From: Anaerolineae bacterium
Lineage (GTDB): Bacteria; Chloroflexota; Anaerolineae; UBA3071
Direction of reading: 5' to 3'
DNA length: 64,000 bases
Assembly (NCBI GenBank): GCA_029907105.1
Contig: JARYMM010000018.1
Coordinates: 1-64,000, forward strand
Shown here: positions 1 through 64,000 of the stretch, one piece after another
How the letters are laid out: every line of letters starts with the position of its first letter
How positions within the stretch are numbered: the stretch's first letter is position 1
The notes under the pieces: generated by a model
What the model was told of the DNA's origin: nothing
What the model saw: only the letters and a program-made list of their open reading frames with translations
Database searches by the model: none
Program-made: the position numbers and the translations under genes

Positions 1-66
1 TCTATTGAGTATAGTTGAATCCGCTCTTTTCGGCAAATCAAGCCCAAACCAGCAGTGGTGCGAACC

Positions 67-1392
67 ATGCGTTTTTATCTCCTAACCCTGGGTTGCCCCA
101 AGAACGTCGTGGACAGCGAGGCCATGTCCGAGTTGCTGCGCAGTCAGGGCCATGTGCCCGTCAGCACGCCCGCCGCGGCCGACCTGCTCATCGTCAACAC
201 CTGCGGCTTCCTGGCCGCAGCCCGGGAGGAGGCCCTGGACGAGTTGCGCCAACTGGCCGCCCGCAAGCGGCGGGGCCAGCTCCTCGTCGCCGCCGGCTGC
301 CTGGCCCAGCGCGATGGCCGGGAGATCCTCCGCCAGGTGCCGGCCGTGGACGGGCTGCTGGGCACGCGGCGCTGGATGGAAATCGGAACGCTGCTGCAAC
401 AGCTTACGGCCAGAGGGAGGGAACAGGCGCCGGCCCTGCTGGGCGATCCAGCCCTCGACCCGCCGGCGGTGAGCCCGCGCTCGCCCGCCACCAGCGGCTG
501 GGCCTACCTCAAGATCAGCGAGGGCTGCGACGCGCCGTGCGCCTTCTGCACCATCCCGGCCATCAAGGGGCCCCTGCGCAGCCGTCCGCTGCAGGCGCTG
601 GTGGCCGAAGCGCGAGCGCTGGCCGCCAGCGGCGCGCAGGAGATCATCCTCATCGGCCAGGACACCACCGCTTACGGCCGCGACCTGGGCCTGCGCGACG
701 GCCTGCCGCACCTGGTGCAGGCCATCCTGGCCGCCCTGCCCGAACTACGCTGGCTGCGGCTGATGTACGCTTACCCCGGCCATGTGAGCGAACGGCTCAT
801 TGAGGTCATGGCCACAGACGACCGGGTCTGCCACTACCTGGACCTGCCCCTGCAGCATGGCCATGCGGACACCCTGCGCCGCATGCGTCGCCCGGCCGAC
901 GTAGAGCAGATGCTCCGCCTCATCGAGCGGCTGCGCGCCGCCATGCCCGACATCGCCCTGCGCTCCACCTTCATCGTCGGCTACCCGGGCGAGACGGCGG
1001 ACGAGTTCCAGACGCTGCTCGAATTCGTCGAGACCGTCCAGTTGGACAAGGTGGGTGTGTTCACCTTCAGCGCCGAGCCAGGCACGGCCGCCGCCAAACT
1101 GCCCGATCAGGTGCCGGAGGAGGTGAAGCGGGAACGCTACGAGCGGCTGATGGCAGTGCAGCAGCGCATCTCGCTGGCCCGCAACCAGGCCCAGGTGGGT
1201 CGCCGGCTGGAGGTGCTGGTGGAGGGCATGGGCGACGGCCTCAGCGTGGGGCGCTCCTACCGTGATGCGCCGGAAATTGACGGCCTGGTGCTCGTCGCCG
1301 GCACCCTGCCCCTGGCGCGTCTGACCCCCGTGCTTATCACGGGGGCCATGGAATATGATCTGGTGGGTGAGGTCTGGAGAGGGGTGACTTGA
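67..1392 (+). CDS. rimO: Ribosomal protein S12 methylthiotransferase RimO
   Basis: A radical SAM methylthiotransferase that adds a methylthio group to an aspartate of ribosomal protein S12. The N-terminal domain opens with the family signature TLGCPKNVVDSE and holds three conserved Cys for the auxiliary 4Fe-4S cluster (C in LGCPKN, NTCGF and AAGCLA). The radical SAM CxxxCxxC motif is seen as C-DAP-C-AF-C near residue 155, and a TRAM-like tail closes the protein. At 441 residues the length is normal. ATG at 67 matches the family N-terminus; an in-frame GTG at 55 is an alternative. The upstream gene lies outside the window. Confidence 0.95.
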   Translation: MRFYLLTLGCPKNVVDSEAMSELLRSQGHVPVSTPAAADLLIVNTCGFLAAAREEALDELRQLAARKRRGQLLVAAGCLAQRDGREILRQVPAVDGLLGTRRWMEIGTLLQQLTARGREQAPALLGDPALDPPAVSPRSPATSGWAYLKISEGCDAPCAFCTIPAIKGPLRSRPLQALVAEARALAASGAQEIILIGQDTTAYGRDLGLRDGLPHLVQAILAALPELRWLRLMYAYPGHVSERLIEVMATDDRVCHYLDLPLQHGHADTLRRMRRPADVEQMLRLIERLRAAMPDIALRSTFIVGYPGETADEFQTLLEFVETVQLDKVGVFTFSAEPGTAAAKLPDQVPEEVKRERYERLMAVQQRISLARNQAQVGRRLEVLVEGMGDGLSVGRSYRDAPEIDGLVLVAGTLPLARLTPVLITGAMEYDLVGEVWRGVT

Positions 1393-1417
1393 CATTTCAT
1401 TGCAAATCGTGTACCAT
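1389..1417 (+). promoter_or_regulatory. Putative sigma-70 type promoter upstream of the GT9 gene
   Basis: A perfect TTGACA (1389-1394) is followed after 17 bp by TACCAT (1412-1417). The -35 box contains the rimO stop codon TGA. It would serve the glycosyltransferase starting at 1598, leaving a leader of about 175 nt that contains a GC-rich palindrome (about 1453-1475). Confidence 0.5.
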
Positions 1418-1597
1418 CTGGCCAAAGAATCCGGCACTGCTTACCCCTGCTCATTCTTGCCCCTTTTCCCCGCTGCGGGGAGGGGCGGGTCGGGGAGGGG
1501 ACCATCCAACATGTGCACTGGGTCAGACACGAGCGCAAGCGACATGACGTCACCGGAGCAGAGGGGGCTTAGGGAATCGGGGAGAGCCCGGCGGTGC

Positions 1598-2791
1598 ATG
1601 GCCCGGCAGCAGGTCCGCCTGGCCCTGCTGCGTGCACTCGGCCTGGTACTGCATCCCTTCTCCCCCTCCTTCCCTTCTCCCCCTTTTCCCTCTTCCCTGC
1701 TCATCATCCGTCCCGACCACCTGGGCGACCTGCTCTTCCTGACCCCCGCCCTGCGCCGGCTGCGGGAAGTTCTGCCAGAGGCCTATATCGCCCTGCTGGT
1801 GGGGCCTTGGGGGCGGGGGGTGGCGGAACGCAGCCCCTACGTGGATGAGGTCATCACCTGTCCCTTCCCCGGCTTCACGCGCCAGCCCAAGGGTTCGCTG
1901 TTCGCCCCTTACCGGCTGTTGCTGCAGGAGGCGCGCCGGCTGCGGCAACAGCGCTTCGACCTGGCCCTGGTCATGCGCTTCGACCACTGGTGGGGTGCAT
2001 TCCTGGCCGCCGTGGCTGGCATCCCTCATCGCTTCGGCTATGCTATCCCCGAGGTGCGGCCGTTTCTCACCCAGGCGTTACCATACGTCGCCGGGCAACA
2101 CGAAGTGCAGCAGAATTTGCGTTTCACGTTTCACGTTTCACGTTTCACGTCGCAGGTCGCAGGGGAGGAGGCGCTGGCTGAGGAAGCTGACTGGAAGGCG
2201 CATCCGCTGGAGTTTGCGCTGACGAGGGAAGAAGAAGCCCGGGCTGAGGAGTGGCTGCTGGCCCACGGCGCGGCCGCCGGCCGCCCCTTGGTGGCCATCC
2301 ATCCCGGCGCCGGGGCTCCGGTGAAGCTGTGGCCGGCGGAGAATTGGGCCGCCGTGGCCGATGTGCTCACAGCGCGGCGCGGGGCGCAGATCGTGCTCAG
2401 CGGCTCGGCAGGCGAGCTGGACCTGGTCTGGGCTGTGGCCGCCCACATGCGAGGAGATCCGCTCATCGCCGCCGGGGAGACGACGCTGGGGCAGTTGGCG
2501 GCGCTCTATCAGCGCTGCCGGCTGGTGCTCGGTTCCGACTGCGGGCCGCTGCACCTGGCCGTGGCCGTGGGTACGCCCACCGTCCATCTCTATGGGCCGG
2601 TGGATGCCCGCGCCTTCGGCCCCTGGGGCAACCCGTTCTGCCACCGCGTGCTCCTCAGCGACTGGCCCTGCCTGCCCTGCAATCGCCTGGACTTCGCCGC
2701 CGAAGAACTGGAGGCCCACCCCTGCGTGCGCGACATCACTGTCGAGCAGGTATTGGCTGAGGCCGAGGCATTGCTGGCCGGCGCGTGGTAG
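1598..2791 (+). CDS. Glycosyltransferase family 9 (heptosyltransferase-like)
   Basis: A GT-B fold glycosyltransferase of the ADP-heptose:LPS heptosyltransferase family, likely acting on a cell-envelope glycan or glycolipid. The N-terminal core begins IIRPDHLGDLLFLTPAL. The C-terminal nucleotide-sugar region has HPGAGAPVKLWP and LGSDCGPLHLAVAVGTPTV. ATG 1598 is the best start because upstream in-frame sequence has no family similarity. Two low-complexity stretches interrupt the protein: a polypyrimidine tract (about 1654-1701) coding for Pro/Ser/Phe before the core, and a 42-bp heptamer array (2121-2162). The natural acceptor cannot be read from the sequence. Confidence 0.85.
   Translation: MARQQVRLALLRALGLVLHPFSPSFPSPPFPSSLLIIRPDHLGDLLFLTPALRRLREVLPEAYIALLVGPWGRGVAERSPYVDEVITCPFPGFTRQPKGSLFAPYRLLLQEARRLRQQRFDLALVMRFDHWWGAFLAAVAGIPHRFGYAIPEVRPFLTQALPYVAGQHEVQQNLRFTFHVSRFTSQVAGEEALAEEADWKAHPLEFALTREEEARAEEWLLAHGAAAGRPLVAIHPGAGAPVKLWPAENWAAVADVLTARRGAQIVLSGSAGELDLVWAVAAHMRGDPLIAAGETTLGQLAALYQRCRLVLGSDCGPLHLAVAVGTPTVHLYGPVDARAFGPWGNPFCHRVLLSDWPCLPCNRLDFAAEELEAHPCVRDITVEQVLAEAEALLAGAW
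2121..2162 (+). repeat. Heptamer array inside the GT9 gene
   Basis: Four perfect copies of GTTTCAC (2121-2148) are followed by two of GTCGCAG (2149-2162). Six 7-bp units make 42 bp, exactly 14 codons, so the reading frame is kept. The array lies between the two Rossmann-like halves of the glycosyltransferase. Confidence 0.9.
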
Positions 2792-2814
2792 GCAAGTTGC
2801 CAACTTGCCCTACC
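2787..2814. repeat. Short palindromic element at the GT9 stop codon
   Basis: A hairpin with arms GGTAGGCAAGTTG (2787-2799) and CAACTTGCCCTACC (2801-2814). Its first bases supply the TAG stop of the glycosyltransferase (2789-2791). There is no T-run, so it is not a standard intrinsic terminator. Confidence 0.75.
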
Positions 2815-2847
2815 AAGGCAACAACTCATAATGAAAGGAGATCGCCC

Positions 2848-4560
2848 ATGCTCAAGAAATTGATAACCCTGGCCATCATCCCCCTTATCCTTTTGTCCTT
2901 CGCCCACTTCGGGACGATGCCCATCATCCGGCATAGCTGGGATCAGGTGGTGAAATACCGGAGCCCTTACACGGTTTCGCTCCCGCCGGGGGAGGCGGGA
3001 ACGGCTCTCGTGGAACAGGTGGTGCTTGTGGTTGTGGACGGCCTGCGGGAGGATGTCTCCCGGGAGATGCCTGTCCTCAATGAACTGCGGGGCCGGGGGG
3101 CGAGCCGCACCCTGCGCATCGGCCAACCATCCCTCTCCCATCCCACCTGGACGACCATCGGCACCGGCTCCTGGCAGGAACAGAGTGGGGTGACCACCAA
3201 CTGGTACGAGGGAGCCATCCGGGTGGACAGCCTCTTCGCCCGCGCCGAAGCAGCAGGGCTCTCCACGGCCATCATCGGCTCGCCAGGGTGGGGCGAGCTC
3301 TACGCCGGGCACTACGGCTACGGCCGGTTCTTTGGGTGGAGAGGCGAGGCCACCGACGACGACATCCTGGCCGAGGCCCTGCGGGTGCTGCAGGAGCGCA
3401 GGCCCAACCTGCTCCTGGTGCACTTCGAGGGCACCGATGAATACGGCCACACCTACGGCGGGGCCAGCACCGAGTACCGCCGTGTGGCCATGGCCATGGA
3501 CGACCGCATCGCCCAGCTCGCTCAGGCTGTGGACCTTGGCTCTGTCGTCCTTGGCGTCACCGCCGACCACGGCATGATTGACCCTGGCGGCCACGGCGGC
3601 TGGGAGCCGGTAGTGCTGAACGTGCCCTTCGTCCTGGCGGGCAGGTCCATTGTGCCCGGCACCTACCCTCCAGCCCGGCAGGCCGATATCGCCCCCACCC
3701 TGGCCGTGCTCCTGGGCACTGCCATCCCCGCCCACAGCCAGGGCCAGCCGCTCTGGGACCTGTTGGAGCTGCCCGAGCAGGTGCGGGCCAGGCGGGCCGT
3801 GGACGTGGGCACACAACTGGCCACCTTCTACGCCGCCTATGCCCGGCAACTGGGAGCCAGGCCCTTCGATCAAAGCCAACTGGACGCGGCCGGGGAGGCG
3901 CTGAGCCGGGGGGACTATGCCACCGCCTACCGTAGCGCCAGGGAGTTCGCCGACGGCATCCAGCATCAGGCCGCCGCGGCCCGCGAGGGCCGGCTATGGC
4001 GGGAGCGGCTGGGACGCACCCCCTTGACCCTCCTGCTGCTGCTGCCCTTCGCCGCCTGGCTCTACCTGGCCTGGCGAAAGCGGTGGAACCTCCGGTGGGC
4101 CCTGTGCGGCGCGGCCATCTACTTTCTGCTCTACAACGCCCTCTTTTTCGGCCGGGGATACACCTACTCGCTGAGCGCCTTCAACTCCGAGGAGCAGATC
4201 GAGGCCTTCTTCACCCAGCGAGGGGTGGATGCCCTCCTCGCCCTGCTCGTGGCCGGACTGCTGGTGGGCATCCTGGCCCGGCGGGAAGGGAAGTTCGACA
4301 CCGCCCTGGCCGCGGGAAACGCCATGTTCTTCGTGGCCCTGGGACTGGGCCTTCAGGTGCTCCTGTTCTACTGGCTTTGGGATGTGAATTTCTCCTGGTA
4401 CATTCCCAACCTGCTTTGGGGCTTCAAGTACTACCTGGATATGCTTCAGACCACGGCCTTCTATCCCAAGGTCTTTCTGCCCGTGGCCGCCATCCTGCCC
4501 TTCCTGGCCCTGGGGACGCGCTGGATAGCGCGTCGCGTCGCCCCTCGGCAGCACAGTTGA
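2848..4560 (+). CDS. Membrane-anchored alkaline phosphatase family protein (phosphodiesterase/nucleotide pyrophosphatase type)
   Basis: A 570-residue metal-dependent phosphoesterase of the type I phosphodiesterase/alkaline phosphatase superfamily. An N-terminal hydrophobic segment exports or anchors it. Metal-site motifs appear in order: VVVDGLRED, the nucleophile region QPSLSHPTWTTIGTG, HFEGTDEYGH and TADHGMIDPGGHGG. The C-terminal 180 residues carry about four to five hydrophobic segments, so the catalytic domain should face outside and be tethered to the membrane. ATG 2848 follows a good ribosome-binding site (AAAGGAG). The substrate is unknown. Confidence 0.85.
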   Translation: MLKKLITLAIIPLILLSFAHFGTMPIIRHSWDQVVKYRSPYTVSLPPGEAGTALVEQVVLVVVDGLREDVSREMPVLNELRGRGASRTLRIGQPSLSHPTWTTIGTGSWQEQSGVTTNWYEGAIRVDSLFARAEAAGLSTAIIGSPGWGELYAGHYGYGRFFGWRGEATDDDILAEALRVLQERRPNLLLVHFEGTDEYGHTYGGASTEYRRVAMAMDDRIAQLAQAVDLGSVVLGVTADHGMIDPGGHGGWEPVVLNVPFVLAGRSIVPGTYPPARQADIAPTLAVLLGTAIPAHSQGQPLWDLLELPEQVRARRAVDVGTQLATFYAAYARQLGARPFDQSQLDAAGEALSRGDYATAYRSAREFADGIQHQAAAAREGRLWRERLGRTPLTLLLLLPFAAWLYLAWRKRWNLRWALCGAAIYFLLYNALFFGRGYTYSLSAFNSEEQIEAFFTQRGVDALLALLVAGLLVGILARREGKFDTALAAGNAMFFVALGLGLQVLLFYWLWDVNFSWYIPNLLWGFKYYLDMLQTTAFYPKVFLPVAAILPFLALGTRWIARRVAPRQHS

Positions 4561-4622
4561 GTGGCCCTCAATGTTCGTGGTGCGCTATGGAGCGGAGTAG
4601 CGCTGTAGCAGGAGCGCTGAGC

Positions 4623-7600
4623 GTGAGCAAATACAGGCAGTGGCCGCTGAAGTGGCCTGGCCTGCTGGCCGTCCTGCTGGTCGTGGCCTCGGCGCTGGGC
4701 GCCGCCGCCCGGCCCGCCACCGACACCGAGGGGTGGTTTCCCTTCACCATCCCCTGGGACGACGCCGCCGACACCATCACCAGCGCCGCCGACTTGCTGG
4801 TGGATTATGCGGGCCAGGACCCGGCCAGGGTCATTGACGCCCGCGGGCATGTCCAGGTCGGCCCCGACGGGCACTTCTACTTCCAGAACACCGGTCAGCG
4901 GACCAGGTTCTGGGGGGTCAACCTGGTCTTCGGCGCCGCTTTCCCGCCCTGTCCCGACGCGCCGCCCCATCCGGGCGAGTTCCCCGACGTCCACGTCTCG
5001 GAGAAGCTGGCCGCCCATCTGGCCAAGCTGGGCTTCAACGCCGTCCGCTTTCACCACATGGACAACGACTGGGGCGACCCGTACGCCACCATCTTTGACT
5101 ACGCCTACGACGACACCCAACACCTCAGCGCCGAAAGCCTGACCCGGCTGGATTACCTGAGCTACCAGCTCCGGCAGCAGGGCATCTACAGCGACCTGAA
5201 CCTGCATGTCTCCCGCCAGTTCCAGCCGGGCGATGGCGTGCGCGACGCCGACGATTTCGACCCCAGCACCTTCAATAAGAACGCCACCCTCTTCGACCCG
5301 GTGATGATCGCCTTGCAGAAGAAGTACGCCCACGACCTGCTGACCCACCGCAACCCCTACACCGGCCTGCGCTACGTGGACGACCCCGCCGTGCTCTTCA
5401 CCGAGGTCACCAACGAGGATTCCCTCTTCATGGGCTGGCTGGGTGATCAGCTCAACTACGACCCCGATGTGCCCAAGGCGCTGCCCCTGGCCTACAGCCG
5501 GGAACTGGACGGCCTGGGCATCAACCGGCTGATGAACGGCGGCTTCGAGGACGACCCCGCCGACTTCAGCCCCTGGCTCACCTGGGTCCGTGTTCCGGCG
5601 GCGGCGAACTTCGCCCTGGACGAGACCACCGCCGCCGAAGGGGAGCATTCGCTGCGCGTGGAGGTCACCCGCGTGGACGGCGTGGATTGGCACGTCCAGC
5701 TCTGGCAAGAGGACCTGGCCGTCCAGGCCAGGCGCGTCTACACCGTGAGCTTCGCCGCCGAGGCCGCGCAGCCGACCACCATCACCGCCCTGGTGATGAA
5801 CAGCGAGAGCCCCTGGAACGACTACGGCTTCGTCGAAGAGGTGCCGCTCAGCACGACATGGCAGTGGTACACCTACACCTTCACCTCCACGGTCAGCGAC
5901 TTCGGCGGGGCGCGGTTCTCCTTCGACCTGGGCCAGACGAGAACGACGCTGTGGTTCGACGGTCTGCACTTCGAGGAGCGAGATGGATTCCGGGGCTGGC
6001 TGGGCTGGCTGGGCGAGCGCTACGGCAGTACCGCCGCCATCCGCGCCGCCTGGGCACCCACGCAGACGGTGGATACCTCCGATCAGCTCCTTAACAGCAG
6101 CTTCGAAGAGGGCGCTGACCCCTGGTGGTGGTGGAACTGGCCCGGCACTCAGGCGAACTTCAGCCTGGATAGCACCATGGCCTACAGCGGCACGCACTCG
6201 CTGAAGGTGAATATCCATTGGGCCGATGGCGTCTCCTGGCATATCCAGTTCGGCCAGTCAGGCCTTTCCATCGTCGAAGGGCAGCGCTACGTCGTCTCCT
6301 TCGCCGCCAAAGCCGACCAGCCGGCCGCCATCGGCGTGGCCGTGATGCAGGATGGCGACCCCTGGGCCAACTACGGCCTGTGGGAGGAGGTGGAGTTGAC
6401 GCCGACGTGGACGGTGTACACGTTGCCCCTGATCGCCACGGCTACTGACGATGGCGGGGCGCGGCTTTCCTTCGACCTGGGCTTTTCCGCGGCCACGCTG
6501 TGGTTCGACCAGGTCGAGTTTCGGGGCTGCAACCCCATCGGCCTGGCCGAAGGCGAATCTTTGGAAGCCCGCAACATCGCTCGCGCCCGGCGCAGCGAGG
6601 TGGGCATGTACACGCCGCAGCGCGTCGCCGATACCCTGCGCTTCTACTACGAGACCGAGCGGGATTACTTCACGGAGATGCAACGCTACGTGCGGGAGGA
6701 GCTGGGCACGCAGGCTTTGAACACCGGCACGGCCTCCTGGACCGGCGGCCTCCCCGACTACTGGGCCATGTCCGGGATGGATTTCGCCGACAGCCACCTG
6801 TACTGGGACCATCCCTGGTGGCCGGAGGTGCCCGACTGGTCACCCACCGGCTGGGTGATCCGCAACGAGGCCTGGGTCAACTATCCGATGGTGGAGCTGG
6901 CCAGCCTCATCGCCGTCGAGGGGATGCCTTTCACCGTTACCGAGTTTAACGAGGTCTTCCCCAACCGCTATGCCGCCGAGGGGCCGTTGCTCATGGCCGC
7001 CTTCGCCAACCATCAGGATTGGGATGCGGTTTTCCTGTTCGACTATGCTGACCGTACGGAGATTTTCGCCGCCGAGCATTGCGACTCCTGGTTCGACCTG
7101 GCCGGCAATCCCATCAAGCAGGCCCAAATGCCCATCGCCGCCCGCCTCTTCCTGCGCGGCCAGAACCGGCCGGCCGCCGAGTTGGTCTCCCTCTCCCTCA
7201 CCGTCGACGAGACCCTCTCCTCGGTGCTCTACGGCTGGTCCGGCGAGGCCGCCTCTTTCCTGTTGGAGAAGAACATAGGGCCGATGACGGCCTGGCAGCA
7301 CCGGCTGCGGGTAACCGATTTCGACGCCCCGACCCCGACTTCCTATAACCTGCCCGACCCACCCGGCCCGGTGTGGACGAGCGACACCGGCGAGCTGGCC
7401 TGGGACACGAGCATCCCCGGCCGCGGGCTGGTGACCGTGGACACCGAAGAGGTGCAGGCAGCCATCGGCTTCACCGCCGGGCGGTCCATCAGCCTCACTA
7501 ATCTGACTCTGGAGTTTCCTCCTGACGCTGCTGCCTTCAACGTCGTCATTCTACAATCCCTCGATAGTCTCCCCCTCTCCTCGTCTCCCCGGCTCCTCTT

Positions 7601-8627
7601 GGGCGTGTTCACCCGCGTGGAAAACACGGGCATGGTCTGGAACGACGACGAGACCAGCGTGGACGACCGCTGGGGCGAGCCGCCGACGCTCATCGAACCA
7701 ACGCGGTTCAGCGCCACGCTGACGCTGGACAGCGTGGCGGGGCTCACCATCCGGCGTCTTGACCCCACCGGCGCGCCGGTGGCGACGCTGGCCCACGAGG
7801 TGCTCGACAATCATCGGGTGCGCTTCGCCGTGGACACGGCAGCGCAATCCGGCCTCATGTTCGCCATCACCACCGGCAACGTCTACTACGTCTCCCCCAC
7901 CGGCTCCGACGACAACCCCGGCACCTTCGGCCAGCCCTGGCGCACCATCCAGCACGCCGCCGATACCATCCTGCCCGGCGACACGGTCATGATCCGCGAG
8001 GGCGCCTACGCCGAAGAGGTGCGGATCAACCGATCGGGCAGCGCAGGGGCTTATCTGACCCTCCAGGCTTACCCGGGCGAGACGCCGGTGCTGGATGGGG
8101 CGGGCTTTCCAGGCACCGGGCTGGAGATCGGCAGCGGCGTCCAGTACGTGCGCGTGGATGGGCTGGTGGTCCAGGATTTCGGCGGCTGGGGCGTAGCTGT
8201 GGCCGGCGGGACGGCGCACATCGAGCTTTTGAATCTGGAGGTGAAGAACAACGGCGATTCCGGCGTGCGGCTCTACGGGGAGCCCTGGCCGGCCGACATC
8301 CTGGTTCGCAACCTGTACAGCCATCACAACGGCCTCCTAGGGCTGGATTGCACCCCCGGTTGCCGGGATACCCGGCTGGAGAACGTGCACGTGGCCTACA
8401 ACGGCCCCGGCGGCAACACCGCCGCCGACGGCATCGGCTTCGAGGGCGGGGACGGGGTGGTGGTCATCGGGGCGCTGGCCGAAGGGAACGGCGGCGACGG
8501 CTTCGACTTCAAGGCCGATGGGGTGCGCATCGAGCGCTCCATCTCCCGCAACAACGGGCGGGACAACATCAAGTTATGGGGGCAAAACAGCACGCTGGTC
8601 AATTGCCTATCGGTGACAGCGGGCTGA
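4623..8627 (+). CDS. Secreted glycoside hydrolase with two inserted carbohydrate-binding modules and a beta-helix domain (frameshifted before its end)
   Basis: A very large exported protein, probably polysaccharide-acting. After a signal peptide, a GH5/clan A-like TIM barrel begins ([10 protein letters not shown] near residue 140, TEVTNED near 260). Two similar jelly-roll CBM-like modules follow (about 303-451 and 487-633). The barrel then appears to resume (TVTEFNE near 769, then VFLFDYAD). From about residue 1087 a right-handed beta-helix starts ([14 protein letters not shown], then PbH1-type repeats). GTG 4623 follows AGGAG by 8 bp; ATG 4587 is an alternative. The reading frame stops at 8625-8627, and the rest of the beta-helix, linker and C-terminus continue in another frame. 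Confidence 0.75.
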
Positions 8628-9574
8628 CCAATCTGGTGCTGGCCGAGCGCGGGAGCTACACGGTCATCAACTGCCTGTTCGCCAACCGTACTACCTACGG
8701 CTACCTGGCGGAGTTCGGCAGCTACGATGAGCCCAGCCTCCCCGCCGATGTCACCGTGCACAACACCATCTTCTTCAACGATAACCCGGCCAACGGCGGC
8801 ACCACACTGTTCGTGGCCAGCGGCGTGAACATGACCGCCGACTACAACCTCTACTACAACCCTTACCGCACCGACGACGTGATCTGCTACGGACCGACCG
8901 ATCGCTGCTACAGCGCTCAGGAGATCAACGACGGCACCTGGTTTGCCCAGACCGGCAACGGCGAGCACAGCGCTTATGGCGATCCCCTCTTCGTGAATGC
9001 TCCTGGCAAGGACTTCCATCTGACGGCGGCGAGCCCGGCAGTGGATGCGGGCACGGGGCAGGGAGCCCCGACGGTGGACCTGGACGGCAACCCCCGGCCC
9101 CAGGGTGCGGGATACGACATCGGCCCTTACGAGTATGTCACCGCCGGCCCTACACCCACGCCTACATCCGCCCCGACGCGCACGCCCACGCCGACACCGA
9201 CGCGCACGCCGACCCGCACGCCCACGCCGACGCCCACGGCGACTCCCACGCCTACGCCGACGCGTACGCCAACGTCCACCCGCACGCCTTCGCCAACCCC
9301 CTCCTGCACGCCGACGGCCACCAGCACGCCTTCGCCAACCCCCTCCCGCACGCCGACGGCCACTCGCACGCCTTCGCCAACCCCCTCCTGCACGCCAACG
9401 CCTACGCCGAGCCGCACGCCAACGGCCACCAGGACGGCGACGTCCACTCGCACTCCTTCGCCAACCCCCTCCCGCACGCCGACGCCTGCGCCGACCCGCA
9501 CGCCGACGGCCACCGGGACGGCGACGACAGCAATCTGGCCATGCTATCTGCCGCTGCTCTTGCGCTTCTTCTGA
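8615..9574 (+). pseudogene. Frameshifted continuation of the glycoside hydrolase/beta-helix gene
   Basis: Beta-helix sequence resumes directly in the next frame ([13 protein letters not shown], then [11 protein letters not shown]), so one base appears to be missing near 8614; an extra G would restore VDSGLTN. The segment carries the last beta-helix rungs, an end-cap ([26 protein letters not shown]), a Thr/Pro linker of about 125 residues, and the C-terminus [11 protein letters not shown]. It has no start of its own. It is either a real inactivating frameshift or a sequencing/assembly error. Confidence 0.8.
9148..9525 (+). repeat. Thr/Pro-linker coding repeats
   Basis: Imperfect direct repeats code for T-P-T-P and T-P-S-P-T-P-S units. 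A 42-bp unit (starting near 9286, 9328 and 9370, with a diverged copy near 9450) is the clearest. This is a typical flexible linker between an exported domain and a C-terminal anchoring tail. Slippage in such repeats would change linker length. Confidence 0.8.
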
Positions 9575-9581
9575 ACGCAGC

Positions 9582-9610
9582 TTGGCCCCGGAGCGGAATC
9601 AGAGTACAAT
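9582..9610 (+). promoter_or_regulatory. Putative promoter for the methyltransferase at 9718
   Basis: TTGGCC (9582-9587), a 17-bp spacer, then TACAAT (9605-9610). It lies just past the stop of the preceding gene and leaves a leader of about 100 nt before ATG 9718. Confidence 0.45.
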
Positions 9611-9717
9611 GTGGGGGCGGACCTTATCCGCCGCCCGCGGGGGCAATCTGAGATCTGAGCCTACAAGCCTCCCTGGCGCCGGACTGAGGCCCAGCGAGAG
9701 CAGGGGAAGATGAAACG

Positions 9718-10626
9718 ATGCCTTCCACAGCGATGCTGATTTTGCTGGAAGAGGACAAACACTGGTGGTTCGCTACCCGCACGCGGGCCATCCTGGCCTA
9801 CCTCGATCGCTATCTGGGGCCGGGACAGGGTCGGCGCGTGCTGGACGTGGGCTGCGGGGCAGGGAACATGGCCCACCACCTGGCCCACTACGGAGAGGTG
9901 GTGGGCGTGGACAACAACCCGCGGCCACTGGCCGTGGCCCGCCGGCGCGGCCTGGACGTTCGCCAAGGGCGGGCCGAGGAGCTGCCCTTCGAGGACGGCG
10001 AGTTCGACCTGGTGGCGCTGCTGGATACGGTGGAGCACGTGCCCGACGAAGGGGAGATGCGGGTTTTCGACGAATGCTGGCGGGTGCTCAAGCCAGGCGG
10101 CAAGCTGCTGATCACCGCGCCTGCCTTCATGTGGCTGTGGAGTCACAACGACGTGCTCAATGCCCATCACCGGCGCTACACGGTGGCGGAGCTGCGAGGG
10201 AAGCTTTCCACCGCCGGCTTCCGCACGCTGCGCGGCTCTTACAACAACTTCCTGGTCTTCCCCCTGGCCGCGGCGCTCATCCTGCTGCGCCGCGGGGCGA
10301 AGGCGGAGCCGGACCTGGCCTCGCCCCATTTCGACGATGAGGCCTACCAGGTGGAGATGGAGCCGGCGCCGCCGCTGGTGAACGCCGTGCTCAACGTCGT
10401 GGGCTGGCTGGAGGCGCAATTGCTGAAGGTGTTCCGCCTGCCGGTGGGCACGGGCGTTATCCTCATCGCCGAGAAGGAGCAGGGAGCGAAGGAGCATGGG
10501 AGCGGAGGAGCACGGGAGCAGGGGAGAATTCCCCCCAGCACCCCAGCTCCCCTGCTCCTCAGCCCCTCCGTTACAGGTGTTGAGTGTGGTGAGATTAACA
10601 GACAATCGCCCTCGTGCCTCTCATGA
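9718..10626 (+). CDS. Class I SAM-dependent methyltransferase
   Basis: A 302-residue methyltransferase with the glycine-rich SAM-binding motif ([15 protein letters not shown] near residue 41), the acidic motif GVDNNPRPL, and a later [16 protein letters not shown] segment typical of methyltransferase type 11/UbiG-like proteins. The substrate cannot be assigned. ATG 9718 is preceded by a purine-rich GGGGAAG. The last 45 or so residues are low-complexity and come from an octamer repeat array plus inverted repeat, so the ancestral protein probably ended near residue 255. It overlaps the next gene by 38 bp. Confidence 0.8.
10478..10558. repeat. Octamer array with terminal inverted repeat in the methyltransferase tail
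   Basis: Units beginning AGC recur at 10478, 10485, 10493, 10501, 10509 and 10517 (mostly 8-bp spacing). Then comes a perfect 12-bp inverted repeat: GGAGCAGGGGAG (10515-10526) and CTCCCCTGCTCC (10547-10558). The array is translated as the low-complexity C-terminus of the methyltransferase. Confidence 0.8.
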
Positions 10627-11365
10627 GCGATTGTACGGACGGCAGGCGGTGCGGGAAGCGCTGCGGGCGGGACGACGGCAGGCTATCCGCCTGTGGCTGG
10701 CCGAAGGTGTGCGGGAAACGGACGTCGTGGCCGAGATCGTTGCCTTGGCCGAAGCGGCCGGCTGCCCGGTGCAGCGCCGCGAACGGCGGGAACTGGACCG
10801 GCTGGTGAGCGGGAACCAGGGCGTCGTGCTGGAAGCCTCGCCCTATCCTTACGCCGACCTGGCGGACATCCTGGCCCTGGCCCGGCAGCGCGGCGAGCCG
10901 CCGCTATTGCTGGTGCTCGATCACCTGGAGGACCCGCGCAACGTGGGTGCACTCTTGCGCACGGCGGAAGCGGTTGGCGTCCATGGGGTCGTGCTGCCCC
11001 GACGCCGTTCGGCGGCGATCACGCCGGTGGCCAGTGACACCTCGGCGGGGGCGGCGGAGCATCTGCGGGTGGCGCAGGTGACGAACCTGGCCCGCACACT
11101 GGCGGAGCTCAAGCAGGCAGGACTCTGGGTGGCGGGGCTGGAAGCACTGCCCGAAGCGCAGCCCTACGATGCCGTGGACCTGGGCGGGCCGCTGGCATTG
11201 GTAGTCGGCAGCGAGGGACGGGGGTTGAGCCGGCTGGTGCGGGAGCGCTGCGACTGGCTGTTGAAGCTGCCCCTGCGCGGCCGCGTGGGCTCGCTCAACG
11301 CGGCGGTGGCTGCATCCATCGTGCTTTACCAGGTGCTGCGCTGCCGGGAAACGAGAGAACGATAG
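10589..11365 (+). CDS. rlmB: TrmH/SpoU family RNA 2'-O-ribose methyltransferase (RlmB-like)
   Basis: A 258-residue SPOUT-class methyltransferase that probably methylates 23S rRNA guanosine (RlmB type). The N-terminal substrate-binding domain starts [13 protein letters not shown]. The three SpoU motifs are clear: motif 1 [18 protein letters not shown], motif 2 [18 protein letters not shown], and motif 3 [21 protein letters not shown]. The start is a GTG at 10589 or 10586; both overlap the upstream methyltransferase. The exact target nucleotide is inferred from family resemblance only. Confidence 0.85.
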
Positions 11366-11376
11366 GAGGGAAAATC

Positions 11377-12078
11377 TTGCCAGAGGTCAGAAAGAGGGTT
11401 CAGTCCTTAGCTGTCTTTGTCACCATCGGGATGGCGGTGATCGCCGCGCCGATCATCGCCTGTCAATCGCCATTGCTTTTCCCCCCACCGCCAGTGGCAT
11501 TGGCTACAGCCACGCCGACGGCCCCGCTGCCGACGATTGCCCCATCACCTACCGCAACCTCGACGCCCAGCCCTTTGCCTCTCACGCCCACGCCTGCCCC
11601 CACCTCCACGCCAACGGCGACAGCCACGCCCACCCGCGCCATCACGCCCACAGCCACGGCTACGCCGCAGCCGACGCCTGCGCCAACGGGGGTTTTGCCC
11701 TACAGGCTGACGCTCACCGAAAAAGAGGTGAACGAACTTGTCCAGAAGGGCCTGGCCATGCAACCCAACGTGCCGGTCAGCCACGTCTACGTGCGCCTGG
11801 AACCTGGGCAGATCGCTGCCAGCGGCAAGGCGCGGCTGGGCTTCTTCACCCTGGACGTTGAGGCGGTGGCAACGCTCACCGTTGAGGATGGCAAGCCCAT
11901 CCCGCAGATCGTGGAGATCCGTGCCGGTGGACAGCCGCTGACGGGATTCCTGCGCGCTCAGGCGGAGAATCTGTTGCGGCCTTACCTCCAGCAGTGGCTG
12001 CAGGCGGAAACGAACGTCTACGTCGAGGAAGTGGACATCCAGAAGGGCCGGATGAGCATCACCGGCCGGTACAGGTAA
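11377..12078 (+). CDS. Putative exported lipoprotein with a Thr/Pro linker
   Basis: A 233-residue protein of unknown function. It starts with TTG at 11377, supported by AGGAGGG 7 bp upstream. A hydrophobic N-terminal segment ends in a lipobox-like PIIAC, so lipid anchoring is likely. About 65 residues of Thr/Pro/Ala linker follow. The C-terminal 125 residues form a folded domain beginning YRLTLTEKEVNELV, with alternating beta-strand character, somewhat like lipid-binding DUF2993/TULIP-type domains (weak inference). It ends just before a strong terminator. Confidence 0.75.
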   Translation: MPEVRKRVQSLAVFVTIGMAVIAAPIIACQSPLLFPPPPVALATATPTAPLPTIAPSPTATSTPSPLPLTPTPAPTSTPTATATPTRAITPTATATPQPTPAPTGVLPYRLTLTEKEVNELVQKGLAMQPNVPVSHVYVRLEPGQIAASGKARLGFFTLDVEAVATLTVEDGKPIPQIVEIRAGGQPLTGFLRAQAENLLRPYLQQWLQAETNVYVEEVDIQKGRMSITGRYR

Positions 12079-12102
12079 CCAGGGGTTGTGGCTGATGGGC
12101 AT

Positions 12103-12141
12103 AAGCCCCCGCGGCTCACCCGCCGCGGGGGCTTGGCTTTT
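12103..12141 (+). terminator. Intrinsic terminator between convergent genes
   Basis: A 12-bp perfect stem AAGCCCCCGCGG (12103-12114) and CCGCGGGGGCTT (12123-12134), followed on the plus strand by GGCTTTT. It closes the lipoprotein gene. The stop codon of the convergent minus-strand protease (12116-12118) lies in its loop. Confidence 0.85.
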
Positions 12142-12961
12142 CCGGCCGCTGGTAGGGGATGGGGATGTAGGACACTGAGGGCCGTTTCTGCGCCGGCTGG
12201 CGATAGAGGGCCATGAGCCTGTACACCTCTTCCGGCATCTCCGTGCTGACGGGCAATCCCAGGTCTCTGGCCTCTTCGACGGTGATCGGATAGTCGTGCG
12301 TCCAGGTGCCGGTGGCCAGCAACTCGGCCAGTTGCTGGGCCTTGCCCTCGTCCATGTGAGTGGTGTGACTGAGGATTTCGGTTACCGTGTGCCGCACCTG
12401 GTTGATGGCTTTGCGGGCCATGTCGGCCAGGATGAGCGTGTCATCGTCAATCTCATTCACGCTCTTCTGCTCGATGACCGAGAGGATGGAGGCAGCGGGC
12501 TTATCGCCGATCTGCGGGTCAACGGGGCCGAGGACGGCGTTTTCGTCCATGACGATTTCGTCAGCGGCCAGCGCCAGGAGCGTGCCGCCGGACATGGCAT
12601 AGTGGGGCACGAAGACGGTGACCCGCGCCGGGTGGCGGCACAGGGCGTGGGCGATCTGCTCGGCAGCCAGCACCAGGCCACCTGGCGTGTGCAGGATCAG
12701 GTCTATGGGAATGTCCTTGTCGGTGAGCTTGATAGCCCGCAGCACCTGCTCGCTGTCTTCGATGTCAATGTAACGGAAGACGGGGAAACCCAGCAGGGCC
12801 ATCGTTTCCTGGCGGTGGATGAGGACGATGACCCGGCTGCCACGCTTTTTCTCCAGGTCGCGCATGATGCGCAGCCGGGCCGCCTCCAGCATGCGCTTCT
12901 GCATGGCCGGCCACAGGCTGGTGATGATGAAGAAGAGCCAGAAGAGGTCGGTGATGGACAT
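12116..12961 (-). CDS. Membrane-associated Clp-fold serine protease (SDH_sah/SppA-like)
   Basis: A 281-residue member of the serine dehydrogenase proteinase family with the ClpP/crotonase fold. An N-terminal membrane helix (LFWLFFIITSLWP) is followed by the protease core: IDLILHTPGGLVLAAEQIA, the likely nucleophile Ser in HYAMSGGTLLALAADEIVM, and a GPVDPQIG motif. It probably cleaves membrane-associated substrates. It lies 10 bp downstream of a rhomboid protease on the same strand, so the two intramembrane/membrane proteases are likely co-expressed. Confidence 0.85.
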   Translation of the reverse strand: MSITDLFWLFFIITSLWPAMQKRMLEAARLRIMRDLEKKRGSRVIVLIHRQETMALLGFPVFRYIDIEDSEQVLRAIKLTDKDIPIDLILHTPGGLVLAAEQIAHALCRHPARVTVFVPHYAMSGGTLLALAADEIVMDENAVLGPVDPQIGDKPAASILSVIEQKSVNEIDDDTLILADMARKAINQVRHTVTEILSHTTHMDEGKAQQLAELLATGTWTHDYPITVEEARDLGLPVSTEMPEEVYRLMALYRQPAQKRPSVSYIPIPYQRPEKPSPRGG

Positions 12962-12971
12962 GGTTGGCCTC

Positions 12972-13664
12972 CTACCAGGGATAGTACTCGTCGGGGTAGA
13001 AACGACGCTGCTGGCGGGGCTCGAAGAGCTTCACCAGGAGGAAGCCGGCCACGAAGCCGCCGATGTGCGCCCACCAGGCTACGCCGCCGCCCTGAAATGA
13101 AGCCACGGCCAGGGACAGGGTGCCGTTGAACAACTGCATCAGGAACCACAGGCCCAGGTAGACCGGGGCCGGGATGTTCACCACACGGAAGAAAAAGAAC
13201 AGGGGGATCAGGGTGATGACCTGCGCCCTTGGATAGAGCAGCAGGTAGGCTCCCAACACGGCGGCAATGGCACCGCTGGCCCCTACCGTGGGCAGTTCCG
13301 AGGTTGGGTAGGCCCACAGATGGGCCAGGCCGGCCAGAAGCCCGCCCAACACGTAGAACACCAGATAGCGGATGTGCCCCAGCCGGTCCTCCACGTTGTC
13401 GCCGAAGATGTAGAGGGCCATCATGTTAGAGATGACGTGGAACCAGCTCCCATGCAGGAACGTGGAGGTGAAGAGGGTCACCCAGCGGCCGGGGCCGCCA
13501 ATCCAGAAGCCATCGGGCACCAGGCCCAGGGTGAAGAAGAGGCGGTCCAGGCTTCTTGGCTCAAGCCACGTTTCCACCAGGAAGACGATCACGTTGACAA
13601 CGATGATCATCGTGTTCACCACCGGGAAACGTCGCGAGCGTATCGTATCGCGCAGAGGAATCAT
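12972..13664 (-). CDS. Rhomboid family intramembrane serine protease
   Basis: A 230-residue polytopic protein with about six hydrophobic segments. Catalytic features are visible: HVISNMMALYIFGDNVED (oxyanion His/Asn), GASGAIAAVLGAYL (Ser nucleophile in GxSG) and AHIGGFVAGF (catalytic His). The start ATG at 13664 (MIPLRDTIRSRRFP) lies 5 bp after the holA stop. A longer in-frame extension overlaps holA and is unlikely to be translated. Confidence 0.92.
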   Translation of the reverse strand: MIPLRDTIRSRRFPVVNTMIIVVNVIVFLVETWLEPRSLDRLFFTLGLVPDGFWIGGPGRWVTLFTSTFLHGSWFHVISNMMALYIFGDNVEDRLGHIRYLVFYVLGGLLAGLAHLWAYPTSELPTVGASGAIAAVLGAYLLLYPRAQVITLIPLFFFFRVVNIPAPVYLGLWFLMQLFNGTLSLAVASFQGGGVAWWAHIGGFVAGFLLVKLFEPRQQRRFYPDEYYPW

Positions 13665-13669
13665 TGAAA

Positions 13670-14659
13670 CTACCCACTCAACTCCGCCACCAGCACATCC
13701 ATGGCCATGACCGGTTCCATCTGCCCGGTCTTGATGGCCAGGTCGGTCTCCAACAGCCGCTCGTAGATGGCTTCCAATTGCGGCAGGGAGTAACGCCGCG
13801 CCTGGCCCGTCATCTTCTCCACCACGAAGTCCCTCAGCTTCAACTCGCTGGCAATGGCCGAGGGCCGCAAGCCCTGGGCTATCAGCTCTTTGACCTGCAA
13901 TAGCAATCGGTACTGACGCACGATCATGGACAACAGATAGAGGGGCGCCGCGCCCTCGTCCAGCAACTGATGCAACAGGACGATCGCTCGCCGCCCGTTG
14001 CCCTGCCCCAGGGCATCCACCATCTGGAAGATGTTGGCCTCGGCCGCTTCGGGCACCAGCAACCGCACATCTTCCCGGCCGATGGCCCGCTGGCCAGCCG
14101 TGTAGGCGATCAGCTTCTGCAGCTCCTGGTCCAGCAGGCGCAGATTGTCGCCCACGGTGTTGATGAGCTCGTAGGTGCCGTCGCGGGTGATCTGGCCTCC
14201 CCTGGCCCGCGCCCGTGTCTCGATCCAGTTCACGAGATCGTCCCGGCGCTTGCGCTGGCACAGCATCACCCGGGCCCGCCTGTCTTGCGCCAATTCCTGG
14301 ATCCGCCGCAGCAATGGGTGCCCGTGGCTCACGGTCTGAGCTTCCACGAAGACCAGCTCCGTGCTTTCCGGCACCTGGTCGAGATAGCCGATCAGTTCCT
14401 GCAAATAGGCGTCCTGTGCCTTCGTGGGCCCCTTCTCACCGGCCAGCCGGTCGAGCAGCGAGTCCACGACCACCAGCCGGCGCGTAGACAGAAAGGGCAC
14501 CGTATCGCACGTCTGGCGCAGTTCGCCCAGGGTGACCTTGCGCCCGTCCAGATGGGTGGTATTCAGGTCTGCCATCTCGGAAGGGCCGAGGGCCGCCTTC
14601 ACTCCTTGCAGCGCTTCTGCGCGCAGGAACTCCTCGTCGCCGTGGATCAGGGTGATCAT
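13670..14659 (-). CDS. holA: DNA polymerase III subunit delta
   Basis: The clamp-loader delta subunit that opens the beta sliding clamp. At 329 residues it has the usual length. Family features: N-terminal ITLIHGDEEFLRAEAL, RRLVVVDS, then ELVFVEAQ and a helical clamp-loader C-terminus ending in LETDLAIKTGQMEP. Its ATG at 14657-14659 overlaps the stop of the CoA-transferase (TGATG), implying translational coupling. No Walker motif is expected in delta and none is seen. Confidence 0.9.
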   Translation of the reverse strand: MITLIHGDEEFLRAEALQGVKAALGPSEMADLNTTHLDGRKVTLGELRQTCDTVPFLSTRRLVVVDSLLDRLAGEKGPTKAQDAYLQELIGYLDQVPESTELVFVEAQTVSHGHPLLRRIQELAQDRRARVMLCQRKRRDDLVNWIETRARARGGQITRDGTYELINTVGDNLRLLDQELQKLIAYTAGQRAIGREDVRLLVPEAAEANIFQMVDALGQGNGRRAIVLLHQLLDEGAAPLYLLSMIVRQYRLLLQVKELIAQGLRPSAIASELKLRDFVVEKMTGQARRYSLPQLEAIYERLLETDLAIKTGQMEPVMAMDVLVAELSG

Positions 14660-15966
14660 CAGAGGTAGTGTAATTCTTTGGCCGCCTGTGTCAGTTCGTC
14701 GCGGAACCGGGGATGGGCGATGCGGATGAGCGCCTGCGCCCGCTGGCGGATGGTCTTGCCGTACAGGTCGGCCACGCCGTACTCCGTCACCACATAGTGG
14801 ACGTGATTGCGGGTGGTGACCACGCCCGCGCCCTGCTTGAGCATGGGCACGATGCGGCTGAACTGGCCGTCCCTGGCCGTGCTGGGCAGGGCGATGATGG
14901 GCACGCCGCCTTTGGAGCGAGCCGCGCCGTAGATGAAGTCCAGTTGCCCGCCCACCCCGCTGTACAGTTTGGGGCCGATGGAATCGGCGCATACCTGGCC
15001 GGTCAGGTCCACCTCGATGGCCGAGTTGATGGCCACCTGGCGGTGGTTCTGAGCGATGACGAAGGGATCGTTGATGTACTCGGTGCGATGCAACTCGATG
15101 AGGGGGTTGTTGTTGGCCCAGTCGTAAAGCCGCTTCGTGCCCAGCATGAAGCCGGCGATGATCTTGCCCGGGTGCAGCGTCTTGCGGGCATTGGTCAGCA
15201 CGCCGGCTTCCACCAAGTCAATCACGCTGTCGGAGAACAGCTCCGTATGCACGCCCAGGTCCTTCTTGTGATACAGGAACCGCAGCACGGCATCGGGGAT
15301 GGCACCGATGCCCATCTGCATCGTGGCCTCGTCGGGGATCAGCTCGGCGATGTGCTCGGCGATGCGCACGTGCAGGTCGGTGAGCCCTCCTTCGGTCATG
15401 GGCAGTTCCAGCAGGGGATAGTTCACCGGCACGATGTAGTCCAGCCGGCTGACATGGATGAAGCTGTCGCCCAGGCAGCGAGGCATGTGCGGGTTGACCT
15501 CGGCGATGATGAGCCTGGCCGATTCGGCCGGCGTCTTAGTCAGCCCGGTCTCGATGCCGTAGGAGCAAAAGCCATGCTCGTCGGGCGGGGAGAGGTGCAC
15601 GAAGGCCACGTCCAGCGGCAGGAGGCCCTGGCTGAACAGCAACGGGAACTCCGAGAGCAGGTTCGGTGTATAGTCGGCTCGCCCTTCCTGGACGGCCTGG
15701 CGCACATTGGGGCCGATGAAGAGGGCGTTGACACGGATGTGCCCCTCCATCTCCGGCTTGACGTAATCACTGGAGCCCAGGGTCAGGGCGTGACAAATCT
15801 CCACGTTCTCCAGTTCGTGGGCGCGGGCGACCAAAGCCCCCAGCAGCACCTGAGGCACGCTGCAGTTGCCGGTGAGGAAGATGCGGTCGCCGGACTTGAT
15901 GGCCTTGACCGCCTCCTCGGCGGTGGTGACTTTGCTTTCGTAAATCTTCGACCAACTGTAGGCCAT
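14659..15966 (-). CDS. Acetyl-CoA hydrolase/transferase family protein (4-hydroxybutyrate CoA-transferase-like)
   Basis: A 435-residue class I CoA-transferase. It has N-terminal and C-terminal AcetylCoA_hydro domains. The conserved C-terminal TEYGVADLYGKTIRQRAQALI-type motif is present, and a Glu nucleophile is expected near residues 230-240 (HTELFSDSVIDL). It would move CoA between acyl-CoA and free acids such as acetate. The gene sits 3 bp after alanine dehydrogenase, in a cluster that makes acyl-CoA from 2-oxoacids, so release of acetate or branched acids with CoA conservation is the likely role. Confidence 0.88.
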   Translation of the reverse strand: MAYSWSKIYESKVTTAEEAVKAIKSGDRIFLTGNCSVPQVLLGALVARAHELENVEICHALTLGSSDYVKPEMEGHIRVNALFIGPNVRQAVQEGRADYTPNLLSEFPLLFSQGLLPLDVAFVHLSPPDEHGFCSYGIETGLTKTPAESARLIIAEVNPHMPRCLGDSFIHVSRLDYIVPVNYPLLELPMTEGGLTDLHVRIAEHIAELIPDEATMQMGIGAIPDAVLRFLYHKKDLGVHTELFSDSVIDLVEAGVLTNARKTLHPGKIIAGFMLGTKRLYDWANNNPLIELHRTEYINDPFVIAQNHRQVAINSAIEVDLTGQVCADSIGPKLYSGVGGQLDFIYGAARSKGGVPIIALPSTARDGQFSRIVPMLKQGAGVVTTRNHVHYVVTEYGVADLYGKTIRQRAQALIRIAHPRFRDELTQAAKELHYL

Positions 15967-15969
15967 GGC

Positions 15970-17070
15970 TCACTCCTGCGCGCCGGCGTTGTAGGTTATG
16001 GCTAAGGGCTCGCTGACGATTTCTCCGTCCCGCGTGGCGATGCCTCGCGCCAGGTCAGGCATGTCCTCGGCGGCCTGGGCCAGCCCCACCTCGGCGATGC
16101 GGCGGATGTAAGGCCAGGCGGCGTTGTTGAAGGCGTGGGTGGAGGTGCGGGGAAGCACTCCCGGGGCGTTGGGGACGCAGAAATGCACCACCCCCTCCTC
16201 GATGAAGACGGGGTCGCGCAGCGTCGTGGGGCGGCTGGTCTCCACACACCCGCCCTGGTCAATGCTGAAGTCCAGGATGACAGCGCCTTTCTTCATGGAG
16301 CGCACCATGTCGCGGGTGACCAGGATGGGCACGCGAGCGCCCGGCACCAATACGGCGGTGATCAGCACTTCCACGAAGCGGGCCACGCGGGCGATGTTGA
16401 AATCATAGGCCACCATGGTGGTGACGCGGCCCTGGAACATCTCGTCTATTTGATGTAACCTGGCCAGGTCGCGATCGAGGACGATCACATCGGCACCCAG
16501 GCCGTGGAAGGCGCGGGCGGCGTTGGTGCCCAGCACGCCGGCCCCCAGGATGGCCACCCGCGCCGCCGGGATGCCCGGCACGCCGCTGAGCAACACGCCG
16601 CGGCCGCCCCAGTTGCTCTGCAGGAAGGTGGCCGCCAGTTGCGGGGCCATACGCCCGGCCACCTCGCTCATCGGCTTGAGCACCGGCAGATTTCCGTCGT
16701 CGGTCTGGATGGTCTCGTAGGCGACGGCAGTGACCTGTCGCTCCAGCAGGGTGCGGACGGTCTCCCGGCGGGCGGCGGCCAGGTGCAGGAAGCCGCACAG
16801 GATCTGTCCCTCGTGCAGCCAGGCCAGTTCCTCCTGGGTGGGGCGCACCGCCTTGAGCACCATGTCGGCGCGGCGGTAGGCTTCCTCGGTGGAGTAAACG
16901 ATGCACCCGCCGGCCCGTTGGTAGTCGTAGTCGGAGAATCCGGCACCCTCGCCGGCGCCGTGCTCCACATAGCAGACATGGCCGGCCTGGCTGAGCAAGC
17001 GCACCCCGTAGGGCGTCAGCCCCACGCGCATCTCCAGGTCGCGTCGTTCTTTGGGAATTCCAATGTTCAT
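15970..17070 (-). CDS. ald: Alanine dehydrogenase
   Basis: A 366-residue NAD-linked dehydrogenase of the Ald/PNT family, which interconverts L-alanine with pyruvate plus ammonia. The N-terminal domain starts MNIGIPKERRDLEMRVGLTP. The Rossmann NAD motif is VAILGAGVLGTNAARA near residue 170. Later motifs include DFSIDQGGCVETSRPTT and VPNAPGVLPRTSTHAFNNA. Clustering with a 2-oxoacid oxidoreductase and CoA-transferase suggests catabolic use. Confidence 0.9.
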   Translation of the reverse strand: MNIGIPKERRDLEMRVGLTPYGVRLLSQAGHVCYVEHGAGEGAGFSDYDYQRAGGCIVYSTEEAYRRADMVLKAVRPTQEELAWLHEGQILCGFLHLAAARRETVRTLLERQVTAVAYETIQTDDGNLPVLKPMSEVAGRMAPQLAATFLQSNWGGRGVLLSGVPGIPAARVAILGAGVLGTNAARAFHGLGADVIVLDRDLARLHQIDEMFQGRVTTMVAYDFNIARVARFVEVLITAVLVPGARVPILVTRDMVRSMKKGAVILDFSIDQGGCVETSRPTTLRDPVFIEEGVVHFCVPNAPGVLPRTSTHAFNNAAWPYIRRIAEVGLAQAAEDMPDLARGIATRDGEIVSEPLAITYNAGAQE

Positions 17071-17087
17071 GAAGCACCTCTCTGGCG

Positions 17088-17130
17088 GGTTTCAGGTTCC
17101 AGGTTTCGGGTTTCACGTGCAACCTGAAAC
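17088..17130. repeat. Inverted heptamer array between vorC-like gene and ald
   Basis: Units GGTTTCA, GGTTCCA, GGTTTCG, GGTTTCA (17088-17115), then CGTGCAA and CCTGAAA. The ends form a perfect 10-bp inverted repeat: GTTTCAGGTT (17089-17098) and AACCTGAAAC (17121-17130). Confidence 0.85.
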
Positions 17131-17153
17131 ATGGACCCGGCAATTGCTTCTGG

Positions 17154-17708
17154 TTATCCGCCAACCAATGCGGCACCCCGGCGCAGCGCGGCCTTGTTGG
17201 CCCCCAGCAGCTTGCGGTGCCGCTCCGGCAGGTGGTTATCCAGGGCCTGTTCCACGGCCTCCAGCGGCACGACGCCAATGGCCTGCACCAGCGTGCCCAG
17301 ACAGACCACGTTGGCCAGCCGGATGTTGCCCAGCTCGGTGGCGATGTCGCTGGCGGGGATGTGAAAGACGCGGATGTCCGTGCGTTCGCTGCGTTGCGGC
17401 ACCAGCGAGCTGTTGACCACCAGCACGCCGCCCGGCTTGACCGCCGGTTCGAAAGCCTCCATGGAGGGGATGTTGAGCACAATGGCCGCGCTGGGCCGCC
17501 GTACCAGCGGTGAGCCAATCTCCTGGTCGGAGATGACCACGGTGCAACGGGCCTTGCCCCCGCGCATCTCCGGGCCGTAGGAAGGAATCCAGGTGACGTG
17601 GAAGCCGCTGTCCATGGCCGCAAAGGCGAGCAACTGGCCGGAGAAAAGCGCACCCTGCCCGCCGAAGCCGGAAATGATGATCTCTTCCTGCACGCCTGTC
17701 CTCCTCAT
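17154..17708 (-). CDS. 2-oxoacid:ferredoxin oxidoreductase gamma subunit
   Basis: A 184-residue gamma subunit (POR/KOR/VOR gamma domain). The glycine-rich start EIIISGFGGQGALFSGQLLA is typical, as is SYGPEMRGGKARCTVVIS. With the alpha, beta and ferredoxin subunits upstream it forms a CoA-dependent, ferredoxin-reducing 2-oxoacid oxidoreductase. Best family fit of the neighbouring alpha subunit is the branched-chain (Vor) type, but pyruvate or 2-oxoglutarate cannot be excluded. Confidence 0.88.
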   Translation of the reverse strand: MRRTGVQEEIIISGFGGQGALFSGQLLAFAAMDSGFHVTWIPSYGPEMRGGKARCTVVISDQEIGSPLVRRPSAAIVLNIPSMEAFEPAVKPGGVLVVNSSLVPQRSERTDIRVFHIPASDIATELGNIRLANVVCLGTLVQAIGVVPLEAVEQALDNHLPERHRKLLGANKAALRRGAALVGG

Positions 17709-17720
17709 CGTTGTGGAATC

Positions 17721-17819
17721 GTAGGGGCGGGTTTGCCCGCTTTGGAGGTGCGACCGTCACTGCCCCCAGGCATACATCGCCGGCGATACCGTATCCACGG
17801 CGGAAAACCCGCCCCCTAC
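17721..17819. repeat. 99-bp element with terminal inverted repeats (MITE-like)
   Basis: Left end GTAGGGGCGGGTTT (17721-17734) and right end AAACCCGCCCCCTAC (17805-17819) are inverted copies differing by one base. The interior also folds (CATCGCCGGCGAT near 17776). No coding sequence. The right end supplies the stop codon of the beta subunit gene. Confidence 0.75.
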
Positions 17820-18607
17820 CTGGTTTCCATCAGGGCACGCACCCCGTCACTCACCTTCGTGTCGCCCAGTGGGTAGTAGGCCACCATGTGCTTTTTGGCC
17901 CACTCCAATGCCTCCACCACGCCCATGTGCCAGTTGGTGTTGCAGGTGGAGAGGACCTCCACCAGCGAGAAGCCCAGCTCAGCCAGTTGGGTCTGGAAGG
18001 CCAGTTTGATCGCCGCCCTGGTGCGGTGGATGCCCCGGGGGTCAAACACCGCCTGGCGGGTGACGTAGGCTGCCCCTGGCAATACCGCCAGCAACTCGGC
18101 CATCTTCATGGGGAAGCCGGCTGTCTCCACGTCCCGCCCCGTGGGCGAGGAGGTGGTCACCTGGCCGGGCAGCGTCGTGGGGGCCATCTGCCCGCCGGTC
18201 ATGCCGTAGATGGCGTTATTGACGAAGATGGTGGTGAAGAGCTCGCCGCGGTTGGCGGCCTGGATGATCTCCGCCGTGCCGATGGCTGCCAGGTCGCCGT
18301 CGCCCTGGTAGGTGAAGACCACCCTGTCCGGGCTGACCCGCTTGATGCCGGTGGCCATGGCCGGGGCGCGGCCGTGAGCGGCTTCGGCGAAGTCCATGTT
18401 GAAATAGTAGTAAGCCAGCACGGAGCAACCCACCGGGGCGATGCCGATGGTGCGCTCCCGAATGCCCAGTTCGTCTATCACCTCGGCGATCAGCCGGTGG
18501 ATGATGCCGTGGGTGCAGCCGGGGCAGTAGTGGGTGTGCGTCTCGGTCAGGCTCTGCGGTCGCTTGTAGACCAGTTCCATATCGGCTGGGATTTCAACAG
18601 TTACCAT
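17816..18607 (-). CDS. 2-oxoacid:ferredoxin oxidoreductase beta subunit (TPP-binding)
   Basis: A 263-residue thiamine-pyrophosphate-binding subunit. Features include the CPGCTHG motif near the start, [10 protein letters not shown], and the TPP-binding block [24 protein letters not shown] followed by [18 protein letters not shown]. It carries out the decarboxylation half of the reaction. Its TAG stop (17816-17818) is contributed by the end of the adjoining palindromic element. Confidence 0.92.
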
Positions 18608-18625
18608 TTCGCCTCCCCCAGGATC

Positions 18626-18676
18626 GGTTCCAGGTTTCAGGTTTCAGGTTAACCTTGAAACCCGAAACCTGAAACG
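18626..18676. repeat. Inverted heptamer array between alpha and beta subunit genes
   Basis: GGTTCCA, GGTTTCA, GGTTTCA (18626-18646) then GGTTAAC at the centre and a mirrored half of GAAAC-containing units to 18676. The halves form a long imperfect hairpin of about 25 bp per arm. It sits inside an operon, so it may act on mRNA rather than end transcription. Confidence 0.85.
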
Positions 18677-18684
18677 GAAGACCT

Positions 18685-19746
18685 TCAGCATTCCTTGTCC
18701 AGCCTCTCCAGCTCGGGCAGGATCTCGTCGGGCAGGGGGATGATGCCGCCCAGCCGGCCGTAGAAGCGCACCGGGCAACGCCCTTCGACGGCCAGCCGCA
18801 CATCCTCGACCATCTGCCCGGCGTTCATCTCCACCACCAGCATGCCACGCACCTGCCCGGCCAGTTCGGCCAGGCGGGCGCTGGGGAAGGGCCAGAGGGT
18901 GATGGGCCGCAGCAGCCCCACCTTCAGCCCCTGCCTGCGCGCCTCCCGCACCGCCGTCTGACAGACGCGCCCCACGGTGCCGAAGGCCACCAGCAGCAGG
19001 TCGGCGTCCTCGCTGCTGTACTCCTTCCAGCGCACCTCGTTGGCGGCGATCTCCTGCAATTTGGCCTGCAGCCGCAGGTTGACCTCTTCCAACACCTCGG
19101 GCTCCAGGTAGAGAGAGGTGATGATGTTGGGCTGGCGGCCCCTGGCGCCGGTGAGCGCCCAAGGCGGACGCTCTGCAGGGGGACGGACGGGACGCATCGG
19201 CGGCAGTTCGGCCGGCTCCATCATCTGGCCGAGCGAGCCATCGGCCACGACCATGGCAATGGTGCGGTACTTCTCGGCCAGGTCAAAGGCCAGCACCACC
19301 AGGTCAATGGCCTCCTGGATGTTGCCGGGGGCCAGGACGATGGGGTGGAAGTCCCCATGGCCGGCCATTTTCACCGCCTGGAAGTAATCCCCCTGGGAAG
19401 GGGCGACGTTGCCCAGGCCAGGGCCGCCGCGCATGATGTTGATCACCACGGCGGGCACTTCCGAGCAGGCGATGTAGGAGAGCCCCTCCTGCATCAGGCT
19501 GATGCCGGGGCTGGAGGAGGAAGTCATCACCCGCGCCCCGGCGCAGGCCGCGCCGTAGACCATGTTGATGGAGGCCACCTCGCTTTCCGCCTGCAGGAAG
19601 ACGCGTCCCTCCTCCGGCAGCCGCCGGGCGAGATGCTCCAGCACTTCGGTCTGTGGGGTGATGGGGTAGCCAAAGTAGGCTTCCAGCCCGGCCCGGATGG
19701 CGGCCTCGGCGATGGCCGCGTTTCCCTCCAGCAGTTCCTTGGCCAT
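18685..19746 (-). CDS. 2-oxoacid:ferredoxin oxidoreductase alpha subunit (VorB-like)
   Basis: A 353-residue alpha subunit. The N-terminus [18 protein letters not shown], then [33 protein letters not shown] and [15 protein letters not shown] closely follow the pattern of VorB (3-methyl-2-oxobutanoate:ferredoxin oxidoreductase). It supplies the substrate and CoA side of the active site. It lies 11 bp after the ferredoxin subunit gene. Confidence 0.92.
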
Positions 19747-19757
19747 ACTGCACCTCC

Positions 19758-20006
19758 TCAGGCGGCAACGGCAGCCGGCTGGGGCGGCCGCTTGCGCCGA
19801 TACACCGTGAAGACCACGTCAGGACAGATCGTAGCGCACAGGGCACAGCCGGTGCAGGCCTCCGGGGCCACCACTTCGACGGGCCGATACCCTTTGGTGT
19901 TGAAGCGGTCTTCTGCCAGTCGGAGGATGTGCTGGGGACACACGGTCACGCACAGGCCGCATCCCTTGCAGCGATCCTCATCAATGAGAACCATGCCTTT
20001 GGCCAT
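19758..20006 (-). CDS. 2-oxoacid oxidoreductase ferredoxin subunit (2x 4Fe-4S)
   Basis: An 82-residue dicluster ferredoxin with motifs [12 protein letters not shown] and [12 protein letters not shown], the electron-accepting delta subunit of the oxidoreductase. ATG at 20006 ([13 protein letters not shown]) is chosen because AAGGAG lies 7 bp upstream; a longer in-frame start at 20024 would leave no binding site. Its first 26 bp overlap the end of the radical SAM gene. Confidence 0.92.
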
Positions 20007-21819
20007 CGTCGTCTCCTTCGACAATGTTGGAACGTGATCCGTGATCCGTGATGCGTGCTCCGTGTTTTGAGCTTTGCAGTTTGGATTTCACTGTCCGTGC
20101 GGCTTCGCGCAGCAGGAAGCGGGCGATGCCGGGGATGTGCAGTCGCAGCCCTCGGATGGGCATTTCCAGTTCCCGCTTGTCGCAGACCGTGGAGGTGTTG
20201 GCGCTGTCTATCTCCGGTTTCAGCCGCATCAGCTCCCGTTCCGCTTCCTGTGGCGTGCATGTCTCCAGCAGCCGGTCAATCTCGGCCATCAGCCGGCGGG
20301 CGCGGGCGACGCGGTCCTCGATGTCCTGCGCCACGGCCTGGCTGAGCAGCCCCCGCTCCGCCTTCAGCCGGGTGAGCCGCAACCCGGCCTCGTAGGTGCT
20401 CTCCACGATGTCCGCCCGGCTCATCCAGGCCGTCTCGTAGTTGAGGGTGTGCTTCCAGGTGGGAGCCTCCAGCGCCCGGCGGTGCTCCTCCAGCGTGCGA
20501 TAGAAGAGGCGATAACCGTAGCGGTCCGGGGCCTCGAAGGCGCGGCTGCCGGGGTCGAGGAAGGGCGCCAGCGGGGAGATGAAGGGCAGCAACCGGTTGT
20601 CATCGAACCGGTCCAACAGATGACGGCAGTACTCAGCGGTGTCCAGGACCGACTCCACCGTCTGCTGTGGCAGGCCAACCATGAAGAAGAGGTCGAGGCG
20701 GCGGCAGCCGGCGTCTAACGCCGCGGCCAACGTCGCCTCCAGCGCCTGGTTGTCGTAAGCCTTGCCGAAAGCCCGGCGCACGGCGGGGTCGTGCGTCTCC
20801 GGCGAGATTTCCAGCGTCCAATCGGAGAAGGTCTGGCCTATCTTCTGCAGATAGCCGTCGCTGGCGACGTCGAAAAGCTCCAATATCACCGGGTTGGGGA
20901 AGCCCCGGGCTGCCTGGAGGAAGCGTTCGGCGTAGCTCATCCCCGCCTGTTGCAGGTCGCCCAGGACGAACACGGGGCCTCGGGTCACTTCGGCCATGTG
21001 CCAGAGGTCGGCGGCCAGTTGCTCCGGATCCCGGTAAGCGAGGCGCGTCCGGCCGTGCATGTGGTGGAAGGCCTGCGCCGAGCCGCCGCAGGTCAGGCAG
21101 TTCTGCGTGCAGCCGCGACAGGTCAGGGCGGCCATGATGGGGTAGTCGAACCAGCCGGCCAGGGGCTTGTAGTTCTTCAGATCGAAGCCCAGGCTGCGCG
21201 CCGCTGCCCGCACCACGTAGTTGTAGTCTATCCGGACGTGGTCGAGGGTTTCCGGGCTGTAGGTGAGAGGGTTCTCCTGCACCTGGCCGGCGTCATCCCG
21301 CCAGGTGAGGTTGGGCACCTGGGCTGGCGGGTGCCCTTCATCCAGGCAGTCCAGAAGCTGACGCAACGGCTCCTCCGCCGAATCGCCGCGGATCACGTAG
21401 TCCACCTGGGGATACTCCATAAGTTCCCTATGGTAGTAGGTGGCGGAGAAACCGCCGAAGATGACCGGCGTATGCGGGTGGTGCCGTTTGACCAGTTCGG
21501 CGATAGCCAGCGCGCCGTGGGCGTGGGGCAGCCAGTGCAGGTCAATGCCGAAGGCCCGCGCCCTCAGCCGGGCGATGAACTGCTCGACATCGAAGTCGGG
21601 ATCATCGAGCATGCGCACGGCCAGATTGACGATGCGCACGCGGGAACCGTGCCGCTCCAGATACTCGGCCATCGTCGTGAGGCCGATAGGGTACATCTCG
21701 AACACCGGATTGGAGGGCACCACGTCGCTGATGGGGCCGTAGAGAATGGCCCGCCGGCGGAAGTCATACACGCTGGGCGCGTGCAGAAAGATCAGGTCAG
21801 CTTGAGCGTGAGAGAACAT
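19981..21819 (-). CDS. B12-binding domain radical SAM protein
   Basis: A 612-residue protein with an N-terminal cobalamin-binding Rossmann domain (IGLTTMAEYLERHG, FGIDLHWLPHAHGALAIAELV, PVIFGGFSATYYH) and a radical SAM core with CxxxCxxC seen as C-TQN-C-LT-C near residue 232. B12 radical SAM enzymes often do methylations or rearrangements; the substrate here is unknown. The last 30 or so residues are repeat-encoded (see 20034-20068) and run into the ferredoxin gene, which suggests the original stop was lost. The start sits only about 3 nt from the predicted transcription start. Confidence 0.85.
   Translation of the reverse strand: MFSHAQADLIFLHAPSVYDFRRRAILYGPISDVVPSNPVFEMYPIGLTTMAEYLERHGSRVRIVNLAVRMLDDPDFDVEQFIARLRARAFGIDLHWLPHAHGALAIAELVKRHHPHTPVIFGGFSATYYHRELMEYPQVDYVIRGDSAEEPLRQLLDCLDEGHPPAQVPNLTWRDDAGQVQENPLTYSPETLDHVRIDYNYVVRAAARSLGFDLKNYKPLAGWFDYPIMAALTCRGCTQNCLTCGGSAQAFHHMHGRTRLAYRDPEQLAADLWHMAEVTRGPVFVLGDLQQAGMSYAERFLQAARGFPNPVILELFDVASDGYLQKIGQTFSDWTLEISPETHDPAVRRAFGKAYDNQALEATLAAALDAGCRRLDLFFMVGLPQQTVESVLDTAEYCRHLLDRFDDNRLLPFISPLAPFLDPGSRAFEAPDRYGYRLFYRTLEEHRRALEAPTWKHTLNYETAWMSRADIVESTYEAGLRLTRLKAERGLLSQAVAQDIEDRVARARRLMAEIDRLLETCTPQEAERELMRLKPEIDSANTSTVCDKRELEMPIRGLRLHIPGIARFLLREAARTVKSKLQSSKHGARITDHGSRSNIVEGDDDGQRHGSH
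20034..20068. repeat. Heptamer array in the 3' end of the radical SAM gene
   Basis: GTGATCC, GTGATCC, GTGATGC, GTGCTCC, GTGTTTT in register from 20034, followed by looser units ending TTT to about 20089. It is translated on the minus strand as part of the C-terminal tail. Confidence 0.8.
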
Positions 21820-21828
21820 GGCGACTAT

Positions 21829-21857
21829 ATGATAACCTCTTTCCCCTGCAAAGTCAA
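21829..21857 (-). promoter_or_regulatory. Promoter of the radical SAM gene (leaderless)
   Basis: On the minus strand TTGACT (21857-21852), 17 bp, TATCAT (21834-21829). Transcription should start near 21822, about 3 nt before the ATG at 21819, so the mRNA would be essentially leaderless. Confidence 0.6.
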
Positions 21858-21858
21858 A

Positions 21859-21893
21859 GCGAGCACCGTTCCGCGTGCGGAAGCGATGCTCGC
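21859..21893. repeat. Nested palindrome
   Basis: Outer arms GCGAGCA (21859-21865) and TGCTCGC (21887-21893); inner arms TTCCGC and GCGGAA. It lies between the CBS gene and the radical SAM promoter. It could be a terminator lacking a T-run or a dispersed repeat. Confidence 0.6.
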
Positions 21894-21931
21894 CCTGCCC
21901 GTCAACTTCGTCTGGTTGCTCCCGGGGCCGC

Positions 21932-22342
21932 TTATCCTCCCAGCAGCCGGATGAGGTGATGGAGCAGATTGGCCGTGGTCACCAGGCCCACCAGGATGTG
22001 GCCTCGCACGACAGGGATCCCGCCGATGTCGCTTTCACAGACCAGTCGGGCGACATCTCGGATGTGCGCCTCGGGGGCCACGGTCAACGGATCTCGCTTC
22101 ATACAGGTGCGCACCTCGATCAGGTCGAGGAGGAAATGGTCGTGCCACGGCTCGCGGGCCACCAGCGGCGAGTTGGCTGCCCGGCTCAGTTCGTAGTCGG
22201 TGACGATGCCCACCAACCGGTCGCCTTCGACTACGGGCAGACAGCGGCAGCCGCTCGCTCGCATGCGCCGGATGGCCGTGCCGATGGAGTTGGCCGGCGA
22301 CACCGTGATGGGATTGGGGATCATGATCTCTGCCACGCACAT
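21932..22342 (-). CDS. CBS-domain pair protein
   Basis: A 136-residue stand-alone Bateman module with two CBS domains: EIMIPNPITVSPANSIGTAIRRM with LPVVEGDRLVGIVTDYEL, then MKRDPLTVAPEAHIRDVARLV with IPVVRGHILVGLVTTANLL. Such proteins bind adenine nucleotides or other ligands and regulate a partner. No partner domain is fused. The partner is not evident from the neighbours. Confidence 0.88.
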   Translation of the reverse strand: MCVAEIMIPNPITVSPANSIGTAIRRMRASGCRCLPVVEGDRLVGIVTDYELSRAANSPLVAREPWHDHFLLDLIEVRTCMKRDPLTVAPEAHIRDVARLVCESDIGGIPVVRGHILVGLVTTANLLHHLIRLLGG

Positions 22343-22494
22343 GGCAGGCTCTCCAGGACATTTCTGGACTTGCGGGCTGCGCCGCCGCGCAGGGCTGCTG
22401 GCGTCTCGTGTCTCTCATCGTAACACCGATCACCCGCCACGTGAATGACCTGGGTCATGTTGCCTCTTCGCTCGCCGAAGGCGAATTTCTATCC

Positions 22495-22564
22495 CGCAAT
22501 CCGCACTCCGCATTCCGCAATCCGCAATCCGCAATCCGCGATCCGCAATCAGTAGTCCGTGATC
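22495..22564. repeat. Heptamer array of ten units
   Basis: From 22495 in strict 7-bp register: CGCAATC, CGCACTC, CGCATTC, CGCAATC three times, CGCGATC, CGCAATC, AGTAGTC, CGTGATC. It overlaps the stop codon and last residues of the molybdopterin oxidoreductase gene (stop at 22549-22551, minus strand). Confidence 0.95.
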
Positions 22565-23352
22565 TCTCCTCCTGTGATCTGACGTGGCTTCTTGTCCAGG
22601 TCCAGCGGGTAGTCGAAGCCCGGCTCGATCTCACCCTGCGGGGAATAGGCAGCCACGGTGGACCAGTAACCGCGGCCGCCTTCGGCCTTGAATTCCAGCC
22701 TGGCGATGGCCTTGGCTCCCTTGTAGCCGTACAGCCAGGGGACGATGAGCCGCAGCGGCGAGCCGTAGGGCGCAGGCAGCCGCTCGCCATTCATGCGGTA
22801 GGCGAAAAGCGCCCGCGGCCGTGCCAACTCCTCGATGGGCAGCACCTCCCAGTAGCCGTCAAGGCATTGCATGTGCACATGGGCCGCTTCGGGCAGGGGA
22901 TGCACCAGCTCGGCTAACGCCCGGTAGGTGAAGCCGCCCCACTCGGCCCTGGCCGACCAGCATTCCACGCACTTCATACGCGAGTTCTGCTCAACGAGCA
23001 GCGGCAACCGGGCCTCGATCTCGTCCAGGCTCAGGGTGAGCGGCTCGGCCACCAGCCCGACCACGGTGAGCCGCCAGGCCGCCACGTCCGGCGGGGGGAA
23101 GGGCTTGACGTAGCGGATATAGAAGCCGGGCCGGTTCTCGTTATGCAGCAACTCCGAAGGAGCGGCCCGCGGCGCGGCAGGTGTGGGCGTGGGCGGGGGC
23201 ACAGCCGTGGGTCGCGGGGCGGGGGCTGAGGTGGCCGTGGGCTCCACGCGCAGGCCGCAGGCCGCCGCCAGCCAGCTCAGCAACCCCAGTCCGCCGTAGC
23301 GCAGCACTCGCCGCCGGCTGATCAGTTCCTCGCGTTGTTCTTGTTTGCCCAT
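22549..23352 (-). CDS. Tat-exported molybdopterin-dependent oxidoreductase (sulfite oxidase family)
   Basis: A 267-residue protein of the sulfite oxidase/MsrP-like molybdopterin fold. It begins with a twin-arginine signal (SRRRVLRYGGLGLLSWL) ending in a lipobox-like LAAAC, then a Pro/Thr linker. The molybdenum-ligand Cys is probably in RMKCVECWSARAEWGG. Later motifs include GYKGAKAIARLEF and YPLDLD. ATG 23352 has GGGAGG 9 bp upstream. No heme or membrane subunit is adjacent. Its last residues come from a heptamer array. Confidence 0.88.
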   Translation of the reverse strand: MGKQEQREELISRRRVLRYGGLGLLSWLAAACGLRVEPTATSAPAPRPTAVPPPTPTPAAPRAAPSELLHNENRPGFYIRYVKPFPPPDVAAWRLTVVGLVAEPLTLSLDEIEARLPLLVEQNSRMKCVECWSARAEWGGFTYRALAELVHPLPEAAHVHMQCLDGYWEVLPIEELARPRALFAYRMNGERLPAPYGSPLRLIVPWLYGYKGAKAIARLEFKAEGGRGYWSTVAAYSPQGEIEPGFDYPLDLDKKPRQITGGEITDY

Positions 23353-23492
23353 GTGTTCCAACCTCCCAGATCCAATGCATCCAGCTTTGCTCCCGCCGGG
23401 CTGCCAGGTCCGGCGGAAAGGCAGTGGGCTTGGCAGTCCACTGCGAGCTCCTCAGGCAGTAAATCCAAGGTTGCTCCCGCGTGCGTCGTTTG

Positions 23493-25304
23493 TCATGCTT
23501 TCTGCTCGGCGACGAGGGCTTCGAAGCGCTCAATGTCGGCGCGGACGACATCCAGGCTGGCCCGCCAGAAGTCGGGCCTGCGGATGTCTATGCCAAAGCG
23601 CGCGGCCAGTTCTGCCGCATGGCCCATCCCCGTCGAAGAGAGCAGGTCGTCGTAGCCGGCTCTGAACGCCTCGGGATCGTCCTGGTAACGGGCGTACAAC
23701 CCCAGCCCAAAGAGCAGCCCGAACATGTAGGGGTAGTTATAGAAGGAACGGTCTGTGCTGTAGTAGTGCGGCTTCATGGCCCACATGTAGGCGTGATAGG
23801 TGTCGGGGTCCAGGCCGTCGCCATAGGTTTGCCGCTGCCCGTCCCGCATCAGGCTCTTGAACTCTGCCGGCGAGAGTTCGCGCTGCTTCCGTTTCTCGAA
23901 GACATTTTGCTCGAAAATGAAGCGGCTGGTGATGTCCACCACCACCTGGCAGGCGTTCTGCAAAGAGGCTTCCAGGATGACCATCTGCTCCTGCGGGTCA
24001 GCTTTCTGCAATGCCGCCTGCTGCACGATGGTCTGGCAGAAGATGCTGGCAGTTTCGGCCAGGGTCATGGGGGTCTGCCGCTGCAGCATGGTGCGGGAGG
24101 CCAGGTTCAGGTTGTGGTAGGCGTGGCCCAGTTCGTGGGCCAGCGTGCTCAGGCCGCCGTAGGCGGTCTTGTAGTTGGAGAGGACGCGCGACTCGTCGTT
24201 GCGCAGCCACATGCAGAAAGCGCCGTCCACTTTGCCAGGGCGGGGCTCGGCGTCAATCCAGCGCTCGCCGAAGGCCCGCTCGGCCAGCCGCCGCAGCCTG
24301 GGCGAGAAGGTGCCGAATTGCTCGACGATGAACTGGGCCGCCTCCTCGTATGGCCATGCCCGGACGTTCTGTCCCACGGGAGCGAACAGGTCGTACCAGG
24401 CCAGCACGGGCAGGCCCAGGGCGCGGGCCTTGGCCCGCAGGTAGCGACGGAAGTCGGGGAACGATTCGTGCGCCGCTTCCATCATAGCGTGCAGCGTCTG
24501 GCGGTCTATGTTGTTCTGAAACAGCGAGGCATCCAGGGGAGAATCCCAGCCCCGCCGCCGGGTCAGGGTGTTGACCTCGCCCTTGATGCTGTTCATGGCC
24601 GCGGCAAGGGGCGTCTCGGCGCCCTGCCAGACGGCGATCTCGGCCTCATAGGCGCGGCGGCGCACCTCCCGGTCGGGGTCATAAGCCAGGTTGCGCACAA
24701 CGCTCATGGGCAGCGTTTGCTCCCGGCCTTCCAGTTCGAGGATGACCAGCAATTGCGAGGTGAAGTCACTGTGCAGCTTGCCCCAGGCGGTGCCGCCGGT
24801 CAGGTTCAGCTCGGTGGCCAGCGCTTCTTCGGCCGGGGACATCAGGTGTGTGGCCTGTATCCTGGCTTTGCGCAGCATGAAGGCGTGCTCACGGGCCAGC
24901 GCGGAACGCTCGATGAGCGCTTCGACGTCCAGGGAGCCGATCCAGGCGGTGAAGCGGGTCTCCAGCAGGGAGAGCTTCATCGCCTGTTGCAGGTACTCGC
25001 TGTGCCTGGCCTGAGCCAGTTCGTTGCGGGTGTTGGTGGTGACGAAGCTGGTGATATAGGCTTCCAGGGTATGCGCTTCCCGCAGCACGTTGTTGAAGCG
25101 CTCGATCACCGTCTCGAAGCTGTGCACTGTTGCCGCGTCGAGCGGGGCGGCCTCCCGCAGGCCGATGTGATGCTCGTCGAAGAGGGCCACCAGTTGGTCA
25201 ATAGCCTGGATGGCGGCCTGAAAACCGGCCTCGAACTCCGCCGATTCCAGGCCAGGGTAGACGGGGGTCATGTCCCAGTGGGGCAGGGTGTTCTGCGATG
25301 TCAT
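23493..25304 (-). CDS. M3 family oligoendopeptidase (PepF type)
   Basis: A 603-residue cytoplasmic zinc metallopeptidase that cleaves short peptides. The active-site motif HELGH is seen in STLAHELGHAYHNLNL, with the third zinc ligand Glu in MTLAETASIFC. Length and the C-terminal motif DPDTYHAYMWAMKPHYY match the oligoendopeptidase F clan. It fits the peptide and amino-acid catabolism theme of this strand. Confidence 0.93.
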   Translation of the reverse strand: MTSQNTLPHWDMTPVYPGLESAEFEAGFQAAIQAIDQLVALFDEHHIGLREAAPLDAATVHSFETVIERFNNVLREAHTLEAYITSFVTTNTRNELAQARHSEYLQQAMKLSLLETRFTAWIGSLDVEALIERSALAREHAFMLRKARIQATHLMSPAEEALATELNLTGGTAWGKLHSDFTSQLLVILELEGREQTLPMSVVRNLAYDPDREVRRRAYEAEIAVWQGAETPLAAAMNSIKGEVNTLTRRRGWDSPLDASLFQNNIDRQTLHAMMEAAHESFPDFRRYLRAKARALGLPVLAWYDLFAPVGQNVRAWPYEEAAQFIVEQFGTFSPRLRRLAERAFGERWIDAEPRPGKVDGAFCMWLRNDESRVLSNYKTAYGGLSTLAHELGHAYHNLNLASRTMLQRQTPMTLAETASIFCQTIVQQAALQKADPQEQMVILEASLQNACQVVVDITSRFIFEQNVFEKRKQRELSPAEFKSLMRDGQRQTYGDGLDPDTYHAYMWAMKPHYYSTDRSFYNYPYMFGLLFGLGLYARYQDDPEAFRAGYDDLLSSTGMGHAAELAARFGIDIRRPDFWRASLDVVRADIERFEALVAEQKA

Positions 25305-25354
25305 CGTTCATTGTTCTCCGGTAGTTATTGGTGCTTCCGCCGTAACTGCCTACC

Positions 25355-25453
25355 TGTCACTGCGAGCGAAGCGAAGCAGTCTCCTGGGATCAAAAGGAGT
25401 AGGGGCGCAAGGCTTTGCGCCCCTACTTCGCCCCTTCGGGGCTCGCAATGACG
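25355..25453. repeat. Nested palindromic element (about 99 bp)
   Basis: Outer imperfect arms TGTCACTGCGAGC (25355-25367) and GCTCGCAATGACG (25441-25453). Inside is a perfect 12-bp hairpin GTAGGGGCGCAA (25399-25410) with TTGCGCCCCTAC (25415-25426), then GCCCCTTCGGGGC. The outer sequence resembles the widespread intergenic repeat containing CATTGCGAGCGAAGCGAAGC. The inner hairpin shares its GTAGGGGCG end with the element at 17721. Confidence 0.85.
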
Positions 25454-25582
25454 CCAACCCGCCGCTGTATCTCACGTTGCAAAGCCGAAGGTGGGCAGTT
25501 ACCTTCTGCCGGACATGACTGCCCGGCGGGCTTTCTTTCGGCCTGAGCCTGGCTGTCCAGGCCGGGCAGCCCAAGCGGTTGC

Positions 25583-25591
25583 TGTGGATAA
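25583..25591 (+). promoter_or_regulatory. Single perfect DnaA-box-like 9-mer
   Basis: TGTGGATAA is the reverse complement of the consensus DnaA box TTATCCACA. Only one copy was found in the intergenic region (25454-25768), with no AT-rich unwinding region, so origin function is not supported. Confidence 0.3.
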
Positions 25592-25668
25592 ATAGATGAT
25601 ACCACATAGAGGGAAAGAGGGCAACTTCACCGACGTGCCAATCTCCCGCCGACATGGGAACTCCCGAT

Positions 25669-25698
25669 TTGCCAGGAATGGGCCAAATGCACTATGAT
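25669..25698 (+). promoter_or_regulatory. Putative promoter for the beta-propeller gene
   Basis: TTGCCA (25669-25674), an 18-bp spacer and TATGAT (25693-25698). A small palindrome (ATGATA and TATCAT, about 25695-25712) overlaps the start region and could be an operator. Confidence 0.45.
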
Positions 25699-25769
25699 AG
25701 CACGGTATCATAACGCCCCTGTCGCTGTGCAAGCCCGAGGCCAGCATGGAGGGATGAAGGCAACGCTTG

Positions 25770-27113
25770 ATGTTCAGCAAGAGCGGTGTGAAAGTGCTAT
25801 GGGCCATCACCGGCCTGGCGGTGCTGGCGTTGAGCGCGGCTACCGTGCTCCTGGCGCGACAGGCAGGCGCGCTGGAGCGGCTGCGCCAGCAGGCCGCCGT
25901 GCGCGCCAGTGCTGCCGACGAGCGCATCCTCTTCCTGGCCGCCGCCGAAGGCCAGGAAACCACCGACCTTTGGGTGGTGCCGGCGAGGGGAGGCCAGGCC
26001 ACGCGGCTGGCAGAGAACGTAGAGGTCCACTCCTTCGGGCAGGCCAGCCCGGTGAGCCTCATCAGCGATGGCGACGAGCGACGGCTGGCCTTCCTCCAGG
26101 GGCCGCCCGAGGCCATGCGCCTGGTCACGCTCGACCTGGATACCGGAGAGCGCGGCGAGCTTTTCGTGGCTTCCGACGGCTGGTGGCTTGCCTCGCCCTC
26201 GGCCTCGCCCGACGGCCGGCGGCTGGCCTTCATCAGCCACGAACCGCCACCGGACGAGGAGTTCAGCGGCGACCTCTCCGCCGCGCTTTATGTCGTCAAC
26301 ACTTCTGATGGCGACATCGAACAGCGGCTGGAGCCGGTGCCTGTCTGGACGCCGCTGGCCTGGTCGCCCGACGGGCAGTGGCTGGCCGCGAACACGGGCC
26401 AGGCGCGCTCGCCGAAGCTGACGCTGCTGCCCGCGGCAGGTGGAGGGCCACCGCAGACGCTGTCCTTCCATGCCGCCTGGCTGGCGGCCTGGTCGCCCGA
26501 CGGCGCCTGGCTGACCACAGCGCATTGGGAGCTGGGCGGCGGCCCCAAACTGGTCTCTTGGGACGTCGTGGCAGGGCGGGAAGTGGACCTGCCCCTGCAC
26601 GGCACGGGCCCTGGTGTTCGCCCGGCCTCCGTTTTCAACCCGGCCTGGTCGCCCGACGGGACGCGGCTGCTTTACCAGGCGGGCATGGACTCCTGGAGCA
26701 TGGGCCTCTACGTCGTGGGGCGGGAGGGAGGGGAGCCGCTGGAGCTGTTTGCCGAAGCGGCCAGCACGGTCTGGTGGGCCTGCTGGTCGCCTGATGGGGA
26801 GCAGGTCGCCTTCCTCGTGGCGCGGGGCGGCGGACGGGACAGGTCGCCGCTGGAGATGGACGGCTACGTGGTGCAGCCCGATGGCCAGGGCCTGTGGCAG
26901 GTGGATGCAGGGATCGAGGGCCGGGTGCAGTGGATGGCCTGGTCGCCTGACGGCCGGCGGCTGGCCTTCGCCCTGAACGGCGAGGGGGACGAGCTATCCC
27001 CCGGGCAGCTTTACACCGTTGACCTGGAGGAGCGGTCGCCGAAGGTACTGCATGAGGGATTGCGAGGGTACAGCTATCCCCTCTGGCTTGCGGCAACAGC
27101 GGGGGATGAGTAG
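25770..27113 (+). CDS. Membrane-anchored WD40-like (PD40/TolB-type) beta-propeller protein
   Basis: A 447-residue protein with an N-terminal membrane anchor (VLWAITGLAVLALSAATVLLA) and a short coiled stretch, then a beta-propeller of six or seven blades. Each blade carries the PD40 signature (SPDGRRLAFIS, SPDGQWLAANT, SPDGAWLTTA, SPDGTRLLYQ, SPDGEQVAFL, SPDGRRLAFALN). Function is probably binding, not catalysis. ATG 25770 directly follows a TTG that could also start it. It precedes the giant M28 peptidase on the same strand, separated by 286 bp. Confidence 0.8.
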   Translation: MFSKSGVKVLWAITGLAVLALSAATVLLARQAGALERLRQQAAVRASAADERILFLAAAEGQETTDLWVVPARGGQATRLAENVEVHSFGQASPVSLISDGDERRLAFLQGPPEAMRLVTLDLDTGERGELFVASDGWWLASPSASPDGRRLAFISHEPPPDEEFSGDLSAALYVVNTSDGDIEQRLEPVPVWTPLAWSPDGQWLAANTGQARSPKLTLLPAAGGGPPQTLSFHAAWLAAWSPDGAWLTTAHWELGGGPKLVSWDVVAGREVDLPLHGTGPGVRPASVFNPAWSPDGTRLLYQAGMDSWSMGLYVVGREGGEPLELFAEAASTVWWACWSPDGEQVAFLVARGGGRDRSPLEMDGYVVQPDGQGLWQVDAGIEGRVQWMAWSPDGRRLAFALNGEGDELSPGQLYTVDLEERSPKVLHEGLRGYSYPLWLAATAGDE

Positions 27114-27159
27114 CGGCTTGCCAGAGATGGTTCCCCGCGAGTTTTGCACCGGGGATCAA

Positions 27160-27363
27160 CTAAACAGGTGCCGCGGCCCATTCGGAAATTGCCAGATGTT
27201 CCCTCTCTTTTCCCAGAACATAGTGATCGTAAATACTCTGGAACACCACGTCGAGCGGTGCTTCGGCAATGCCCAGTTCGGGAACGCTGTATCTGTCGGG
27301 GAATGAAACTCTCTTCAGCTTGTGGATGATGCTGCTGCCCCTTTCGTGAAAACGCAGAACCAA
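27160..27363 (-). CDS. Small ORF of unknown function, possibly a gene remnant
   Basis: A 67-residue reading frame with non-repetitive, protein-like composition (FHERGSSIIHKLKRVSFPDRYS, then FQSIYDHYVLGKEREHLAISEW). The surrounding stretch is lower in GC than its neighbours. The only start is TTG at 27363; the open frame continues upstream for about ten codons without a better start, so the 5' end may be lost. AAGGAG lies about 14 bp upstream. I do not recognise a family. Confidence 0.35.
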   Translation of the reverse strand: MVLRFHERGSSIIHKLKRVSFPDRYSVPELGIAEAPLDVVFQSIYDHYVLGKEREHLAISEWAAAPV

Positions 27364-27399
27364 TAAGCTGGCGATATCTCCTTGTCGGAGGAATTCACC

Positions 27400-30300
27400 G
27401 TGTCAGGATCGGGCCGCTTGAAGCAATCCACGGCACTCCTCGTTATCTGGGCCCTGCTGCTTCTCTGGGCGGCGGCGCTGGGCTTGTGGTGGATGCGTTT
27501 GCCGCAGATAGCACCAGCACCGCCATCCCTGGTGCAGATCAGAGCCACGGCCACCGCCCACGCCGTGCAGGCCACTCCCACCGCGCTGCCCATAGCCACG
27601 CCGGTCACCCGGCCGCTGCTGCGGGAGCCGGGCCCTGCCGTGCGCGCCGGCAACCTGTGGGCTGTGGCCCTCGGCTTCGACGAGGAGCAGGCCTTCGAGC
27701 ACATCGTCGCCCTGGCCGATCCGGCCTACGCAGGCCGCCGCGCCGGCACGGAAGGCGGCCGCGCCGCCGCAGAGTCCATCGCCGAACGCTTCGCCGCTTA
27801 CGACCTGCAGCCCGCCGGCGACGATGGCTACTTCCAGGCATTCCCCCTCGATTACTTCATTGCCCTGGAAGATGTGCCGACGCTGAGCCTGGTCGGGCCC
27901 GACGGCGCGGCGCGCCGCGACTACCGGTTTCGTCAGGACTTCACCACCCTGATCGGCAACTACGGCGGCGAAGGCCAGGCGGAAGGGCCGGTCGTCTGGG
28001 CCAACACCTGCTCCCACGACGACTTCGACAACCTGGACGCGGTGGGCAAGGTGGTGCTCTGCCGCCAGGGAAGCGGCGAGGACCTCCTGCGCAATGGGAT
28101 CGAGCACGGCGTGGCCGGGCTGCTGTTGTGGCGGGACGCGGAATATCCCTTTGATTTCCTGGGCCGCTACCGCGAGCCCTGGGTGCCGGTGACCTTCCCC
28201 GCCTTCGCCGTCTCGCCGCAGGTGGTGGAAGACCTGCTGCAGGGCAGCGGGCTCACGCTGGCCGACCTCACCCTGCAGTTCCAACCCCTGGAGCTGCCCG
28301 CCTGCGCCCGGCTGAGCGTGGATCTCGACCAGCGCGAAGGGATGGTCGGGCGTAACGTGCTGGGCGTCCTCCCCGGCGCCGATGCGCAGCACGCCGACGA
28401 GGTCGTGATCGTCGGCGCCCACTACGACCATCTGGGCCGCGACCCCGGCGGCGCGGTGTGGCCTGGGGCCAACGATGACGCTTCCGGCGTGGCGGCGCTG
28501 CTGGAGATTGCCCGCTCCTGGCAGGAGGCCGGCTACGTCCCCGAACGCACGGTGCTCTTCGCCGCCTGGGATGCCGAGGAGCAGGGGCTGTGGGGCTCCA
28601 CGTACTACATCGAACATCCCCGCTATCCGCTCACGGCCACCGTGGCCATGCTCCAACTGGACATGGTGGGCGAGGGAGCGGAAACGCTGAACATTGACGG
28701 TCCCGGCCCGCAGGCAGAGATGCTGGAAGCGCTGGCCACAACGTTGGGCATCACCGCCACCGTCACCGAACAGGGCGGCGGCAGCGACCACGTGCCCTTC
28801 CGCCAGGCTGGGGTGCCGGCCAGCCTGCTCATCTGGGAGTTCAGCGACGATACCCGCTACCATCGCCCCTCGGACCTGCCGCAGACCATTCAGCCGGAGC
28901 GGTTGGCTGCCATCGGCCGCCTGGCCAGCCTGGCCCTGCTCAACCTGGCCTCGGTGGAGCCCGACATCCTCGACCTGCTCGCCGGGCGAGAGGCAGCGCT
29001 GGCCGCCGCCGACCGGGCACGCTTCCTGGCCACGTCGGCGGCCGGGCAGCAGGCCGCCGATGCCTTCTGGTGGGACGATGCGCAGGCGCACGGGCTGCGG
29101 GACATCCGCCTGCGGGCTGGCGACGTCATCGCCGCCGGCGATGTGGCCACGGCCACGCTGACCGTCACTTTCCGGCAGGGCAATGAGGGCGCAGCGCACA
29201 CGCTGCGCGGCACGGCCTGCTTCCGTCGCACGGACGAGGGCTGGCGCTACGCCGGCCCCGCCCTGGCCGAGCTGGCCGGCGAGCGCTTCGTCGTGGCCTA
29301 TCCGCCGGGCAAGAGGGAGTTGGCGGCCTCTGTGCTGGAAGTCGCTGAGGGGCCCTCACCCCTGCCCCCCATCCCTCCTCCCCCTCTCCCAACTTTGGGA
29401 GAGGGGGAGGGGGGCGCAGGGGGGAGGGGGAGAGGGCGTGAGGGCCTCCGCCTCGAACTTTACCCCACCTCCGACGCTCTGCGCGTCGCCGTGTCGCCGG
29501 CCCTGCCGCCGGACGTCGAAGCCTGGGTGGATGGCAACGGTGCCCGGCTGGTGGCCACGAGTGACCTGACGCGCACGCAGCTCCTCACCGCCACGCTGAC
29601 GCAACTGGCCCTGGCCCAGATGGGCATGGCGGAAGCGCAGGCCCCCTGGCTGTGGGCCGGGCTGCCCCTGGTCAGGCAGGCCGCCGCCGACCCGCTGGCC
29701 TTCCAGCGCACGCACCTGCCGGCGCTGCAAGGGCTGCTGGGTGAAGGTAAAGCGACGCCGCTGGCCGCGTTCCCCTTGCGGCGCGAGGTGCCCGCGACCG
29801 CGCTCGACGGCTGGCAGGCGCAGGCCTGGGCCATGACCGCTTACCTGCTCGACCGTTACGGCCCTGACGCCGCCGCACGGCTGGCAGCCGCCCTGGGCCG
29901 CGGGCTGGCCCTGGACGCCGCTTTCGAGCAGGCGCTGTCCACGTCGCCGGCCGATTTCGACGCCTCCTGGCCGGAGAGCTGGCGCTCCCGCCTGGCTGCG
30001 GCCGGGCAGGGGCTGCAAACGCTGCTCACCGCCCGCCAGACCGCCGTGGCTGCCGGGGACGCCGACGCTTTCCTGGCCACCGTGGACCCCCAGGACGCCA
30101 CGCTGCTGGCGGAGGAGGGCCACTGGTTCGCCGACCTGAGCGAGCATCCACTGCAAACCTTCGAGATAGAAGGGCAACTGCTGGCGTTGACAGACGAAGG
30201 CGCACTGGCGCGGTTCACGCTGCGCTATCAGCTTGCGGATGGGGATGAGCAGCGGGTGAGCTACGACGTCGCCCTGCGGCGGCGCGGCGAGCGCTGGTTC

Positions 30301-32364
30301 TACGCTGGTGTCCCCTTCCAGGCCACGAGCAGCGAGCACTTCCTCGTCCGCCATCCGCCACAACTGGCACCGCTGGCCGCGGCCCTCCTGCCGCACCTGG
30401 AAGAGGTCTACGCCCGCCAGACGGCCGACCCTTCGGGCAGAGCCTCAGGGCGAAGCCTGGCCATCGTGCCTGAAGCTCCCATCGAGGTCAAGCTCTACGA
30501 CGACGCCGGGGCCTTCCGTGCCTCCATCGCCCTTTCCCTGCCCGACTGGGTGAGCGGCTGGACGGAGCCGGGCGAGGCGATCAGGATACGGGTGGACAGG
30601 GGAGCGGAGGCCACGACCTACCGCCAGCGGCTGGCGTATGAGTTCGCCCACTACCTGCTGGCGCTGCGGGGGCTGCGGGTCGCCTGGCTTGGGGAGGGGA
30701 TCGCCCAGGTGAAGGCAGAGCGGGTCGCCCCCCGGACGGACCCGTTGTCCGCTGCCCGGCGGCTGTCCAGGGTGCAGAAGGCCGCCCGGCAGGGCCAGCT
30801 CCTGCCATTGGCCGAGATGCCGCCCTTCCAGGAGCTGGGCCAGGATCAGGTGGAGCTGGCCTACGGCCAGGCGTGGGACGCCGTGCGCACCCTCATCGCC
30901 GCCCACGGCCAGGCAGCGCTGAACGAGCTGGTGCGTCTGCTGGGGCAGGGGGAGGAACTGGATGCGGCTTTCCGCGCCGCACTGGGAATGACCTTTGCCG
31001 ACTTCGAGGCGGCCTGGCGGGAATCGGCGGCCCGCGGGCACGTGCAGCCCCGGTGGACGGAAGAGGCCTCGGCTTTCGATGGCCAGCGGGCGCTTCAGCA
31101 TGTACGGGAGCTGGCCGGTCCGGCTTACGACGGGCGAGAGGCAGGCACCCCCGGCGGCGAGGCTGCGGCCCGCTACGTGGCCGAACAGTTCGCCGCCCTG
31201 GGCTTGCAGCCCGCCGGCGACGACGGCTATTTTCAGCGTTTCCCCATCACCCGCACCGCGCTTTTGCAGCCGCCACGCCTGACCTTGCGAACGGACGACG
31301 GCCGTCCTCTGAGCGAGTTCGTCTACGGCCACGACTATCGGGAGGCGATGACAGGCGCAGCAGGTGGCGGCACGGTGAGGGGCAGGGTGGTGTGGGTACG
31401 GGACGGCGATTACACGGGCATGGACCTGGGGGGCAAGATCGCCCTGTGCCGGGGCGGGGGCGACATAACCCCAGAGGTGCAGCGGGCCATTGAGCATAAT
31501 GCCGGCGGGCTGCTGCTGGTCACCGACGTGCAGGAGGCAGAGTTGCAGCGCCGCCTGCCGCTGGCCCTGCGCCAGGTCTTCACCACGACCATCCCCGTGC
31601 TGGAACTGACCAGGGGGGCTTTCGAGCGGCTGGTGAAAGAGGCAGGCTACACACTGGCCGAGGTCAACGCTTCGCCGCCAGCCCTGCCCTTGCCCTTGCA
31701 GGCGGAGATGAACGTGCCGCTTTCGCCGCCACAGGCAACGACGACGGCCAACGTGCTGGGGCTGATCCCCGGCGGCGATCCCGAACGGGCAGACGAACTG
31801 GTTATCCTCAGCGCCCACTACGACCATGTGGGCCGCAGCGCGGATGGCACGCTTTATCCGGGTGCCGACGACGATGCCTCTGGCGTGGCTGTGCTGCTGG
31901 AGGTGGCGCGGCTCTGGCGGGAGGCGGGCGTGCGGCCGCGCCGCAGCGTGCTCTTCGCCGCCTGGGGCGCGGAAGAGTTCGGCCAGCTTGGCTCGGCGCA
32001 CTATCTGAGCCACCCCCTGCGCCCGCTGACGGACACGGTGGGCCTGCTGCATCTGGACGGTGTGGGGGCCGGCTCTGGCTTCTTCCTGACCATGCAAGGG
32101 GACCTGACGCGGGAAGCGCTGCTGCGGTTGCACCTGGAGAACGCGGCCGAGCAGGTGGGAGGGCGGCTGGATTTCGTCCGAGCGGAGGAAGTGAGCGATC
32201 AGACGGCCTTTCAGGAGCGGGACGTGCCCGCCTGTCTGCTCACCTGGAAGGGAAGCGCCGACGACGCCAATCATCCCGCGGACACGCCCGACCGCGTGGA
32301 CCCGCTCAAACTGAGCAAGACGGGCCGCATCGTGGCCCTGGCCCTGCGCGCGTTGGCCGAATGA
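27400..32364 (+). CDS. Giant membrane-anchored double M28 peptidase with degenerate MA-type domains
   Basis: A 1654-residue protein. After an N-terminal membrane helix come a PA-like plus M28 zinc peptidase unit (zinc-site motifs AHYDHLG, GANDDASG, AEEQG, QLDMVG, SDHVPF, about residues 336-465), an NTF2-like segment, a first peptidase-MA-like domain with no zinc motif, a second NTF2-like segment, a second MA-like domain (LAYEFAHYLL near 1079, where HExxH has become YExxH, then WLGEGIA), and a final PA plus M28 unit (about 1235-1650) whose last zinc ligand is changed (SDQTAF instead of SDH). Only the first M28 looks fully active. GTG 27400 has GGAGG 8 bp upstream. A palindromic element is inserted in frame at 29351. 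Confidence 0.85.
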   Translation: MSGSGRLKQSTALLVIWALLLLWAAALGLWWMRLPQIAPAPPSLVQIRATATAHAVQATPTALPIATPVTRPLLREPGPAVRAGNLWAVALGFDEEQAFEHIVALADPAYAGRRAGTEGGRAAAESIAERFAAYDLQPAGDDGYFQAFPLDYFIALEDVPTLSLVGPDGAARRDYRFRQDFTTLIGNYGGEGQAEGPVVWANTCSHDDFDNLDAVGKVVLCRQGSGEDLLRNGIEHGVAGLLLWRDAEYPFDFLGRYREPWVPVTFPAFAVSPQVVEDLLQGSGLTLADLTLQFQPLELPACARLSVDLDQREGMVGRNVLGVLPGADAQHADEVVIVGAHYDHLGRDPGGAVWPGANDDASGVAALLEIARSWQEAGYVPERTVLFAAWDAEEQGLWGSTYYIEHPRYPLTATVAMLQLDMVGEGAETLNIDGPGPQAEMLEALATTLGITATVTEQGGGSDHVPFRQAGVPASLLIWEFSDDTRYHRPSDLPQTIQPERLAAIGRLASLALLNLASVEPDILDLLAGREAALAAADRARFLATSAAGQQAADAFWWDDAQAHGLRDIRLRAGDVIAAGDVATATLTVTFRQGNEGAAHTLRGTACFRRTDEGWRYAGPALAELAGERFVVAYPPGKRELAASVLEVAEGPSPLPPIPPPPLPTLGEGEGGAGGRGRGREGLRLELYPTSDALRVAVSPALPPDVEAWVDGNGARLVATSDLTRTQLLTATLTQLALAQMGMAEAQAPWLWAGLPLVRQAAADPLAFQRTHLPALQGLLGEGKATPLAAFPLRREVPATALDGWQAQAWAMTAYLLDRYGPDAAARLAAALGRGLALDAAFEQALSTSPADFDASWPESWRSRLAAAGQGLQTLLTARQTAVAAGDADAFLATVDPQDATLLAEEGHWFADLSEHPLQTFEIEGQLLALTDEGALARFTLRYQLADGDEQRVSYDVALRRRGERWFYAGVPFQATSSEHFLVRHPPQLAPLAAALLPHLEEVYARQTADPSGRASGRSLAIVPEAPIEVKLYDDAGAFRASIALSLPDWVSGWTEPGEAIRIRVDRGAEATTYRQRLAYEFAHYLLALRGLRVAWLGEGIAQVKAERVAPRTDPLSAARRLSRVQKAARQGQLLPLAEMPPFQELGQDQVELAYGQAWDAVRTLIAAHGQAALNELVRLLGQGEELDAAFRAALGMTFADFEAAWRESAARGHVQPRWTEEASAFDGQRALQHVRELAGPAYDGREAGTPGGEAAARYVAEQFAALGLQPAGDDGYFQRFPITRTALLQPPRLTLRTDDGRPLSEFVYGHDYREAMTGAAGGGTVRGRVVWVRDGDYTGMDLGGKIALCRGGGDITPEVQRAIEHNAGGLLLVTDVQEAELQRRLPLALRQVFTTTIPVLELTRGAFERLVKEAGYTLAEVNASPPALPLPLQAEMNVPLSPPQATTTANVLGLIPGGDPERADELVILSAHYDHVGRSADGTLYPGADDDASGVAVLLEVARLWREAGVRPRRSVLFAAWGAEEFGQLGSAHYLSHPLRPLTDTVGLLHLDGVGAGSGFFLTMQGDLTREALLRLHLENAAEQVGGRLDFVRAEEVSDQTAFQERDVPACLLTWKGSADDANHPADTPDRVDPLKLSKTGRIVALALRALAE
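29351..29446. repeat. 96-bp palindromic element inserted in frame in the M28 gene
   Basis: Outer arms GGCCCTCAC (29351-29359) and GTGAGGGCC (29438-29446). The inner perfect arms CCCCCTCTCCCA (29380-29391) and TGGGAGAGGGGG (29396-29407) form a strong hairpin. The length is exactly 32 codons and codes for a Pro-rich then Gly/Arg-rich linker (PLPPIPPPPLPTLGEGEGG) between an NTF2-like and an MA-like domain. Confidence 0.9.
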
Positions 32365-33446
32365 ATGAGGAAAGCCCGATGCCCCATCTCGATGTTCGCC
32401 AGATCAGCAAATCGTTCGACGGCACCCCTGTCCTGCACCAGGTCAGTTTCAGCGTGGAGGAGGGGGAGGTGGTCTGTCTGCTCGGCCCTTCCGGCTGCGG
32501 CAAGACGACGCTCTTGCGCATCATCGCCGGGTTGGAGGAGCCCGACGAAGGGCGGGTCCTTTTCGCCGGCCGCGACCTGGCCGACGTGCCGGTGCACCGC
32601 CGCGGCTTCGGGCTGATGTTTCAGGATTACGTGCTTTTCCCGCACAAGGATGTGGCGGCCAACATCGCTTTTGGCCTGCGCATGCAGGGCCTGCCGGAAG
32701 CAGAGGTACGGGCGCGGGTGGCGGAGATGCTCGATCTGGTCAGCCTGCGCGGGTATGAGCAACGCCAGGTCTATGAGCTTTCCGGCGGCGAACAACAGCG
32801 GGTGGCGCTGGCCCGCTCCCTGGCCCCGCGGCCTTCGCTGCTCATGCTGGATGAGCCGCTGGGCTCCCTCGACCGCACGCTGCGCGAGGGGTTGCTGGGC
32901 GAGCTGCGCGCCATCCTGAAGGGCGTGGGCGTGACCGCGCTGTATGTGACCCACGATCAGGAAGAAGCCTTCGCCGTGGCCGACCGCGTGCTCATCATGC
33001 AGGCCGGGCGCATCGTGCAGGAGGGCACGCCGGAGGCAGTCTACCGCCGCCCGGCCAGTGAGTTTGTCGCCCGCTTCCTGGGGCTGAACAATCTGCTGCC
33101 GGGCCGCGTGACGGCGGTCGCTCCGGCGCTGGAGATTGCCACCGCCGTCGGCACATTGGCGCTTGATCCTGCGGAGGCGGGCGAAGCCCGTGTCGGCCAG
33201 GAGGTCACCGTGGTCATCCGCCCCGAGGCGGCCAGCGTGGTGTCGGCGACGGAGACAGAGGGGAGCAACCTGCTGCGCGGCGTGCTGGTGGCCTGTTCCT
33301 TCCGCGGCAGTGCACATCGCCTGCGCACGCGGCATGAGGGCGATGTGGAGCTGGAATTCGAGATCGCCGGGGCCTGCGATGTGCCATCCCCCGGCGACCC
33401 CGTGTGCCTGGCTCTGGACAGCGAGGCGATGACGGTGCTGCCGTAG
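32361..33446 (+). CDS. ABC transporter ATP-binding protein (FbpC/PotA type)
   Basis: A 361-residue ATPase: Walker A GPSGCGKTTLL, Q-loop FQDYVLFPHKD, signature LSGGEQQRVALARSL, Walker B LLMLDEPLGSLD, H-loop THDQEEAFA, and a C-terminal TOBE-like domain (about 240-361). The family energises import of ferric iron, polyamines, sulfate or similar. No permease or binding protein is adjacent, so it is an orphan here. Its ATG overlaps the M28 stop (ATGA). ATG 32379 is an alternative start. Confidence 0.9.
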   Translation: MNEESPMPHLDVRQISKSFDGTPVLHQVSFSVEEGEVVCLLGPSGCGKTTLLRIIAGLEEPDEGRVLFAGRDLADVPVHRRGFGLMFQDYVLFPHKDVAANIAFGLRMQGLPEAEVRARVAEMLDLVSLRGYEQRQVYELSGGEQQRVALARSLAPRPSLLMLDEPLGSLDRTLREGLLGELRAILKGVGVTALYVTHDQEEAFAVADRVLIMQAGRIVQEGTPEAVYRRPASEFVARFLGLNNLLPGRVTAVAPALEIATAVGTLALDPAEAGEARVGQEVTVVIRPEAASVVSATETEGSNLLRGVLVACSFRGSAHRLRTRHEGDVELEFEIAGACDVPSPGDPVCLALDSEAMTVLP

Positions 33447-33480
33447 AGTTTCGGGCGTGCGCAGCGGAAGCCCGGGGAGT

Positions 33481-33551
33481 ACGAGGGGTGTCCCCTCGTT
33501 CACCCCTCACCCCCTACATGGTGTGGCTTGCGCCTAATCGCTGCGCAAGCC
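33481..33551. terminator. Two consecutive hairpins after the ABC gene
   Basis: First stem ACGAGGGG/CCCCTCGT (33481-33499), second stem GGCTTGCGC/GCGCAAGCC (33525-33551). Neither is followed by a T-run. They lie between the ABC gene and the rpmH promoter and may end or attenuate transcription. Confidence 0.5.
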
Positions 33552-33568
33552 GAGAGTTCCGTCGGTGA

Positions 33569-33598
33569 TTTGCAGAGAAGCACGGATACAGGTATAAT
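33569..33598 (+). promoter_or_regulatory. Promoter of the rpmH-rnpA operon
   Basis: TTTGCA (33569-33574), an 18-bp spacer and a perfect TATAAT (33593-33598). Predicted transcription start is near 33605. A second -10-like TATGAT (33648-33653) lies downstream and could drive a second transcript. Confidence 0.6.
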
Positions 33599-33613
33599 GA
33601 GGATGCCCGGGCA

Positions 33614-33645
33614 GGGGAGGAAGATGTTTTCCTCCCCGCTTTTGT
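33614..33645 (+). terminator. Terminator-like hairpin in the rpmH leader
   Basis: A 9-bp stem GGGGAGGAA (33614-33622) and TTCCTCCCC (33629-33637) followed by GCTTTTG. It starts about 10 nt after the predicted transcription start, upstream of rpmH, so it may be an attenuator or may end a transcript before a second promoter takes over. Confidence 0.5.
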
Positions 33646-33715
33646 GCTATGATAATGCGCGGCCAAAACTACGAGCGTAGTGGTACCCTGGCCGTGGTCT
33701 GAGGAGATAACAAGT

Positions 33716-33853
33716 ATGCCTAAGCGAACGTATCAACCCAAAGTACGGCGCCGCCAGCGAGTACATGGCTTCCGGCGTCGCATGAGCACAAGCGGTGGGC
33801 GGCGGGTGCTCAAGGCGCGCCGCCTGAAAGGGCGCAAGCGGCTCACGGTGTGA
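33716..33853 (+). CDS. rpmH: Ribosomal protein L34
   Basis: A 45-residue, Arg/Lys-rich protein with the universal L34 pattern: [19 protein letters not shown], then a [18 protein letters not shown] end. ATG 33716 follows GAGGAG. The stop is one base before the rnpA start, the usual order in bacterial origin-region clusters. Confidence 0.97.
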
Positions 33854-33854
33854 G

Positions 33855-34199
33855 GTGAAACGGCAGCAACGACTGCGAGAGCAGGCCCGTTTCCGCCAGG
33901 TGCGGGAGGAGGGGCGCTCGTGGGCCCATCCCTTGCTGGTGTTGTGCGCCTTGCCCAATGATTTGCCTTACAGCCGCTTTGGCTTCACCGCCAGCCGTTA
34001 CGTGGGCAAGGCAGCGGCCCGCAATCGAGCACGACGGCTCCTGCGCGAGGCGGTGCGGCTGCACCTGCAGGAGATTGAGGCCGGATGGGATATGGTCTTT
34101 ATCGCCCGCGCCGCCATCGCTGAGGCCAGCTTCCAGGAAGTGACAGCGGCCTGCATGCTGATGTTGCAGCGGGCCGGATTATGGCGAGGAGAGCAATGA
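33855..34199 (+). CDS. rnpA: Ribonuclease P protein component
   Basis: A 114-residue basic protein that assists the RNase P RNA in tRNA 5' processing. The conserved RNR motif region is seen as [16 protein letters not shown] near residue 55, and the N-terminus ([14 protein letters not shown]) fits. Start is GTG 33855, directly after rpmH. Its last codon overlaps the yidD start. Confidence 0.94.
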
Positions 34200-34405
34200 A
34201 GCACGTGATCCTGGCGTTGATCCGCTTTTACAAGCGTTTCATCTCCCCGGCTTTGCCGCCGAGCTGCCGTTTCACGCCCACCTGCTCCGAATACAGCTAC
34301 GAGGCCATCCAGCGCTACGGTCTGCTCAAGGGCGGCTGGCTGGGCCTGCGCCGCATCGCCCGCTGCCACCCCTGGAATCCGGGGGGATATGACCCTGTGC
34401 CATAG
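34196..34405 (+). CDS. yidD: Membrane protein insertion efficiency factor YidD
   Basis: A 69-residue protein with the full YidD pattern: [34 protein letters not shown] and [13 protein letters not shown]. It helps YidC-dependent membrane insertion. ATG 34196 overlaps the rnpA stop (ATGA). Confidence 0.95.
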
Positions 34406-34406
34406 C

Positions 34407-34455
34407 GGGTTCCAAGGTTGCAGGTTTGAAGGTTTCAAGTTTGAGCCTTCGAACC
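34407..34455. repeat. Inverted heptamer array between yidD and yidC
   Basis: GGGTTCC, AAGGTTG, CAGGTTT, GAAGGTT, TCAAGTT, TGAGCCT, TCGAACC in 7-bp register. The ends are partly complementary (GGTTCCAAGG against CCTTCGAACC). Confidence 0.75.
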
Positions 34456-34482
34456 ATTGATGTGAGAGGTGAGTGAGATTTC

Positions 34483-35592
34483 ATGAAGCATAGACGCCGA
34501 TTTGTTTTGTTGGTTCTATTGATGTTGACTGTACTGTCGCTAGGCGGCTGCAGCAGCCAGCCAGGGAGTGTTGATCCCGAAGCCCCGCCCCAGAACGTAT
34601 GGCAGGCGCTGGTGGTCTTCCCCCTCACCGAGGCGCTGATGTTCCTCAACCGGCTGATCGCCAGGACAGGCATCCCCTACAGCTATGGCTGGACAATCAT
34701 CGTCTTCACCATCCTGATCAAGCTGGTCACGCTGCCGCTGACCGCCCGCCAGATGCAGTCGGCCAAGGCCATGCAGGAACTGCAGCCGCAACTGCAAGAA
34801 CTGCAGAAGAAGTACGCCAAGGATCGGGAGACGCTGGCCCAGAAGCAAATGGAGCTGTACAAGCAGGCAGGGGTCAATCCCATGGGCGGCTGTCTGCCGT
34901 TGCTGATTCAGTTCCCCATCCTCGTCGGCCTTTACAACGCGCTCTATCGCCTGGCTGCGCTTGGCGAATTGGTGGGACAGCGCTTCTTCTGGATACCCGA
35001 CCTCTCCCGCCCTGACCCGACGGCCGGCACGAAATGGCTGGGCGAGGCCTGGCGGGCAAGGGACTGGTACGAACTCGTCGCCTATCTGAGCCTGCCCATC
35101 CTGCTGGTGGTAACCCAGATCGTCCTGCAAAAGATGACCCCTACCTCCAGCAGCAACGACCCCCAGTCGTCCATGATGAACCAGATGATGCTCGTCATGC
35201 CCATCATGTTCGGCTGGATCACGCTGACCGTGCCCTCGGGACTGGCGCTGTACTGGGTGGTATCCAACCTGCTGAGCCTGGCGCAGCAGGCCGTCATGGT
35301 CAGGACCACCGGTGCCGCACCCACGGCGGCGAAAGCGCCTCCGGTCGAAACGAGAGAGCCTAAGATCAGGGCTCCGGCAGTAGAAAGCGATGACCTGGCC
35401 CTGATCAAGGGCATTGGCCGCAGGACGGCATCCGTGCTCATCGCCGCCGACATCACCACCTTTGATGACCTGGCTGCCGCCGACGAAGCGCACCTGGCAG
35501 AGATCATGGAGGCCGCAGACCTCCCGCCCGGCGACTACGCCTCCTGGATCAGGCAAGCCCGGCGACTCGCCGGGAACGGGGAGGGTTCCTGA
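34483..35592 (+). CDS. yidC: YidC/Oxa1 membrane insertase with a C-terminal helix-hairpin-helix-like domain
   Basis: A 369-residue insertase. The N-terminus is a lipoprotein-type signal (LSLGGCSS), as in monoderm YidC. The core has five hydrophobic segments with the conserved cytoplasmic coiled region (QMQSAKAMQELQPQLQELQKKY) and MGGCLPLLIQFPILVGLYNAL. After about residue 300 an extra domain appears: LALIKGIGRRTASVLIAADITTFDDLA, which matches the HhH/DUF4332 pattern normally found in DNA-binding or unrelated proteins. This fusion is unusual for YidC. Confidence 0.93.
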   Translation: MKHRRRFVLLVLLMLTVLSLGGCSSQPGSVDPEAPPQNVWQALVVFPLTEALMFLNRLIARTGIPYSYGWTIIVFTILIKLVTLPLTARQMQSAKAMQELQPQLQELQKKYAKDRETLAQKQMELYKQAGVNPMGGCLPLLIQFPILVGLYNALYRLAALGELVGQRFFWIPDLSRPDPTAGTKWLGEAWRARDWYELVAYLSLPILLVVTQIVLQKMTPTSSSNDPQSSMMNQMMLVMPIMFGWITLTVPSGLALYWVVSNLLSLAQQAVMVRTTGAAPTAAKAPPVETREPKIRAPAVESDDLALIKGIGRRTASVLIAADITTFDDLAAADEAHLAEIMEAADLPPGDYASWIRQARRLAGNGEGS

Positions 35593-35625
35593 GCGCCTTA
35601 ACCGTCGAAGAAAAGCAGGGAAGTG

Positions 35626-36432
35626 ATGATGACTGCAAATGAGAGCATCGAAGTTCGGGCCAAGACCGTCGAGGCGGCCATCGAAAAGGGACTTGCCGGG
35701 TTGGGCCTGAGGCGTGACGAGGTGGTGATCGAGGTGCTGAATCCCGGCAGCCGTGGCGTGCTGGGCATCGGTGCCGAAGACGCCCTTGTGCGCCTGACAC
35801 GGCGACCACAGCCGCCAGCGCCCGAAAAAGCCGTCACAGAGCCTATCCGCGCGGTGGCGAAAGAGGCCGTGGCCGAGGTGCCGAAGGAAAAGCCCATCCC
35901 TGCCCCCGCGCCCGCGCCGCAGGTGCCGCCTGTCGGCGCGGAGGCGTTGGCGGAGGTCAGAAGGAGAGAGGAAGATGCAGCCCTGGCCCGCGCTCTCCTG
36001 TCGGATTTGCTGAAGCACCTGGGGGTGGAAGCCGACGTGCAGGCCCACTACACGGAAGCGACAGAAGGAGAAGAGCCACCGCTGCTGCTCGATGTGGTCG
36101 GCAAAGACCTGGGCATTCTCATCGGCCGTCGGGGGGACACGCTGGCCGCCTTGCAGTTCCTGATCCGCCTGATGTTCAATCGCCATACACGCCGCTGGGT
36201 CAACCTGGTGGTGGATGTGGAAGGGTACAAAGCGCGCCGCGAGCGCACCTTGCGTGAACTGGCTCTGCGCATGGCCGAGCGGGCCGTGGCTACCGGCCGC
36301 GTGGTCGCCCTGGAGGCGATGCCCCCCGCCGAACGACGCATCGTGCACCTGGCCCTGCGCGACCACCCCGACGTGACAACGCAAAGCATCGGCGAAGGAG
36401 AGGGCCGCAAGGTGACCATCATCCCTCGTTAA
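35626..36432 (+). CDS. jag: Jag/KhpB RNA-binding protein (Jag_N, KH, R3H)
   Basis: A 268-residue RNA-binding protein. The Jag_N domain (SIEVRAKTVEAAIEKGLAGLG, then SRGVLGIG) is followed by an Ala/Pro-rich linker, a KH domain (about 150-205, GKDLGILIGRRGDTLAALQFL) and an R3H domain (about 210-268, ERRIVHLALRDHPDVTTQSIGEG). Starts are stacked (GTG 35623, ATG 35626, ATG 35629); 35626 best fits the AGGG site. Confidence 0.92.
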   Translation: MMTANESIEVRAKTVEAAIEKGLAGLGLRRDEVVIEVLNPGSRGVLGIGAEDALVRLTRRPQPPAPEKAVTEPIRAVAKEAVAEVPKEKPIPAPAPAPQVPPVGAEALAEVRRREEDAALARALLSDLLKHLGVEADVQAHYTEATEGEEPPLLLDVVGKDLGILIGRRGDTLAALQFLIRLMFNRHTRRWVNLVVDVEGYKARRERTLRELALRMAERAVATGRVVALEAMPPAERRIVHLALRDHPDVTTQSIGEGEGRKVTIIPR

Positions 36433-36445
36433 CAGACAGCAGCAC

Positions 36446-36478
36446 AGGGCGGCCCTCTCAAGGCCGCCTTGTTTTGTT
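36446..36478 (+). terminator. Intrinsic terminator of the rpmH-jag operon
   Basis: A stem AGGGCGGCC (36446-36454) and GGCCGCCTT (36462-36470) with one wobble pair, followed by GTTTTGTT. Confidence 0.85.
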
Positions 36479-36490
36479 CCCGCTTTCTCC

Positions 36491-36519
36491 TTGACCACCT
36501 GACAAGAGTGTGCTACAAT
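36491..36519 (+). promoter_or_regulatory. Promoter of parA-parB
   Basis: TTGACC (36491-36496), 17 bp, TACAAT (36514-36519), immediately after the jag terminator. The leader to parA is about 66 nt. Confidence 0.7.
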
Positions 36520-36591
36520 AGGGTGGACGGCGAATGGCCAGGGCAGTATGCCCCCTGGCTATCAGCCATACGCCCTTGCGTGGTGAGCACC

Positions 36592-37383
36592 ATGGCCCGA
36601 ATCTACGCCTTTGCCAACCAAAAAGGGGGGGTCGGCAAGACGACTACTGCTGTCAGCCTGGCCGCCTACCTGGCCAACGCCGGGCGGCGGCTTCTCATCG
36701 TGGATGCAGACCCACAGGCCAACGCCACCACCAGTCTGGGGGTGAATTCGGCAAACCTCCATCACTCGCTGTACGACGTGCTCATCGGCCGTGTCTCCCT
36801 CTCCCAGACCATCGTGCCTGTCGAGCGGCCACAAATGGACCTCGTGCCCTCCGCTCCAGAACTGGCAGGGGCCGAGGTGGAGATGGTGAGCATCATCGCC
36901 CGCGAACGGCTGCTGAGCAAGGCCCTGCAACCCGTCGCTCACCTCTACGACTACGTGTTCATTGACACCCCTCCCAGCCTGGGGTTGCTGACGATCAACG
37001 CCCTCACCGCGGCCGATGACGGCGTGATCATCCCCATCCAGTGCGAATACCTGGCCCTGGAGGGCCTCAGCCACCTGCTGTACACCATTCAACTGGTAAG
37101 GGACAATCTGAACCCCCGCCTGCGGGTGGCGGGAATGGTGTTGACCATGTTCGATGCCCGCACCAATCTGGCCAAAGAAGTCGTCGAGGAAGTCCGTCGT
37201 CATTTCCCCCGCCAGGTCTTCCAGACGGTGATCCCTCGCAGCGTGCGGCTGGGGGAAGCGCCCAGCTACGGTGAGCCGATTCTGGCCTATGCCCCCCACT
37301 CCGCCGGAGCACAGGCGTACTGGGAGCTCACGCGGGAGTTCCTGCAGCGAGAAAGGGGCCTTTCTGTACCGACCACGAGGTGA
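36592..37383 (+). CDS. parA: Chromosome partitioning ATPase ParA/Soj
   Basis: A 263-residue deviant Walker ATPase (KGGVGKTTTAV), with VDADPQANATTSLG and IDTPPSLGLLTINAL. It binds DNA non-specifically and moves ParB-parS complexes. ATG 36592 (MARIYAFANQKGG) is the normal family start. parB follows after 4 bp. No good parS site was found nearby. Confidence 0.96.
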   Translation: MARIYAFANQKGGVGKTTTAVSLAAYLANAGRRLLIVDADPQANATTSLGVNSANLHHSLYDVLIGRVSLSQTIVPVERPQMDLVPSAPELAGAEVEMVSIIARERLLSKALQPVAHLYDYVFIDTPPSLGLLTINALTAADDGVIIPIQCEYLALEGLSHLLYTIQLVRDNLNPRLRVAGMVLTMFDARTNLAKEVVEEVRRHFPRQVFQTVIPRSVRLGEAPSYGEPILAYAPHSAGAQAYWELTREFLQRERGLSVPTTR

Positions 37384-37387
37384 TATC

Positions 37388-38284
37388 ATGCCTCCTACCA
37401 AACGAGGACTGGGACGCGGCCTGGGTGCATTGATCCCCCCTTCGGAGCCGGTCGAAGCGCCGGAGAAGGCCGGTGGTGTATTGGAAGTGCCCATAGGGGC
37501 CATCAGCCCCAATCCACTCCAACCGCGTCAGATCATGGACACCGAGGGATTGCGCGAGCTGGCCGATTCCATCCGTGAGCATGGGCTCATCCAGCCGTTG
37601 ATCGTCACGCGCATCACAGGCCCGGGAGGGGGGACGGAGTATCAGTTGGTGACCGGCGAGCGGCGTTGGCGGGCAGCGCAGATGGCCGGCCAAAAAACGG
37701 TTCCTGTCATCATCAAAGAGGCCACCTCCAGGGAAATGCTGGAATGGGCGCTGGTGGAAAACCTGCAACGCACGGACCTGAACCCTCTGGAGGAAGCGAA
37801 CGCCTACCGCACGCTGATGATCGAATTCGGGCTGACCCAGGAGCAGGTGGCCGAGGAGGTGGGCAAGAGCCGCACGGCGGTGGCCAACGCCCTGCGGCTG
37901 CTGCGCCTGCCCAGGGAGATCAAGGCCGCCCTGCTGGCGGGGGAGATCAGCGAGGGCCATGCCCGCGCTTTGCTGGGATTGCCCACCCCCGAGGCACAGT
38001 TAGCCGCTCTGGCCACCGTGCAGCGCCGCACCCTCAGCGTCCGTCAGACGGAAGAGATGGTGCGTCGCACACTGACACGGGTGGAGCAGAAACAGAAAGT
38101 GGACGTGGGTGCCGCCGAAGAGGCCTGGAAAATCGAAGTGCAGGCTTTGGAAGACCGCTTTCGCGCCGCCCTGGGCACCAAGGTCAACCTGACCCGTTCC
38201 AAACGCGGCGGCAAGCTGGTGATCCGCTTCTACTCGGAGGAGGAATTGCAGCGCATCTACGACCTGATCGTTGGCCAGGAGTGA
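37388..38284 (+). CDS. parB: Chromosome partitioning protein ParB/Spo0J
   Basis: A 298-residue CTPase/DNA-binding partition protein. It begins with RGLGRGLGALI, then the ParB N-domain (IGAISPNPLQPRQIMD, GERRWRAAQMAG), the helix-turn-helix LTQEQVAEEVGKSRTAVANAL, and a C-terminal dimerisation domain (RGGKLVIRFYSEEELQRIYD). ATG 37388 is chosen over an in-frame extension that overlaps parA. Confidence 0.96.
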   Translation: MPPTKRGLGRGLGALIPPSEPVEAPEKAGGVLEVPIGAISPNPLQPRQIMDTEGLRELADSIREHGLIQPLIVTRITGPGGGTEYQLVTGERRWRAAQMAGQKTVPVIIKEATSREMLEWALVENLQRTDLNPLEEANAYRTLMIEFGLTQEQVAEEVGKSRTAVANALRLLRLPREIKAALLAGEISEGHARALLGLPTPEAQLAALATVQRRTLSVRQTEEMVRRTLTRVEQKQKVDVGAAEEAWKIEVQALEDRFRAALGTKVNLTRSKRGGKLVIRFYSEEELQRIYDLIVGQE

Positions 38285-38293
38285 GTGCCAGCT

Positions 38294-39016
38294 ATGCCTT
38301 CCTCTCTCCAGGCAGTCAACATCGCCAGAGCAGCGAAACGGCTGGAGAAGCCCTTTCAACTGCTGCGGCTATTGCAGGTTGATGACCTGGCGGTGGATGT
38401 CTATCTGTGCGAGGGCGCCGTCGCCTGGCATCGCCACACGGACGAAGACGAGCTGTTCATGACCTACAGTGGGCTGATGACCCTGGAGACGGAGTGGGGG
38501 ACGGTCTCGCTGCGGCCCTGGGAACTGGCGCTGGTGCCCAAGGGGGTGGGCCATCGCTCGCTTTCCGTCTGGCCTTCCGTCGTGCTGGTGATGCGTCCTG
38601 TCCTCCTGACTGACCGCAAGGACGGCGATCGGCGCCTGTATGGCTTGCCGGGAGAGACCCCCCTGCGCAAAACCAGCCTGATCGGCGCCGCCGAATGGCC
38701 GGGGATGCCGTTCCGCCCCCAGTTTCTGCTGAAGATCGAAGACTTCAGCCTGCGCCTGTTGCGCTGCGTGGGCCGAGGGCCATGGATCGAGCCCCGCACC
38801 GGCGACACCCTGCTGCTGGTGCAACAGGGAACGGCGCTGCTGGAGAGCGAGGAGGGGCACCTGCCCCTCCTGGGTGGAGAGCTGGCGCGGGTGCCCAAGC
38901 ATCTGGCCCACCGGCTGGTGAGCGATACCCTGGCCCTCGTGCTGGAGTGGGTGTGCGAGGAACCGCGCCAACAGACCCTGGCCACGGCCGACGAGTGGGC
39001 TTTGGACGAAGAGTGA
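38294..39016 (+). CDS. Two-cupin protein of unknown substrate
   Basis: A 240-residue protein with two cupin-like beta-barrels. The first has metal-type His/Glu residues (VAWHRHTDEDELFMTYSG, then KGVGHRS). The second (about 135-230) keeps the fold (WIEPRTGDTLLLVQQGTA, VPKHLAHRLVS) with fewer candidate ligands. It could be a small-molecule sensor or isomerase. It starts 9 bp after parB and its stop overlaps the exosortase start, so it is co-transcribed with both. Confidence 0.75.
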   Translation: MPSSLQAVNIARAAKRLEKPFQLLRLLQVDDLAVDVYLCEGAVAWHRHTDEDELFMTYSGLMTLETEWGTVSLRPWELALVPKGVGHRSLSVWPSVVLVMRPVLLTDRKDGDRRLYGLPGETPLRKTSLIGAAEWPGMPFRPQFLLKIEDFSLRLLRCVGRGPWIEPRTGDTLLLVQQGTALLESEEGHLPLLGGELARVPKHLAHRLVSDTLALVLEWVCEEPRQQTLATADEWALDEE

Positions 39017-39915
39017 TGAGCACAGACAGACGTTCGGCGCTGGCCGCCGCCCTGGTGGGGGTGCTGCTGCTGGCGCTTGCCTTTCCTGCGCTCCGCTGGC
39101 TGATCAATCAGTGGCTGAGCAATGACTACTACTCCCACGGCTGGCTGGTGCTGCCCGTGTCCGCTTTCCTGGCCTGGCGGCAGTGGCCCAGGTCGGAGCG
39201 GGCAGGGGACGGAGACACATCAGAAGGCGAAAGGGCCGAGAACACGAAAGGGCCTTTCGCGTTTTCACCTCTTTGGCCTTCCAATGTGGGCCTGATCCCA
39301 TTGGGCCTGGGCCTGGCCGGCTATCTGGCCGCTTTGCTGAACAAGGCTTATTTCCTGGCCGCCCTGGCCCTGATCGTGCTGCTGGCCGGACTGGCCTGGT
39401 TCTTCCTGGGCCCACGGGCACTGCGACGCCTGGCCTTCCCCATCGGTTTCCTGGTTTTCATGGTACCCCTGCCCTTCGTGGAAAGGGCCAGCCTGCCCCT
39501 GCAACTCCTCACCGGCAGTTGCTCGACCGCCCTGGCCCGGGTCGTGGGGGTGGAGGCCACCGTGCACGGCGCTCAGGTCACCCTGCCCAATGTGGACCTG
39601 GTGGTGGGAGCGCAGTGCAGCGGCCTGCGCTCCATCGTGGCTCTCTTCACGCTGGTGGCCATCTTCGTCTACGTGCTGCAGGGGCCGTGGTGGGGCCGGC
39701 TGTTGCTGGTCCTCTCGGCCATTCCCGTGGCCATTCTGGGCAATGTCGTGCGTGTGGCCTCTCTGCTGTGGGTGGCCGACACCTGGGGGGCCGGCGCCGG
39801 CATGACCTACTACCACGACTACTCCGGCATTGTTTTCTTCCTGTTCGCCTTTGCCCTGTTGCTGCTGCTGAGTCGGGTGTTCCGATGTCGCGAGATACGC
39901 GCCGATATCTGGTAG
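39016..39915 (+). CDS. Exosortase
   Basis: A 299-residue polytopic cysteine transpeptidase that processes PEP-CTERM proteins. The catalytic triad pattern is clear: Cys in VVGAQCSGLRSIVALF, Arg in LGNVVRVASLLW, His in YYHDYSGIVFF. About eight hydrophobic helices are present. A hydrophilic loop (about residues 56-90) contains sequence encoded by an imperfect DNA palindrome (core 39245-39259). The ATG overlaps the cupin stop (TGATG). A PEP-CTERM gene lies 0.8 kb away. Confidence 0.93.
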   Translation: MSTDRRSALAAALVGVLLLALAFPALRWLINQWLSNDYYSHGWLVLPVSAFLAWRQWPRSERAGDGDTSEGERAENTKGPFAFSPLWPSNVGLIPLGLGLAGYLAALLNKAYFLAALALIVLLAGLAWFFLGPRALRRLAFPIGFLVFMVPLPFVERASLPLQLLTGSCSTALARVVGVEATVHGAQVTLPNVDLVVGAQCSGLRSIVALFTLVAIFVYVLQGPWWGRLLLVLSAIPVAILGNVVRVASLLWVADTWGAGAGMTYYHDYSGIVFFLFAFALLLLLSRVFRCREIRADIW

Positions 39916-40550
39916 TGCTGGTCCTGCTGGTGCTGGCCGTGGCTGCCGCCCTGCTCATCACCCGGCGCGAAGCGCTGCTGGACCACGTGCGTGCCAACCA
40001 GGGCTTCCAGTTCGTGGCCGACATTGACAACTGGAAGCGCACCGACCGCGAGCGGGCGCTGCGCACAGATTACGACTTCCGACTGAGTTCCAACCTGGGC
40101 GAACTGCCGCTGCGGATCGGCGACTGGCAGGGGGAGGATGTGCCGCAGACCAACCTGGAGGTCTTCATCCTGCTGGAGCCCGAGCAATACGTCTTCCGCC
40201 GCTACGCGCGGGCCGATGGGCGCAGCCTGTGGCTCAGCCTCATCGGCAGCCGCAAGGCCAAGAGCTTTCACCCGCCGCAAATCTGCTACGTCGCCGATGG
40301 CTGGCAGACCGATGTCTCCTCGGAGCCTATTGCCATAGGCGACGGTGAGCTTTACGCTCTCCAAGTCATCGCCACCAAGGGCCAGGCGACGCATGTCGTC
40401 CTCTACTTTTTCATCTGGCCCGACTACAGCCGCGATCCGGCCGCCGGCACGGTGTTGTTCAAAGTCACCGCGCCGCTGGAAGGCAGCATCGAGGAGACCG
40501 TGGCCCTGGAGAAAGCGTTCATCCAGGAGTTTTTCAGCGAGGCGCGGTGA
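39885..40550 (+). CDS. EpsI family exosortase-associated protein
   Basis: A 221-residue protein with one N-terminal membrane helix and an EpsI-type domain: LPLRIGDWQGEDV near residue 70 and FHPPQICYVADGWQTD near residue 127, the typical H-P-P-x-x-C-Y block. EpsI proteins accompany exosortases and polysaccharide export; the exact activity is not established. It overlaps the exosortase gene by 31 bp. Confidence 0.9.
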   Translation: MSRDTRRYLVVLVLLVLAVAAALLITRREALLDHVRANQGFQFVADIDNWKRTDRERALRTDYDFRLSSNLGELPLRIGDWQGEDVPQTNLEVFILLEPEQYVFRRYARADGRSLWLSLIGSRKAKSFHPPQICYVADGWQTDVSSEPIAIGDGELYALQVIATKGQATHVVLYFFIWPDYSRDPAAGTVLFKVTAPLEGSIEETVALEKAFIQEFFSEAR

Positions 40551-40591
40551 CCGGCAAAGGAGCAGGAGAACCGAAGAACTCCCCGGCATGA

Positions 40592-40626
40592 AAAACGTCC
40601 CCCAGCGATAAGCTGGGGGACGTTTT
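40592..40626. terminator. Bidirectional intrinsic terminator
   Basis: A perfect 15-bp stem AAAACGTCCCCCAGC (40592-40606) and GCTGGGGGACGTTTT (40612-40626) with a 5-nt loop. It has A-runs and T-runs on both sides, so it serves both epsI (+) and the convergent PEP-CTERM gene (-). Confidence 0.95.
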
Positions 40627-40676
40627 GTTGTTTCTGTGGTGAGCGCTCAGAGGAGCTCACTCGGCGGGGAGAGGGC

Positions 40677-43600
40677 TTACTCCTCCCGACGGCGGCGGCG
40701 CAGCCGCAGTTGGGCGTAACCGGCCAGGCCCAGCAGGCCGCTCCCCAGCATGAGCATGGTGCCCGGCTCGGGGATCTCGCCCGGAGCGAAGTAAACCACC
40801 TGCGTCGTCGTCTCGTTCGAGCCGAAGGGACCTGTCTCGCCCGTGAAGTCCACCACCGCCACGTTGCGGAGGGTCACCGGCAGGTCCGCTGTGGGAATGC
40901 CGATCACCCGCCCGGTGATGGTGATGGTCACCACTTCGCGTGGGTACAGGTCACCGATGCTGGCCGTGACCGTCCGTGTGCCGCTGTTCCAGACCACCGT
41001 GCCCTTGGTAGTGCTCAGCCGGATGTACTCCAGGTACTCGCTGATCCTGTCGGTCACCACCACGTTGTGCGCCGGCCCAGGGCCGTTGTTGCTCACAGTG
41101 ATGGTGAAGGTCAGGTCTTCGTAGCGGTGCACGTACTCCTTGTCCACGGCCTTGGCGATGACGACGTCCGGGTAAGCGTAGCCGAAGTCAGCGTTCAGGT
41201 AGTCCGTGTCTGGCGGCAGGACGATGGGGCCGTATGGATCCTTGCTGCCCTGGGAGAGGTTCAGCCCCTCCGGCAGCGTCGTATCGTCCACGTCCACACA
41301 GTAGGTGCCGATGGGCAGCAGGTCGAAGAGGTACAGGCCGTTGGCATCGGTGACGTCGCTGGCCAGCCACATGTCATCAGCGGTGCCGCAGAGACCATCC
41401 GCACCGGCGCCCAGCAGGTTCACTTTCACGCCGGGGATGCCATGCTCGCCCGCATCCTGCACGCCGTCCCTGTCCGCATCGAGCCAGACAAGGTCGCCGA
41501 TGGAGGAGGGCAGGTAGTAGCCGAAGTCGGCGGTCAGGTAGTCTTCCCACGGGTCGAGGGCGATGGGGCCATGCGGTTCGGCGATGCCCGGGCTCAGGTA
41601 GACATTCGCCGGCAGGGTAGCCTCCACCACGTCCACACAGTAGACGCCCACCGGCAGCGGGTCGAACAGATAGAGGCCGTTGGCGTCGGTGACGTCGCTG
41701 GCCAGCCAGACGTCATCGGCGGTGCCGCAGAGGCCATCGGCGCCGGCGGCCAGCAGATTCAGCGTCACCCCGGCGATGCCCGGCTCGCCCGCATCCTGCA
41801 CGGCGTCGCCGTCCAGGTCCAGCCAGACAAGGTCGCCGATGGAGCCGCCCGGATAGTAGCCGAAGTCGGCATCCAGGTATTGCTCAGCGGGGTCCAGTTC
41901 CGGATTGAGGGCGATGGGGCCATGCGGATCGGCCAGGCCAGGGCTGAGGTAAACATCGGCTGGCAGGGTGGTATCGTCCACGTCCACGCAGTAGCTGCCG
42001 GCCAGCAAGAGGTCGAAGAGGTACAGGCCGTTGGCATCGGTGGTGCGGGAGTCCAGCCAGGCGTCGTCAGCGGTGCCGCAGAGGCCATCGGCGCCGGCGG
42101 CGTACAGGTTGAGCACCACGCCGGGGATGCCCGCTTCGCCGGGGTCTTGCACCGCATCGCCGTTCAGGTCCAGCCAGACGAAATCGCCGATCTCGCTGGT
42201 GGGGATCACGGGGGTGATTTCCTGATCCTCGGCACAGTCGGTGCCCGGATCGTCGTCACAGAGGACTGCCGTGTTGCTGATCTCCGCCGGGTCCACCAGA
42301 TCGCGGTCCACGATAACCGTGAAGCTCACGCTGCCCTGGGCCGGCGGGCAGAAGTTGCCCAGGTTCCAGCACACCTCGCCGGTCGCCGGGTTGTACACGC
42401 CGCCGCCCGTGGCGCTGTCGAACGTCGTGCCGTCGGGCACCACATCGCAGATGGTCACGTTGTTCGCCGGCTCGTTGCCCGTGATCTGCCAGAGGATGGT
42501 GTAGACCAACGGGTCGTTCTTCATCACCGGGCTGGGATCGCTGACCTTGTCAACGGCCAGCTCGTGGTCAGCATGTACCGTGCTGGTGACCGAGTCCTCA
42601 TCGTAGGCACCGCTATCCTCAGTGATGGCGGCGGTGTTGTCAATGAGTGTGCCGTCGGGCAGGCATGTATCCACCAGTACCTCGAAGGTGGCTGTGCCGT
42701 TGGCAGGGGGTGCGACCTGACCCAGGTTCCAGGTCACCACACCGCCGCTTTCGGAGCAGTCAGCGGCCGGCTCGCAACTCACAAAAGTGGTCAGCGCCGG
42801 TATCGCATCGGTGACGGTGGTGTTCTCCGCCCAGCAGTTGCCCGCCACCGCCCAGTCCAGGGTGTAGGCGAGCGAAGCGCCTGCCTCCACCGGTTCGGGA
42901 GCTGCGGTCTTCTCGATGTCCACGGTGACGTAGGCGGTGACAATGTCCGTGTCCTCGGCGGCGTTGTTGCTGGGATCGTCACCTGGGGTAGAGGTGGAGA
43001 TGGTCACGGCATTGGTGATCGGGGTATCGCCACAGGGGAAGAGGGGATCGAGTGCCACCGTCACCTGCACCGTGCCGCTGGCGCCAGCAGCCACAGTCCC
43101 CAGGTCGAAGGTCACCACGCCGCCCGCCTCGCTGCAGGTGCCCACAGGGGTGGAGCAGCTCACAAAGCTGGTGCGGTCGGGGATGGTGTCCACGATCACT
43201 ACGTCGTTGGCAAACCGATCGCCGATGTTGGCATAGGCGATGTTGTAGGTGAGGACATCGCCAGGCACAGCGTTGGTCACGCCGTCGTCCTTACTGACCG
43301 TGACATCCGGGGTGGCCAGGGGGACTTCCAGCACGTTGCCCACCCAGGTGCCGCTTTCGCCGTCAGCGTTGGGGTCAGTCCAGAACCCTACCGACTCCAG
43401 TTGGAAAGCGACCCATTCTGCACCGGCAGGCACCGGCACATCCAGCGTGAACACAGCCCACTCAGCGCCCACATAGCCCCCGCTCAGGCCCGTGGCCGGC
43501 GGGAAGAAGGTCGGGGTGCAGAGGAGATTCTCCCAGGGATCATCGGCGACCAACTGACCGCCGTTGATGCCCACGGAGGCAGGCCATGTATGTTGCAGGA

Positions 43601-44324
43601 GTTGGGTGGGAGGGCTGCCTGTGCCGCTGGTATACCAGACCGCCCCATCGCGGCAGGTGGTCGCATTATGTTCCATGCCGGCGTAGCTGAAGGTCACCGA
43701 GACCGTGCGATCGAAGGGTGCGGGCTCCAGGAAGTAGGCCTCCACTTCGGAAGCGAACTCGGCCGAGGCATCCTTGAACCAGAACCAGTCGAGCCCTTCG
43801 TACACATGGATCTCAGAGGGGTCGAGGCAGGCCGGATCGCGCTCGTAGGTCACCACCAGCGTGGCGCCATTGCGCTGGGTTTTATCGGGTGGCCAGGGCG
43901 GAGGGAGGGGTTCCCACCCTTCGATGAAGAAGGTGTTGCTCCCCTGGCTCACGAAGCCGCCCATGTCGAAGCGGTAGAGGAACCAATCGGGGTGGGTGAC
44001 AGGGAGGGTCTGGGTGGTGTCTACCAGCGTGCCCACGATGGGTGTGCCGTTGATGATCAAATCATCATCCTCAATGCCCGCCCACCAGAGCCAGGCATCC
44101 ACCACCGGCCCAGGCACATCTACGGTGATGGTTCCATGGCCGTTCCACATGCCGGTGCTTGCCGTGACCACGCCGTAACACCCCTGCAGAGGGTACCCGG
44201 GCATCAGGGCGAAGGGCGCGCCTTCACTGGCCACACTGCCGGTCAGCACGAGGGATGCGACCAACACCCCCAACAGTGTGATCACAGGCAGGACACGCCG
44301 TTGGATCAGTCGGGGCTTGTTCAT
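40677..44324 (-). CDS. Large PEP-CTERM surface protein with DUF11 and SdrD B-like repeats
   Basis: A 1215-residue exported protein. A signal peptide is followed by an N-terminal globular region (about 40-330), three DUF11-type beta-sandwich repeats (DVTVSKDDGVTNAVPGDVLTY and two relatives), three SdrD B-like repeats (SIGDLVWLDLDGDAVQDAGE type), another DUF11, and a C-terminal PEP-CTERM tail: PEPGTMLMLGSGLLGLAGYA then RLRRRRR. The tail marks it as a substrate for an exosortase, and one is encoded next door. ATG 44324 follows AAGGAG. It has its own near-consensus promoter and a long leader. Confidence 0.93.
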   Translation of the reverse strand: MNKPRLIQRRVLPVITLLGVLVASLVLTGSVASEGAPFALMPGYPLQGCYGVVTASTGMWNGHGTITVDVPGPVVDAWLWWAGIEDDDLIINGTPIVGTLVDTTQTLPVTHPDWFLYRFDMGGFVSQGSNTFFIEGWEPLPPPWPPDKTQRNGATLVVTYERDPACLDPSEIHVYEGLDWFWFKDASAEFASEVEAYFLEPAPFDRTVSVTFSYAGMEHNATTCRDGAVWYTSGTGSPPTQLLQHTWPASVGINGGQLVADDPWENLLCTPTFFPPATGLSGGYVGAEWAVFTLDVPVPAGAEWVAFQLESVGFWTDPNADGESGTWVGNVLEVPLATPDVTVSKDDGVTNAVPGDVLTYNIAYANIGDRFANDVVIVDTIPDRTSFVSCSTPVGTCSEAGGVVTFDLGTVAAGASGTVQVTVALDPLFPCGDTPITNAVTISTSTPGDDPSNNAAEDTDIVTAYVTVDIEKTAAPEPVEAGASLAYTLDWAVAGNCWAENTTVTDAIPALTTFVSCEPAADCSESGGVVTWNLGQVAPPANGTATFEVLVDTCLPDGTLIDNTAAITEDSGAYDEDSVTSTVHADHELAVDKVSDPSPVMKNDPLVYTILWQITGNEPANNVTICDVVPDGTTFDSATGGGVYNPATGEVCWNLGNFCPPAQGSVSFTVIVDRDLVDPAEISNTAVLCDDDPGTDCAEDQEITPVIPTSEIGDFVWLDLNGDAVQDPGEAGIPGVVLNLYAAGADGLCGTADDAWLDSRTTDANGLYLFDLLLAGSYCVDVDDTTLPADVYLSPGLADPHGPIALNPELDPAEQYLDADFGYYPGGSIGDLVWLDLDGDAVQDAGEPGIAGVTLNLLAAGADGLCGTADDVWLASDVTDANGLYLFDPLPVGVYCVDVVEATLPANVYLSPGIAEPHGPIALDPWEDYLTADFGYYLPSSIGDLVWLDADRDGVQDAGEHGIPGVKVNLLGAGADGLCGTADDMWLASDVTDANGLYLFDLLPIGTYCVDVDDTTLPEGLNLSQGSKDPYGPIVLPPDTDYLNADFGYAYPDVVIAKAVDKEYVHRYEDLTFTITVSNNGPGPAHNVVVTDRISEYLEYIRLSTTKGTVVWNSGTRTVTASIGDLYPREVVTITITGRVIGIPTADLPVTLRNVAVVDFTGETGPFGSNETTTQVVYFAPGEIPEPGTMLMLGSGLLGLAGYAQLRLRRRRREE
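41172..42195 (-). repeat. Three tandem SdrD B-like repeats (about 330-351 bp each)
   Basis: The I codon of the conserved SIGD/EIGD motif recurs at 42189, 41838 and 41499, giving periods of 351 and 339 bp. Each unit encodes the LNLxAAGADGLCGTADD and DANGLYLFDxLPxGxYCVDV blocks. The high nucleotide identity suggests recent duplication or gene conversion. Confidence 0.88.
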
Positions 44325-44548
44325 GCTCCTCTCTCCTTTCGTGAAGAATGAATTCCAGACGAGGTATGAGGCCGAAGCCTTCTGAAGTCTGAGAGTTGGG
44401 TCAGTCTGTCCTCCTTTCCCGGATGGACAAATGCACTCCGAACGGGGACCCTGAACCGGCCATGCCTGTCGGAGTTTGGGGGGTCTACCGGGCCTGCAAG
44501 CCCGGCCTGGCATCAGGCGCGTACACACACGTAGAGCCACTGCTCTTA
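44325..44548 (-). ncRNA. Long structured 5' leader of the PEP-CTERM gene (candidate regulatory RNA)
   Basis: About 224 nt of leader from the predicted transcription start. Visible stems: CCGGGC/GCCCGG (44488-44505), ACTCCGA/TCGGAGT enclosing 27 nt (44435-44475), and a GGCTTCGGCC-type hairpin near 44371-44382. I compared it by eye with cyclic di-GMP-I riboswitch features and did not find them. Function is inferred only from length and structure. Confidence 0.35.
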
Positions 44549-44554
44549 CAGGCT

Positions 44555-44583
44555 ATTATAGCATTCCTTAATCCACATGTCAA
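44555..44583 (-). promoter_or_regulatory. Near-perfect promoter of the PEP-CTERM gene
   Basis: On the minus strand: TTGACA (44583-44578), a 17-bp spacer and TATAAT (44560-44555), with a TG extended -10. This is a full consensus housekeeping promoter and implies strong expression. Confidence 0.88.
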
Positions 44584-44633
44584 GTCCCAGTTTCCACATT
44601 TACAGTCTTCACGGATGACAGTTTTTTCATGAA

Positions 44634-45572
44634 TTATCCTGCCTGTGGGTCCTCCCTGCCCAACGCCTTGAACCAGATGTCTGGTTCGGACAAACGCCTG
44701 AGCAGGCCCAGCGCCGTGAGCGCCCCGGCCAGGGCATCGGCATGGGGGGTGGTGTCGGGGATCAGCCGCACGCTGGCCTGCTCGGCCCGTGCGGCCAGGA
44801 CAGGAAAGGCGGTGACCAGGGCCACTTCCAGATCGCCTGCCCACCATTCGGGCAACGTGCTGAGGTTCAAGACGTAGGTTCCGCGCTCCCGCTGGACCGC
44901 CAGATAGCCGAAGGGCTCCCCCTCGTGCAACACCTCGAAGGCCTGGCTGAGCGGGGGCCGCCTGGGCAGATAGTACGCCTCGATCAGCTCCCGGCCAGCG
45001 GGCTGGGCGGCGTCCAATTCCATCTGCAAGTAATGCCTGCGCCTGTCCAGCAGCGCCCGGCCGGCCAGCGGCTGCATGGTGATCCCTGGCGGGATCTCTC
45101 GAGCCCTCACGGTACCGCTGAATTCCCAGCGCCTGAAATCCAGCGGTTGGAAGCCGGCCTCCTGGAAGCGCTCGGCTACGTAGGCATCCCCCGCGGCAAG
45201 GGCTGCCCGGAGGTAGGGATACTCCCGTTGAGCAGCCACCTGCGCCGCGTGAGCCAGCAGATGGCGTTCGAGGAACTGTCCTTTGAAAGGCTCCAGGGCA
45301 GCCATGTCCACGATCACGACCGCCGGATGCTCGTAGAGGAGGACGAGAAAGCCGGCCAGCTCTCCGCCGACGGTAGCCCGAAAGGTGTCCGCGTCGCGAG
45401 ACAGAAAGCGCGGGGCCGCCCACCGTTCGTAGAGCATGCGCTGAAGGCGACTGCGCGCCAGCCTCTGAAAGTGCGGCTCGTCAATCCGTCGCTCCAGCAT
45501 CAGGCGAGCGATGAGCCGGCAGTCCGCTTGACTGGCCGGGGCAATGACCATATCCAGACCTTTTTCTTCCAT
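44634..45572 (-). CDS. GNAT-like acetyltransferase domain protein
   Basis: A 312-residue protein that looks like two GNAT-type halves. The first has FRATVGGELAGFLVLLYEHPAVVIVDM and RHLLAHAAQVAAQREYPYLRAAL. The second has FEVLHEGEPFGYLAVQRERGTYVLNL and ALVTAFPVLAARAE. Assignment rests on fold-like strand/helix patterns, so the specific function is unknown. ATG 45572 has GGAGGAG upstream. Confidence 0.6.
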   Translation of the reverse strand: MEEKGLDMVIAPASQADCRLIARLMLERRIDEPHFQRLARSRLQRMLYERWAAPRFLSRDADTFRATVGGELAGFLVLLYEHPAVVIVDMAALEPFKGQFLERHLLAHAAQVAAQREYPYLRAALAAGDAYVAERFQEAGFQPLDFRRWEFSGTVRAREIPPGITMQPLAGRALLDRRRHYLQMELDAAQPAGRELIEAYYLPRRPPLSQAFEVLHEGEPFGYLAVQRERGTYVLNLSTLPEWWAGDLEVALVTAFPVLAARAEQASVRLIPDTTPHADALAGALTALGLLRRLSEPDIWFKALGREDPQAG

Positions 45573-45623
45573 CACCCTGTCTCCTCCCTGTGAGATCACA
45601 CACCGTAATATAGCACACGAGAG

Positions 45624-45707
45624 GCTAAAAGCCAAGTTCAAAGCCCAAAGCCCAAAGCTCAAAGTTCAAAGGGCAAAGCTCAAACCCTCAACTTCCAACC
45701 TCCAAGA
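45624..45707. repeat. Heptamer array of about twelve units
   Basis: In strict 7-bp register from 45624: GCTAAAA, GCCAAGT, TCAAAGC, CCAAAGC, CCAAAGC, TCAAAGT, TCAAAGG, GCAAAGC, TCAAACC, CTCAACT, TCCAACC, TCCAAGA. The array occupies most of the space between two divergent genes. Confidence 0.92.
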
Positions 45708-45804
45708 ACCCGAGAGGTCGAATCGGTGAGCTCTGGTGGGGTCGTTTGCCGTTTACAGTTCGAGTTCTTTTGCCGTGGCAAAAGGTGCAGGGTCAACGGT
45801 TGTT

Positions 45805-45833
45805 TTTTGCCCTCACAGGGTTTATGGTATAAT
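45805..45833 (+). promoter_or_regulatory. Extended -10 promoter of the GT4 gene (leaderless)
   Basis: TGGTATAAT (TATAAT at 45828-45833) is an extended -10; the -35 region (TTTTGC, 45805-45810) is weak. Transcription should start at about 45840, which is the GTG start codon itself. Confidence 0.6.
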
Positions 45834-45839
45834 AGTTGT

Positions 45840-47030
45840 GTGAGCGATTCGCTTTCGCCGTCTGACTGGCCGGCTCGCGTGGGTCTGAATGCGCAATTGC
45901 TCTCCCTGACGGAGACCTATCGCGGCGCAGGCATCAACGGCTACATCCACAACCTGTTGCACAGGCTGCCGGCCGCTGCGCCGGACCTGCACTTCACGGC
46001 CTTCCTGAACGAGCGCAGCTTCGCCCCTCCCCCTGGTCTGGCAGTGCGGTATACCCGCTGGCCGACCGGCAGGCCACCCGTGCGCATCGTTTGGGAGCAA
46101 CTGTTGCTGCCACGGCTGTTGCGCGTCCTGGGCATGGATCTCTTGCATGGGCTGGCTTATGCCACCCCCCTGGCTTCCCCCTGCCCAACCGTGGTGACCG
46201 TCCATGATCTGACCTTTTTTCGCTTTCCGGAAACCCTTAAGCCGTTCAAGCGCTGTTATCTGCGCGCTGCCACACGCAGTGCCACGCGCCGGGCGGTGCG
46301 CATCATTGCCGTCTCCCGCCAAACCAGGGATGACCTGGCCCAGATTCTGCAAGTTCCCCTGGAAAAAGTGGACGTGGTGCACAACGGCGTGAGCGAGGCC
46401 TTTCACCCTGTGGCCGCGCAAGAGGTGGCCGCCTTTCGTCAGCGCCGTGGCCTGCCGCCGCGTTTTATCCTCTTCCTGGGCACCCTGGAGCCTCGCAAGA
46501 ACATCGAACGCTTGCTGGAGGCCTTCGCCCGGTGGCTGAAGGGAGCCGGACGGGAAATGCAGGAGGCGGTCAAGCTCGTCGTGGCCGGGGCTAAGGGGTG
46601 GTACTTTGAACACATCTTCGCCCGCGCTGCAGCCTTGGGGCTGGCCGACGAGGTCCTCTTCCCGGGCTTCCTGCCGGCCGCGGAGCTGCCCTGGTGGTAC
46701 CGGGCTGCCGAATGCTTCGTCTATCCATCGCTTTACGAGGGATTCGGCCTGCCGGTGCTGGAGGCCATGGCCTGCGGCACGCCGGTGATCACCTCCTCTG
46801 CCTCATCGCTGCCGGAGGTGGCTGGCGACGCGGCGATTACCGTAAACCCTTACGATGTCGCCGCGCTGGCCGAAGCCATCGCTCAGGTCATGGCGGACGC
46901 GGCGCGGCGGGAAGAGATGCGGCAGGCCGGGCTGCAGCAGGCGGCACGGTTCCCCTGGAGCAAAGCCGCGGCGGAGACGGTCGCCGTCTACCGCCGCGCA
47001 TTGGCCGTCGGAGGGACGACGCATGGCTAG
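45840..47030 (+). CDS. Glycosyltransferase family 4
   Basis: A 396-residue GT-B glycosyltransferase, probably adding a sugar to a lipid-linked polysaccharide repeat unit. Conserved features: [43 protein letters not shown], and the EX7E motif in [26 protein letters not shown] 45840 is chosen because it lies at the predicted transcription start and gives the family N-terminus (VGLNAQLLS). It overlaps the next gene by 8 bp. Confidence 0.9.
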
Positions 47031-48450
47031 GCGATTGCGGCGCTGGCTCCCCTGGCTCATGGCGGCAAGCGATCTGGTGCTGATCAATGTGGCCTTCGCC
47101 ATCGCCTTCTGGATGCGCTACCGATTGCAGTGGTTTCGCGCCGTAGACCCGGCCTTCAATACCACTTTCTGCACCTACATCCCTCTCGCCGCCCTGCTGA
47201 CCGGCCTCCTGCTTATCGCCTACCGTGGGGCCGGGCTGTACAACCCCCGCTGCATGCGCTCATGGGGCGATGAGATGCGCGCCATCATCAACGGCACGGC
47301 CACGGGGATCGTGGCCCTGGTTTTCATCGTCTTCTTTGCCCGCCCCCTTGTCTATTCGCGCCTGATCTTCTTCTACGCAGCCGTGGCTATCATCGTCCTC
47401 TTGGGGATTTCCCGCCTGGTGAAAGCGAGGGTGCTGGCCAGGCTGCGGCGCCGCGGCCGGGCGGTGGACCGCGTGCTCATCATCGGCGCCGGGGAGGTAG
47501 GCCGCACCGTGATGCGCAATCTGGTCGCCCAGCCGGAACTGGGCTATCAGGTCGTGGGCTTCGTGGATGATAACCCCGACAAGGCGCACACCGACATCGG
47601 CCGCTTCCGCGCTCTGGGAGGTGTGGACAACTTGCCCCGCATACTGGAGCAGGAGTCCATTGACGAGGTCATCATCGCCCTGCCCTGGCAGGCCCATCGC
47701 AAGATCATCCGCCTGGTCAACGAGTGCCAGCGGGCCGACGTCCAGGCGCGCATCGTCCCCGACCTGTTCCAGATGAGCCTCAGCCAGGTGGATGTGGACG
47801 ACATCAATGGCATTCCCCTCATCGGGATCAGAGAGGTCAGGCTCAGCGGCGTGAACCTGGCCCTCAAGCGCATCGTGGATGTCGTGGTCTCCGCGCTGGC
47901 TCTGGCCCTGGCCTGGCCACTGATGCTGCTGATCGCCCTGATCATCCGCCTCGATTCCCCCGGCCCCATCCTCTTCCGCCAGGAGCGCATAGGCAAGGGA
48001 GGCGAGCCCTTCACCATGCACAAGTTCCGCTCCATGGTCGAGGGAGCAGAAGCCGAACAGGAGATGTTGATGCGCACCGAACAGGTGGATGGTCGCCGCT
48101 TCAAGTTGAAGGATGACCCGCGCGTCACTCGCGTCGGCCGTTTTCTGCGGCGCACCAGTCTCGACGAATTGCCCCAATTCTTCGACGTGCTGCGGGGAGA
48201 GATGAGCCTGGTGGGGCCTCGTCCGGCGCTGCCCGCCGAGGTATCCCAATACCAGGAATGGCACAAAAAGCGCCTGGAGATCGTGCCCGGCCTCACCGGA
48301 TTATGGCAGGTCAGCGGCCGCAGTGAGATCCCCTTTGACGAGATGGTCCTGCTGGACATCTACTACATTGAAAACTGGTCCCTGGGCCTGGACCTGCGCA
48401 TTCTCCTGCAGACCATTCCCCAGGTGATCTTCGGCGAAGGCGCGTACTGA
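47023..48450 (+). CDS. Exopolysaccharide polyprenyl glycosylphosphotransferase (WcaJ-like)
   Basis: A 475-residue initiating sugar-phosphate transferase that loads the first sugar on undecaprenyl phosphate. It has four or five N-terminal membrane helices, a central Rossmann-like domain (VLIIGAGEVGRTVMRNL), one more membrane segment, and the catalytic bacterial sugar transferase domain: SPGPILFRQERIGKGG, FTMHKFRSM, RRTSLDELPQFFDVL, GEMSLVGPRP and PGLTGLWQVSGRS. With the GT4 upstream it forms the core of an exopolysaccharide locus. Confidence 0.94.
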   Translation: MARRLRRWLPWLMAASDLVLINVAFAIAFWMRYRLQWFRAVDPAFNTTFCTYIPLAALLTGLLLIAYRGAGLYNPRCMRSWGDEMRAIINGTATGIVALVFIVFFARPLVYSRLIFFYAAVAIIVLLGISRLVKARVLARLRRRGRAVDRVLIIGAGEVGRTVMRNLVAQPELGYQVVGFVDDNPDKAHTDIGRFRALGGVDNLPRILEQESIDEVIIALPWQAHRKIIRLVNECQRADVQARIVPDLFQMSLSQVDVDDINGIPLIGIREVRLSGVNLALKRIVDVVVSALALALAWPLMLLIALIIRLDSPGPILFRQERIGKGGEPFTMHKFRSMVEGAEAEQEMLMRTEQVDGRRFKLKDDPRVTRVGRFLRRTSLDELPQFFDVLRGEMSLVGPRPALPAEVSQYQEWHKKRLEIVPGLTGLWQVSGRSEIPFDEMVLLDIYYIENWSLGLDLRILLQTIPQVIFGEGAY

Positions 48451-48453
48451 AAT

Positions 48454-48488
48454 GGGTTCCGGGTTTCAGGTTCCGGGTTTCAGGTTCG
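48454..48488. repeat. Heptamer array after the glycosylphosphotransferase
   Basis: GGGTTCC, GGGTTTC, AGGTTCC, GGGTTTC, AGGTTCG in 7-bp register. Same sequence class as the arrays at 17088 and 18626. Confidence 0.85.
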
Positions 48489-48571
48489 GTTTGTGGGCCC
48501 AGAGCAAGTTTCGCAACCGGAGCTTGCAAAGCTGAGCCTTTCGCTCTGGAAACCGATGGGAGGCATTGCCC

Positions 48572-49759
48572 GTGTTCCGTTTCTCTTCCCAGGATGAGCG
48601 CGACGTGATTGATTTCCTGCGTGACCTGGTGCGCATCCCCAGCCTGTCTACCCAGGAAGGGCAGATCGCCGCCCGGCTGATGGAGGAGATGCGCCGCGTC
48701 GGCTTTGGCGATGTGTATACTGACCACATGGGCAATGTCATCGGGCGCATCGGCGCGGGCTCCGGGCCGGTCTTGGTCTATGACGCGCACATGGATGTGG
48801 TCGGCATAGGCGATGCCGAGGCCTGGCAGCGCGATCCCTTCGGCGCGGAGATCGAAGAGGGTATCCTGTACGGTCGCGGCGCGGCGGACATGAAGGGGGC
48901 CATGGCCGCCATGGTGTACGGAGCCAAGGCCCTGATCGAAGCCAACGTCCCGCTGGCGGGCAGCCTTTGCGTGGTGGGTGTGGTGCAGGAGGAACCCAGC
49001 GAAGGGGTGGCCATGCGGGTGCTGGTGGAAGAAGCGGGACTGCGGCCCGACTTCGTCGTCCTGGGAGAGCCCACAAACCTGGAGGTGAGCCGGGGGCAGC
49101 GCGGGCGCATGGAGATGCAGATCACCGTGCGGGGACGTTCCGCCCACGCCTCGGCGCCCGAGTTGGGGGAAAATGCCCTCTACGCTGCCGCCCGCCTGAT
49201 CTTCGGCATCGAACTTCTGACCCCCAACCTGCTCAGCGATCCTCTCCTCGGACGGGGCACCATCGCTGTGACGCAGATGGAGACGACCGCCTGCAGCCGC
49301 AATGCCATCCCCGATCGCTGTCACCTGATCGTTGACCGCCGCCTGACGCTGGGCGAAACGGAAGCCCGGGCGCTGAACGAGATCCAGCAGATCATCAACC
49401 GCGAAGGCGTGAAGGCCAAAGTCGCCGTGAGCGAGTACGACGTCACCAGCTACACGGGATACCGTTGCCACTACCGCGAATCCTACCCCGCCTGGCTGAT
49501 GCCAGAGGACCATCCGCTGGTGCGCGCCGTCGTGCGCGCCTCGGAACGGGCCATCGGACGCCGCCCACGGCTGACCACCTGGGCTTTCTCCACCGACGGC
49601 GTCTATACCCTCGGACAGGCGAGCATCCCCACCGTTGGCTTCGGGCCGGGAGAGGAACGCTTCGCCCACACTGCCGAGGAGCAGATCCGCCTGGCCGATG
49701 TGATCAAGGCGGCGAAGGTATACGCCCAACTGGCCGTGGAGGTGCTGGGCACGCGGTGA
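48572..49759 (+). CDS. M20 family metallopeptidase (YgeY-like)
   Basis: A 395-residue zinc amidohydrolase. Motifs: AHMDVVGIGD (first His/Asp), GRGAADMKGAMAAM (bridging Asp), VVQEEPSEG (catalytic Glu and ligand), GEPTNLEVSRGQRG, and a dimerisation domain with RSAHASAPELGENALY. The pattern is closest to the YgeY-type selenium-metabolism-linked hydrolases, though the true substrate (acyl-amino acid or dipeptide) is open. GTG 48572 lies 8 bp after GGGAGG. Confidence 0.88.
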   Translation: MFRFSSQDERDVIDFLRDLVRIPSLSTQEGQIAARLMEEMRRVGFGDVYTDHMGNVIGRIGAGSGPVLVYDAHMDVVGIGDAEAWQRDPFGAEIEEGILYGRGAADMKGAMAAMVYGAKALIEANVPLAGSLCVVGVVQEEPSEGVAMRVLVEEAGLRPDFVVLGEPTNLEVSRGQRGRMEMQITVRGRSAHASAPELGENALYAAARLIFGIELLTPNLLSDPLLGRGTIAVTQMETTACSRNAIPDRCHLIVDRRLTLGETEARALNEIQQIINREGVKAKVAVSEYDVTSYTGYRCHYRESYPAWLMPEDHPLVRAVVRASERAIGRRPRLTTWAFSTDGVYTLGQASIPTVGFGPGEERFAHTAEEQIRLADVIKAAKVYAQLAVEVLGTR

Positions 49760-49838
49760 ATCGTAAGGGGACCGAAGGGGCTGAGGGCGCCCCTTCAGAC
49801 CCCCCAGCCCCTTTGCTTTTTGGTCTCGCTCAACGGAG

Positions 49839-50987
49839 ATGTCAACAGTTCGTCCATCTCACCGGGTGTTGCTGCTCTTTTCCGATACCGCTGGCGGCCA
49901 CCGGAGTGTGGCTGAAGCGCTGACGGAGGCCTTCGCCCGGCAGGCCCCTGCCGCCCAGGTGGTCTGGGCAGACCTTCTCCACGACTATACCTTCTTCCCC
50001 ATCAACCGCGCCGGGCACAGTTATCCCTTCCTGGTGCAGCGAGCACGGCCCTTGTGGCGGGCGATCTGGTGGTTAGGGGGAGATGCCCGACGCCTGTCCT
50101 GGCTCATGCGGTTGTGCATGCCCCTGGTCTATCCCATGGGCCCTTATCTGCGCCAGCAGGCTCCCGATCTGGTGATCTCCGTTCACTCCTTGCTCAACCA
50201 CATCCCTTTGCGCCTGCTGCGTGAAGGGGGCAACCGGGCTCCCTTCATCACGGTGGTGACGGATTGGGTCACCGTGCCCCTGGCCTGGTTCTGTCCCCAG
50301 GTGGACCTGTGCATTGTGCCCAGCGAAGCGGCTGCCCAGCGGGCGCGGGCCGCCGGCCTCCCTCCCGAACGGGTGCGCGTGATAGGGATGCCGGTGGATG
50401 CCCGCTTCCGTCCGGTGGGGAACGCCGAAAAGCGATTGCTGCGGCGACAGTTGGGCCTGGATGCGGAACAGCCGACCGTGCTGCTGGTAGGGGGTGGGGC
50501 AGGTGTCGGGCCGCTGGAGGAGATCGCTCGAGCGGTAGCGGCAGCCCTGGCCGCCGAGAGGCGCGGGCAGCTTGTGATCGTCTGCGGACGGAACGAGCGG
50601 CTGCGGCGACGGCTTGCGGAGCGAAGATGGGGGATCCCCACTATCGTCTGTGGCTTCGTGAGCAATATGGCTGACTGGATGGGGGCAGCGGATCTCATCA
50701 TCACCAAGGCCGGGCCGAGCACCATCGCCGAGGCCCTGGCGGTGGGCCTGCCCCTGGTGCTCTTTGGCTTCATCCCCGGCCAGGAGGAGGGAAACGTGTC
50801 CCTCGTGGTGGAGCAGGGCGCTGGCGTCTACGTGGAGGACCCGGCGGAGATTGCCCGCCGGGTGGCGGAATGGCTGCGGCCCGGCTATCCGGCACTGGCG
50901 GCCATGGCTGCCCGCGCCCGCTCGTCGGGGCGACCGGCGGCGACAGACGAGGCTGTGGCGGCGATTCTGGCCCTGCTGAGTCGCTGA
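49839..50987 (+). CDS. Monogalactosyldiacylglycerol synthase-like glycosyltransferase
   Basis: A 382-residue GT28-type enzyme. The N-terminal MGDG synthase domain (LLLFSDTAGGHRSVAEALTEAF) and the C-terminal nucleotide-sugar domain (LLVGGGAGVGPLEEIARAV, CGFVSNMADWMGAADLIITKAGPSTIAEAL) are clear. It probably glycosylates diacylglycerol or another membrane lipid. ATG 49839 directly follows GGAG. Confidence 0.9.
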   Translation: MSTVRPSHRVLLLFSDTAGGHRSVAEALTEAFARQAPAAQVVWADLLHDYTFFPINRAGHSYPFLVQRARPLWRAIWWLGGDARRLSWLMRLCMPLVYPMGPYLRQQAPDLVISVHSLLNHIPLRLLREGGNRAPFITVVTDWVTVPLAWFCPQVDLCIVPSEAAAQRARAAGLPPERVRVIGMPVDARFRPVGNAEKRLLRRQLGLDAEQPTVLLVGGGAGVGPLEEIARAVAAALAAERRGQLVIVCGRNERLRRRLAERRWGIPTIVCGFVSNMADWMGAADLIITKAGPSTIAEALAVGLPLVLFGFIPGQEEGNVSLVVEQGAGVYVEDPAEIARRVAEWLRPGYPALAAMAARARSSGRPAATDEAVAAILALLSR

Positions 50988-50992
50988 TTTGG

Positions 50993-51104
50993 TGGTATGC
51001 GGGTATGCTGGTATACTGGTAAATTGGCGGATTGGTAAATTGGGTGGCTGGCAGGCTGGCCAGTATAGACCAATCTACCAGCATACCGATCTACCGGTTT
51101 CCCA
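50993..51104. repeat. Octamer array with inverted second half
   Basis: Fourteen 8-bp units. The first half has the form TGGNNNNN (TGGTATGC, GGGTATGC, TGGTATAC, TGGTAAAT, TGGCGGAT, TGGTAAAT). The second half is its inverse (ATCTACCA, GCATACCG, ATCTACCG). A perfect 11-bp inverted repeat links GGTATGCTGGT (51002-51012) with ACCAGCATACC (51077-51087). Confidence 0.92.
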
Positions 51105-51229
51105 GTCTCAGTACACCACGATTTGTTCCTGCTGGATCGTCAGACTTGTCCTGAACGAAGCGGAGGATCCAGCAACCTGGGCGAACAACTGCGATCTACT
51201 GAGTCTACCTCCACAGATGGGGTGACATC

Positions 51230-52204
51230 ATGGACCACAACGGGGAAAAGATCCGCTGTAGCGTGGGCATCATCGCCCACAACGATGAGAAAAACATCGG
51301 TTCGCTGCTGCAGGCCATGCTCGACCAGCACCTGCATGAGGTGGAGATCACCGAGATCATCGTCGTGGCCTCCGGCTGCACCGATCAGACGATCCCCATC
51401 GTGCAGCAGTATCAGGAAAAGGACCCACGCATCAAGCTGCTGGTGCAGCCGCGCCGCGAGGGCAAGACCTCGGCCATCAACCTCTTCTTGCAGGAAGCCC
51501 GGGAGGACATCTGCGTGCAGGAGAGCGCCGATACCCTTCCCCATGAGGATGCGGTGGAACATCTGGTGCGCATGTTCGCCGATCCCACCGTGGGCATGAC
51601 CGGGGCCCACAAACTGCCCGTGGACACCCCCGACCACCTGGCCCAGCTCTTTACCCACCTGCGCTTGCGCCTGGAGCATCAACTGTGCCTGGACATCCCT
51701 CGCCTGGGGGAGATGATCGCCTACCGCAAGGTGTTCGACCATATCCCTCCCGATGTGGCCATGGATGAGGCCTTCGTCGAGGCCCTGGTGATCAAGCGGG
51801 GGTTGCAGGTGAGGTATGCGCCCGATGCCATCGTCTACAACACCGGGCCGACCACGGTGAGGGACTTCATCAAGCAGCGACGGCGCAATCATGCCGGCCA
51901 TCTTTACCTCAAGCACAAGTACGGCTATGCCGTGTCCAGCATCCAGAACCCCCGGGTGGTCAAAGTGGCGCTCAAAGAGGTCTGGGGGGCCATCCGCCTG
52001 CTCGGCGTGCTGGGGGCCCTGGCTCTGCTGGAAGGCTGGGCGCGGCTGCTGGGCTGGTACGACTTTGCCATCAAGAAGGAAAGGCACATGGTCTGGGACA
52101 TGGCCTATACGCAGAAGGCGGATGTGCGGCAGCAGCGAGAGGAGATGCAGGCGCACGTGGAGGCACAGCCGGTGGCAGCGGCGCGGCTTATGGAGCATGA
52201 ATAG
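51230..52204 (+). CDS. Glycosyltransferase family 2
   Basis: A 324-residue GT-A glycosyltransferase: VGIIAHNDEKNIGSLLQAML, IIVVASGCTDQTIPIV, and GKTSAINLFLQEAREDICVQESADTLP, where the usual DxD-like position reads ESADT. A C-terminal hydrophobic stretch near residues 245-280 may contact the membrane. It lies between lipid/polysaccharide glycosyltransferase genes and a flippase-like membrane protein. The donor is unknown. Confidence 0.87.
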   Translation: MDHNGEKIRCSVGIIAHNDEKNIGSLLQAMLDQHLHEVEITEIIVVASGCTDQTIPIVQQYQEKDPRIKLLVQPRREGKTSAINLFLQEAREDICVQESADTLPHEDAVEHLVRMFADPTVGMTGAHKLPVDTPDHLAQLFTHLRLRLEHQLCLDIPRLGEMIAYRKVFDHIPPDVAMDEAFVEALVIKRGLQVRYAPDAIVYNTGPTTVRDFIKQRRRNHAGHLYLKHKYGYAVSSIQNPRVVKVALKEVWGAIRLLGVLGALALLEGWARLLGWYDFAIKKERHMVWDMAYTQKADVRQQREEMQAHVEAQPVAAARLMEHE

Positions 52205-52205
52205 G

Positions 52206-52291
52206 GGGTATGGGCGAAGGGTTAGGGGTTATGGGATGTGGGTGGCCCTCTCATTGCTCCAGGCATCCCTTGCCCCCTATCCCTTAACCCT
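52206..52291. repeat. Inverted heptamer array
   Basis: First half GGGTATG, GGCGAAG, GGTTAGG, GGTTATG, GGATGTG, GGTGGCC (52206-52247). Second half CATCCCT, TGCCCCC, TATCCCT, TAACCCT (52264-52291), the inverted form. It fills the gap between the GT2 gene and the next gene. Confidence 0.88.
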
Positions 52292-52312
52292 TGTTCTGTC
52301 GAAAGGCATCTC

Positions 52313-53281
52313 GTGAGAGATAAGCTTCTGACAGGGCTCAAGGTGGTGATCAGCGTCGGCCTGATCGCCTATCTGTTCCGCCGCGTCGATCTGGCCGAGG
52401 TGGGCGGTGCGCTGGCCTCGGCCCGGCCGGGGTATCTGCTGTTGGCCCTGCTGCTGTACCTGGCGGCCATCACCCTCAACGCCGTGCGCTGGCAGGGTCT
52501 GCTGCGGGCGCAGGGCATCCCGGTGCCGCTGGCTGCACTGCTGGAGTATACTTTCGTCGGTGTGTTCTTCAACAACTTCCTGCCGGCCAACGTGGGCGGG
52601 GACATCATGCGCGGCTACGGCCTGGCCCGCTACACCGACTACGCCGCCGATGCCGCCGTGTCGGTGATCGTGGACCGCATCGTGGGGCTTCTGGCCTTTC
52701 TGGCCAGCGCGGTGGTTGCGGCGCTGGTCGCCATGCGCAGCACCGGCCAGGCCAACCTGCGCCAACTGGCCCTGGTGGCGCTCGTCGCCTTGGGGGTCGT
52801 CGGCCTGGGCTTCCTCTTGTTGCTCAGCCGGCGGCTGCGGGCCTGGCTGGAACGGTTCTTCCGCTGGCGACCGTTATCGCCGCTGGCCCCGCTCTACAGT
52901 CGCCTGTCGGACGCTTTCGACGCCTACCGCCACAGCCACGGTGCGCTGGCCCTGGCCTTCCTCATCAGCCTGGCCCTGGTGTTCTCCACCAACTTTGTCA
53001 ACTGGTTCCTGGCCCAGGCCTTGGGAGGAGGCATTTCCTTTCTGTACATTTGTCTCTTCAATCCGCTCATCGCCTTCGTGCTGCTGGTCCCTATCTCCAT
53101 CGGCGGGCTGGGGCTCAACCAGAGCGCTTATGTCTTTTTCTTTGGCCTGGTGGGCGTGCCGGAGCGGCTGGCGCTGGCCGTGTCCCTGCTGCTGCAGATC
53201 GTTGTCTACCTTTCCAGCCTGCCGGGCGGCGTGTTGTGGTGGCGTAGGCGCGATGTGCGCGGCGCGTTTCGTGATACTTGA
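52313..53281 (+). CDS. Lysylphosphatidylglycerol synthase-like membrane protein (UPF0104)
   Basis: A 322-residue integral membrane protein with about eight helices and the UPF0104 signatures: ALLEYTFVGVFFNNFLPANVGGDIMRGY, then VSVIVDRIVGLLA, and VPISIGGLGLNQSAYVFFF. Family members flip or modify lipids; in polysaccharide loci they often accompany glycosyltransferases. GTG 52313 follows GAAAGG. The stop codon lies inside the -35 box of the next promoter. Confidence 0.88.
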   Translation: MRDKLLTGLKVVISVGLIAYLFRRVDLAEVGGALASARPGYLLLALLLYLAAITLNAVRWQGLLRAQGIPVPLAALLEYTFVGVFFNNFLPANVGGDIMRGYGLARYTDYAADAAVSVIVDRIVGLLAFLASAVVAALVAMRSTGQANLRQLALVALVALGVVGLGFLLLLSRRLRAWLERFFRWRPLSPLAPLYSRLSDAFDAYRHSHGALALAFLISLALVFSTNFVNWFLAQALGGGISFLYICLFNPLIAFVLLVPISIGGLGLNQSAYVFFFGLVGVPERLALAVSLLLQIVVYLSSLPGGVLWWRRRDVRGAFRDT

Positions 53282-53306
53282 CAAAAGTTAGCTTCTCTAG
53301 TATAAT
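53278..53306 (+). promoter_or_regulatory. Consensus promoter of the liv operon
   Basis: TTGACA (53278-53283), 17 bp, TATAAT (53301-53306). A perfect housekeeping promoter overlapping the previous stop codon. It predicts strong constitutive initiation, so control would come from the 280-nt leader. Confidence 0.9.
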
Positions 53307-53312
53307 GTTAGA

Positions 53313-53592
53313 TACTTAACCCTTGAGAGCAAGGAAGCCTGTGGCCATGTGGAGTTTTCCGACAATTGATCCGAGTTCCTTGCTCTCTGTGCTTATGGCG
53401 GGTTTCATCATGGTTTCCTCGTGGTCTTGACGAAGCGGGTTCGCTGTGGGAAGGGGGTGGTCAGGCTCGACCAAATATCGTTTCATCAAGATGGCGTGCG
53501 GGATTGGCCTTCCTGAAGCGATGTGCGTGGTGAGTGCCATTCTTGACCAGATCCGGTTCTCAGATTCCCAGATTACAGGAGGAGATCTAGCC
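53313..53592 (+). ncRNA. Long structured leader of livK (candidate regulatory RNA)
   Basis: About 280 nt between the predicted transcription start and livK. A perfect 12-bp stem, GAGAGCAAGGAA (53325-53336) with TTCCTTGCTCTC (53376-53387), encloses 39 nt. No T-run follows, and no protein-coding frame is convincing. I do not recognise a known riboswitch class. Confidence 0.4.
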
Positions 53593-54852
53593 ATGAAGCA
53601 TCATAAAGTCCTCAGCATTGTCACACTGGCCATTGTGGTCGGTTTGTTCATGGCGGGTTGTGCACCTGCGCCTGCGGCCAAGCCCTTCGTGTGCACAGAC
53701 CCGGTGGGTTGCGTGGACATTGGCCCCAAAGAGCCGATCCGCATCGCCTACATGATGGTCGTGGCTGGCCCCGATGCCTCGCTGGGCACCGACACCAAGC
53801 GGGGTGCCGAAATCGCCATTGACGACAAGAAAGAGATCCTGGGCCATGCCATCGAGTTGATCGGTGAGGACTCCGGGTGCAACGCCGAGGGTGGTCAGAC
53901 GGCAGCCCAAAAGCTGTCCGCCGATCCCAAGATTGTGGCCATCAATGGCACCAACTGCTCCAGTGCAGCCCGGGCGGCCATTCCGATCATGTGCAAGGCC
54001 GGTATCGCCATGGTCTCGCCCTCCAACACCGCCCCGGACCTGACCGCCCCTGACCGGCCGGCCGAGTATTGGTGCTACCTGCGCACTGCCCACAACGACC
54101 TGGTGCAGGGCAAGGCTATGGCCAAGTTTGCCTGGGAAAAGCTGGGCGTCAAGACGGCGGCCACCGTCCACGATGGCAGCCTGTACGCTGACAAGCTGCA
54201 GCAGGTGTTTGCCGACGAGTTCAGGAGACTGGGCGGCACCATCACCGCTCAGGAAGCCGTCGCCCCGACCGACACAGACATGAAGCCGATGCTGACCCGC
54301 GTCGCCGCCACCAAGCCGGAGCTCATCTACTACCCGATCTTTATCGCCGCCGGCGGGCAGATCACCAAGCAGGCCAAGGAGGTCCCCGGCCTGGAGAACA
54401 CCTACCTGGCAGGGGCAGATGGCATGTTCTCGCCTGACTTTCTCAAGGCCGCGGGCGACGCCGCCAAGGGCATGTATCACTCCAGCCCTGACTTCTCGGC
54501 CTTTGGCGCGGGCTACGCCGAGTTTCTGAAGAAACACGAGGCCAAGTACGGCGAGAAGACGTTGGCTCCTTTCCACGCCCACTCCTACGACGCCATGATG
54601 ATGATCTTTGCCGCCATCGAGAAGGTGGCTGTGAAGGACGCCGATGGCACGCTGCACATCGGGCGTAAAGCCCTGGCTGACGCCCTGTTCGCCACAAAGG
54701 ACTTCAAGGGGCTGACCGGCAACCTGACCTGCAACGAGTACGGCGACTGCGCTGATCCCAAGATCGCTGTCTATGAGACATTCAACGCTGATCCGGCCAG
54801 TTGGAACCCCGGTGCCGGCCCGGAGAACAACCCGCGCAAGATCTGGCCCTAG
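53593..54852 (+). CDS. livK: Branched-chain amino-acid ABC transporter substrate-binding lipoprotein
   Basis: A 419-residue periplasmic-binding-type protein (type 1 fold) anchored by a lipid: the signal ends in LFMAGC. Features: PIRIAYMMVVAGPDASLGTDTKRGAEIAID, AINGTNCSSAARAAIP and MVSPSNTAPDLT. ATG 53593 has AGGAGGAG upstream. It captures the substrate for LivHMGF. Extra Cys pairs (CTDPVGC, CNEYGDC) may form disulfides. Leucine-type specificity is a family inference. Confidence 0.92.
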   Translation: MKHHKVLSIVTLAIVVGLFMAGCAPAPAAKPFVCTDPVGCVDIGPKEPIRIAYMMVVAGPDASLGTDTKRGAEIAIDDKKEILGHAIELIGEDSGCNAEGGQTAAQKLSADPKIVAINGTNCSSAARAAIPIMCKAGIAMVSPSNTAPDLTAPDRPAEYWCYLRTAHNDLVQGKAMAKFAWEKLGVKTAATVHDGSLYADKLQQVFADEFRRLGGTITAQEAVAPTDTDMKPMLTRVAATKPELIYYPIFIAAGGQITKQAKEVPGLENTYLAGADGMFSPDFLKAAGDAAKGMYHSSPDFSAFGAGYAEFLKKHEAKYGEKTLAPFHAHSYDAMMMIFAAIEKVAVKDADGTLHIGRKALADALFATKDFKGLTGNLTCNEYGDCADPKIAVYETFNADPASWNPGAGPENNPRKIWP

Positions 54853-54908
54853 GTTCTGACAAAGAGACGGGCTAACCGTCTGTGCACATCTGTAGGAGAT
54901 CCGATGGA

Positions 54909-55038
54909 GCAGGGGCGGGCAACCATGCTCGCCCCTGCTTGTAGTAGATTACTGGCGAAGTTCCGCCTCAAACCGGCGAGGAATCTGGAGTGCCGAAGCT
55001 GGGCTTCGGCGGCGCAAGCCGGACTTGCGCACTCCAAA
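54909..55038. repeat. Palindromic elements between livK and livH, including a cloverleaf-like unit
   Basis: A hairpin GCAGGGGCG/CGCCCCTGC (54909-54938), then a 50-bp unit (54989-55038) with outer arms GGAGTG/CACTCC and two inner hairpins, CGAAGCTGGGCTTCG and GCGCAAGCCGGACTTGCGC. The second unit can fold as a three-way junction in DNA or RNA. It may reduce read-through, giving more LivK than permease, or shield the livK mRNA 3' end. Confidence 0.8.
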
Positions 55039-55077
55039 ACCTGGCCTCGTTACAAAGATGTCTATAAGGGGAGAATT

Positions 55078-56142
55078 ATGCTACAACGTCTGACCAGACG
55101 AGTATCAGGGACCACGGTTTCCATGTGGCTCATTGGGCTGGTGATCCTGGCCGTCGTGGCCTATGGCACGTACAAAACCCTGGCCTTGGGCAAATATAGT
55201 CTGGCGAACTGGACGGACCTGATCATCTACGGTGTGGCTCAGGGTAGTGTGTATGCCCTTATTGCTCTGGGATACACGCTGGTATATGGCATCCTGCGCA
55301 TGATCAACTTTGCCCACAGTGAAGTTTTCATGAGTGGTCCTTTCATCGGTTATTTTGTGGCGACGAGTCTGGACCAGGCCGGCTTTCTCGACCGCCAACC
55401 GGTGATCGGCCTGGCCATCGTCCTGCTGGTCGCCATGCTTACCTCTCTGACCATCGCTGTCCTTCTGGAGCGGATCGCCTACCGTCCCCTGCGCCGTGCC
55501 CCGCGCCTGGTGCCGCTCATCACCGCCATTGGCGCTTCCTTCTTCCTGCAATACACCTTCCGCGGCCTGTTCGGGTCTGGGATCAAAGGCTATCCAGAGA
55601 TAGAGCAACTCAAAGGCACATGGCCACTCGCAGGCGGTGTCAACATTTTGAAAACGCAGGTCGTGGTGATCGTGGCCGCCGTAATCATGCTGGCCGGGCT
55701 GTACTATTTTGTGCAGCGCACCAAAACCGGCAAGGCCATGCAGGCTGTTTCGGAGGACAAGGACATCGCGGCGCTGATGGGCATAGACGTAGACCATATC
55801 ATTGTTGTCACTTTTGCGGTGGGTGGCGCATTGGCCGGAGCGGCTGGCGTGTTGTATGTTCTGTTGTTCCGGCAAGTCCACTTTTTTATGGGTTTTATCC
55901 CTGGCATCAAGGCCTTTACCGCCGCCGTGCTGGGCGGCATCGGCAACGTCGTTGGCGCTATGCTGGGTGGCCTTGTCCTGGGCATCGCCGAATCGTTGTT
56001 CCCCAACCTGGTCCTGGATGGCCTGGGCATCCCGGCTCCGTATCAACTTAAGGATGCATTGGCTTTTATCCTGCTGGTGCTGATCCTGATCTTCCGGCCA
56101 ACTGGCATCCTGGGTGAGCGACTGGCAGCCAAGAAGGCATGA
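55078..56142 (+). CDS. livH: Branched-chain amino-acid ABC transporter permease LivH
   Basis: A 354-residue permease with about eight to nine helices. Family motifs: GVAQGSVYALIALGYTLVYGILRMINFAHSE and the cytoplasmic coupling region TKTGKAMQAVSEDKDIAALMGID. An N-terminal extension of some 45 residues adds a helix. ATG 55078 follows AAGGGGAG; the in-frame extension upstream runs through repeat DNA and is not coding. Confidence 0.93.
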   Translation: MLQRLTRRVSGTTVSMWLIGLVILAVVAYGTYKTLALGKYSLANWTDLIIYGVAQGSVYALIALGYTLVYGILRMINFAHSEVFMSGPFIGYFVATSLDQAGFLDRQPVIGLAIVLLVAMLTSLTIAVLLERIAYRPLRRAPRLVPLITAIGASFFLQYTFRGLFGSGIKGYPEIEQLKGTWPLAGGVNILKTQVVVIVAAVIMLAGLYYFVQRTKTGKAMQAVSEDKDIAALMGIDVDHIIVVTFAVGGALAGAAGVLYVLLFRQVHFFMGFIPGIKAFTAAVLGGIGNVVGAMLGGLVLGIAESLFPNLVLDGLGIPAPYQLKDALAFILLVLILIFRPTGILGERLAAKKA

Positions 56143-56162
56143 GAGGAAAAGGAGCGAAAAGG

Positions 56163-57836
56163 ATGCAGGCTATAAAAGTCAAATCTCGCTTCAACTGGTT
56201 GTTGCCTGTCAAGGCCGGATTGTTGGCAGGCGTTATCGCTTTGCTGTTAGCCCTGGTAGGCATAGTGGAAATCGCCAACCAGCGCCCTGTTATCCCCGGT
56301 GTCCTGTCTGTGGGGCAGACCTTGTTGTTGCTTCCCTTTCTGTGGGCTGGATATCGGGCGGTACGTCAGGCCGGGTCTGGGGAGGAGGCTCCTCCTCGCT
56401 TTTGGTTGTTCGTCAATGGGGCCCTGGCCGGCCTGCTGACCGGTGCGCTGCTGACGGCGCTGCTTCTCGTCGGGAAGTGGATTAACCTGCGCACCGTTTT
56501 TATCAATGCCTCACCGGAGCTATATAACCTGTTGACCATGGGAGCGGGCCCGGCGGGGGTCGGGATCCTCGTCCCTATGATCGCTGGGCTAGTCCTGGGG
56601 GTAGTGGTGGCGGCCATCTCTTTGCTGCCAGAGCGGATGAGAGGGTCTGTGGTGCTGGGTCTGAGCCTGATACCGGTGCTCGCTATTTTGTCCAGCGCCC
56701 TCTTTGCTGGCCGGGGGCTGTCCATTGGCAGTGCCATCGCCGTGTTCGTGGCCGCTACTGGGGGTAGTTACCTGTGGAGCATCATGCAGGCCAGAGTCAA
56801 AGAGCGTATCAACAACCATCCGGCGGGACAACGTGCTGCCCAGTGGAGCCGGTGGGCTCTGCCGGTGCTGATCATCGCTCTCTTACCCCTCCTGGGCAAA
56901 TATCCCAGCGAGGTGATGGACATGGTCGGCCTGTACGCCCTGATGGGCCTGGGACTGAACATCGTCGTCGGGTTTGCCGGCCTCTTGGACCTGGGCTATG
57001 TGGCCTTTTTCGCCATCGGCGCCTACGTCATGGGCGTTCTGACTTCGCCTGAAATCGGTTGGACGGGTATACACCTGGGCTTCTGGGGGGCTTTGCCCTT
57101 TGCCGTGATCACGGCGACGCTGGCCGGCATCATCCTGGGCATTCCTGTGTTGGGCATGCGCGGCGACTACCTGGCCATTGTCACCCTGGGCTTTGGCGAG
57201 ATCATCCGCCTGGTGGTGCTTTCGGACTGGCTCAAGCCGTACATCGGCGGTTCGAACGGCATTACCCGCATCCCCAAGGCGGTTATCGGCCCCCTCGAGT
57301 TCGGCACCCCCCAGACTCTTTACTATCTCATCGTGGCCGGCTGCCTGATCGTCGCCTTTGCCTCTGTGCGGCTGAAACCCTCGCGACTGGGCCGGGCCTG
57401 GATGGCCCTGCGGGAAGACGAAGATGTGGCTCAGGCCATGGGCATTAACCTGGTGCGGACCAAACTGTTGGCCTTTGCCACCGGTGCGACCTTCGCCGGA
57501 TTGAGTGGCGCCATCTTTGCCAGCAAGCTCACCTCTATCTATCCCCATAGTTTCAACTTCATGGTCTCGATCAACGTGCTATGCCTGATCATCGTTGGCG
57601 GTATGGGCAGCATCCCCGGGGCGATCGTGGGCTCACTGGCTTTGGTGGGCTTGCCTGAACTGCTGCGGGAGTTCACCGAATACCGGCTATGGGTGTATGG
57701 TGCGGCGCTGGTGTTCATGATGTTGAACCGGCCCGAAGGGCTTGTGCCTGAAGCCAGGCGCCGACTGGAGTTGCACGAAAGCGAAGTCGAGAGCCTGGAC
57801 GAGAGTGGTGAGAAGCACGTCACCGTCCCTGGCTAG
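56163..57836 (+). CDS. livM: Branched-chain amino-acid ABC transporter permease LivM, with long N-terminal membrane extension
   Basis: A 557-residue permease. The LivM core begins late, near residue 257 (GLYALMGLGLNIVVGFAGLLDLGYVAFFAIGAY), followed by MRGDYLAIVTLGFGEIIRLVV, AWMALREDEDVAQAMGIN and GGMGSIPGAIVG. The first 230 residues are extra, with about six hydrophobic segments of unknown purpose, making the protein much longer than usual. ATG 56163 has AAAAGGAG upstream; ATG 56139 overlaps the livH stop. Confidence 0.92.
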   Translation: MQAIKVKSRFNWLLPVKAGLLAGVIALLLALVGIVEIANQRPVIPGVLSVGQTLLLLPFLWAGYRAVRQAGSGEEAPPRFWLFVNGALAGLLTGALLTALLLVGKWINLRTVFINASPELYNLLTMGAGPAGVGILVPMIAGLVLGVVVAAISLLPERMRGSVVLGLSLIPVLAILSSALFAGRGLSIGSAIAVFVAATGGSYLWSIMQARVKERINNHPAGQRAAQWSRWALPVLIIALLPLLGKYPSEVMDMVGLYALMGLGLNIVVGFAGLLDLGYVAFFAIGAYVMGVLTSPEIGWTGIHLGFWGALPFAVITATLAGIILGIPVLGMRGDYLAIVTLGFGEIIRLVVLSDWLKPYIGGSNGITRIPKAVIGPLEFGTPQTLYYLIVAGCLIVAFASVRLKPSRLGRAWMALREDEDVAQAMGINLVRTKLLAFATGATFAGLSGAIFASKLTSIYPHSFNFMVSINVLCLIIVGGMGSIPGAIVGSLALVGLPELLREFTEYRLWVYGAALVFMMLNRPEGLVPEARRRLELHESEVESLDESGEKHVTVPG

Positions 57837-57870
57837 CTCGCACGCACCGGCAAGTAAGCGAGAGATTCTC

Positions 57871-58641
57871 ATGGCTATTCTCACTGCACACAAGGTCACC
57901 AAACGCTTTGGCGGATTGGTCGCTGTCAACCAGTTCGACGTCGAGATCAAAGAACATTCTATCCACAGCATCATCGGGCCGAACGGGGCGGGCAAGACCA
58001 CTTTCTTCAATTGTGTGACTGGTTTCTACAGACACGAAGAAGGAACCATCCGCTTTCAGGGGGAACTTCTGGATGGTCAGTCGCCGGACCGGATCACACG
58101 CCTGGGGATTGGTCGCACCTACCAGAATATCCGCCTCTTTAACAACATGACGGTCATTGAGAACGTGCTGGTCGGACTGCACCCCCACCTCACCACCGGG
58201 CTGTTTGGCGCGATCTTCCGGCCTCCCAGCGTCTTGAAAGAAGAGGCCGACGCGCTACAGGAGGCCCGACGACTGCTTGGTTTCGTCGGACTGACCGGAC
58301 GAGGCGACTGGCTGGCCAAGAGCCTGCCCTACGGCGATCAACGGCGCCTGGAGGTCGCCCGCGCTCTGGCCAACAAACCCAAGCTGCTCCTTCTGGACGA
58401 GCCCACGGCGGGCATGAACCCGGCCGAGACGCGGGAGATGATGGCCTTCATCCGCCGCCTGCGCGACGAACTGGGCATCACCATCCTGCTCATCGAGCAC
58501 CAGATGCGGGTGGTGATGGGCATTTCGGAGACTGTCACGGTGCTGGACTACGGGGAAAAGATCGCCGAAGGGACGCCGGCCGAAATCCAACGCGACCCCA
58601 AGGTGATCGAGGCGTACCTGGGAAGAAGGGCGGTGGCGTAA
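57871..58641 (+). CDS. livG: Branched-chain amino-acid ABC transporter ATPase LivG
   Basis: A 256-residue ATPase: Walker A GPNGAGKTTFFN, signature LPYGDQRRLEVARAL, Walker B LLLLDEPTAGMNP, H-loop LLIEHQMRVVM. The usual LivG length and the TAGMNPAE motif separate it from LivF. The upstream in-frame stretch overlaps livM and is unlikely to be used. Confidence 0.95.
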   Translation: MAILTAHKVTKRFGGLVAVNQFDVEIKEHSIHSIIGPNGAGKTTFFNCVTGFYRHEEGTIRFQGELLDGQSPDRITRLGIGRTYQNIRLFNNMTVIENVLVGLHPHLTTGLFGAIFRPPSVLKEEADALQEARRLLGFVGLTGRGDWLAKSLPYGDQRRLEVARALANKPKLLLLDEPTAGMNPAETREMMAFIRRLRDELGITILLIEHQMRVVMGISETVTVLDYGEKIAEGTPAEIQRDPKVIEAYLGRRAVA

Positions 58642-58642
58642 C

Positions 58643-59356
58643 ATGGCTCTGCTAGAAGTCAAGGACATCCACACCTATTACGGCGCCATCCACGCTCTGA
58701 AGGGCATTTCCATCCATGTGGACGAGGGGGAGATCGTGACCCTCATCGGGGCCAATGGCGCAGGCAAGAGCACCACGCTGAATACCATCTGCGGCATCCT
58801 GCACCCCGGCGAGGGGACCATCACTCTCGATGGGCAACCCATCCACGAACTGCCGGCCCACGAAATCGTGATGCGTGGCGTGTCGCAAGCGCCGGAGGGC
58901 CGCCGCGTCTTTGGCCGCCTGACGGTTATAGAAAATCTGGAAATGGGCGCCTATGCTCGCTCGGACAAGGCAGGCATCGCTCGCGATATGGAGCGGGTCT
59001 TCGCCCTCTTCCCGCGGCTGAAGGAGCGGGCCAAACAGGTGGCCGGTACGCTATCGGGCGGTGAGCAACAGATGCTCTCCATCGGCCGGGCGCTGATGGC
59101 CAACCCACGTTTGCTCCTGCTGGATGAGCCATCTATGGGATTGTCGCCAATCCTGGTAGAAGCGATCTTCGATACCATCCGTCAGATTAACTCCCAGGGC
59201 ACTACCGTGCTGTTGGTGGAGCAGAACGCGCTGATGGCCCTGTCCATCGCCAGCCGCGGCTATGTCTTGCAGACCGGCGAGATTGTCCTGCATGACACCG
59301 CGGCGGCGTTGCAGGAAAACGAGATGGTGCGCAAGGCGTACCTGGGCATAGAATAG
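58643..59356 (+). CDS. livF: Branched-chain amino-acid ABC transporter ATPase LivF
   Basis: A 237-residue ATPase: Walker A GANGAGKSTTLN, QAPEGRRVFGRLTV, signature LSGGEQQMLSIGRAL, Walker B LLLLDEPSMGLSP, H-loop LLVEQNALMAL. It starts 1 bp after the livG stop and ends the operon before a strong terminator. Confidence 0.95.
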   Translation: MALLEVKDIHTYYGAIHALKGISIHVDEGEIVTLIGANGAGKSTTLNTICGILHPGEGTITLDGQPIHELPAHEIVMRGVSQAPEGRRVFGRLTVIENLEMGAYARSDKAGIARDMERVFALFPRLKERAKQVAGTLSGGEQQMLSIGRALMANPRLLLLDEPSMGLSPILVEAIFDTIRQINSQGTTVLLVEQNALMALSIASRGYVLQTGEIVLHDTAAALQENEMVRKAYLGIE

Positions 59357-59383
59357 CGGCAGGAAGGGTCCCACGCCGCCATG

Positions 59384-59420
59384 GAAAACCCCAAGGGTCT
59401 CGAGAATCCTTGGGGTTTTC
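59384..59420 (+). terminator. Intrinsic terminator of the liv operon
   Basis: A 13-bp perfect stem GAAAACCCCAAGG (59384-59396) and CCTTGGGGTTTTC (59408-59420), with a T-run in the descending arm. Confidence 0.92.
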
Positions 59421-59434
59421 GTGCTATAGAAGGT

Positions 59435-59463
59435 TTGCCCCGCACGGGCAGGTATGTTATAAT
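59435..59463 (+). promoter_or_regulatory. Promoter of the geranylgeranyl reductase-like gene (nearly leaderless)
   Basis: TTGCCC (59435-59440), 17 bp, TATAAT (59458-59463) with an extended TG. Predicted start near 59470, only about 3 nt before the ATG at 59473. Confidence 0.7.
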
Positions 59464-59472
59464 GTGCACAAC

Positions 59473-60690
59473 ATGACGAAACCGCTGGACACTGAGGTGT
59501 TGGTGGTGGGCGCGGGGCCGGCCGGCTCGACGACCGCTTACCTGCTGGCCCGGCAGGGCTGGGACGTGCTGCTGGTGGACCGGGCGCACTTCCCCCGCCC
59601 CAAGACCTGCGGCGACGGTCTCACCCCACGGGCTGTGGCGGCCCTGCACCGGCTGGGCCTGTTATCACAGCTTCTGGAGGCAGGCTACCCTCGTGTCGAA
59701 GGGGCACGCATGGTCGCTCCCGCCGGCCATGAGTGGTGCCTCCGCTTCGCCGAGGTGATACGCCAGATGCCGGGCTATGGCCTGAGCGTGCCCCGTGTGG
59801 AGCTGGACGAATGGCTGCGTCGGCAGGCCGTGAGCGCCGGTGCCCGCTTCCTGGGCGGCTTCCACGCCCAGGCCGCCCTGCGCGGCGATGGCCTCGTCAA
59901 CGGCGTGCAGGGACGGCTCGACGGACAGGTGCAGACCATCCATGCCCGCCTCACCATCGCCGCCACCGGAGTGAGCATCGGTCTATCCCGGGCCCTGGGC
60001 GTGGTGGACCGCCTGCCGCCGGTCGTGCAGGCGGTGCGCGCTTACTTCGAAGGGGTAGAGGCGCTGGACGGCAATTTCGAGTTTCACTTCTGCCGCCAGT
60101 TCTCCTCGGGTTATGCCTGGATCTTCCCGGGCCCACAAGGCCAGGCCAACGTCGGCCTGGGCCTCTTTCCCGCCGCAGGTTCGCACCGCGCTAATCCCAA
60201 GGAGCTGCTGAACGAGTTTCTGAACCAGCCGGACGTGCGGCAGCGCTTCCGCAATGCCCGCCTGGTGGGCCAGTTTCAGGCCCACCCGCTGCGCACCGAC
60301 TATCCTGATAGCCCCGTCTGCGGCCCGGGCTTCCTGCTCGTGGGTGAGGCGGCAGGGCTGGTCAACCCTGTCACCGGCGAGGGGATTGACCTGGCCCTGG
60401 AGAGCGGGGAGATTGCCGCCACCATCGCTGGCGATGTGTTATCGCAGGGAGACGTCTCGGCCAGAACATTGCGGCGCTACGAGCGGACTTTGCACCGCCG
60501 GTTTGCCCACTGGTTCGTGGGCCTGCGCCGCCTGGCTCCGTGGGTGATGCGTCCGCGGGCCCTGAACGTCCTCATCGCCAAGGCGGCCCGCTGGCCGGAG
60601 CTGGGCCGCACCATCGTCGGCATCATCCTGGGGACGACGCCCCCCTGGCTGGCTTTCAGCCCGCGCACCTGGTGGTATCTCCTGCGCTGA
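59473..60690 (+). CDS. Geranylgeranyl reductase family FAD-dependent oxidoreductase
   Basis: A 405-residue flavoprotein with the FAD motif VLVVGAGPAGSTTAYLLARQG near the N-terminus, RPKTCGDGLTPRAV (family signature), and GPGFLLVGEAAGLVNPVTGEGIDLALESG. Relatives saturate isoprenoid chains or act on quinones and lipids. ATG 59473 is chosen from the promoter position and the family start. Confidence 0.9.
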   Translation: MTKPLDTEVLVVGAGPAGSTTAYLLARQGWDVLLVDRAHFPRPKTCGDGLTPRAVAALHRLGLLSQLLEAGYPRVEGARMVAPAGHEWCLRFAEVIRQMPGYGLSVPRVELDEWLRRQAVSAGARFLGGFHAQAALRGDGLVNGVQGRLDGQVQTIHARLTIAATGVSIGLSRALGVVDRLPPVVQAVRAYFEGVEALDGNFEFHFCRQFSSGYAWIFPGPQGQANVGLGLFPAAGSHRANPKELLNEFLNQPDVRQRFRNARLVGQFQAHPLRTDYPDSPVCGPGFLLVGEAAGLVNPVTGEGIDLALESGEIAATIAGDVLSQGDVSARTLRRYERTLHRRFAHWFVGLRRLAPWVMRPRALNVLIAKAARWPELGRTIVGIILGTTPPWLAFSPRTWWYLLR

Positions 60691-60716
60691 TGCGAAACGC
60701 ATCGCCGTTGGTTGCT

Positions 60717-60737
60717 TTCGTCCTTCGTCATTCGTCG
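60717..60737. repeat. Short heptamer array (three units)
   Basis: TTCGTCC, TTCGTCA, TTCGTCG in the 90-bp gap before the small I9-like gene. Confidence 0.7.
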
Positions 60738-60780
60738 CAGAGCGCGTTCTGTATACAAGAACTGAAAGCCTGGAAGCTCT

Positions 60781-61062
60781 ATGTCACCCGAGGCGAGGAA
60801 CCAGAAGATTGATCCGGCACTGACCGCCCTGTGTCAGGCCGACCCGCAGGCCACCGTCGCCGCCATCGTGCGCACGGAGGGGGCTGCGGAAGCGCACCGC
60901 GCCGAAGTTGAGGGCAGTGGCCTCACCGTGCGGCGCGTGTTTCGCCTGCGGCCCGGCCTGGCCGTGGAGGGCCAGGTGGCCGCCGTGATCGCCCTGGCCG
61001 ACCGCCCATGGGTGCGATCGGTCTCGCTGGATCGGGAAGTACACGTGATGCGTGGTGCGTGA
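60781..61062 (+). CDS. Small I9-propeptide-like protein next to a subtilase
   Basis: A 93-residue protein with the beta-alpha-beta-beta-alpha pattern of subtilisin propeptide/inhibitor I9 folds (ATVAAIVRTEGAAEAHRAEVEG, then AVIALADRPWVRSVSLDREV). The same pattern occurs at the N-terminus of the downstream subtilase (VPVIVKYRQ, LSRLEEDPDVIAVWPDLPV). It may be a stand-alone inhibitor or chaperone of that protease. The stop lies in a heptamer array. Confidence 0.6.
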   Translation: MSPEARNQKIDPALTALCQADPQATVAAIVRTEGAAEAHRAEVEGSGLTVRRVFRLRPGLAVEGQVAAVIALADRPWVRSVSLDREVHVMRGA

Positions 61063-61139
61063 TGCGTGATCCGTGATGCGTGATCTAGCTACTCTGCTGA
61101 TTTCTCACGCCTCGCTCGTCACGTATCACGCCTCACACC
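61044..61139. repeat. Inverted heptamer array before the subtilase gene
   Basis: First half CGTGATG, CGTGGTG, CGTGATG, CGTGATC, CGTGATG, CGTGATC (61044-61085). Second half TCACGCC, TCGCTCG, TCACGTA, TCACGCC, TCACACC (61105-61139), inverted relative to the first. Confidence 0.92.
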
Positions 61140-61165
61140 GCCTCAAACCAGAAAGGGGTCTTAAG

Positions 61166-62398
61166 ATGGCGGACAAAGTTCTGCCCGGTGTGCGAGAGGA
61201 ATTCGCCACCAGAGCGGCCGGCGAAGCGGTGCCGGTCATCGTCAAGTACCGCCAGGTGCAGGTGCCGGAACGGAGAGCGGTCGTGGCCGGCCTGGCGGAT
61301 CGTTATGTCTACAAGAATGTGCCTGCCGTGGCCATGCGGGTGACGGCTGCCGGGCTCTCCCGGCTGGAGGAAGACCCTGACGTCATCGCCGTGTGGCCCG
61401 ACCTGCCGGTGCACACCATGCTCGATGTGTCCGTGCCCCATATCCGCGTGCCCGAGGTGTGGGCGGAAAGTGGCCGCGGGGCCGGGGTGCGCGTGGCCGT
61501 CGTGGACACGGGCGTTGACCCCAACCATCCTGACCTGGCCGGCCGTATTGTGGCGACGAAGGGTTTCGCCAGCAGCAGCGCCGCCGACGGCAACGGACAC
61601 GGCACGCATGTGGCGGGCATCATCGCCGGCAACGGCACAGCCAGCGAAGGCCGCTACGTGGGCATGGCCTCCGAAGCGCTCATCTACGCCGCCAAGGTGC
61701 TGCGGGACGACGGATCGGGGAGCATGAGCGACGTCATGGCCGGCGTGGAGTGGGCCGTAGATCAGGGCGCGCAGGTCATCAACCTCTCCCTGGGCAGCGA
61801 TGAGGCCAGCGACGGCACCGATCCCCTGTCGGAGATGTGCGACGCCGCCGTGGCCGCGGGCGTCGTCGTCTGCGTGGCTGCGGGCAACGCCGGGCCGGGG
61901 GCGGGCACGGTAGGCTCCCCGGCCAGCGCCCGCCAGGTCATCACCGTCGGCGCCACCACGGACGATGACCGTATAGCCAGCTTCTCTTCGCGCGGGCCAA
62001 CGAAGGATGGGCGCACCAAGCCGGACGTGTGCTTCCCCGGCGTGGACATCGTGGCCTGCCGCGCCTCGGGCACGCGCATGGGCACGCCGGTAGGCGAGCA
62101 TTACACCCAGGCTTCGGGCACCAGCATGGCCACCCCGCACGCCGCCGGCGTGGCGGCGCTGCTGTTGGAGGCAAACCCTTCCCTCACACCGGCAGAGGTC
62201 AAGGCCCGCTTCCAGGCGGCGGCCGTGGACCTGGGGCTGGATGCCAACGCGCAGGGTGCCGGGCGGGTGGATGCCTACGCCGCGCTCAAAGCCGAGACGC
62301 CGCCGCCGGGGCCGACCCCGCCGCCAACGCCGCCACCGACGCCGCCCAGCGGCTGCGTCACCTTGCCGCTGCAATTGCTGGGCCTCCGGTTGACGTAA
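61166..62398 (+). CDS. S8 family subtilisin-like protease without signal peptide
   Basis: A 410-residue subtilase. An I9-like N-terminal segment (about 20-90) precedes the catalytic domain with Asp (VAVVDTGVDPNHPDL), His (GNGHGTHVAGIIAG) and Ser (SGTSMATPHAAGVAAL). No signal peptide is seen at the N-terminus (MADKVLPGVREEF), so it may act in the cytoplasm. The C-terminus is a Pro/Thr linker and a hydrophobic end (TLPLQLLGLRLT). ATG 61166 has AAAGGGG upstream. Confidence 0.9.
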   Translation: MADKVLPGVREEFATRAAGEAVPVIVKYRQVQVPERRAVVAGLADRYVYKNVPAVAMRVTAAGLSRLEEDPDVIAVWPDLPVHTMLDVSVPHIRVPEVWAESGRGAGVRVAVVDTGVDPNHPDLAGRIVATKGFASSSAADGNGHGTHVAGIIAGNGTASEGRYVGMASEALIYAAKVLRDDGSGSMSDVMAGVEWAVDQGAQVINLSLGSDEASDGTDPLSEMCDAAVAAGVVVCVAAGNAGPGAGTVGSPASARQVITVGATTDDDRIASFSSRGPTKDGRTKPDVCFPGVDIVACRASGTRMGTPVGEHYTQASGTSMATPHAAGVAALLLEANPSLTPAEVKARFQAAAVDLGLDANAQGAGRVDAYAALKAETPPPGPTPPPTPPPTPPSGCVTLPLQLLGLRLT

Positions 62399-62400
62399 GG

Positions 62401-63225
62401 ATGACCCGAACTGGCGACTACACCCTCGGCGTGACCACCTGGATTTTCGGCGACACGCCGCTGGCGGATATCGCGCCGCGCCTCGTGGCCTGGGGCTACG
62501 ATGGCGTGGTGCTCCCCGGCGACCTGTCGCCCGACCGTGCTGCCGCCGTGCGCCAGGTGCTGGATGACCACGGCCTGGCCGTGTTGGGCTTCACGCCGCC
62601 CAACGTGGACCTGGCTCATCCCGAGCCCGCCGTGCACGCGTTGGCAATCGCTGCCTATCAGCGCCTGTTGGACGTGGCCGCTGACCTGGGCGTGCCGCTC
62701 GTCGGCTGTCACGGGCGGGTGGGCCGCGTGGCTCCTGTGGGCGAGATGGCCCAGGAGCAGGCCCTGCTGGCCGACGCGTTGGCGGAGCTGGCCGGGCGCG
62801 CCCGGCCCATGGGTATCAGCCTGGCCCTGGAATGCCTCAATCGCTACGAATCGCACCTGGCCAACACGGCGGAGGAGGGGCTGCGCTTGCTGGGGCGCAT
62901 CGGCGCGCCCAACGTCGGCCTGCTGCTCGATGCCTATCACATGAACATCGAGGAGGCCGACCCGGCAGCCGCCGTACGTGCCGCCGGCGGCCGCCTGTGG
63001 GTCTTCCACGTGGCCGATTCCAACCGCAGAGCGCCAGGCCGGGGGCACGTTGATTTCGTTTCCCTCTTCGCCGCCCTGGATGAGATTGGCTTCCGCGGCC
63101 CGCTGGTGGTGGAGACGCCGGCGCCCGGGCCGGATCCTTTCACGCCGGTCAAGGGCCCCGGCTGGCTGGAAGCCGTGCAGGATGAGGTGGTCACCGCCGC
63201 ACGCTTTGTGCGCCGGCACAGGTGA
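62401..63225 (+). CDS. Sugar phosphate isomerase/epimerase (TIM barrel, AP endonuclease 2 family)
   Basis: A 274-residue xylose-isomerase-like TIM barrel. Metal-ligand residues are visible in strand-end motifs: ALECLNRYESHL (Glu), LLLDAYHMNIEEAD (Asp/His), FHVADSNRRAPGRGHVDF (His) and LVVETPA (Glu). Family members isomerise or epimerise sugars and polyols. It starts 2 bp after the subtilase stop, so it is probably co-transcribed. Confidence 0.88.
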   Translation: MTRTGDYTLGVTTWIFGDTPLADIAPRLVAWGYDGVVLPGDLSPDRAAAVRQVLDDHGLAVLGFTPPNVDLAHPEPAVHALAIAAYQRLLDVAADLGVPLVGCHGRVGRVAPVGEMAQEQALLADALAELAGRARPMGISLALECLNRYESHLANTAEEGLRLLGRIGAPNVGLLLDAYHMNIEEADPAAAVRAAGGRLWVFHVADSNRRAPGRGHVDFVSLFAALDEIGFRGPLVVETPAPGPDPFTPVKGPGWLEAVQDEVVTAARFVRRHR

Positions 63226-63261
63226 GCAAGGCCAATCCTGAAGCAGGGATATATTCCCAAC

Positions 63262-64000
63262 CTACCATGCAGCCTCCCGGCTGATGGTGATAAGCGCCAG
63301 GTTGATCACCTCGCCGGCGGCCTGGAGCTTGCGGCGATCAATCAGCGTGTCCAGGCGGGGGTCCACCTCGCTGTCGGCCCAGCGGATGACCGCCGCCGGG
63401 GCGCGCAGGTTCACGATTTGCTGGTAAGGATGGGAGACGGGTTTGCCGCGCTCGACGCTGACGCCCAGACGGCCGGCCGCATCGGCCAGCAGGTCGCTGA
63501 GGCGGCGCGGCTCGCTGCTGATCTCCAGCATGTCGCCGCCAGCACCCAGACGGTCGAGCTGCAATACGGCCACCGTGTCCAACAGCGACAGCCCGCCGCC
63601 GTAGCCTTCGAAGTAGGCCTGGGCGCCGGAACGGGTCAGCTCGCCACCGGCCCAGGCGGCGAAGAGCACCGTGCGGCGCGGCTCATAGCCCGCCTCGTGC
63701 CACAGGCGGGCGATCTCCAGCAGCGTGGCCACACCTGAAGCGCCATCGTTAACCGCCGGATAGAGCGTGCCGTCGGGATCGCTGCCCAGCCCGTCGTAGT
63801 GGGCGGCAACGATAATCATCTCCTCGTCCAGCACCACGTCCTGCCCCGTCCAGTGGCCGAGCACGCTGCGCAGCGTCACCTCCCGCGGCTCGGACAACGC
63901 CACGTGCAGGCGGGCGCGGCTCTGGAGCTCTTCCACGAACCACTCCGGGCTGCGCTCTGCGCGCAGTGCTTCCAGCCGCTCCCGCACGGCAGCCACGCTG
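63262..64000 (-). CDS. M28 family peptidase-like protein, cut by the window edge
   Basis: The C-terminal 245 residues of an M28 domain; the start lies beyond the window. Motifs AHYDGLG, VNDGASG and LQLDRLG are present, but the catalytic Glu pair reads GGEL instead of EE, so the general-base Glu appears lost while the zinc-ligand Glu is kept. A late His (VSHPYQQ) may be the last ligand. It resembles the M28 units of the giant peptidase at 27400. Confidence 0.82.
   Translation of the reverse strand, partial: SVAAVRERLEALRAERSPEWFVEELQSRARLHVALSEPREVTLRSVLGHWTGQDVVLDEEMIIVAAHYDGLGSDPDGTLYPAVNDGASGVATLLEIARLWHEAGYEPRRTVLFAAWAGGELTRSGAQAYFEGYGGGLSLLDTVAVLQLDRLGAGGDMLEISSEPRRLSDLLADAAGRLGVSVERGKPVSHPYQQIVNLRAPAAVIRWADSEVDPRLDTLIDRRKLQAAGEVINLALITISREAAW

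Follow-up and report, generated by a model that had tools for sequence, protein, structure and literature searches.

A glycosyltransferase gene of the GT9 family in an Anaerolineae bacterium carries, between the two halves of its product, a translated array of seven-base units. We interpret this array as a tolerated genomic repeat that belongs to a genome-wide heptamer population, is kept by selection for the reading frame and rewrites the interdomain linker (probability roughly three in four). As judged from alignments and a phylogenetic tree, the same linker has been hit by heptamer arrays in at least four lineages, with units that differ nearly every time; non-protein repeat DNA has entered the GT9 hinge again and again with the frame kept intact. 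The features of the GT9 locus are listed in Table 1, with positions given in the window, i.e. the whole 64,000-nt stretch of DNA that was analyzed.

Table 1. The GT9 gene in the window, its linker and its repeats
Feature	Position	Strand	Basis
GT9 (heptosyltransferase-like) glycosyltransferase gene, host of the array	1598..2791	+	PF01075, TIGR02195, structural model
C/T-rich repeat with periods of 9 and 17, encoding HPFSPSFPSPPFPSS, directly before the first β-strand of GT9	1655..1697	+	repeat scan
Interdomain linker (residues ~167-202), hypervariable, recurrent array site in homologues	2096..2203	+	alignment of 59-60 homologues and model
Four perfect GTTTCAC heptamers	2121-2148	+	direct reading and repeat scan
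Two perfect GTCGCAG heptamers in the same register as the GTTTCAC units	2149-2162	+	direct reading

Host gene and array

The host protein matches Glyco_transf_9 (PF01075) with E=2e-36 and 125.9 bits against a cut-off of 22; the start of the gene was placed by codon score using a home-made gene caller, and upstream in-frame starts are also possible. Its score for TIGR02195 (109.6 bits, E 1.6e-31) falls under the NCBIfam cut-off of 134.6, which leaves the protein outside the WaaF equivalog (heptosyltransferase II), and the donor sugar is therefore left unassigned. The structural model, predicted from a shallow alignment with a mean pLDDT of 77, has 3tov (GT9, E 1e-21) and 1psw (WaaF, E 3e-19) as its best Foldseek matches, and the host is accordingly modeled as a GT-B fold like that of WaaF and WaaC.

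A preceding reading made from the sequence alone had described six heptamers in the coding region, located between the two GT-B halves in a loop. The sequence and coordinates of the six units are exactly as it gave them, and their placement between the halves is upheld by the homologue alignment, the linker analysis and the predicted GT-B model. The loop is not: in the low-depth model the linker consists of a helix (residues 167-188) followed by coil, and the array, which begins mid-gene at residue 174 of 397, forms the second half of this interdomain helix. The array is in frame with the GT9 gene and translated as RFTFHVSRFTSQVA, the peptide RFTFHVS RFTSQVA in the open frame of the gene, and it contains no stop in any of the three coding-strand frames. 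Two tandem units (GTTTCACGTTTCAC) match the window six times with up to two mismatches, compared to 0.10 expected matches, and the three exact matches are all at the GT9 array, which is beyond chance expectation.

Viral contigs gave 0 matches when searched for the array; thus, there is no sign of phage carriage in them. An inverted arm of the GT9 array was not found within 150 nt. A hairpin or REP-like element at this locus was considered and rejected, since strong inverted partners within 150 nt accompany only about 8 of 50 arrays, and none is present here.

Net gain and reading frame

The array had been expected to add 14 residues, visible as a 14-residue gap in an alignment with the closest GT9 homologues. 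This alignment did not yield a clean empty site. Linkers of repeat-free homologues comprise 13-24 residues (modes 15 and 19), whereas the linker of the window protein has 28, that of L007, the nearest relative, 23, and that of L010, the array-free homologue closest by tree path, 19. The net gain over L010 is thus ~9 residues, and L007 gives no empty site because it has a different array of its own. Moreover, the conserved ‘xLV’ helix end after QNL is absent from the window protein. Subtracting the 14 array residues leaves a linker of 14, which is under nearly all homologues, and together with the missing ‘xLV’ this suggests replacement: most likely, about five native residues were lost on arrival of the array, which took the place of the end of the native helix.

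Changes in unit number at the GT9 locus leave the gene open with 3, 6 or 9 units and truncate it with 4, 5, 7 or 8, and a change by one or two units shortens the protein to 189-212 of its 397 residues. The proposed rule that the frame survives only if the number of heptamers is divisible by three is therefore correct for unit-number change at this locus, but it does not extend to in-gene arrays generally. The spans of other in-gene arrays are not multiples of 21 nt (one epimerase insert has 11 residues), and partial units and flanking changes also preserve the frame in them.

Linker arrays in GT9 homologues

Using an alignment of 59-60 GT9 homologues of the class, we found that the array residues of the window protein are encoded by none of 59 homologues, be it by unrelated codons or otherwise. 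This identifies the array as intruding DNA, as the sequence-only reading had it, and not as an ancient protein motif. Other heptamers occupy the linker of several homologues: a GTATCAG-type array in L007 (same family, 72-78% identical), GGATCAG/GGACCAG in L009, GTTGCAA-type in L008, GACGAA-type in L066, and related heptamer forms in L059 and L053. The linker of L065 contains approximately twelve units, GGTGATC followed by its inverted form, all in frame, and thus represents a coding hairpin in an enzyme gene.

Per nucleotide, arrays are 22 times as dense in the linker as in the remaining GT9 sequence (7 arrays in 4.7 kb vs 4 in 59.9 kb, p=2.7e-6), with a score threshold for linker arrays chosen after data inspection and L053 added by eye. 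Three of the four non-linker arrays are also at junctions, two of them N-terminal before the first strand and one directly before the first strand of the C-domain. A tree that omits the linker calls for five changes of array state, or for four when only strongly supported branches are counted.

The linker units tested recur elsewhere in their own genomes. GTATCAG of L007 is present in G001 and absent from G000, GGRNCAG of L009 was found in G058, and GACGAAN of L066 has 147 matches in G240. The correspondence between unit and genome is not exclusive, as G012 has GGRNCAG arrays with none in the linker, and GACGAAN also occurs in G000. The linkers of array-bearing sister pairs are unequal in length and of low identity; array-free pairs at similar distance have mostly kept both linker length and sequence. 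The arrays of the window and L007 could be descendants of one ancestral array with fast turnover.

Several additional repeats were observed in these and related proteins. The L066 GT9 gene has two in-frame arrays, near reverse complements of each other, at positions corresponding to residues 175-185 and 212-220 of the window protein, and inverted arms are present in the arrays of some relatives (L065, L066). Another dispersed repeat, CCTGAGCYTGCCGAAGGG, is translated within the GT9 linker of L031, L011 and L008, and a repeated PVVSEVEPS peptide in the GT4 protein of L086 (~3240-3330) is apparently similar in kind.

Arrays inside other genes

Gene calls were made by a simple home-made codon-score caller that gave a coding fraction of 0.86. 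Of the 36 arrays from unbiased sampling, 12 are well inside genes and the other 24 lie between genes or at their edges. As this in-gene share is under the 86% expected from coding density, in-gene arrays are depleted by selection, and they are still common; the avoidance of genes is much less strict than in Xanthomonas, with its 93% intergenic heptamers. Across all stretches sampled, 21 in-gene arrays are translated in frame, and such in-frame insertion into unrelated ORFs resembles that of Rickettsia palindromic elements (RPE). The earlier suggestion that such arrays can enter and persist in genes is thus confirmed by their in-frame occurrence in unrelated proteins.

Among the hosts are a GT4 glycosyltransferase, whose 11-unit array directly precedes the C-terminal GT-B domain, a fragment of a UDP-GlcNAc 2-epimerase at the end of a contig, an SDR epimerase (two arrays), a MiaB/RimO-type radical SAM enzyme, whose array separates the UPF0004 domain from the radical-SAM domain, and a penicillin-binding protein, where one array is directly before the BiPBP_C domain and another is within the transpeptidase domain. 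A 28-nt array in the L077 glycosyltransferase brings nearly no net insertion. The cyclic peptide RFTFHVS and its close variants are found in five unrelated proteins (a GT9, an SDR epimerase, a GT4, a DUF2079 protein and a membrane protein of polysaccharide synthesis), and therefore their similarity is at the DNA level. For annotation, peptides such as RFTFHVS and SAIRNPQ that are common to unrelated proteins indicate DNA repeats and not homology. In-gene arrays occur in the stop-free orientation in 10 cases vs 0, a bias that is partly circular because an intact ORF was required and that we did not count as independent proof. Array length modulo three was unusable as a test, as the array ends are fuzzy.

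Period-7 arrays in the genome and the class

A 442-kb sample of the source genome contains 36 period-7 arrays, while each of the other periods from 4 to 15 gave 0-7 arrays and block-shuffled DNA gave 0. This clear excess of tandem 7-base units over other periods is of the kind that characterizes LSSR/STRR. Three tandem GTTTCAC units with at most one mismatch have 17 matches on 11 contigs of the 3.78-Mb genome, a 133-contig draft, some of these matches overlapping within one array; the reversed control pattern had no match in this genome. The 36 arrays fall into 19 unit classes and form 39 same-unit pairs, whereas random genomic 7-mers would give 1.1 such pairs and reached no more than 7 in any of 1000 draws. 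The units are drawn from a small, shared, genome-specific set.

Among 298 genomes of the class, mostly draft assemblies, 46 contain the triple GTTTCAC pattern, with a patchy distribution and up to 160 matches per genome. Some genomes looked array-free in small stretches, which for G012 proved wrong for at least one unit. The reversed control matched 13 and 18 times in genomes G171 and G247, which suggests that their genus has a further heptamer family, CACTTTG. Enrichment of CA/TG dinucleotides was dropped as a property of the units because it is weak (82% vs 71%).

Other repeats in the window

L031 and L011 have CTCCATC-type heptamer arrays at the place of the HPFSPSFPSPPFPSS repeat of the window, which suggests that this N-terminal site is a second tolerated repeat site. 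Elsewhere in the window, heptamer arrays in intergenic or gene-edge positions form inverted pairs in which long hairpins are possible, with folding energies of -54.5 kcal/mol over 131 nt (array at 61044-61136) and -31.4 kcal/mol over 81 nt (18626-18675). A 351-bp tandem repeat at 41270-42191 (2.7 copies, 79% matches) probably corresponds to repeated protein domains. A long CCCACGCC/CCGACG-type repeat with periods of 12, 18, 30 and 84 bases is located at 9155-9526.

Origin and maintenance of the array

Under the preferred reading, the array would have been born in the interdomain linker of the GT9 gene or copied into it from the resident heptamer pool, and would then be altered by slippage. Selection would retain stop-free, frame-preserving arrays at tolerant junctions; in the GT9 linker, array sequence turns over between sister species. 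The array probably persists because it is stop-free in three frames, preserves the frame and is sited where the fold tolerates residues. We infer spread by copying plus slippage, the copying being suggested by the shared units, and near-neutrality of the array in the protein. More tentatively, it is possible that in some Anaerolineae an unrecognised process copies genome-specific heptamer units into new sites, including gene interiors, and that stop-free, frame-keeping arrays at domain junctions form a standing source of linkers rewritten between sisters.

Birth of the array in place, by replication slippage that amplified a native 7-mer of the linker and involved no copying from elsewhere, is unlikely. 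Slippage is the mechanism proposed for bacterial heptamer excess (PMC4692102, PMC4679880), and the L077 array with its minimal net insertion fits such an origin; however, unit sharing across unrelated loci is too frequent for it (39 pairs), and the tested linker units also occur elsewhere in the respective genomes. Still less probable is a phase-variable contingency locus, in which heptamer slippage would turn the glycosyltransferase on and off. The unit length is not divisible by three, unit-number change in this glycosyltransferase gene shifts the frame with the truncations described above, and repeat-driven switching of HMW1A is known in Haemophilus, as outlined in PMC8262952. On the other hand, only four units are perfect, the array is mid-gene, every linker array was seen in the open phase, and like arrays are present in genes where switching is implausible (MiaB/RimO-type radical SAM, UDP-GlcNAc epimerase, penicillin-binding protein).

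The absence of the array residues from all 59 homologues and the mismatch between the linkers of array-bearing sisters make it very improbable that the array is an ancient, functional GT9 peptide with a repetitive encoding by chance, even though the model puts it in a continuous interdomain helix. An artefact in this metagenome-assembled genome has a negligible probability: repeats are prone to mis-assembly and the draft is fragmented, but the 42 nt are shorter than the read length, the reading frame continues undisturbed on either side of them, and arrays of this sort recur in numerous independent assemblies.

According to an earlier survey, as cited in PMC4679880, units of a length divisible by three are likeliest in coding regions. 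Seven-base repeats are expected to break genes; here they are routinely translated. This makes it possible to test how repeat DNA turns into novel protein sequence, at what pace a linker changes, and whether copying or slippage is behind the spread of heptamers.

Comparison with known repeat systems

Heptanucleotide long simple-sequence repeats (LSSRs) are described for Xanthomonas (GGGAATC), Nostoc (GGGGA(C/T)T) and Calothrix (PMC4692102), and share with the arrays reported here the tandem 7-base unit, genome-wide excess, imperfect copies and variation between relatives. Those LSSRs are mostly intergenic (93% for the Xanthomonas (Xac) heptamers, as quoted in PMC4692102), G-rich and based on one dominant unit, whereas about one third of the arrays sampled here are inside genes and each genome has several non-G-quadruplex units. 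The TAACTGA repeats of marine Beggiatoaceae are likewise direct heptamer repeats with a patchy distribution across lineages; they consist of one unit, are mostly upstream of start codons and have a proposed regulatory role (PMC4679880), in contrast to the many, often translated units found here.

A parallel for translated repeat DNA is provided by the RPE (Ogata et al. 2000, as presented in the review PMC10969869), which likewise sit in frame within numerous unrelated genes, are translated and are tolerated by the fold. RPE are palindromic elements of ~150 bp with a conserved sequence, while the GT9 array is tandem, 42-44 nt long and has no inverted arm, and the units differ between genomes; the GT9 array is thus not a conserved palindromic element of ~100-150 bp. 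With the Haemophilus HMW1A-type loci, as far as PMC8262952 outlines them, the GT9 locus shares a slippage-prone 7-base tract and a gene likely acting on surface glycans, but it differs from these phase-variable loci in having few units in a mid-gene position and in that similar arrays are also present in housekeeping genes. A literature search found nothing on heptamers in Chloroflexi, and, within its limited extent, no precedent for translated heptamers that repeatedly rewrite one enzyme linker. Heptamer excess and the slippage idea (PMC4692102, PMC4679880), as well as in-frame repeat DNA (PMC10969869), are already known, and what is new is the recurrence at one linker.
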